Shown piece by piece: positions 1 to 23,935 of a stretch of 23,935 nt of DNA. Numbering within the stretch: position 1 is the first letter of the stretch; each line of letters opens with the position of its first letter. The notes beneath the pieces are model-generated. The model had not been told where the DNA came from, ran no database searches, and saw only the letters and a list, made by a program, of their open reading frames with translations. The DNA is from a virus: the IMG/VR virus record IMGVR_UViG_3300028025_002640, positions 1 through 23,935 of that record. The stretch is one strand, 5' to 3'. The position numbers were made by a program, and so were the translations under genes.

Positions 1-548
1 TTATCAATACGGCTTTGGCGGTTTCTTCTGCATTGGCTACACCACCAGCTCCAAATATCATCGCTGGGGTTATCGCTGGAATTGCAGGTGCGGCTCAAAC
101 GGCAGTAATCGCTGCTCAACCTTTGGCAAAGGGTGGTGTTGTTGGTAAGGGCGATGAGATAGTTCAATTCGCTAACGGTGGTCGTGTTACAAATAGAGGT
201 AATATTAAACCTTTGTCGAATGGTGACAATGTACTGGCAACTTTAAAGACTGGCGAAATTGTACTTAACGAAAGTCAACAAAGGCGAATTGGATATGCTT
301 CATTAAAGAGAGCGCAGATTCCAAACTTTGCGAACGGTGGCTTAGTTGGTGCGCCTACTTCACTTATCTCAAATGCAAATAATACTATCGCTTCAGAGCA
401 AATGAGAGTTAACCTAATGGATGAAATGGTAAAGGCCACAAATCAAAGAATAGATAGGTTAACGGTTGTTTATACAGCGACCACAGACTATGAAGTCGAA
501 AAGGGTAGAAATGATAAAAAAACGATTAAAGCAAATTCAACATTTTAA
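1..548 (+). CDS. Phage tail tape measure protein, C-terminal fragment (5' end outside window)
   Basis: The frame is open to the left edge, so only the last ~180 residues are present; the TTG at 15 is not a convincing start. The visible part begins with an Ala/Gly-rich hydrophobic stretch (about residues 5-35 counted from 15). It continues with Gly-rich segments carrying two FANGG motifs (about residues 52-56 and 105-109) and phrases such as LAKGGVV and GEIVLNESQQ. Such FANGG/GE(I/V)VLN segments are typical of the C-terminal end of tape measure proteins in siphophages and myophages, which set tail length and move into the host envelope at DNA entry. The last 40 residues are polar and rich in Lys, Asn and Thr. 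The next gene starts 2 bases after the stop, so the two are probably co-transcribed. The assignment rests on composition and motifs, not on a full-length match. Confidence 0.7.
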   Translation, partial: INTALAVSSALATPPAPNIIAGVIAGIAGAAQTAVIAAQPLAKGGVVGKGDEIVQFANGGRVTNRGNIKPLSNGDNVLATLKTGEIVLNESQQRRIGYASLKRAQIPNFANGGLVGAPTSLISNANNTIASEQMRVNLMDEMVKATNQRIDRLTVVYTATTDYEVEKGRNDKKTIKANSTF

Positions 549-550
549 CT

Positions 551-793
551 ATGTATATCAGAGAGATTCCAGAACAATTCCGAGAAGAGATTAAGGGTAT
601 AATGGAGCGTAACAAAAGTGCGCTCTATATGCCTATTAAAGACAGACAGACCTTATTCAATTACTACTATCGGTTTATCTATACTATTAGAAAAGGCGAA
701 TCCGTGCAGGGTAAAATTCAGCAGGATATTACTTGCGGTTCATGTATCGGTAAAGTTATTGCTTACTTCAAAAACGTAGTTCACGAATGGTAG
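551..793 (+). CDS. Small conserved-looking phage protein, unknown function (80 aa)
   Basis: I do not recognise a function. The protein has a charged N-terminal half with a helical look (IPEQFREEIKGIMERNK), a Tyr-rich centre (LFNYYYRFIYTIRK) and a C-terminal CGSCIGKVIAYF segment containing a CxxC pair. Short proteins with this build are common near the tail genes of Bacteroidota phages. It starts 2 bases after the tape measure stop and its last 7 bases overlap the next gene, so it sits in a tight late operon. The CxxC could bind metal only together with a partner or by dimerising, because no other Cys is present. Confidence 0.6.
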   Translation: MYIREIPEQFREEIKGIMERNKSALYMPIKDRQTLFNYYYRFIYTIRKGESVQGKIQQDITCGSCIGKVIAYFKNVVHEW

Positions 794-1122
794 ACAATGT
801 CAATAGTAAGAGAAGGAAACGATGCAATAATAATTTTATTGATATGTTACAAGGTGAGATAGTCGAAACCTTAGAACGTAAAAAACAAGATGTAAGTATT
901 GAGAATGTTATAAGCTATTTGATACGGCATAATATTGTCAGGCAGTCAATAGTCCATCGGTATGTTATCATCTTTAAATATCCTGAATACTTAGAGGAAT
1001 ACGGTTCTAAACAGAAGGCAGTTGAGCAAATGGCAAAAGATTATCCTTTAGATGTGAAAGGTATTTATAGTATTTTGGCTAATCACTACGCGTACTTTCA
1101 CCCTAACAAAATAGAATTTTAA
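787..1122 (+). CDS. Small basic protein, possible DNA-binding helical fold (111 aa)
   Basis: Function not recognised. The start is strongly basic (SKRRKRC, about residues 7-13). It is followed by helical stretches at about 20-62 and 75-101; the second (KQKAVEQMAKDYPLDVKGIY) has the spacing of a helix-turn-helix, so DNA binding or a packaging-linked role is possible. That is an inference from pattern only. The ATG overlaps the end of the preceding gene by 7 bases, which suggests translational coupling. It is the last gene before the first 19-mer promoter at 1135, so it ends the transcription unit that includes the tape measure gene. No clear terminator hairpin follows, only an A/T-rich run. 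Confidence 0.55.
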   Translation: MVDNVNSKRRKRCNNNFIDMLQGEIVETLERKKQDVSIENVISYLIRHNIVRQSIVHRYVIIFKYPEYLEEYGSKQKAVEQMAKDYPLDVKGIYSILANHYAYFHPNKIEF

Positions 1123-1134
1123 AATATTTTTAAA

Positions 1135-1182
1135 AAAAAAGATAACAAAAGTTTGGTAATTAAGAAAAAACCCTTAATTTTG
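1135..1182 (+). promoter_or_regulatory. Phage promoter, 19-mer class, copy 1
   Basis: The 19-mer AAAAAAGATAACAAAAGTT lies at 1135-1153. TTTG at 1152-1155 and TAATTTTG at 1175-1182 are separated by exactly 19 bp, matching the Bacteroidota -33/-7 consensus (TTTG, TAnnTTTG). Transcription should start near 1187, giving a ~27-nt CA-rich leader before the ATG at 1214. The same 19-mer recurs at 10999, 17671 and 21187. Confidence 0.75.
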
Positions 1183-1213
1183 ATACATCATTAACACACA
1201 AACAAACACAATC

Positions 1214-1432
1214 ATGAACACAGCTATTAAAATAGAAAAATTACAAAAAACAGAAGTGCCTACACAATATCAAAAAGAAGAAGGTTGCATAGCGTTTCAA
1301 ATAGTTAAATTAACTTATACTTTTTATGGAAAACAAATGACAGAATATTTTGATACTAAGATTTTAAAAAATGGAAAACAAATAGTAATTAACGGTAATG
1401 GTTTTATAAAATCTGAATTTGAAATTTACTAA
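1214..1432 (+). CDS. Small unknown protein directly behind promoter copy 1 (72 aa)
   Basis: Function not recognised. The protein is Lys-rich, with Ile/Val/Tyr-rich strands alternating with polar turns (for example IVKLTYTFYGKQ and KQIVINGNGF), which suggests a small beta-rich fold. It has no signal peptide or membrane segment. The start is supported by its position ~27 nt downstream of the predicted transcription start and by the leader containing ACACACAAACAAACACAATC, a type of leader repeated before other first genes in this window. A hairpin with nine T residues follows 10 bases after the stop, so this gene could be transcribed alone and in excess over the genes behind it. Confidence 0.6.
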   Translation: MNTAIKIEKLQKTEVPTQYQKEEGCIAFQIVKLTYTFYGKQMTEYFDTKILKNGKQIVINGNGFIKSEFEIY

Positions 1433-1442
1433 AATAACTGGG

Positions 1443-1470
1443 ATGCGACAGTAACGCATAATTTTTTTTT
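1443..1470 (+). terminator. Intrinsic terminator after the 72-aa gene
   Basis: ATGCG (1443-1447) pairs with CGCAT (1455-1459) around a 7-nt loop and is followed by AA and nine T (1462-1470). The stem is short (5 bp) but the T-tract is strong, so partial termination is likely. Confidence 0.6.
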
Positions 1471-1491
1471 CACACATCAAACACACTTTTT

Positions 1492-1830
1492 ATGAAAAAC
1501 ACACTTTTTGCCCTACTACTTTTAACTTCGGTTGTAACCTTTGGACAGTCACAAAAAAACTATTACTGTATTCAGGTTACTTCTACTGAAAACCCACACT
1601 TGTTAAAGAAAGATTATTTTAGTATCTTACCATTCGACACGGCTTATTGTGAGATAGCTATCGTAAATGATAAGGTCATGTATAGAGTTATGTTTGTCTA
1701 CGAGGATAAAGACCAACAGAAGTTATTCTTTCACTTGTGGAAAATGGACTTTCCAGATGCGCTAATGGTTACTCGTAAAGAATGCGAATACAAAGAAATG
1801 TTTAAACTATTTGAAGACTTAAAAATATAA
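1492..1830 (+). CDS. Secreted or periplasmic small protein with signal peptide (112 aa)
   Basis: The N-terminus MKNTLFALLLLTSVVTFGQS is a clear Sec signal peptide: Lys at 2, hydrophobic core about 4-16, and probable cleavage around FGQ-S. The style is typical of flavobacterial exported proteins. There is no Cys at the cleavage site, so it is not a lipoprotein. The mature part (~93 aa) is mixed, with aromatic/hydrophobic strands (YYCIQV, KVMYRVMFVYEDKDQQKLFFHLW) and an acidic/Lys C-terminus. Its function is unknown. A phage-encoded exported protein suggests a role at the envelope, such as superinfection exclusion, but nothing in the sequence proves that. The stop overlaps the next start (TAATG), so the downstream genes are coupled. 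Confidence 0.65.
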   Translation: MKNTLFALLLLTSVVTFGQSQKNYYCIQVTSTENPHLLKKDYFSILPFDTAYCEIAIVNDKVMYRVMFVYEDKDQQKLFFHLWKMDFPDALMVTRKECEYKEMFKLFEDLKI

Positions 1831-2051
1831 TGGCAGACATAACTAAATGTAAAGGTACTGGTTGCCCAGTTAAAAAACAATGCTACAGATTTACGGCAAA
1901 CGATAACGCTTACCGACAATCTTACTTTGCTAATGTTCCATTTTATGTAAATGAGACCAAAGGCGATAAGATTAAAATTGACTGCGGAATGTATTGGGGT
2001 AAGCATAAAGAACAAATATTTGATTTATTCCATAAAAAACCTTTAGACTAA
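1830..2051 (+). CDS. Small four-Cys protein, possible metal binder (73 aa)
   Basis: Function not recognised. The N-terminal segment has C7, C12 and C18 in a CKGTGCPVKKQC arrangement, with a fourth Cys at 52 in DCGMYW. This Cx4Cx5C plus distal Cys pattern could ligate zinc or an iron-sulfur cluster. The motif CPxKxxCYRFTA followed by QSYF recurs, as I recall, in small Bacteroidota phage proteins, but I cannot verify that here. It starts at the TAATG junction with the upstream gene and ends at a TAATG junction with the next, so its place in a coupled operon supports it being translated. Confidence 0.6.
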   Translation: MADITKCKGTGCPVKKQCYRFTANDNAYRQSYFANVPFYVNETKGDKIKIDCGMYWGKHKEQIFDLFHKKPLD

Positions 2052-2251
2052 TGGCTAAGAAGTACACGGTATACTTTGAACTATACGGTAAAAAAATGAA
2101 GACCGAAGTATATGCTAAAGACTCAGTTGATGCAAAGAAGGTTATTAAGGATAAGATAATATTCCACAAAATAGAGGCTGATAATAGCAACGATGTCAAA
2201 GATGCTTTTGATAGCTTTCCCGATGACTTTAAAACTATCTTTGGAATATGA
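2051..2251 (+). CDS. Small unknown protein (66 aa)
   Basis: Function not recognised. The N-terminal half looks like two beta strands (KYTVYFELYGKKMKTEVYA) and the C-terminal half is acidic and helical (EADNSNDVKDAFDSFPDDF). There is no Cys cluster, signal peptide or membrane segment. The start overlaps the preceding stop (TAATG) and the end overlaps the next start by 4 bases (ATGA), so it is part of a tightly coupled small-gene operon. Confidence 0.6.
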   Translation: MAKKYTVYFELYGKKMKTEVYAKDSVDAKKVIKDKIIFHKIEADNSNDVKDAFDSFPDDFKTIFGI

Positions 2252-2478
2252 CCGCAAAAGATAAAGCTAACCAATTAGTAGCAATTTATAAGAACGTTTT
2301 AATGAACGAGGATACTGATTGCGGTTGTGAGATACTTTGTACTATGATTGCCAAACAAAATGCAATTATAGCAGTTGACTTGGTTATTGATACAAATCCT
2401 TATTCGACTTCATTATTCAATTTTTTTCCAAAATTAGACTACTGGCATAGAGTCAGAGAAGAGATAGATAAGATTTAA
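2248..2478 (+). CDS. Small unknown protein, last gene of the first small-gene cassette (76 aa)
   Basis: Function not recognised. It is mostly alpha-helical in appearance: KDKANQLVAIYKNVLM, then a CGCEILC cluster with three Cys at about 28-34, then IIAVDLVIDTNPYSTSLF. Similar small proteins of the type 'KAxxLVxxfxxxxxxxxxxAKxxAxxxVdeIi' are common in Bacteroidota phages, and the NAIIAVDLVID and VREEIDKI segments fit that loosely. It begins at an ATGA overlap with the upstream gene. A strong terminator follows 24 bases after the stop, closing the cassette. Confidence 0.6.
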   Translation: MTAKDKANQLVAIYKNVLMNEDTDCGCEILCTMIAKQNAIIAVDLVIDTNPYSTSLFNFFPKLDYWHRVREEIDKI

Positions 2479-2502
2479 TTTTCCATTGTGTTTTAGTGAT
2501 TG

Positions 2503-2531
2503 CCCTTGCAAGTTTTTTGCAGGGGTTTTTT
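2503..2531 (+). terminator. Strong intrinsic terminator before the virion block
   Basis: CCCTTGCA (2503-2510) pairs with TGCAGGGG (2518-2525): 8 bp including one wobble, with a 7-nt loop. Six T follow (2526-2531). It separates the small-gene cassette from the capsid genes. Confidence 0.85.
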
Positions 2532-2571
2532 GTGTTTATACAAATCATTATTTTTTAGAATAAGCCAAATA

Positions 2572-2579
2572 TAATTTTG
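2572..2579 (+). promoter_or_regulatory. Predicted promoter (-7 box) of the virion block
   Basis: TAATTTTG at 2572-2579 matches TAnnTTTG perfectly. The -33 region 19 bp upstream reads only as a T-rich TTTG-like sequence, so it is weak. The box ends 4 bases before the ATG at 2584; transcription would begin at or next to the start codon, giving a leaderless or nearly leaderless message. It lies just downstream of the strong terminator, where a new promoter is expected. Confidence 0.5.
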
Positions 2580-2583
2580 TACT

Positions 2584-3966
2584 ATGGCTGATACTTATAA
2601 TGACTATCCAAAGGCTGCAAGTGAGAATGCTAAACGCGCTTTAAAGTTTAGAGAGGAAACAGATAATAAGAATAACTGTGGCACTCCAGTCGGTTGGGCG
2701 AGAGCGAACCAATTAGCAAAAGGAGAAGGAATCTCAGCGGATACAGTTAAACGTATGGCATCATTCAATAGACATAGACAGAATAAGGATGTACCATATG
2801 AAGAGGGTTGTGGCGGTTTGATGTGGGATGCGTGGGGCGGTACTGAAGGTGTAGACTGGGCAATAAGAAAATCAGAACAAATAGACAAAGAAGCGGTAAA
2901 GAATATGACAGAAATAGACATAATCGGAGCGATAGACCAATATACAGAAGCTAATGCTCAAAGTTTAAAAGCTGAACTTGAAAACGCTAATGGCTTAGAT
3001 GTTACTTTTAATATTGCATCGGAAGGCGGTAGTTACTTTGAGGGTTTGACTATGGCGGCAATGATTAGTAGCTACAAAGGTAAGACTACGGCAAAGGGAA
3101 TCGGTATTGTTGCAAGTGCAGCAACTGTTGTTTTCTTAGCAGCGGATGAAAAGGTGCTAACATCTAATAGCTTTTTTATGATTCACTCAGCATGGTCTGG
3201 TGCTGAAGGTAACGCAAAGCAAATATCAAAGACTGTCGACTTGCTTAATAGAGTGGATGAACAAATGGTTAACATCTACACGGCTCAAATGGAAAGTAAA
3301 GGCAAGTTAATCAATAATAGTATTGAGGACACTAAAGCATATGTAAGAAATATGATGTCGGAAGAAACATGGTTAACGGCTGAAGAGGCTGTCGATTATG
3401 GATTCGCAGACTACATTATGGATGAAGCACAAATACCTGATTATAAAAGTTACGAGGCGGTATTTAATAAAGTACGCGCTGAATCTAAATTTAAAAACAT
3501 TCCTAAAATTAAAAACAGTATGAACGACAAAAAAAGTCTACTTCAAAACATCGCGTCTGTTTTTGGTTTCAAAGCTGAAATTGTCGAAGAGAAAGATATG
3601 ACAGTTATTGAAGAGCCAAAGGCGGAAGAGATGGAAATTGAAATCGAAAAAAGTTTTGACGATTACACTCCAGAAGAGAAAATCGAATACTTTAGAAAGA
3701 AAATAGCTGAACTTGAAGCTGAAAAAGAAGCAATGTCTACCGAAATGGCTACAATGAAAGAAAAGGTAAAATCTTTGGAGCATGGCATGAAAGAGAAAGA
3801 GGTAGTTATTGAGGAAAAAACTAAAGAAGTTGAAGAGGCTCAAGCTAAAGCATTTGCTAAAATTAGTTACAAATCTGAAAGCGCAGGAACATCTGTTAAG
3901 AATAAATTTACTCAAGACCAGATTATTCAGGCGTCTTCGTTTATCAAATCATTGTTAAATAAATAA
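2584..3966 (+). CDS. ClpP-like prohead protease with N-terminal extension and C-terminal scaffold-like domain
   Basis: Three parts are visible. Residues 1-95 form a conserved-looking domain (YNDYPKAASENAKRAL, GTPVGWARANQLAKGEGIS, EEGCGGLMWDAWGG) of the kind found in phage capsid-region proteins, role unknown. Residues about 110-300 are a ClpP/SppA-type serine protease: the oxyanion-side glycines in EGGSYFEG (147-154), likely nucleophile Ser178 in VASAAT, His201 in MIHSAW, and Asp249 as a candidate third residue by spacing. Residues about 313-460 are highly charged with a long coiled coil (360-425) and a hydrophobic C-terminal helix, like a capsid scaffold. This family processes the prohead during capsid maturation. 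It lies immediately upstream of the structural genes. ATG codon M313 (base 3520) could give a separate scaffold protein, as in lambda C/Nu3. Function is confident from the motifs; the domain arrangement beyond the protease is inferred. Confidence 0.85.
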   Translation: MADTYNDYPKAASENAKRALKFREETDNKNNCGTPVGWARANQLAKGEGISADTVKRMASFNRHRQNKDVPYEEGCGGLMWDAWGGTEGVDWAIRKSEQIDKEAVKNMTEIDIIGAIDQYTEANAQSLKAELENANGLDVTFNIASEGGSYFEGLTMAAMISSYKGKTTAKGIGIVASAATVVFLAADEKVLTSNSFFMIHSAWSGAEGNAKQISKTVDLLNRVDEQMVNIYTAQMESKGKLINNSIEDTKAYVRNMMSEETWLTAEEAVDYGFADYIMDEAQIPDYKSYEAVFNKVRAESKFKNIPKIKNSMNDKKSLLQNIASVFGFKAEIVEEKDMTVIEEPKAEEMEIEIEKSFDDYTPEEKIEYFRKKIAELEAEKEAMSTEMATMKEKVKSLEHGMKEKEVVIEEKTKEVEEAQAKAFAKISYKSESAGTSVKNKFTQDQIIQASSFIKSLLNK

Positions 3967-3977
3967 ACTCTAAAAAA

Positions 3978-4790
3978 ATGGCTTTTAATAAAGAAAACTT
4001 TTATGCAGAGGGAAATAGTCAAGAATTCTTCTTTACAAGAACTAACCCTTTAGCTAATCCTGCAAACGCTGAAATCCTAAAGATTGAAAAAAGCGGATGT
4101 TGTGGAACTGAATTACCATTAGTAGCTGAATACAGTTATAACGGTATGGGTCAAACTTTTGATATCGATTTTTCTTCTCCTACTTCTTCTATTGATTCAC
4201 GTTATGTGAAGGTAGTAGTAACTGATGGACAAGGAAATTTCGCTACTGCTGTTGGAACTGGTACTGTAGGTGATTTATCAGTAGATGTTTCTAACTTAGA
4301 TGTATCTGTTACATGGACTGTATCTGTAGTAATTGAGGTTAACGAAAATGCTTCTGTTAACTGCCCTTGTATGGTTGAGTATACATTCCCTTACTTATCA
4401 TTTGCAGGTACTGTTACTGTTGACACAACTACTCTTTACGCTGCGAGAATTGCCGCTTTTGAAGTTGATGGCACAACTGCAATTGCTGATGGTGGTTCTT
4501 ATGACTTAGGTACATTCCCTGATGGTGGTACTACTGAACCTTTCAGCGTAGTATTCAGAAATACTGGTGCTTCTGTTTTGACTATCAGTTCTGTGTCTTT
4601 TACAGCTGATGTACTTAGCTTTACTTTACCTGCTTTTGCTGGTGTTGTTTATCCTAACCAAACAGTAACTCTAAGTGGAACAGTTGATTCTTCTGGTGCA
4701 GCTGGAAGTTATGATGGTACAATTACTATCAATAGTGATGGTGTTAATGCTACAGCTTATAATATCACTATAGATTACACTTTAGCTTAA
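3978..4790 (+). CDS. Virion structural protein with C-terminal Ig-like (ASH/HYDIN-type) domain
   Basis: The protein has 270 residues, nearly all beta-strand in character with Thr/Ser/Val repeats. Residues about 171-268 fit an ASH/HYDIN-like immunoglobulin-fold module: a YDLGTF.DGG start, then FSVVFRNTGASVLTISSVSF, then PNQTVTLSGTVDSS and a closing YDGTITINSDG segment. The N-terminal half contains a CC pair (41-42) and CPC (129-131). Its position between the prohead protease and the major capsid protein suggests a head decoration or capsid-stabilising protein; Ig-like domains often decorate phage heads and tails. The start ATG lies 11 bases after the protease stop with an A-rich leader. T-rich, Thr/Gly-biased codon use resembles the highly expressed neighbours. 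A minor tail or fibre role cannot be excluded. Confidence 0.65.
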   Translation: MAFNKENFYAEGNSQEFFFTRTNPLANPANAEILKIEKSGCCGTELPLVAEYSYNGMGQTFDIDFSSPTSSIDSRYVKVVVTDGQGNFATAVGTGTVGDLSVDVSNLDVSVTWTVSVVIEVNENASVNCPCMVEYTFPYLSFAGTVTVDTTTLYAARIAAFEVDGTTAIADGGSYDLGTFPDGGTTEPFSVVFRNTGASVLTISSVSFTADVLSFTLPAFAGVVYPNQTVTLSGTVDSSGAAGSYDGTITINSDGVNATAYNITIDYTLA

Positions 4791-4823
4791 TTTAATTAAC
4801 TCTTAAAACTTAAAAATAATATT

Positions 4824-5813
4824 ATGGCTATATATGAAAACGGTCAGTTCAATATCAATTTGATTGGTGAGCAGGCTCAAGAACTTTTACTAAAACCAGT
4901 ATTCTTTGATGCTGAAGTTGATGAGATTTTTGATACTATGTTACTTGTTAACAAGAAGCAAAATATCGGTTATGTAGGTGCAATGGAAAATATCCTACAA
5001 TTAGGCGATGGTTGTGGTTGGACTCCAAAAGGTAGTATGTCTATCTTTGAAAGATGTATTGAAACTGAATTTGTAAAGGCAAATGTTGAACTTTGTTTTG
5101 ATGAATTTAAAGATACAGTTTACAAGCAATTGCTTAAAAAAGGAACTCAGATTGATAACCTTGAAGGTACAATCTTTATGGACTTATTGTTACTAAGAAT
5201 GCAACAAGCGGTTCGTAAACAAGCCCTACTTCTTTCTTTCTTTGGTGACAAGTCAAGTGCTAACAACGATGTCAATATCGTAGATGGTATGTGGTCTGTT
5301 TACATTCCTAACTTGGTTGCTCTTAACTTAGTACCTTATATCAACTCAAACTCTGGTGTTCCTTTGGGAGCTGGTGATGGTATTGACTTACTTCAAGCTG
5401 TTTGGGAAAATGCTTCTAACGTATTGAGTGCAGTTCCTGAAGCTGAAAAGGTGATGTTAGTTTCTGCTAACGTTTACAGACAATACTTAGTTGACCTACA
5501 AAACAACGGTATTTCTTCTAATATGCACTTAGAATTGTTAATGAACGGAACTTCCAGATTGACATTCAATGGTATCGAAGTTAAGCCAATGTACGATTGG
5601 CAAGGTTACGCTTCAGCTTATCAGGGAATCAATGATGCTAACTATGTACTTTACACTAAGAGAGACAACTTAGTTATGGGTACTGATGTTACTTCTCCAC
5701 TTAACCAAGTTCAGGCTTGGCAGGATTGGGAAACTGAAAAATTAAAAGCTAAAATCAAATTCTACTTAGGCTTCAACTATAAGCATAACGAATTGATTAC
5801 TGTAGCATACTAA
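4824..5813 (+). CDS. Major capsid protein
   Basis: The protein has 329 residues, a usual length for an HK97-fold capsid subunit without a long scaffold domain. The identification uses its place directly after the protease and decoration-like gene, its length, and a C-terminal half with capsid-like features: a helix at about 188-205 (DLLQAVWENASNVLSAVPEA), the strand KVMLVSANVYRQYL, the segment FNGIEVKPMYDW and the final AKIKFYLGFNYKH strand typical of the A domain. Gene order supports it strongly. A GC-rich hairpin follows 6 bases after the stop and may partly end transcription, raising capsid message over downstream genes. An encapsulin-like or other HK97-fold protein is unlikely in this context. 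Confidence 0.75.
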   Translation: MAIYENGQFNINLIGEQAQELLLKPVFFDAEVDEIFDTMLLVNKKQNIGYVGAMENILQLGDGCGWTPKGSMSIFERCIETEFVKANVELCFDEFKDTVYKQLLKKGTQIDNLEGTIFMDLLLLRMQQAVRKQALLLSFFGDKSSANNDVNIVDGMWSVYIPNLVALNLVPYINSNSGVPLGAGDGIDLLQAVWENASNVLSAVPEAEKVMLVSANVYRQYLVDLQNNGISSNMHLELLMNGTSRLTFNGIEVKPMYDWQGYASAYQGINDANYVLYTKRDNLVMGTDVTSPLNQVQAWQDWETEKLKAKIKFYLGFNYKHNELITVAY

Positions 5814-5819
5814 AAAAAT

Positions 5820-5841
5820 GGAGGGTTGAAATATACCCTCC
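5820..5841 (+). terminator. Hairpin after the capsid gene, possible partial terminator
   Basis: GGAGGGT (5820-5826) pairs perfectly with ACCCTCC (5835-5841) around an 8-nt loop. Only a broken T-tract (TATATTCTTT) follows, so read-through into the tube-like gene or 3'-end protection of capsid mRNA is more likely than full termination. Confidence 0.6.
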
Positions 5842-5873
5842 TATATTCTTTAATAATAATAAACTAAATATAT

Positions 5874-6407
5874 ATGAGTTGTTTAACTTCAGGTGTTAGT
5901 GTTAGTTGTTCTACAAGTTGCTCAGGCGGTTTAAATAAATTCTGGTTGGCATCTATCGGAGACATAACTTCACTTACATTTACTTCTGGTGAATTAACAG
6001 CTATCACTATGAATGGTGTAGCTAAATTTTATGAGTTCACTCCTTACCAAGAAACTGGTAGCTGGGTTGAAGCTGGTGAAAGAGTAAACTGTAATACAGT
6101 TGTTACTCAAACTTTGACTGGTGTATTCCCTTGTCACTCTCAGGATGTGAAAGATGCTATCGATGAACTTAAAGCGTGTTGTTGTGGATTCGTGGTTATT
6201 CACGAAGAAAACAATGGTTCAAGATGGATTTGGGGTGTTCCTCAATCTTTGAGCAATAACGGTGTTCATTTCCCTGCTCAATTAACAGCGTTTGAAACTA
6301 CAACTGGTACTGCTATCAATGACCAGAACCAAGCTTCTATCACTTTGGTATCTCGTGGTACTGCATTAGCATGGCCAGTAGACCCTGCTGTAGTTATTCC
6401 AGTTTAA
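5874..6407 (+). CDS. Virion protein, probably tail-tube-like (177 aa)
   Basis: The N-terminus is Cys-rich (four Cys in the first ~16 residues: MSCLTSGVSVSCSTSC). It leads into GGLNKFWLASIGDITSLTF and a Thr-rich segment, then FYEFTPYQETGSWVEAGERV. It continues with DVKDAIDELKACCCGFVVIHEENNGSRWIWG and a mixed C-terminus. The layout (Cys then GG-(I/L)-K/N-aromatic, followed by FY.F......F.E) resembles small tail tube or sheath-associated proteins seen after capsid genes in Bacteroidota phages, but I recognise this only by pattern. It is flanked by a hairpin on the left and a good terminator on the right, so it can be transcribed at a different level from the portal operon. A head decoration role is an alternative. 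Confidence 0.5.
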   Translation: MSCLTSGVSVSCSTSCSGGLNKFWLASIGDITSLTFTSGELTAITMNGVAKFYEFTPYQETGSWVEAGERVNCNTVVTQTLTGVFPCHSQDVKDAIDELKACCCGFVVIHEENNGSRWIWGVPQSLSNNGVHFPAQLTAFETTTGTAINDQNQASITLVSRGTALAWPVDPAVVIPV

Positions 6408-6434
6408 TCTCTTGCTTTGTTCGTTATATATCGG

Positions 6435-6458
6435 AGGGGGTGTTAAAACCCCCTTTTT
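6435..6458 (+). terminator. Intrinsic terminator after the tube-like gene
   Basis: AGGGGGT (6435-6441) pairs perfectly with ACCCCCT (6448-6454), 6-nt loop, then five T (6454-6458). The GC-rich stem makes it convincing, although the portal gene downstream shows no obvious own promoter, so partial read-through is expected. Confidence 0.8.
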
Positions 6459-6472
6459 AAAATTTTAAAGAT

Positions 6473-6673
6473 ATGTTTAAAGTAGATGAAAAATTCCTTA
6501 ACGGTTTTGTTGTTTGTTCAAAATTTAAGGTTAACTTAAAGGATGCAACTCAAGAACAATTAGAGCATTTATACCATTTGGGTCATGAGGCTATAATTGT
6601 GGACAAAAAAAAAGTAAAAAACAAACAAGTCGATAATTTGGAATATGAAGAAATCAAATCTGAGGGCGAATAG
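6473..6673 (+). CDS. Small unknown protein upstream of portal (66 aa)
   Basis: Function not recognised. It is a small mixed alpha/beta protein with a helix KDATQEQLEHLYHLGHEAIIV followed by a Lys-rich stretch (VDKKKVKNKQVDN) and an acidic C-terminus. The QEQLEHLYHLGHEAI segment resembles the short helical motifs of small phage head or tail accessory proteins. It begins 14 bases after the terminator T-tract with an A/T-rich leader and overlaps the portal gene by 29 bases, suggesting coupled translation with the portal. Confidence 0.55.
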   Translation: MFKVDEKFLNGFVVCSKFKVNLKDATQEQLEHLYHLGHEAIIVDKKKVKNKQVDNLEYEEIKSEGE

Positions 6674-8063
6674 ACCCAACGTGAACCCTCCAACCCCGAA
6701 CAAAGTACACGCGTGGACTGGTGTTCAACTTGGGGTTCGCCCTTTTTTAGTTGATGATATATTTAGAGAACCTACAAAGGAATTTCTCGATACTACGGTC
6801 GTAGAGTATTTACCATTTAATACGTACGACCTTTGGCGATTAGATAGGATTCAGGCTATCTGTAACAATTCGCCAACAACAGCTTCAATCATTCAGCAAA
6901 AAGTAAATTATTCACTTGGTGACGGCTTTTATTCTGTACCTGCTTCTTCACTATCTGTCTTATCAAGCCTTAAAGAACAAAGATTAGAGAACCAAACAAT
7001 AACTATTCAGCAAGAGCAGGAAATAAATGACTTTTTGACTAATGTCAATTTTGAGAATGAGAGTATTGAAGAACTGAGTGCTAAGATATTCAAAGACTTT
7101 GCAAGTTTTGGAAATGCTTTTATTGAATTGCAAAGAATCAAAGTAGGTAAGACGCTTAAATATACAATGCGCTTACTACCGATTACATGGTGTAGACCTA
7201 AGAAGGCGGCAAAGGATGAACTTTATCCTACTCATATAGGTATCAGTTCTGAGTTTGAGCAGCACTATGTTATCACTCCAAAAGAACCTATTGATATTCC
7301 TTTATTTCCACACTTTGAGAAATTCGATAACGTGGAAAAATCTATTATACATTTAAAGAATTACGAACCTACATTGGTTTACTGGGGAATCCCTGACTGG
7401 GTAAGTGCTAAGATATGGTCTGAATTGGAATATCGTATTCCTAAGTTCAATCAAAGTAAATTTGAAAACGGTTTTACTCCAAGTGCTATCATTTCTCTTT
7501 ATGGAAGTACAAACCAAGAAGAGGCTCAAGAAGTAGTCAGAGCAATGAGAGATTGTTTTACCGGTACCGGTAACAATTCTAAGATGTTCATTCAGGCTTT
7601 AAGAGATAACTCTTATAAATCAGATGTACAAATCTTAAATAACAGTTATGATGGCGAATTTATGCAATTACAGACTATTGCACAACAAGCTATTATTTCT
7701 GCTCACAGATGGACTATGAGTTTAACTGGTTTGAGAACATCTGGTAGTTTAGGTTCTAATCAACAAATTCGTTCTGAGTTTGACATTGTTTACAATACTG
7801 TTATCAGACCAAATCAAAGATTATTTTTGACTAAGTTTTTGAATCCAGTTATACAAGATGCTGGTAAATTCTTTGGTAAGAATTGGACTAATATTGCTTT
7901 GGATATTGCTAAACCTATGCCAGTCTCTTTTGCTGGTGACTTAGATATTAAGTCGGTTTTAACAATGGATGAGCAAAGAGCAGAGTTAGGATTCCAACCT
8001 TTACAAAAAGAAAATACTGGCTTAGATACACAACCTTTACCTGAACAAACATTAGGAGAATAA
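6645..8063 (+). CDS. Phage portal protein
   Basis: The protein has 472 residues, a typical portal length. Portal-like landmarks are an N-terminal Pro-rich segment, IIQQKVNYSLGDGF (~80-95, the first wing strand region) and the KDFASFGNAFIELQRI segment (~147-162). LLPITWCRP (~175) and YWGIPDWVSAKIW, a PBSX-like '(Y/W)G(I/L)PD(W/Y)' portal motif, follow. Later come RIPKFNQSKFENGFTPSAIISLYG (stem helix and following strand) and the long helical crown region with IIRPNQRLFLTKFLNPVI-like sequence. It forms the dodecameric DNA channel at the head vertex. It starts inside the preceding small gene (29-base overlap) and its last base is shared with the next start (TAATG). Its location after the capsid gene, rather than before the protease, is unusual. 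No terminase is visible nearby. Confidence 0.75.
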   Translation: MKKSNLRANRPNVNPPTPNKVHAWTGVQLGVRPFLVDDIFREPTKEFLDTTVVEYLPFNTYDLWRLDRIQAICNNSPTTASIIQQKVNYSLGDGFYSVPASSLSVLSSLKEQRLENQTITIQQEQEINDFLTNVNFENESIEELSAKIFKDFASFGNAFIELQRIKVGKTLKYTMRLLPITWCRPKKAAKDELYPTHIGISSEFEQHYVITPKEPIDIPLFPHFEKFDNVEKSIIHLKNYEPTLVYWGIPDWVSAKIWSELEYRIPKFNQSKFENGFTPSAIISLYGSTNQEEAQEVVRAMRDCFTGTGNNSKMFIQALRDNSYKSDVQILNNSYDGEFMQLQTIAQQAIISAHRWTMSLTGLRTSGSLGSNQQIRSEFDIVYNTVIRPNQRLFLTKFLNPVIQDAGKFFGKNWTNIALDIAKPMPVSFAGDLDIKSVLTMDEQRAELGFQPLQKENTGLDTQPLPEQTLGE

Positions 8064-8701
8064 TGAGTTTAATTAAACCGCAAGAAGTAGTCAATACTGG
8101 CATTTATAGAGCCGCTCCAGTTAATACGAGATTCGATATTAACATAATCAGTCCACATATACAAAGTGCTGAAGAGCGTTTCATTTTGCCTATACTAAAA
8201 AAGGATTTATACGATGACATGGTATTAAATCAAAATCCTTTAGTGAGTAATTATAATCCTGATGCTGGGCCAATAGTTTTAAAATTCCCTACTAATGCAG
8301 CTTATGAAGCATTATGGACTACCTACGTTTTAAGATACTTAGGTTATGTTATTTATTACGAGGCTTTGCCCTATTTAACATTTCAAGTTAGTTCTAAGGG
8401 TATCTTTACTAACGATAGTGAGTTTGCTTCTAATGGCGGTTTAGCATCGGTTAAATTCATGCAGGATAACACGCTTCAGAAAATAGATAATTTAAAACCT
8501 TTAATAGAAAAATATCTTTGTGATAACAAGACTACTTTGCCTTTGTTTGACTCTAAACATTGCGATTGCCATAGCTGTGAGAGTGACGATAACTGCGGTT
8601 GCGGTTATGGTCATGAGTGCGGTTATTTTTTAAGAGCAGGGTTCTATTGCAGAACTTGCAGAACGCGAAAAAACAATTCTACAAATATAATATTATACTA
8701 A
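8063..8701 (+). CDS. Head-tail connector/adaptor-like protein with Cys/His-rich tail
   Basis: The first ~155 residues look like a helical adaptor: residues 25-60 (FDINIISPHIQSAEERFILPILKKDLYDDM) and 78-105 (NAAYEALWTTYVLRYLGYVIYYEALPYL) resemble the DUF6712-type connector proteins of Bacteroidota phages. These follow the portal and join head to tail. Residues 166-199 carry eight Cys (167, 169, 172, 178, 180, 186, 196, 199) and His at 166, 170 and 184, enough for one or two zinc sites. Its start overlaps the portal stop. The adaptor call rests on position and helical pattern, the metal binding on spacing alone. Confidence 0.6.
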   Translation: MSLIKPQEVVNTGIYRAAPVNTRFDINIISPHIQSAEERFILPILKKDLYDDMVLNQNPLVSNYNPDAGPIVLKFPTNAAYEALWTTYVLRYLGYVIYYEALPYLTFQVSSKGIFTNDSEFASNGGLASVKFMQDNTLQKIDNLKPLIEKYLCDNKTTLPLFDSKHCDCHSCESDDNCGCGYGHECGYFLRAGFYCRTCRTRKNNSTNIILY

Positions 8702-8702
8702 A

Positions 8703-10148
8703 ATGAATATAGTAAAACAGTCAACTGGTAACGTAGTTTTGACAGATAACTCTGGAAACATCGTTAAGGTATTTGTAATGGTTAACGCTTTGGATGTTGT
8801 TAGTTCAAATGAGATTATCATCAAATATGGAATGAATCAATGGACTACACTATTTGCTGACCAGATAGATAACACTCAAATAGAACCCGCTGCAGCAGTT
8901 CCTTTTAACGGTAACGCTTATGCTTTAGTTACTCTACTTAGTAGCTCTTTTTTTTTTGAGTTAAGTGGGGGCGGTGGCAGTCAAAACTTAGCGAGTGTTT
9001 TATCAATAGGCAATAGTGCTAATAATTTAGATATTGTTGACGTTGATAAAATAGACTTTAACTTAGCGACTACTGACACAGCTGGAGTTGGTCAGCTTGT
9101 TTGGTATGATACTTTAGGAACTTTAAACTTAGGTTTAAAAGGTGGAACTACAATTTCAAATTTAGGTCAGCATCTTCATACAAGAGTAGTTAATAAGACT
9201 TCACCTTTAGTTCCGCTAACAAAGGCAGGTTATGAAGTTGTAATTGTTTCAGGCGCACAAGGGCAAAGGTTAGCAGTAAAAAAAGCACAAGCAGATAACG
9301 ATGCTAATAGTGCAGGTACACTTGGTGTTGTTTGTGAAAATATAGCAGTAAATCAGGAAGGCTTTATTTGTTCAGTCGGTCAGGTAACTAATATCAATAC
9401 AACTGGGTCTTTGCAAGGTGAGACTTGGAACGATGGAGATACTTTGTATCTTAGTGGAACTACTGCTGGTGCAATAACAAACGTTAAACCTACAGCACCA
9501 ATTCACGAAGTAAGGATAGGATATGTTGAATATGCTCACGCTATCAATGGCAAAATCTATGTTAAAATTGACAATGGTTATGAATTGAATGAACTACACA
9601 ATGTGAGTATAAATCCTTTGACACTTGCAAATAATAATGTACTAACTTATGAAAGTTCAACTCAGCTTTGGAAAAATAAAACATCAGAAGGTTGGGATAT
9701 AATCGTAAAAAGTGCAAATCAAAACGTAAATAATGCAACCTTGACTGATGACTCTGAACTACAATTTAGTGTAGTCGCTGGTGGAAGTTATATGATTCAA
9801 ATGGTTTTAGCTACGGCTTCAGATAGTTCGACAAATGATTATAAATTTGGCTTTGCAGTTAGTGCAGGTACTATGACTGGTGTAGGGAATGCAGTCTGTC
9901 GAAATGCTACTAATTCAGGAACTGTTACTGTAATTTCTGCAACTGCTGCGAATGTAACTAATAGTGTTGTAATTGGACAAAATACTGGAACTATACCAAG
10001 TGGAACTGGAATTGTAACGGCTACAATAGACTTTGGTTTTTATGCTACTTCAAACGGAGTTTTTAAATTTCAATTTGCTTTGAACTCAGGCGCAACAACT
10101 GCGAGAACTTTTAAAGGAACAATTTTAAAATATAAAAGATTAGACTAA
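8703..10148 (+). CDS. Tail fibre-like or receptor-binding virion protein (481 aa)
   Basis: This is a modular beta-rich protein. The N-terminal ~95 residues end in a GGGGS linker (~93-97). Residues about 165-290 match a fibre-like beta domain common in phages: NKTSPLVPLTKAGYEVV, VSGAQGQRLAV, GTLGVVCENI, GFICSVGQVTNINTTG and DGDTLYLSGTTAG. A short linker follows (LTYESSTQLWKNKT). Residues about 325-481 form a Ser/Thr/Gly-rich domain with TLTDDSELQFSVVAGGSYMI, resembling the C-terminal jelly-roll-like domains of phage adhesins. It probably sits on the virion surface. The gene contains a run of ten T (8948-8957) at residues ~82-85. No tail fibre chaperone is obvious, though the next small gene is a candidate. 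Confidence 0.6.
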   Translation: MNIVKQSTGNVVLTDNSGNIVKVFVMVNALDVVSSNEIIIKYGMNQWTTLFADQIDNTQIEPAAAVPFNGNAYALVTLLSSSFFFELSGGGGSQNLASVLSIGNSANNLDIVDVDKIDFNLATTDTAGVGQLVWYDTLGTLNLGLKGGTTISNLGQHLHTRVVNKTSPLVPLTKAGYEVVIVSGAQGQRLAVKKAQADNDANSAGTLGVVCENIAVNQEGFICSVGQVTNINTTGSLQGETWNDGDTLYLSGTTAGAITNVKPTAPIHEVRIGYVEYAHAINGKIYVKIDNGYELNELHNVSINPLTLANNNVLTYESSTQLWKNKTSEGWDIIVKSANQNVNNATLTDDSELQFSVVAGGSYMIQMVLATASDSSTNDYKFGFAVSAGTMTGVGNAVCRNATNSGTVTVISATAANVTNSVVIGQNTGTIPSGTGIVTATIDFGFYATSNGVFKFQFALNSGATTARTFKGTILKYKRLD

Positions 10149-10149
10149 T

Positions 10150-10455
10150 ATGGCTTTACTACTAACAAAACAAACAAATACTACACCGATATTGATTAAA
10201 GGGTCAAATATCGAATTGGATTCTCTTTATGTGAGAATAGTTTTTATATGTAATCTTGATGGTTCTTTGACTGTCACTTATAATACTTATCTTAACCATG
10301 ATTTATTCTTGGAAGGTAAGACTATTGATACAGATGTAAAAAATACTACTTACAATTTTGTAATCAGCGAAACTGAAACACAATCTTTAGAAACTGCTCT
10401 AAACTATATGTGGCAAGTTTTTACTGATTTGGGATACAATACAACAATTATATAA
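10150..10455 (+). CDS. Small unknown protein between fibre-like gene and holin (101 aa)
   Basis: Function not recognised. It is beta-rich in its first two thirds (TTPILIKGSNIELDSLYVRIVFICNLDGSLTVTY) and ends in an acidic amphipathic helix (ETETQSLETALNYMWQVFTDLGYNTTII). It has no signal peptide or membrane segment. It begins two bases after the fibre-like gene stop, so it is in the same operon. A minor virion protein or fibre accessory protein is plausible by position only. Confidence 0.55.
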   Translation: MALLLTKQTNTTPILIKGSNIELDSLYVRIVFICNLDGSLTVTYNTYLNHDLFLEGKTIDTDVKNTTYNFVISETETQSLETALNYMWQVFTDLGYNTTII

Positions 10456-10468
10456 ATAGACTTTTGAA

Positions 10469-10933
10469 ATGAAATTATTAAACGATATTTTGAGCGTACT
10501 TCATACGGTATTATTGACTTTGATTACATTCTTTGCTCCTATTCATGGTGTAGTATTGACTGTTATAAGTTTTATACTATTCGATACGGTTATTGCTTAC
10601 TGGAGGGTTAAAAAAACTGGTGTTAAATGGACATCTAAAAAGTTAAGAGTAGGCTTAGTTCAAAAGTCAATAACCTATGTCGCACTTATAGTATTGTTTT
10701 TTTTAATGGATAAATTTATTTTAAATGAATTTGTAAAAACTTTTGTAAATATTGATTATTTTTTAACAAAAGCCTTAACTTTAATTTTCATTTTTATCGA
10801 GTTTACTTCTATTGATGAAAGTTATACTATTGTCAGAGGTAAAAGTATCTTCCAGAGCCTAAAAGAATTGATAGGAAAGGCTAATGATATAAAGAATGAT
10901 TTAAAGAATAAGAACGAAGATAAAGAAATATAG
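10469..10933 (+). CDS. Holin (phage holin family 4-like)
   Basis: The protein has 154 residues. Hydrophobic segments lie at about 8-22, 27-46 (VVLTVISFILFDTVIAYW), 66-82 and 101-115, followed by a polar C-terminus rich in Lys, Asn and Asp. The pattern of an Asp after the second segment, a basic loop (KKTGVKWTSKKLR) and a helix ending EFTSIDESYTIVRGKSIF matches the Cph1/phage_holin_4 type, where an 'E..SI.EN' motif follows the last membrane helix. A holin forms inner-membrane holes at the time of lysis. It is the last gene of the virion block, directly before a strong terminator. The amidase and glucosaminidase are located elsewhere, which is unusual for a lysis cassette. Confidence 0.7.
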   Translation: MKLLNDILSVLHTVLLTLITFFAPIHGVVLTVISFILFDTVIAYWRVKKTGVKWTSKKLRVGLVQKSITYVALIVLFFLMDKFILNEFVKTFVNIDYFLTKALTLIFIFIEFTSIDESYTIVRGKSIFQSLKELIGKANDIKNDLKNKNEDKEI

Positions 10934-10955
10934 GAATAGACCATGTTTAATTGAG

Positions 10956-10986
10956 AGGGTAGCCCCGTAAGGCTATCCTTTTTTTT
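10956..10986 (+). terminator. Strong intrinsic terminator ending the virion block
   Basis: AGGGTAGCC (10956-10964) pairs with GGCTATCCT (10971-10979), 9 bp with one wobble and a 6-nt loop, followed by a run of eight T (10979-10986). Promoter copy 2 begins 12 bases further on. Confidence 0.9.
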
Positions 10987-10998
10987 ATTTATTTTTTT

Positions 10999-11047
10999 AA
11001 AAAAGATAACAAAAGTTTTGTTTATATGAAAAGTCTTTTTAAATTTG
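10999..11047 (+). promoter_or_regulatory. Phage promoter, 19-mer class, copy 2
   Basis: The 19-mer AAAAAAGATAACAAAAGTT is at 10999-11017. TTTG (11017-11020) and TAAATTTG (11040-11047) are 19 bp apart, a full consensus match. AAGTCTTTTTAAATTTGT (11031-11048) is identical to copy 3 (17703-17720). The predicted start is near 11052, 19 bases before the ATG at 11071. It drives the recombination and replication block. Confidence 0.8.
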
Positions 11048-11070
11048 TGAACACTTTTAAACAATCGGTC

Positions 11071-11196
11071 ATGGAAACGCAATACACAGAAGAGCAACTT
11101 CAAGAATTATATCACCAGTTAGAGATTGAGGCTTACTATTCAGAAATGACAGAAGCTGAATACTACGAACTACAAATGTACTGCAATGATTTTTAA
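11071..11196 (+). CDS. Small acidic peptide gene, first gene of the replication block (41 aa)
   Basis: The ATG at 11071 opens a 41-residue frame that ends with TAA at 11194-11196. The peptide is very acidic, with many Glu and Tyr (METQYTEEQLQELYHQLEIE, then EMTEAEYYELQMYCNDF), and should form one amphipathic helix. It is the first coding frame behind promoter copy 2, with a 19-base leader, which supports translation. Function not recognised; a small acidic peptide made early could act as a binding partner or DNA mimic, but that is speculation. Confidence 0.5.
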   Translation: METQYTEEQLQELYHQLEIEAYYSEMTEAEYYELQMYCNDF

Positions 11197-11224
11197 TTTT
11201 TTTGTCAATAATTGTCAGGTCACA

Positions 11225-11398
11225 ATGGAGTTAAAACACAAATACAATCCAAAGAATGACAAGCATACTTTTGACTTTCAAAGTATTCATGTAGATGGAA
11301 TTTTTTACCCAGATGTCGATGATGCTTTACTGATTTTAGATATATCAATTTTTGACTTTTCAAATATAGTTTTAAATCAATTTTTTTCACTTAATTAA
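11225..11398 (+). CDS. Small unknown protein (57 aa)
   Basis: Function not recognised. The ATG at 11225 is preferred over the in-frame ATG at 11186, because the latter overlaps the preceding gene and adds a Phe/Asn-rich stretch unlike a normal start. The protein is MELKHKYNPKNDKHTFDF, then SIHVDGIFYPDVDDALLILD and a hydrophobic C-terminus. Its central part (IHVDG.....VD....L) can be laid over the next protein (IYIDGVAVENVDFVAQIL), so the two may be distant tandem paralogues. It is AT-rich, like its neighbour. Confidence 0.5.
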   Translation: MELKHKYNPKNDKHTFDFQSIHVDGIFYPDVDDALLILDISIFDFSNIVLNQFFSLN

Positions 11399-11407
11399 AT
11401 ACACATT

Positions 11408-11686
11408 ATGCACTCACACAAATTTATCGAAAACGGACACGAAGTATTAGTTACTGCTGAATTTGAAAAAGGTTATCCAGCTACAAGGTACGAACCTGCT
11501 GAACCTAATTTTTGGGTTATCGAAGAAATTTATATCGATGGCGTAGCGGTTGAAAATGTAGACTTTGTTGCTCAAATTTTAGGAATGCAATCTTATAGAC
11601 AGTTTGAACTTGAAATTAACGATATGTTTAACGATGTACACTCTGACTGGGTTAATTATATTCTTTATAACATTAAATCAATTTAA
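11408..11686 (+). CDS. Unknown protein next to the ERF gene (92 aa)
   Basis: Function not recognised. It begins MHSHKFIENGHEVLVTAEFE, with a beta-rich middle (PNFWVIEEIYIDGVAVENVDF) and a helical, acidic C-terminus (FELEINDMFNDVHSDWV). Proteins of this build are often found next to recombination genes in Bacteroidota phages, and its position 2 bases before the ERF start fits an accessory role. The leader before the ATG contains AATTAAATACACATT, consistent with the A-rich or CA-containing starts in this genome. Confidence 0.6.
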   Translation: MHSHKFIENGHEVLVTAEFEKGYPATRYEPAEPNFWVIEEIYIDGVAVENVDFVAQILGMQSYRQFELEINDMFNDVHSDWVNYILYNIKSI

Positions 11687-11688
11687 TC

Positions 11689-12291
11689 ATGAACACAACA
11701 CACTTAACATCTGATTATTTTCAGAGCGAACAAATCACGGAACTGATTCCTGCATTGGTAAAATTTCAAATTGCATTCGACAAAGCCAGTCTTAAGAAGG
11801 ATGCAAAGAACGAACATTTAAGAAATCAGTATGTAAGTTTAGACAATCTTTTAAACGTGATTAGACCATTATTATCTGAGTGCGGTTTGGTAGTGGTACA
11901 ACAATTAGCAGGGGAATATATGACTACTGTTTTATATCACGCTTCTGGTCAGTTTATCGGTGCCAATATGCCATTCAATCCAATGAACGGCAACAAGGGT
12001 ACAAATGCACTTCAGGAGTTAGGCGGTGGTATTACTTATGCAAAGCGTTATTCACTTGGTGCATTACTACAAATCTCAGTTGACGTGGATACTGACGCCA
12101 ATAACAGTCCTATCCAAAAAGAACAATTAACTAAGACAGTTAAAAAGAAAGTCGAAACAACTGCACAGCTTAATAAGTTAGTTGACTGGATAGCTGAAGA
12201 CCTTTCAAGATTTGATAAAGTTACACAATTGTACGAATTGAATAGCGGACAGTTACAATGGATTGAGGGCGAATTAGAACATAGGTTCTAA
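11689..12291 (+). CDS. erf: ERF-family single-strand annealing recombinase
   Basis: The protein has 200 residues, close to the ERF family length. Diagnostic regions are QYVSLDNLLNVIRPLLSECGLVVVQQ (about 47-72), the strand YMTTVLYHASGQFIG (77-91), and ALQELGGGITYAKRYSLGAL (107-126) followed by ISVDVDTDAN. The last of these holds the conserved GG.ITYA(K/R)RY core of ERF. Such proteins bind and anneal single-stranded DNA during phage recombination and circularisation. The C-terminal ~55 residues are variable and charged, as in other ERF proteins. It follows the 92-aa gene by 2 bases in the unit started by promoter copy 2. No partner exonuclease is visible nearby. Confidence 0.85.
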   Translation: MNTTHLTSDYFQSEQITELIPALVKFQIAFDKASLKKDAKNEHLRNQYVSLDNLLNVIRPLLSECGLVVVQQLAGEYMTTVLYHASGQFIGANMPFNPMNGNKGTNALQELGGGITYAKRYSLGALLQISVDVDTDANNSPIQKEQLTKTVKKKVETTAQLNKLVDWIAEDLSRFDKVTQLYELNSGQLQWIEGELEHRF

Positions 12292-12307
12292 TCGTTACAA
12301 AAACACG

Positions 12308-12339
12308 CCTATTTTAAAAGATAAATACTTTTCGATAGG
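12308..12339 (+). other. AT-rich imperfect hairpin downstream of the ERF gene
   Basis: CCTAT (12308-12312) pairs with ATAGG (12335-12339), and inside it AAAAG (12316-12320) pairs with CTTTT (12328-12332). No T-tract follows, so it is not a normal terminator; it may protect the ERF message end. It marks the change to the more AT-rich gene that follows. Confidence 0.35.
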
Positions 12340-12372
12340 ATTATATTAAACATAAATAAAACATATCTTAAA

Positions 12373-12717
12373 ATGCAAAATAAAGAATTTAATATATTTA
12401 AAGATAAATTGATTTTAGCATATTATCAATTGTTAAAAGAAAAAGGGTTTAAAGATAATTATGATAATTTTCACCTAAAAATGAATGAATTGATTTTTGA
12501 TTTATTTATTATGTATACAAAATTACATTCTTTTTCAATGAATATAGATGCAGGTGATTCAAATATAATGGCATCAATATCTGAAATTGGAATAGGAGAT
12601 GATATATATCAAGTACAATTATGTGCAATAAAAGATAAAGAAAATTGGATTAATAATGATGTTGATATAAGATTATCAAATTTAATTAAAGTAGAAGTAA
12701 TGGATATTAAAAAATAA
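12373..12717 (+). CDS. AT-rich unknown protein (114 aa)
   Basis: Function not recognised. The N-terminus is helical and Lys-rich (FNIFKDKLILAYYQLLKEKGF), the middle is hydrophobic (NELIFDLFIMYTKLHSFSMNI), and the rest is mixed with an IGIGDDIYQVQLC strand. Codon use is strikingly A/T at third positions compared with the ERF gene just upstream, resembling the methyltransferase and helicase genes, so it may be a recent insertion. It is preceded by an ~80-base A/T-rich gap without a recognisable consensus promoter. Confidence 0.55.
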   Translation: MQNKEFNIFKDKLILAYYQLLKEKGFKDNYDNFHLKMNELIFDLFIMYTKLHSFSMNIDAGDSNIMASISEIGIGDDIYQVQLCAIKDKENWINNDVDIRLSNLIKVEVMDIKK

Positions 12718-12733
12718 TTTTAAAAAATATTTT

Positions 12734-12937
12734 ATGATAGATATAAAAAGTAAAAAGTTAATCTATGACCAAGTTATGGAATACTGCAAAGAGAATAATA
12801 TAAAAATAAAAGACTTTTATAATAGTATTGATATTACAGATGTCGGATTCCGTAAAACGTGGGCAAAGAAAAATCCGCAAAGTATAGAGACGCTAATCGA
12901 TATTATTAACTTTATAGACAAAAATAAAAATGGCTGA
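12734..12937 (+). CDS. Small helical protein, possible Xre-like regulator (67 aa)
   Basis: A helix-turn-helix-like layout is visible: VMEYCKENNIKIKDFYNSID (recognition region start), ITDVGFRKTWAKKNPQSIETL, then IDIINFIDKNK. This resembles the small Xre/Cro-type or phage-associated HTH proteins, where 'fyn.lgit..nf.k....p.s.etl..i...f' is common. With only 67 residues it could dimerise through its C-terminal helix. It is followed immediately by an overlapping 25-codon frame and then the triple-HTH gene, so this may be a small regulatory group. The HTH call is pattern-based. Confidence 0.5.
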   Translation: MIDIKSKKLIYDQVMEYCKENNIKIKDFYNSIDITDVGFRKTWAKKNPQSIETLIDIINFIDKNKNG

Positions 12938-13007
12938 TATAATTTTCTGCATAATAGTAATGGTTCTACTTTGTTGGTATTTTAAATTCTTTGAAGATGT
13001 ACATTAA
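12930..13007 (+). CDS. Possible single-pass membrane micropeptide (25 aa)
   Basis: The ATG at 12930 lies inside the end of the upstream gene, whose TGA is at 12935-12937, and the TAA at 13005-13007 lies inside the start of the triple-HTH gene. The peptide MADIIFCIIVMVLLCWYFKF plus five polar residues is one hydrophobic helix. The double overlap is typical of a coupled gene in a compact operon. At this size it could also be chance, so confidence is low. Confidence 0.35.
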   Translation: MADIIFCIIVMVLLCWYFKFFEDVH

Positions 13008-13746
13008 AGTTAACGAACAAATAAAAAAGGATGTTTTAAAAGATTATGAGTTAGGTTTAAAACATACTCAGTTAGCAAAGAAGCATGGGTTAAGTATCTT
13101 TTCCATTACGCGAATACTTAAAGGCGTTCACACTCCAAAAACATTCATGAGTAAGGAAACTAAAGATGCTGTTATCTTTGATTTTAAAGCTGGGTATCCA
13201 GTTAAGACTTTAGTCGAAAAGTATAATGTTTGTATAACTACCATACGAGATACTGTTAAAAATTATAGAAAACCAACTTATAATAAATATGATACTATCC
13301 CAGATAGTGTAAAGGATATGATTTTAAAAGACTATTTAGAGGCTGTACCTTATGTAGATATTATAAAAAAATATGATGTCACTAAATTTATGATTAACAA
13401 GATTACAGCTAACCATAGAGCATATCGTAAAAAACTTACAAAGGTAAAGCATGAAACTAATTTTAACTTAGAGGTTAGTAACTTTGAAAATATACCTTTT
13501 GTTTATTCTCATACTGGAATCGATAATCAAAAAGTATACAAGTTTATCGGTATAATCAAAGGTAAAAACCTATACATCGAAATGATTGAATTAAGTTCTG
13601 GTGAGTGGGTTTACCATTGTGAGAACTCGCGAGGTATGGTTTGCGATTCTCGAATTAGCAATAGAAGCTATGACAGTATTGAGGAATGTAAAGAGGCTTT
13701 GTATCAAAGTTTAATTAGAAAAAATTATTTTAAAAATAAGGGTTAA
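12997..13746 (+). CDS. DNA-binding protein with three tandem helix-turn-helix modules (249 aa)
   Basis: The ATG at 12997 is chosen; an in-frame TTG at 12991 is less likely. Three copies of one module are visible at about residues 10-42 (KDYELGLKHTQLAKKHGLSI), 56-88 (FDFKAGYPVKTLVEKYNVCI) and 105-138 (KDYLEAVPYVDIIKKYDVTK). Each is a resolvase-type HTH: acidic-aromatic start, a helix with (L/I)(A/V)KK(H/Y), then the turn and recognition helix. Spacing is 46 and 50 residues. The C-terminal ~85 residues (IPFVYSHTG, YKFIGIIKGKNLYIEM, GEWVYHCENSRG) form a separate beta-rich domain, role unknown. It sits immediately upstream of the structured leader and replisome organizer, which makes it a candidate regulator or origin-binding protein. 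No nuclease or recombinase catalytic motif is visible. Confidence 0.65.
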   Translation: MYIKVNEQIKKDVLKDYELGLKHTQLAKKHGLSIFSITRILKGVHTPKTFMSKETKDAVIFDFKAGYPVKTLVEKYNVCITTIRDTVKNYRKPTYNKYDTIPDSVKDMILKDYLEAVPYVDIIKKYDVTKFMINKITANHRAYRKKLTKVKHETNFNLEVSNFENIPFVYSHTGIDNQKVYKFIGIIKGKNLYIEMIELSSGEWVYHCENSRGMVCDSRISNRSYDSIEECKEALYQSLIRKNYFKNKG

Positions 13747-13749
13747 AAC

Positions 13750-13780
13750 TTTGCACTATTGAAATAAAGCCTTATATTGC
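13750..13780 (+). promoter_or_regulatory. Weak candidate promoter for the structured leader RNA
   Basis: TTTG (13750-13753) and TATATTGC (13773-13780) are separated by exactly 19 bp. The second box matches TAnnTTTG at the TA and at two of the three T positions but not the final TG. Spacing is right, the -7 box is poor; transcription would start near 13785. Confidence 0.3.
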
Positions 13781-13784
13781 GGTA

Positions 13785-13914
13785 TAATTAGAAAAAACCT
13801 TATTGTTTTGGAGTAGAGACTAAAATAATAAGTTAGCATAAATTACCTTTTTAAGCCATTGCGACTTGGTGTATTCTCTACTACGCTAAGTTTTGCAGTG
13901 GCTAATTTTTTTTT
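13785..13914 (+). ncRNA. Structured RNA leader with terminator hairpin and candidate pseudoknot
   Basis: This 168-base gap (13747-13914) contains no gene. A hairpin is formed by 13854-13862 with 13895-13903 (9 bp, one G-U). It continues after a small internal loop as 13864-13872 with 13883-13891 (9 bp, two G-U). The apical loop (13873-13882) contains TCTCTACT (13875-13882), which is exactly complementary to AGTAGAGA at 13812-13819 upstream. The hairpin is followed by AA and nine T (13906-13914), then directly by the ATG of the replisome organizer. The sequence therefore looks like an intrinsic terminator or attenuator whose loop can pair upstream. It may be a leader controlling replication-gene expression or the 3' end of a ~130-nt ncRNA. 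The 5' end is inferred. Confidence 0.6.
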
Positions 13915-14766
13915 ATGAAAGAACAACCAAATTACTACGGTATACTACCTGCAAATGTAAGGTATGATAAGAACCTACCAGCAAACGCTAAACTACTTTA
14001 TTCTGAGATAACTGCATTGGCCCAAAAAGATGGATACTGTTATGCAAGTAATGGATACTTTGCAGAACTTTATGATGTATCTGATAGGTCTATTAGTGAA
14101 TGGATAAATAAACTGTCTCAAAACGGTTATATCGAGGTGCAATTAGTTAAGAATAATAGCGGTACATTTAGAAAATTATTTCTATCGGGTATGAAGAAAT
14201 CTTCTACCCCCCGTATGAAGAAATCTTCTACCCCGTATGAAGAAAACTTCTACCCAAAAGAATACTATAATAATAATAATACAAGTATATATAATAATAA
14301 AGAAGAATATAAAGAGATTTCTATTTCTGAAAATTTAGAATCAGTTGAGGATGTTAAGTATTATTTTGAGACCAGTCAGATATTAGAACTCCTTACAGAA
14401 AAAACCAAAGCAAAATATAAGATACCTAAGTCTAAATCTTTACTTTTGCGTTATGGTCCTTACAAGTTAATCAAAGAACGTTTAGAGGATGGCTCAACAC
14501 TGGAAGAATGTATCAAAGTTATTGAGTCAAAGTACAACGAATGGAAAAGTACTGAATTTATGAGATACTTAATTCCAGAAACCATATTCCGAAAATCAAA
14601 TTTTGAGAAGTATCTTACACAATCACAAATCCAAATCGAAAATAATTTATCACAAACACAAAAACCATTAATCGATGACAAAGGAAACTATGCCAACACA
14701 GATGCAGGTAGGGAACTCTTTATTTCTAACATTAGAAAACGTGCAGAAGAAACTTTCCGAAAGTAA
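13915..14766 (+). CDS. Phage replisome organizer (replication initiator) with winged-helix N-terminus
   Basis: The protein has 283 residues. Residues 1-90 look like the helix-turn-helix/winged-helix domain of phage replication initiators: YYGILPANVRYDKNLPANAK, LLYSEITALAQKDGYCYASN, FAELYDVSDRSISEWINKLS and QNGYIEVQL. A low-complexity linker (93-135) includes MKKSSTP repeats and Asn runs. Residues about 155-235 match the conserved phage C-terminal domain of replisome organizers: YGPYKLIKERLEDGSTLEEC, IKVIESKYNEWKSTEFMRYL and PETIFRKSNFEKYL. Related Gram-positive phage proteins bind repeats inside their own gene and recruit the host helicase. Here the linker-coding DNA carries three such repeats at 14189-14256 next to an AT-rich stretch. 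The ATG follows the leader T-tract directly. Confidence 0.75.
   Translation: MKEQPNYYGILPANVRYDKNLPANAKLLYSEITALAQKDGYCYASNGYFAELYDVSDRSISEWINKLSQNGYIEVQLVKNNSGTFRKLFLSGMKKSSTPRMKKSSTPYEENFYPKEYYNNNNTSIYNNKEEYKEISISENLESVEDVKYYFETSQILELLTEKTKAKYKIPKSKSLLLRYGPYKLIKERLEDGSTLEECIKVIESKYNEWKSTEFMRYLIPETIFRKSNFEKYLTQSQIQIENNLSQTQKPLIDDKGNYANTDAGRELFISNIRKRAEETFRK
14189..14256 (+). repeat. Three iteron-like repeats inside the replisome organizer gene (putative origin)
   Basis: Units start at 14189, 14213 and 14235 with the core GAAGAAATCTTCTACCCC (the third has GAAGAAAACTTCTACCC). Each contains the dyad GAAGA-AA-TCTTC, weaker in unit 3. Units 1 and 2 are 24 bases apart and in the same reading frame; units 2 and 3 are 22 bases apart, so unit 3 lies in another frame and encodes a different peptide. 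Confidence 0.7.
14263..14320 (+). other. AT-rich stretch next to the iterons (possible DNA unwinding region)
   Basis: About 58 bases of nearly pure A/T, including TAATAATAATAAT and TATATATAATAATAA, follow the three repeats within the coding sequence. Such a stretch next to initiator-binding iterons is the classical layout of a replication origin. Confidence 0.5.
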
Positions 14767-14782
14767 GTCTGAAATTAAAACT

Positions 14783-15532
14783 ATGATCATAGGATATGAA
14801 AGTCCTATTCGAAACATGAGTAAAGATGATATTGTATCATCACTATCAATAGCTTTACCAATTTGCGCTGAATTATATTGTGGCATTCGCAAAAGTGAAT
14901 TTAACGAGACTGTAATGGTTGAAGCTATACAGTTTATTTATAACTACTATGGTGAACTGGGAGCAGTAGAAATAAAACAAGCATTTGAAATGGCATCGGC
15001 TAATAAGTTTGAAAAGGTCGATATGAAAGCCTATTACGGTCAATTTAATATCTCTATGCTTGGCGATATACTTTCAGCTTACAAGTCTAAGCGTAATAAC
15101 GTAATGAACAAAGTAATTAGCGAACACGAAAAGAATGTAGCTGGAGATACTTTTTGGAATGAAGTCGAACACAAAAACTATTTAGCGCGTCAAAAAGTAA
15201 TTGCTCAATTCAAAGAACAACTTGAAAAAAAGCGCAAAGGGTTACAACTTGACTATAAACATTGGGATGAACTTTGGATGTATTGGGCAAAGATATTAGT
15301 AGACCAAAAAATAGTCGAACTTCCAGAAACACGTAGAAGACAACTTTGGTCAGAAGCAAAAGATATAGTCTTAAAAAGGTTAAGAAAAACGGCTGGAAAC
15401 TTTGAAGACTTTTATGAAGCCAAATCTGCAAGGTTTCAACTTAAAAGTTTAGAGAATAAAGCTGACCAGACTCTACAACAAAAAGCTGAAGTAATTTATA
15501 CTAAGCTATTCGTTTGGGAATTTTTAAAGTAA
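14783..15532 (+). CDS. Unknown protein downstream of replisome organizer (249 aa), possible helicase-loader position
   Basis: Function not recognised. The ATG at 14783 is the first after the upstream stop, in an A-rich leader; an in-frame ATG at 14675 would overlap the replisome organizer by 92 bases and add 36 residues. The protein is helical and charged, with SLSIALPICAELYCGIRKSEFNE, AIQFIYNYYGELGAVEIKQA, MKAYYGQFNISMLGDILSAY and a Lys/Glu-rich C-terminal half (EQLEKKRKGLQL, LWMYWAKILVDQKIVELPET). A segment of the type 'ALPICAELYCGI' next to initiator genes occurs, as I recall, in other Bacteroidota phages. Position suggests a replication accessory role; no ATPase motif is present. Confidence 0.5.
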   Translation: MIIGYESPIRNMSKDDIVSSLSIALPICAELYCGIRKSEFNETVMVEAIQFIYNYYGELGAVEIKQAFEMASANKFEKVDMKAYYGQFNISMLGDILSAYKSKRNNVMNKVISEHEKNVAGDTFWNEVEHKNYLARQKVIAQFKEQLEKKRKGLQLDYKHWDELWMYWAKILVDQKIVELPETRRRQLWSEAKDIVLKRLRKTAGNFEDFYEAKSARFQLKSLENKADQTLQQKAEVIYTKLFVWEFLK

Positions 15533-15551
15533 TAAAATAAAAATATAATAT

Positions 15552-15728
15552 ATGAATCGTTTATTAGTTCAATTTATTAGCGATAACCCATTTGGTTGTG
15601 AACTTAAAGAAATTGCTGTATTTGAAACATTTAACAAAGCTGTTGATGTAGCTATTACTTTAATAAACAATAAAAAAATACATACAATATTAGTTAATGA
15701 TGGTTCTCAATGGGTACGCATAAAATAA
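15552..15728 (+). CDS. Small unknown protein (58 aa)
   Basis: The ATG at 15552 opens a 58-residue frame ending at TAA 15726-15728. The sequence reads MNRLLVQFISDNPFGCELKE, then IAVFETFNKAVDVAITLINN, then KKIHTILVNDGSQWVRIK, a beta-alpha-beta-like layout with a single helix and closing strands. An A/T-rich leader (AAATATAATAT) precedes it, 19 bases after the upstream stop. Function not recognised. The coherent alternation of hydrophobic and polar residues makes it look real despite its length. Confidence 0.5.
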   Translation: MNRLLVQFISDNPFGCELKEIAVFETFNKAVDVAITLINNKKIHTILVNDGSQWVRIK

Positions 15729-15743
15729 AGTAAGGTATCGGTG

Positions 15744-15767
15744 TTATTAAACGTATCACTTTAATAA
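15744..15767 (+). repeat. Perfect inverted repeat upstream of the C5 methyltransferase gene
   Basis: TTATTAAA (15744-15751) and TTTAATAA (15760-15767) are perfect inverted copies with an 8-base spacer. A second small palindrome (AGGTTAAACCT, 15767-15777) abuts it. It could be a regulatory protein site or a weak hairpin; no T-tract follows. Confidence 0.4.
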
Positions 15768-15808
15768 GGTTAAACCTGACAATAGAACTATAAAACGTAA
15801 AATTATTT

Positions 15809-15850
15809 CTTTACAAAGTTTACTTATTAGTCAACTTAAAACTTTACAAA
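15809..15850 (+). promoter_or_regulatory. Direct repeats next to the C5 methyltransferase start
   Basis: CTTTACAAA occurs at 15809-15817 and again at 15842-15850, 33 bases apart (about three helical turns). The second copy ends two bases before the start ATG. This could be a binding site for a regulator, possibly the methyltransferase itself, but the repeat is only 9 bases. Confidence 0.3.
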
Positions 15851-15851
15851 A

Positions 15852-16508
15852 ATGAAAATATTAAACTTATATGCTTGTTTAGGTGGTAATAGATATAAAT
15901 GGAATGAAGTTAAAAATGATATTGAAGTAACTGCGGTTGAACTTGACCCTGAAGCTGCAAGGTTATACCAGGAACGTTTTCCAAATGATACGGTTATTGT
16001 TGCTGATGCGCATCAATATTTATTAGAACATTATAAAGAGTTTGATTTTATTTGGAGTTCACCTCCTTGTCCAAGTCATAGCAGAGCAAGGTATTGGAAT
16101 AGTTCTAATTATGATACAATAACAGAACCAATATATCCAGATTTAAAATTATACGAAGAAATATTGTTTTTACAACATTATTATAAACACGGAAAATTTG
16201 TTGTTGAAAATGTAATACCTTATTATGAACCTTTAATACCTGCACAAAAAAGAGGTAGACATTTATATTGGACAAATTTTAAACTTCCAAATGAAATAGG
16301 GGATAGAGGTTTTAAAATATCTCAAGAAAAAAATGAGTTAGATTCATTATGTAATTTTCACAATTATAATTTTAAAAATTATAAAGGAGAACAACCTATA
16401 GTAAAAATGGCAAGAAACCTTGTTGACTATGAAGCTGGTAAAACTATATTTCAAACTGCTTTAGGAATAATTGAAAATAAAAATATCAATCAAACACAAT
16501 TATTTTAA
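15852..16508 (+). CDS. Small C5-cytosine DNA methyltransferase-like protein
   Basis: The protein has 218 residues with clear Dcm-type motifs in order: motif I NLYACLGGNRYKW (about 4-16) for AdoMet binding; the E30/D32 acidic region of motif II; motif IV SSPPCPSHSRARYW with catalytic Cys73; motif VI VVENV (117-121); and motif VIII QKRGRHLYW (132-140). Normal C5 methyltransferases have 300-400 residues with a target recognition domain between motifs VIII and IX and a QxGNSV motif; both appear reduced or absent. It may methylate cytosine with relaxed specificity, act on the phage genome to evade restriction, or need a partner. Codon use is more A/T-rich than the replication genes, suggesting acquisition. 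The next gene starts 1 base after the stop. Confidence 0.75.
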   Translation: MKILNLYACLGGNRYKWNEVKNDIEVTAVELDPEAARLYQERFPNDTVIVADAHQYLLEHYKEFDFIWSSPPCPSHSRARYWNSSNYDTITEPIYPDLKLYEEILFLQHYYKHGKFVVENVIPYYEPLIPAQKRGRHLYWTNFKLPNEIGDRGFKISQEKNELDSLCNFHNYNFKNYKGEQPIVKMARNLVDYEAGKTIFQTALGIIENKNINQTQLF

Positions 16509-16509
16509 T

Positions 16510-16974
16510 ATGAATCTATTTTATCATATCGCTTTAATTCTATTTTTAGAACCTACAACTCAAAGCGAATACTGTCAAAAATATTACCCTATTGCTTACC
16601 TTTGTGAAGTAGTCTATGGAGTGCCAGTATCGATACAATTAGCTCAGGCTCTTCAAGAATCTGGAGGCGGTAAGTCTAACATCGCCAAAAACTCTAATAA
16701 TCACTTCGGGATAAAATACTATAAGAACGCTTATAACGGTCATTACTTTATAGACCGCAAAGGTATAAAATGGAGAGCGTATGATTCTGTTTATGAATCT
16801 TATATTGACCATGCTAAATTTCTAAATAAGCATTACAGACGCGCTTGTTTTAAAGATTACAGCCATTGGGCAAAGTTAAACGGATATGCTGAGAAAGGTT
16901 ACTGGAATCATATTTGTAAAATTGCCAAAAACAAAAAACTTTATTTATTAGATAACCACAAACAACAAAATTAG
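16510..16974 (+). CDS. Glucosaminidase-type peptidoglycan hydrolase (lysin)
   Basis: The ATG at 16510 follows directly after the methyltransferase stop; an in-frame TTG at 16471 would overlap that gene. The protein has 154 residues. The N-terminus (FYHIALILFLEPTTQS, about 4-19) is hydrophobic and may be a signal peptide or anchor. The catalytic domain is of the FlgJ/glucosaminidase type: SIQLAQALQESGGGKSNIAK with probable catalytic Glu50, then NSNNHFGIKYYKN and YDSVYESYIDHAKFLNKHYR. It would cut N-acetylglucosamine-N-acetylmuramic acid bonds in peptidoglycan. Its place among replication and modification genes rather than with the holin is unusual; it could serve entry or host manipulation as well as lysis. 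Confidence 0.75.
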   Translation: MNLFYHIALILFLEPTTQSEYCQKYYPIAYLCEVVYGVPVSIQLAQALQESGGGKSNIAKNSNNHFGIKYYKNAYNGHYFIDRKGIKWRAYDSVYESYIDHAKFLNKHYRRACFKDYSHWAKLNGYAEKGYWNHICKIAKNKKLYLLDNHKQQN

Positions 16975-16977
16975 ATT

Positions 16978-17205
16978 ATGAAAAAAGATGAATTTATCAA
17001 ATCACAAATGATTTACAGACCAACTATTCCGAGCGTAAAAATCAAAGGGGATAAAAAAATCATGATAGAGATAGACGAACAAAGAATGGTTAACAAGTTT
17101 GAAGAACCTAAGAGGCTAAAGATAACTTGTTTTGACTTTCAACTGGCTGAGACCTTAGAGCGTTATAAATCTCGCAACCCTATAATATTAAAAGAATGGT
17201 CATAA
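16978..17205 (+). CDS. Small unknown protein before the RuvC-like gene (75 aa)
   Basis: Function not recognised. It is Lys- and Ile-rich, with a beta-like segment VKIKGDKKIMIEIDEQRMVN and a C-terminal KRLKITCFDFQLAETLERYK segment. There is no signal peptide, membrane segment or Cys cluster. It lies three bases after the glucosaminidase and overlaps the RuvC-like gene by 10 bases, so it is likely co-translated with that nuclease and may have a DNA-metabolism role. Confidence 0.55.
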   Translation: MKKDEFIKSQMIYRPTIPSVKIKGDKKIMIEIDEQRMVNKFEEPKRLKITCFDFQLAETLERYKSRNPIILKEWS

Positions 17206-17660
17206 TAGGAATAGACCCAGCGATGAGAAAAAATGGCTTTGCTCTTTGCTTACATGATACTACAGATAACTCCATTGACTTTTTAGTCATGGAGTTTACT
17301 GACTTTATTTTTTACGTTACAAGTCTTCCAGAAGGCGAATATCAATTTTGTGTAGAGAATAGTAATTTGCAGAATCTTAGTTTTGATATGCGAGGGAATA
17401 AAAACATAGTAGCCCGAAAGTCAAGGAACGTAGGTATGAATCAGGCAGTCAGTCAGTTAACTTGTGACTATCTAAAAAAATGTAATTACAAAGTAATTGA
17501 GTTAAGTCCTAAACAAAAGGGCGAAAAGATGACTAAGGAAACGGCAAAAGTCTTACTTAGTCAGTTTTCAGAGGTAAATAATTACAAAGGATTAGTATCT
17601 GATCAGGATAAAAGAGACGCATTTAAGCTGGTTTTACTGGCTATTTCAGGAAAATATTAA
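17196..17660 (+). CDS. RuvC-like Holliday junction resolvase/RNase H-fold nuclease
   Basis: The protein has 154 residues. It opens with GIDPAMRKNGFAL (about 5-17), the first RNase H-fold strand with catalytic Asp7. The second acidic residue is Glu54 in QFCVENSN, and the C-terminal helix DQDKRDAFKLVLLAIS (136-151) supplies Asp residues at 137/141. This D-E-D(D) order and spacing fits RuvC-type resolvases, which cut branched DNA and clear the way for packaging. It is the last gene of the replication block and overlaps the 75-aa gene by 10 bases. Promoter copy 3 follows 10 bases after the stop. Confidence 0.75.
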   Translation: MVIIGIDPAMRKNGFALCLHDTTDNSIDFLVMEFTDFIFYVTSLPEGEYQFCVENSNLQNLSFDMRGNKNIVARKSRNVGMNQAVSQLTCDYLKKCNYKVIELSPKQKGEKMTKETAKVLLSQFSEVNNYKGLVSDQDKRDAFKLVLLAISGKY

Positions 17661-17670
17661 AAAAGATTAA

Positions 17671-17719
17671 AAAAAAGATAACAAAAGTTATATAATTTAA
17701 ATAAGTCTTTTTAAATTTG
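17671..17719 (+). promoter_or_regulatory. Phage promoter, 19-mer class, copy 3
   Basis: The 19-mer AAAAAAGATAACAAAAGTT is at 17671-17689 and TAAATTTG at 17712-17719. The -33 position reads TTAT/TATA instead of TTTG, so this copy lacks the core -33 box but keeps the 19-mer and the downstream block AAGTCTTTTTAAATTTGT (17703-17720) identical to copy 2. The predicted start is near 17724; the leader to 17758 contains CA repeats. Confidence 0.7.
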
Positions 17720-17757
17720 TCTATCAATTTATTTTTACACACACAAAACACACAATT

Positions 17758-18030
17758 ATGGTTTACGAACACATTAAAAATGTCGCTCCGACAATTAGAA
17801 AAAACATTCTACTGATTAAAAGCCTACAAAAGCAATATCACTCAGGTGTTATCAGTAATGAATTTTTAGATACAATTATTGATAGGCTTTATGATACATC
17901 TATCTGTATGTTAGACCCTGAAAAAAAAGATGAGTCTTTCGACAAATTCCAAAAGATAATTGACATGACTACCTACTGGCACGATTCAACCGAAACAGAT
18001 TTATTATTAGACTTTATAGGAATATTTTAA
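17758..18030 (+). CDS. Unknown protein, first gene behind promoter copy 3 (90 aa)
   Basis: Function not recognised. It is helical: VAPTIRKNILLIKSLQKQYH, then EFLDTIIDRLYDTSICMLDP, and an acidic C-terminus (DSTETDLLLDFIGIF). There is no signal peptide or membrane segment. The start is supported by a ~34-base CA-rich leader behind the predicted transcription start. It opens a cluster of four small genes without recognisable motifs, which in phages often carry host-takeover or anti-defence proteins, though nothing here shows that directly. Confidence 0.6.
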   Translation: MVYEHIKNVAPTIRKNILLIKSLQKQYHSGVISNEFLDTIIDRLYDTSICMLDPEKKDESFDKFQKIIDMTTYWHDSTETDLLLDFIGIF

Positions 18031-18032
18031 TT

Positions 18033-18407
18033 ATGGATAATAGAAAAAAACTCGCAGATATTTGGCTTTTGATTTCCTCACTTAACTGTGTTAGGTATGC
18101 AATAGCAGAACTCAATCCAGCTACTATGCCACCACAAAGCAAAGTAAAGTACAAAGGATTAAAAATCTATATCGAAAACTTCTTGAATACTATGCAGCTA
18201 CATATCGAAGTTGATAGGCGTAAAAAGTTAGTAGGTACTAATTTTGAAAACGTAGGCGCAATGGTTGAAACTATGGCTTGTTTAGCGCATATACCATTAG
18301 ACCAGATAGAACCATTTTTAGAAAAGGTTAACCAGTTAGCTTTTGAAACAGTAAAACAAGTAACAAATGAAAAAGACAGCACTAACGGAACTGATAGAGT
18401 TCTATAA
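18033..18407 (+). CDS. Unknown helical protein (124 aa)
   Basis: Function not recognised. It is almost entirely helical: KKLADIWLLISSLNCVRYAI, NPATMPPQSKVKYKGLKIYI, FLNTMQLHIEVDRRKKLVGT and the C-terminal FLEKVNQLAFETVKQVTNEK. Such a four-helix layout could be a small coiled or bundled protein. It starts 2 bases after the preceding stop and overlaps the next gene by 41 bases, which is long for this genome and suggests that the start of the next gene is embedded here. Confidence 0.6.
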   Translation: MDNRKKLADIWLLISSLNCVRYAIAELNPATMPPQSKVKYKGLKIYIENFLNTMQLHIEVDRRKKLVGTNFENVGAMVETMACLAHIPLDQIEPFLEKVNQLAFETVKQVTNEKDSTNGTDRVL

Positions 18408-18585
18408 ATTATCTCAAAATAAAATGCCATACGATGTACTTTGCATGAGATTAGCAGAAAAGATTATGCACTTACAAACATTAGAACGCGAACAAATAAT
18501 TAAGGCTTACAATCAAAGAGCAGTAGACCAATTTGAAGGTAGTCTTAGAACTGGTACTGATTACTATGAACAAAACTATATTTAA
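18367..18585 (+). CDS. Small unknown helical protein (72 aa)
   Basis: Function not recognised. The sequence runs MKKTALTELIEFYKLSQNKM, PYDVLCMRLAEKIMHLQTLE, REQIIKAYNQRAVDQFEGSL, typical of the small helical phage proteins of the form 'ELI.....N..pYDVicmRLaEKI'. It begins inside the end of the 124-aa gene (41-base overlap) and is followed 3 bases later by the next gene. Translation of both frames in the overlap is plausible from the operon packing. Confidence 0.55.
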   Translation: MKKTALTELIEFYKLSQNKMPYDVLCMRLAEKIMHLQTLEREQIIKAYNQRAVDQFEGSLRTGTDYYEQNYI

Positions 18586-18588
18586 ACT

Positions 18589-18828
18589 ATGAAAGCTACA
18601 CTTGAATTTGACTTATCCGATTTTGATAAGGATGATAATATGGAGTTTAAAATGGCTGTTAAGGCTTCGGATTACTATTGGGCATTATATGACTTTAAGA
18701 ATGCTAAAAAGACTTTAGAGTGGGGACTGGATGCCAATGCTGAATTAGATAGGTATGAAGTCTTAGATAAAGTATTTGAAAAATTCTTTGAAATTATCGA
18801 AGACCACAATATAACCTTTGAACATTAA
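18589..18828 (+). CDS. Small acidic unknown protein (79 aa)
   Basis: Function not recognised. It is acidic and mixed: MKATLEFDLSDFDKDDNMEF, then MAVKASDYYWALYDFKNAKK, then LDANAELDRYEVLDKVFEKF and a short C-terminal helix. The start is a beta-like strand with four Asp in DLSDFDKDDN, followed by two helices. It is the last gene before the operator-bearing amidase promoter; no terminator with a T-tract separates them. Confidence 0.55.
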   Translation: MKATLEFDLSDFDKDDNMEFKMAVKASDYYWALYDFKNAKKTLEWGLDANAELDRYEVLDKVFEKFFEIIEDHNITFEH

Positions 18829-18886
18829 ATGAAAATGCCACCAATCCAGAGCGGAAAAGTGGCATCACATTTAAACACAAACACAC

Positions 18887-18960
18887 ATTGTTTCAAATAT
18901 AAACAATTTTGTTTGATATTATAAACATTTTTTATATTTTTGTTTCAAATAACTTACAAT
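18887..18960 (+). promoter_or_regulatory. Three operator-like dyads over the amidase promoter
   Basis: Site 1 (18887-18907) is a perfect inverted repeat ATTGTTT-7 bases-AAACAAT. Site 2 (18909-18928) has the same half sites, TTGTTT and TAAACA. Site 3 (18940-18960) repeats TTGTTTCAAATA and ends in ACAAT, with one extra base. Centres are about 21 and 32 bases apart, roughly two and three helical turns. Site 2 covers the -33 box and site 3 covers the end of the -7 box and the predicted start. Confidence 0.6.
18912..18942 (+). promoter_or_regulatory. Consensus Bacteroidota promoter of the amidase cassette
   Basis: TTTG (18912-18915), exactly 19 bp, TATTTTTG (18935-18942): full consensus match. 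The expected start near 18947 gives a short leader of ~15 bases before the ATG at 18962. It lacks the 19-mer of the other phage promoters. Confidence 0.75.
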
Positions 18961-18961
18961 C

Positions 18962-19615
18962 ATGGCAAAGAAACAAACAGTTCTATTTATCGATGCAGGT
19001 CATGGTGGATTAGACCCGATGACAAAAGAGTATCTAACTCCAGAAAACATCGGTAAGAAAACACTACACACAAACGGCAAAGCATACCATTACAATGGCT
19101 GGTTTTATGAAGGTCATTTTAATAGACAGATAGCTAACGAATTTATCACTATGGCAACAGCTGCAGGTTTTCATTGTATCCCAGTATTCCATCCTTTCAA
19201 AGATAATAACCTTAAAGAGCGTACAGATAACGCTAACTCTATTTATAGCCAGTTAAATCAAAAAGCCTTATTTCTATCCTTTCATGCTAACGCTGCTGGA
19301 ATAGGAACTGCTCCACAAACAACAGCTGAAGGTGTATGTTCATTCGTTTATAAGTTAGGAAGTGAAACGGCAAATACGGCTCAGGTCATGACTAAGGAAC
19401 TGGAAAAGATATTCGATAAGTATGGCAGTCGCAGAAGGTCTACATTAGTCCTGGATAACTCTTTACATATTACTACCTATACAACCATGCCAGCGATTTT
19501 ATTAGAACTTGGTTTCTTTGATAATCCAAATAACGCTGACTTACTAATCAACCCTACATTCAGAACGGCTTTGGTTCGCACAATGATTGAAACGTTAAAA
19601 ACTCGATTAGCATAA
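18962..19615 (+). CDS. N-acetylmuramoyl-L-alanine amidase (Amidase_3 type endolysin)
   Basis: The protein has 217 residues, a typical single-domain Amidase_3. Zinc ligands are His14 in IDAGHGGLDP, Glu50 in FYEGHFNRQIA and His108 in LSFHANAAG; the catalytic Glu is 182 in ILLELGFFDN. KERTDNAN supplies the R/T/D...N motif. There is no signal peptide, so it depends on the holin for release, as in classical endolysins. It cleaves the bond between muramic acid and the L-alanine of the stem peptide. The start codon lies directly behind the operator-bearing promoter, and its stop overlaps the next start (TAATG), so the spanin-like pair and the metallophosphoesterase are co-transcribed. Confidence 0.85.
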   Translation: MAKKQTVLFIDAGHGGLDPMTKEYLTPENIGKKTLHTNGKAYHYNGWFYEGHFNRQIANEFITMATAAGFHCIPVFHPFKDNNLKERTDNANSIYSQLNQKALFLSFHANAAGIGTAPQTTAEGVCSFVYKLGSETANTAQVMTKELEKIFDKYGSRRRSTLVLDNSLHITTYTTMPAILLELGFFDNPNNADLLINPTFRTALVRTMIETLKTRLA

Positions 19616-19941
19616 TGAAAGAAGTATATATCTATCTTGGTATAATAGTTTTAGTTTTTGGATACTTACTATTCATTCAAAGACAGACTAACAAGTACAT
19701 TGACCAGCTTGAATCTTTAGAGGGCCAAAAGCGCAAAGAGTTAAGATATGAGATAGATAAGCTACAAAGTAAACAATCGGATATTGACAGTTCAATAAAT
19801 ACACTCAAAACATATATCGATAAAAAAGATATACAACTTAACACAAACATTCAACTTATAAACTCCAAAAAAAATGTACAAATTCGTAATGTTAGCGATA
19901 GCAGTTACAATGCTATTCTCAAAATCCTACAGTCAAAATAA
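19615..19941 (+). CDS. Inner-membrane spanin-like protein (i-spanin candidate, 108 aa)
   Basis: There is one N-terminal membrane segment (YIYLGIIVLVFGYLLFI, residues 5-21) followed by a long charged helical region (25-90: LESLEGQKRKELRYEIDKLQ, SIDSSINTLKTYIDKKD-like pattern) that should form a coiled coil in the periplasm. This is the i-spanin plan of phage Rz-type proteins. It is encoded directly after the amidase (TAATG junction), and the next gene starts inside its 3' end in another frame, as with Rz/Rz1. The assignment is based on topology and position, since spanins have little sequence conservation. Confidence 0.55.
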   Translation: MKEVYIYLGIIVLVFGYLLFIQRQTNKYIDQLESLEGQKRKELRYEIDKLQSKQSDIDSSINTLKTYIDKKDIQLNTNIQLINSKKNVQIRNVSDSSYNAILKILQSK

Positions 19942-20323
19942 CATACAAGTCAAAGTAATAAACGGCGATACTTTATTTGTATTCAATAAAGAATATGCAA
20001 ATTATATAGTTTCTAAATACGATAGTTTAAAACACTATAAAATCTCTTTCAATGTTTGTGCTGATGTACTTAGTGACTGCGCAAAATTAAGAGATAACTA
20101 CAAGTTATTGACAACTCAAAAAGATAGCTTAATCGATAACCTGCACAAACAAGTTTTATACTGCGAGGGGATATCTGAATCTTATCATAAATCCGAAATA
20201 CTAAACAAACAACTTCAAAAGGATTTAAGACGTCAACTTAAAAAGACTAAAATCTGGAACGGTATAGGCTGGGGGGCTATAACTGCAACAGTTATCACTT
20301 CACTAATACTGATACTTAAATGA
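19874..20323 (+). CDS. Exported protein with C-terminal membrane helix, overlapping spanin partner candidate (149 aa)
   Basis: The N-terminus MYKFVMLAIAVTMLFSKSYS is a signal peptide (no Cys, so no lipobox), and the C-terminus (IWNGIGWGAITATVITSLIL, residues ~127-146) is a membrane segment. Between them is a charged helical region (KLRDNYKLLTTQKDSLIDNL, SEILNKQLQKDLRRQLKK) likely to form a coiled coil. It overlaps the upstream spanin-like gene by 68 bases in a different frame. In lambda the outer spanin is a lipoprotein; this one is not, so it may instead be a second inner-membrane periplasmic helix, a u-spanin-like variant or an unrelated membrane protein. Its stop overlaps the next start (ATGA). 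Confidence 0.5.
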   Translation: MYKFVMLAIAVTMLFSKSYSQNNIQVKVINGDTLFVFNKEYANYIVSKYDSLKHYKISFNVCADVLSDCAKLRDNYKLLTTQKDSLIDNLHKQVLYCEGISESYHKSEILNKQLQKDLRRQLKKTKIWNGIGWGAITATVITSLILILK

Positions 20324-21177
20324 AATTATATAGACCAAAGTTATACTACCAGACCGATGCTGAACTATTGAAATTTCAAGAGGCTTTAGAATCTGTCAGA
20401 GGGGAATCACAAACCCACAAAAAAAAGAAATTAGAGAAGTGGTTGGTTGTCTCAGATGTACATAGACCATTTCATAACAAAGCACTTTGGTCTAAGCTAC
20501 TTCAACTTATCAAAGACTTAGGAGGTTCGCTTTATGGAATAGTTTTGGCTGGTGATTTTTTAGATTTATATACTTTAGGTAGTTACAATTCAGAGTCTTT
20601 AGCTAATCTGTCAGGACTTACTCTTCAAGATGAATATATTGATGGCTTAGAGGGAATGGATGACTTAAACAAGGTACTACGAAAGAATGCTAAAAAGTAT
20701 TTCTTATTCGGGAATCACGAAGACAGATATTTCAGGCATATCAAAGAGAAGGATAACGCCAAATATGGCGGTGCATTACTTAACCCTATTGAGGCTTTAT
20801 ACTTATACGAGAACGGCTGGGAAGTTAAAACAGACTGGATGTCGGACTATTTCACTTTAGGCGAACATTTAGACGTGATACATGGAATTTATACAAGCGT
20901 ACACTCAGCAAAGACTCACTTAGACAAAACTAATCACTCAGTAATGTTTGGACATACCCATCGCGTTCAATGTTATCATAGTGGCAATAAGGCAGCTTAT
21001 AACATAGGCGGTTTATACGACATCAAAAGTAAAGGCTTCAACTATATGCCAAGATTACAAAGGCAAACGTGGGCAAATGGCTTTGCAATAGTCAACATAA
21101 ACGATGAGGGTGAGTTCTATGTTGAGCAGGTTAACGTATGGAATGATTGTTTTTTAGCTGAAGGTAAAATGTATTAA
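20320..21177 (+). CDS. Calcineurin-like metallophosphoesterase
   Basis: The protein has 285 residues. The metallophosphoesterase signature is complete: SDVH (D46, H48), GDFLD (D79), GNHED (N132, H133), the isolated His188 in VIHG and GHTH (H212, H214). These residues bind two metal ions that hydrolyse phosphate mono- or diesters. The N-terminal ~40 residues (QTDAELLKFQEALESVRGES, then KKKK) are a helical extension. The substrate is unknown: nucleic acid 3'-phosphates, nucleotides, or a cyclic signalling nucleotide of a defence system are possible, and the last would be an anti-defence role (speculative). It overlaps the preceding gene by 4 bases (ATGA) and is the last gene before promoter copy 4. 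Confidence 0.75.
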   Translation: MKLYRPKLYYQTDAELLKFQEALESVRGESQTHKKKKLEKWLVVSDVHRPFHNKALWSKLLQLIKDLGGSLYGIVLAGDFLDLYTLGSYNSESLANLSGLTLQDEYIDGLEGMDDLNKVLRKNAKKYFLFGNHEDRYFRHIKEKDNAKYGGALLNPIEALYLYENGWEVKTDWMSDYFTLGEHLDVIHGIYTSVHSAKTHLDKTNHSVMFGHTHRVQCYHSGNKAAYNIGGLYDIKSKGFNYMPRLQRQTWANGFAIVNINDEGEFYVEQVNVWNDCFLAEGKMY

Positions 21178-21186
21178 AAAAAATAA

Positions 21187-21234
21187 AAAAAAGATAACAA
21201 AAGTTTTCTAATATAAAATAGTTTTGTAATTTCG
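21187..21234 (+). promoter_or_regulatory. Phage promoter, 19-mer class, copy 4
   Basis: The 19-mer AAAAAAGATAACAAAAGTT is at 21187-21205. TTTC (21205-21208) stands at the -33 position and TAATTTCG (21227-21234) at -7, with an 18-bp spacer; both boxes deviate by one base. Transcription should start near 21238, giving a CA-repeat leader to the ATG at 21269. Confidence 0.65.
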
Positions 21235-21268
21235 TCTTATTATTAACACACACACAAACACACAAGAC

Positions 21269-22642
21269 ATGCAAAAAGATTATTTAAGTTTTTTAGAAAA
21301 CAAAAAACACTCTATTGGCAATTTTGGATTTGATGCTAATTATTTTCCAGAGATTGCATTTGACTTTCAAAAACATATTATAGAGAAATCTATTAAAAAA
21401 GGTCGTATAGCTATTTTTGCTGATACTGGATTAGGTAAAACTTTAATTCAAATATCAATAGCTAAAAATATAATCAATCACACTAATAAGAAAGTTTTAA
21501 TATTAACACCTTTAGCAGTTGCTTTTCAATTTATATTAGAAGCTGAGAAATTAGGAATAGACGATATAGAATATTCTAAGGATGGAAGTCATACTAAAAA
21601 AATTGTAATTTGTAATTATGAAAGATTACATTATTTTGATAGTAATGACTTTATAGGAGTTATATTAGACGAAAGCAGTATATTAAAAAACTTTGATGGA
21701 AAAATTAAAAATCAAATTACATCTTTTATAAAGAAAATACCTTATAGATTTTTATCAACTGCAACTCCATCTCCAAATGATTTTATAGAATTAGGTACAA
21801 GTAGTGAGGCTTTAGGTTATATGGGTTACATGGATATGTTAACTAAATTTTTTAAAAACAATCAAAACTCAGTAGATAGTAATAATAGAAATATTGGAGA
21901 AAAGTATTATTTAAAGCCACACGCTGAAAAGGATTTTTTTGCATGGGTTAACCAATGGTCTATAATGGTAAAAATGCCAAGTGATTTAGGTTATAGTAAT
22001 GATAGATATAAATTACCTGAATTGATTGTAAACAAACATATAGTAGAAAATCAATCTCTAATAGATATAAACGGACAAGTTCAATTATTTACTCCTATTG
22101 CAAAGTCAATGACAGAAGTAAGATTTGAACAAAAAGAAACAGAGGAAAAAAGATGTGAAAAATCAATAGAACTTGCAAAAGACAAAACATCTGTATACTG
22201 GTGTAATACAAATAATGAAAGTAGTATTTTAAAGTCTTTAGATAAGGAAGCTGTAGAAATAATAGGTAGCCAGTCAATAGATAAAAAAGAAGAGATATTA
22301 TTATCATTTGCTAATGGAGAAATAAAAAGGCTTATAACTAAAGCTAAAATGACTTCAATGGGTTTAAACTGGCAGCATTGTAATCATTCTGTATTTTTTC
22401 CTACATGGAGTTATGAGCAATACTATCAAGCTATAAGACGTTTTTGGAGATTTGGTCAAAAAAATGATGTAACTATTGATATGGTTATTTCTGATGGTCA
22501 AACAAGAGTAATAGAGGCTCTACAACAAAAAACTCAAAAAGCAATAGAACTATATGAAAATTTAACTAAAAATGTCAACGAATCATTTATACATAAAACA
22601 AAAGAATTTAATAAAGAAATAATTAAACCTAATTTTATTTAA
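21269..22642 (+). CDS. SNF2-family DEAD/DEAH-type helicase/translocase
   Basis: The protein has 457 residues. Walker A ADTGLGKT (51-58), a DESS box (134-137) in place of DEAH, motif III STATPSPND (163-171) and motif VI QAIRRFWRFGQ (387-397) show an SF2 ATPase of the SNF2 type. Phage versions of this size usually accompany DNA methyltransferase genes and probably translocate along double-stranded DNA. Here the beta-class methyltransferase follows 21 bases later. The gene is distinctly A/T-rich at third codon positions compared with neighbours, as in its partner, suggesting joint acquisition. It has its own 19-mer promoter and the pair is closed by a terminator. Function together with the methyltransferase (DNA modification or repair) is inferred from this pairing. 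Confidence 0.8.
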   Translation: MQKDYLSFLENKKHSIGNFGFDANYFPEIAFDFQKHIIEKSIKKGRIAIFADTGLGKTLIQISIAKNIINHTNKKVLILTPLAVAFQFILEAEKLGIDDIEYSKDGSHTKKIVICNYERLHYFDSNDFIGVILDESSILKNFDGKIKNQITSFIKKIPYRFLSTATPSPNDFIELGTSSEALGYMGYMDMLTKFFKNNQNSVDSNNRNIGEKYYLKPHAEKDFFAWVNQWSIMVKMPSDLGYSNDRYKLPELIVNKHIVENQSLIDINGQVQLFTPIAKSMTEVRFEQKETEEKRCEKSIELAKDKTSVYWCNTNNESSILKSLDKEAVEIIGSQSIDKKEEILLSFANGEIKRLITKAKMTSMGLNWQHCNHSVFFPTWSYEQYYQAIRRFWRFGQKNDVTIDMVISDGQTRVIEALQQKTQKAIELYENLTKNVNESFIHKTKEFNKEIIKPNFI

Positions 22643-22663
22643 CACTTTTAAACACACATTATT

Positions 22664-23695
22664 ATGGAAAACAAAGTAAAAGACCAAATCGTAACAAATG
22701 ATTATGCTATTTACAATAGCGATTGTATGTTAGTATTACCAACTATTGATAGTGAAAGTATAGACCTTTCAATTTATAGTCCTCCATTTGCAGGTTTATA
22801 TAATTATTCAAGTTCTGAAAATGATTTCAGCAACTGTGAAAGTAAAGAACAATTTTTAGAACAATATGAATTTTTAGTTAAAGAGATTGCAAGAGTTACT
22901 AAGGCTGGAAGAATAACTGCCGTACATTGTACTGATGTATTTGATAATACTTGTAGATTGTGGGATTTTCCACACGAAATAATAAGAATACATGAGAAGT
23001 ACGGATTTGAATATAGAAATAGAATAACTATTTGGAAAGAGCCTTTAAAAGTTAGAATGAGGACAATGGTTCAATCTTTAATGCACAAATTTATAGTTGA
23101 GGATTCTACAAAATGTTTTACTGCAATGCCTGACTATGTACTTGTATTTACTAAAAAAGGAGAAAACAAAGTCCCAGTAACTCACGAGAAAGGATTATTA
23201 AAATATTTTGGTGAAACTCCTATACTTCCAAATATATTAAGAGCGTGGAATAACGCTAATAATACAGATTTAAACGAAGAGCAATTATGGGATTATCTTA
23301 ATAAAAAATTTAAAAATCATGATGACCCAAAAAGTAATAAATTAAGTCATTATATTTGGCAGCGTTACGCTTCAAGTGTTTGGGATGACATTAGAATAGA
23401 TAATGTTTTACCATTCAAAGATAGTAAAGAAGAAGATGACGAAAAGCATGTACATCCTTTACAATTAGATGTTATTGATAGATTAGTTGAGTTATATTCA
23501 AATCCAAACGAAGTAGTATTAACTCCTTTTATGGGAGTAGGCTCTGAAGTTTATAGTCCAGTTTCATTGGGTAGAAAAGCAATAGGCATAGAATTAAAAG
23601 ATAGTTATTATAAACAAGCTATTTTAAATATGAAAGAAGCTAATAAAAGATTTGCAAATGAAAAAATAGAATATAATTTGTTTGACTTACATTAA
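22664..23695 (+). CDS. Beta-class DNA methyltransferase (N4-cytosine or N6-adenine)
   Basis: The protein has 343 residues. Motif IV is SPPF (39-42 in LSIYSPPFAGLYNYSS) near the N-terminus. Motif X-like HPLQLDVIDRLVELY comes before motif I, TPFMGVGSEVY (287-297) near the C-terminus. The order IV...X-I is that of beta-class methyltransferases. SPPF with Ser favours N4-cytosine over N6-adenine chemistry, but that is not certain. The target domain is the middle part (~130-240). It uses AdoMet to methylate DNA, probably to protect phage DNA from restriction. Preceded by a leader with AAACACACATT and by the SNF2-like helicase, it ends 4 bases before a terminator. A/T-rich codon use like its partner. 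Confidence 0.8.
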   Translation: MENKVKDQIVTNDYAIYNSDCMLVLPTIDSESIDLSIYSPPFAGLYNYSSSENDFSNCESKEQFLEQYEFLVKEIARVTKAGRITAVHCTDVFDNTCRLWDFPHEIIRIHEKYGFEYRNRITIWKEPLKVRMRTMVQSLMHKFIVEDSTKCFTAMPDYVLVFTKKGENKVPVTHEKGLLKYFGETPILPNILRAWNNANNTDLNEEQLWDYLNKKFKNHDDPKSNKLSHYIWQRYASSVWDDIRIDNVLPFKDSKEEDDEKHVHPLQLDVIDRLVELYSNPNEVVLTPFMGVGSEVYSPVSLGRKAIGIELKDSYYKQAILNMKEANKRFANEKIEYNLFDLH

Positions 23696-23699
23696 ATTA

Positions 23700-23733
23700 A
23701 ATAGCCTATCTAATTGGTAGGCTATTATTTTTT
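23700..23733 (+). terminator. Intrinsic terminator after the methyltransferase
   Basis: AATAGCCTATC (23700-23710) pairs with GGTAGGCTATT (23716-23726): 11 bp including one wobble, 5-nt loop, followed by A and six T (23728-23733). It closes the helicase-methyltransferase unit. Confidence 0.85.
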
Positions 23734-23747
23734 ATTATATTTACATT

Positions 23748-23935
23748 ATGATAGAATTTATTCACACAATTCAGATTCCAGTATCTCAGTTAGTCCCTAA
23801 CAATGGACAGATAGATGGCATCCCAAAGAATCCAAGATTTATCCGTAATGAGAGATTTGAAAAGCTGGTTAAGTCTATTCAAGATAACCCAGAGTTTTTA
23901 GGAGCGCGTGAACTGATAGTGCATAAACAAGGTGA
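23748..23935 (+). CDS. ParB/Srx-like nuclease-domain protein, N-terminal part (3' end outside window)
   Basis: The ATG at 23748 opens a frame that stays open to the right edge (62 complete codons). The protein begins MIEFIHTIQIPVSQLVPNNG, then QIDGIPKNPRFIRNERFEKL, then VKSIQDNPEFLGARELIVHK. This is the typical start of the ParB-like proteins of Bacteroidota phages, where 'iPvs.LvPN.gQi.GlPkNPR' leads into a ParB/sulfiredoxin-fold domain. In many phages that domain stands alone or fused to a methyltransferase. It starts 14 bases after the T-tract of the preceding terminator. The identification is from the N-terminal motif only. Confidence 0.65.
   Translation, partial: MIEFIHTIQIPVSQLVPNNGQIDGIPKNPRFIRNERFEKLVKSIQDNPEFLGARELIVHKQG

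Follow-up and report, generated by a model that had tools for sequence, protein, structure and literature searches.

RNA control of replication initiators is well known in plasmids, and to our knowledge few such systems, that of P4 among them, have been described in phages. Kissing-loop riboswitches (e.g. the purine riboswitch) form an intramolecular loop–loop contact within a leader that carries a terminator, and the phi29 pRNA, a phage RNA of another kind, is ~120 nt long. In P4, the replication genes are controlled by premature termination, and the leader RNA pairs with segments before and after it (PMC4825925); in the pT181 rep attenuators, loop–loop kissing takes place with an antisense RNA, and changes in the loop and upper stem create orthogonal variants (PMC3753616); and in phi29 pRNA, two complementary loops join molecules to one another (PMC7357161). 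The leader described here, which precedes a phage replication initiator gene, appears to work like a mixture of the P4 and pT181 systems and to be a member of neither: the lack of an Rfam match, of an established antisense partner and of a temperate context places it outside both classes. A search of openly licensed papers found no account of a terminator whose loop kisses a hairpin upstream of it, ahead of replication genes in phages.

The window (the whole stretch of DNA analyzed, a virus record of 23,935 bases, with all evidence at the sequence level) carries tailed-phage genes for a protease, portal, Erf, endolysin, helicase and methylase, and its host is probably a member of the Bacteroidota, judging from relatives and from the promoter boxes. 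The replication initiator (Rep) matches PHROG 428, 'replication initiation protein' (1.6e-36), as well as the Pfam families HTH_36 (7.6e-15) and Phg_2220_C (1.3e-17), and the genes neighboring the leader belong to replication and recombination. The 165 bases before Rep hold, in order, promoter-like boxes, a first hairpin (HP1), a linker, a second hairpin (HP2) and a T9 tract (Table 1). The boxes were read against the −33/−7 consensus of the Bacteroidota-type promoter, and relatives show boxes at the equivalent place: TATTTTTG in L069, TATATTTG in L006 and L007, and TATCTTTG in the elemo phages. As an in-frame TAA (13903-13905) lies upstream of the Rep ATG at 13915, Rep starts at this position or later and none earlier, and polymerase arriving from upstream must therefore cross the terminator before rep; the gap between terminator and ATG is too small for a promoter. 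Placement of a terminator that must be passed before Rep fits an attenuator or leader RNA. Inside rep itself, three iteron-like direct repeats of TATGAAGAAATCTTCTACCCC (14189-14255, the last copy diverged) form a candidate replication origin.

Table 1. Features of the replication leader and adjoining gene in the window.
Feature	Position	Strand	Basis
Bacteroidota-type promoter-like boxes (TTTG 13750-13753, 19-nt spacer, TATATTG 13773-13779)	13750..13779	+	consensus match only
Sigma-70-like alternative promoter, TTGAAA-18-TATAAT	13759..13788	+	11/12 consensus matches
HP1, 13-bp hairpin (13799-13811/13820-13832) with 8-nt loop	13799..13832	+	minimum-energy and centroid fold
HP1 loop AGTAGAGA, kissing partner 1	13812..13819	+	covaries with 13875-13882
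AU-rich linker, 21 nt, HP1 to HP2	13833..13853	+	sequence read
HP2 terminator hairpin, ~20 pairs, ~−26 kcal/mol	13854..13903	+	fold
HP2 loop TCTCTACT, kissing partner 2	13875..13882	+	covaries with 13812-13819
T9 tract, adjoining the Rep start codon	13906..13914	+	sequence read
Replication initiator gene (Rep; HTH_36 and Phg_2220_C)	13915..14766	+	profile matches

The RNA spanning 13785-13914 folds at −38.5 kcal/mol, compared with −21.2 ± 3.2 kcal/mol for shuffled sequences (z = −5.4; 0 of 200 shuffles were as good). The hairpin that the initial annotation had placed before the Rep ATG is recovered in this fold as HP2, and direct reading of the sequence confirms that the two complementary segments, the T9 tract and the ATG lie where they had been assigned. 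The annotation had further proposed a pseudoknot between the HP2 loop and an upstream strand; the pairing holds by compensation (see below), but the partner is not single-stranded, as 13812-13819 constitutes the whole apical loop of HP1. Because AGTAGAGA fills that loop, its contact with TCTCTACT is a loop–loop kiss between HP1 and HP2. Each 8-mer occurs exactly once in the window (0.78 and 0.24 occurrences expected per strand from base composition), making the kissing pair unique there. As in an intrinsic-terminator attenuator, the leader combines a stable hairpin with a T-tract set directly against the ATG. A generic terminator scan returned no terminators in the region and missed HP2, probably because this hairpin falls outside its rules, which call for a loop of 3-8 and a T-run 0-2 bases from the stem; we do not regard this as counter-evidence. 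The unit appears to be a complete promoter–RNA–terminator cassette that is widely found.

The comparison of 13812-13819 with 13875-13882 in related phages, which had been named as the check, revealed double-sided changes, and the kiss is conserved by compensation independently in three families. In family A, four related leaders aligned in register show changes on both sides in 4 of the 8 loop–loop pairs; 31 of 32 cells are paired (96.9%), a value matched in 1 of 500 shuffles, and sliding the partner destroys the signal, giving far lower scores. Loops in relatives read AGTAGAAG/CTTCTACT (L002), AGGAGCAG/CTGCTCCT (L067, full length 11 nt) and GTAGGAG/CTCCTAC (L069). The stems, which include G-U pairs, are also maintained, with 95.7% of cells paired in HP1 and 92.3% in HP2, the latter including two compensatory pairs. 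Family B (~10 contigs) consists of near-identical leaders with loops of either GCCTATCAA/TTGATAGGC or AGCCTTCGAC/GTCGAAGGCT, and family C pairs ACTCGCACT with AGTGCGAGT in L131 and TACTAGCCCTA with TAGGGCTAGTA in L272; in both families the loops are the fastest-changing part, yet they stay matched. The HP1 sequences of L131 and L272 differ at 5 of 50 nt, and four of these five differences fall either within the kissing strand or within a second strand with which it can pair in HP1. HP1 in these two contigs (L131 3137-3185; L272 minus strand 1513-1560) can also pair with either of two 3′ segments, TACTGAA or ACTGAATAAGGC, and its inner strand and the kissing loop covary, hinting at a strand-exchange switch. 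Through this inner-strand pairing, the kissing strand of family C can be either exposed by a short hairpin or sequestered by a longer one, an arrangement suggestive of a switch.

Related loci, drawn by Rep similarity, were surveyed as 144 non-redundant regions of 460 nt that precede related Rep genes, with a detector that calls a hairpin with a T tail if its loop is complementary to that of another hairpin further upstream. Strict matches alone were used, as relaxed settings produced many AT-rich false matches. Nine of the 144 regions were positive and 135 negative, with thresholds set after the first examples had been seen and among homologues that share ancestry; dinucleotide shuffles gave 4 positives over 30 rounds (0.13 per round) and the minus strand gave none. 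The kiss is also more frequent than expected by chance: of 33 terminator-like hairpins upstream of Rep genes, 9 have a loop that kisses an upstream hairpin of their own region, whereas exchanging loops between regions yields 10 of 1056. Beyond the Rep regions, the strict detector found scattered matches only in 2.04 million strand-bases. The nine positives do not represent nine origins, since the window groups with L005 and L145 with L150, and L006 is distantly related to family A; they reduce to ~6-7 groups, of which one (L136) is GC-rich. The family A covariance model recovers family A and L006 (35.9 bits) and no other family, so the groups share an architecture rather than one alignable sequence. 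The predicted loop duplexes span −8.4 to −17.2 kcal/mol, and HP1 is weak in L007 and L119 (−2.7 and −2.4 kcal/mol, respectively). One further candidate kissing pair, TGTGAAC/GTTCACA in L013, was rejected because its complementarity is lost in homologues.

Most Rep homologues, and most of the cultivated phages checked, do not carry the element. No convincing example was found in cultivated phages with a related Rep from Bacteroides, Alistipes, Parabacteroides, Fusobacterium, Ruminococcus, Butyrivibrio, Cellulophaga, Enterococcus or Lactobacillus, and in bacterial genomes prophage Rep homologues are present and the leader absent. A pattern search with the HP2 arms returned known relatives and chance matches only. 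DNA similarity searches of the leader against known phages gave nothing for the window, L119, L131 or L136, and for L145 a single 59-nt match that lies outside the leader. No Rfam family, those of the P4 CI/C4-type antisense RNAs included, matches the leader at gathering score, the best weak match being LhrC (E = 2.7), and nothing is convincing by E-value.

Where it occurs, the leader sits consistently at the head of the replication module, with various Rep types behind it. In family B the conserved stretch begins exactly at the −7 box and stops at the start codon, and some members bear no relation to one another on either side of it; downstream lies a variable small ORF, which is followed in some cases by an HTH_36 Rep and in others by a distinct 243-aa protein that is weakly related to phage replication initiators. 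Likewise, the L131 and L272 leaders precede two different HTH_36 proteins. The T-tract touches the Rep ATG in the window and in L002. At three loci the first gene is not rep, being an MT-A70 methylase (L002), an HNH gene (L067) or a GIY-YIG gene (L069), and these genes, in L002 the methylase with a companion, sit between leader and rep. L002 has two leaders, with loops that differ between them and match within each. Its inserted module (3329-5218) comprises the methylase (383 aa, with a ParB-like N part) and the companion gene, possibly a restriction enzyme, and has a kissing leader of its own with the different loops GTCTTCAC/GTGAAGAC. In L067, the protein encoded at 4187-5092 shares 93% identity with the window Rep in its C-terminal part and has an unrelated N-terminal domain, an instance of initiator domain swapping.

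The element is also present in cultivated phages of Flavobacterium, namely elemoE/F and elemoA, which infect Flavobacterium sp. BAL314. These phages have a common upstream region, including the TATCTTTG box, whereas their leaders differ (GTGGAGG/CCTCCAC in elemoE/F versus TGAGAGC/GCTCTCA in elemoA), as do their replication proteins. L007 has its upstream region in common with the elemo phages and carries the loops CCACTAC/GTAGTGG; a third CCACTAC, the HP1 loop sequence, lies between its terminator and start codon (L007 5992-5998), where it would be part of the read-through RNA only and could mask the start. A further conserved leader-like RNA was observed in L010, L013, L021, L028, L032, L043, L054 and ~15 other contigs (e.g. 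L013 1900-2060), with the TATCTTTG box, a GGGTTGTGCC hairpin and a CAAGAGTGGGrTGTT...AACATCTCACTTTTG hairpin; it precedes an ORF often starting with MKKYGK and, for L010, has no Rfam match at gathering score.

Set against the described systems, the leader resembles the P4 CI RNA and its seqA–seqB–seqC segments in being an untranslated phage replication-operon leader with short complementary segments and premature termination as the control point. It differs in that the P4 RNA is processed, serves in lysogeny and pairs with copies on either side of it, whereas the present partners are both loops within one RNA of two hairpins, which ends in an intrinsic terminator and has no Rfam match; of the A-B-C arrangement, A-B is present in all members and C in L007 only. 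In the pT181 type, too, the Rep gene lies behind a leader terminator and loop–loop kissing decides termination, but the loop pairs with an antisense RNA encoded on the other strand, whereas here its partner is a loop of the same sense RNA; a search for an antisense promoter gave a 9/12 minus-strand promoter-like match at 13854-13825 amid high background. The likeness to phi29 pRNA, a phage RNA of similar length with two mutually complementary loops, is offset by differences in position and architecture, the pRNA pairing by 4 nt between molecules and serving DNA packaging; the leader has no Rfam match to it, and its neighbors in the window are replication and recombination genes. Kissing-loop riboswitches share the intramolecular loop–loop contact in a leader with a terminator, but have a conserved aptamer sequence that is absent here, where the loops change as long as they remain matched and the terminator's own loop is the partner. 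The closest functional analogues would be the P4 CI RNA and the pT181-type rep attenuators.

We consider it reasonably likely that 13750-13914 is a self-contained promoter/HP1/HP2-terminator leader that gates transcription into the replication module. RNA polymerase would start ~10-20 nt before HP1 and synthesize HP1 and then HP2; many transcripts would end in the T-tract, yielding an RNA of ~110-125 nt, and those that read through would express Rep. During HP2 synthesis, the HP1 loop would capture the HP2 loop, and the kiss would set how easily the terminator hairpin closes and hence the amount of Rep. The favored direction, among the least certain parts of this scheme, is that the kiss delays closure and promotes readthrough. 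A released leader RNA, with both of its loops, may then bind to leaders of the same phage while these are being made, so that termination is restored; this step in trans is likewise among the least certain, and as the loops diverge in matched pairs each leader would recognize only itself. When the nascent RNA is folded as far as the HP2 loop, most members show a long-range loop–loop helix before the 3′ arm of HP2 exists, and pseudoknot-free folding of the nascent RNA found no mutually exclusive antiterminator hairpin that sequesters the terminator arms. The attenuator or leader-RNA function put forward initially is partly supported by the compensated pairing, the position at the head of the replication module and the terminator before Rep; no classical antiterminator fold was found.

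The geometry of the complex bears on whether the kiss forms within one molecule. At 2.8 Å per base pair and ~6.5 Å per linker nucleotide, we estimate from these general values that a stacked HP1–kiss–HP2 rod in the window measures ~110 Å, a distance that the 21-nt linker spans; the linkers of L002b, L119 and L145/L150 (5-12 nt) are tight for a fully stacked complex in cis. These lengths imply that the kiss may compete with full HP2 closure in cis, or be satisfied between molecules. The favored reading is accordingly an attenuator in which the kiss would set termination, possibly with self-recognition in trans. More tentatively, the leader could represent a new class of phage regulatory RNA: one sense RNA with two complementary loops, of which one belongs to the terminator, would serve as its own matching antisense, an orthogonal identity tag that travels with the replication protein and by which each replication module senses and limits its own copies in infection and coinfection.

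A related explanation, possible if rather doubtful, is that the terminated leader acts mainly in trans, like the P4 CI RNA or a plasmid counter-transcript, shutting off the replication genes of genomes of the same type for copy control or superinfection exclusion, with the matched loops as a self/non-self tag. The loops of families B and C, changing fastest and remaining matched, would suit such a tag, as would the leaders that differ together with the replication protein at one locus between elemoA, elemoE/F and L007, the short linkers of some members, and the third loop copy in L007, which gives an A-B-C order like that of P4 seqA-seqB-seqC (PMC4825925). That copy is confined to L007, however, and the intramolecular kiss should compete strongly with pairing in trans. 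Moreover, the records searched, which include ones of 31-60 kb and 99 kb, yielded neither a tyrosine integrase nor a serine recombinase (PF00589 and PF00239 were both absent), so P4-type lysogenic immunity is unlikely, although several of these records are fragments. We judge it unlikely that the leader is instead a stand-alone phage small RNA, with HP2 as a 3′ end that insulates it from rep; its loops would then bind host targets or promote multimerization in the manner of phi29 pRNA, and Rep would be expressed through read-through of unrelated upstream transcription. The complete promoter–RNA–terminator unit, the conservation of the family B leader ahead of a variable next gene, and a length of ~120 nt, like that of phi29 pRNA, together with two loops complementary to each other, which pRNA also has (PMC7357161), agree with this idea; the constant place at the head of the replication module, the contact of T-tract and Rep ATG in the window and L002, the strand-specific enrichment beside Rep and the missing Rfam match at gathering score argue against it.

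An element acting as DNA, in which a protein binds the inverted 8-mers as half-sites or they belong to a replication origin, is very improbable: the adjoining initiator gene and the iteron-like repeats inside it (14189-14255) could be read this way, but each family has the 8-mers in the apical loops of a pair of hairpins, the G-U pairs of the stems would be mismatches in DNA, the T-tract is present on one strand only and the sequences are wholly different between phages. Strong terminators are common between phage modules, yet the idea that HP2 is an ordinary terminator with loop complementarity by chance can be given almost no credence, as it is contradicted by the compensatory changes, the enrichment and the loop-swap controls.

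The kissing leader looks like a widespread, undescribed RNA switch on phage replication that recurs in unrelated phages. A compensated leader recurring before different Rep types, probably in hosts from more than one phylum, would amount to a control point of general reach that has so far been overlooked; its occurrence in cultivated Flavobacterium phages makes it directly testable, and the matched loops would constitute a natural library of orthogonal attenuator parts.
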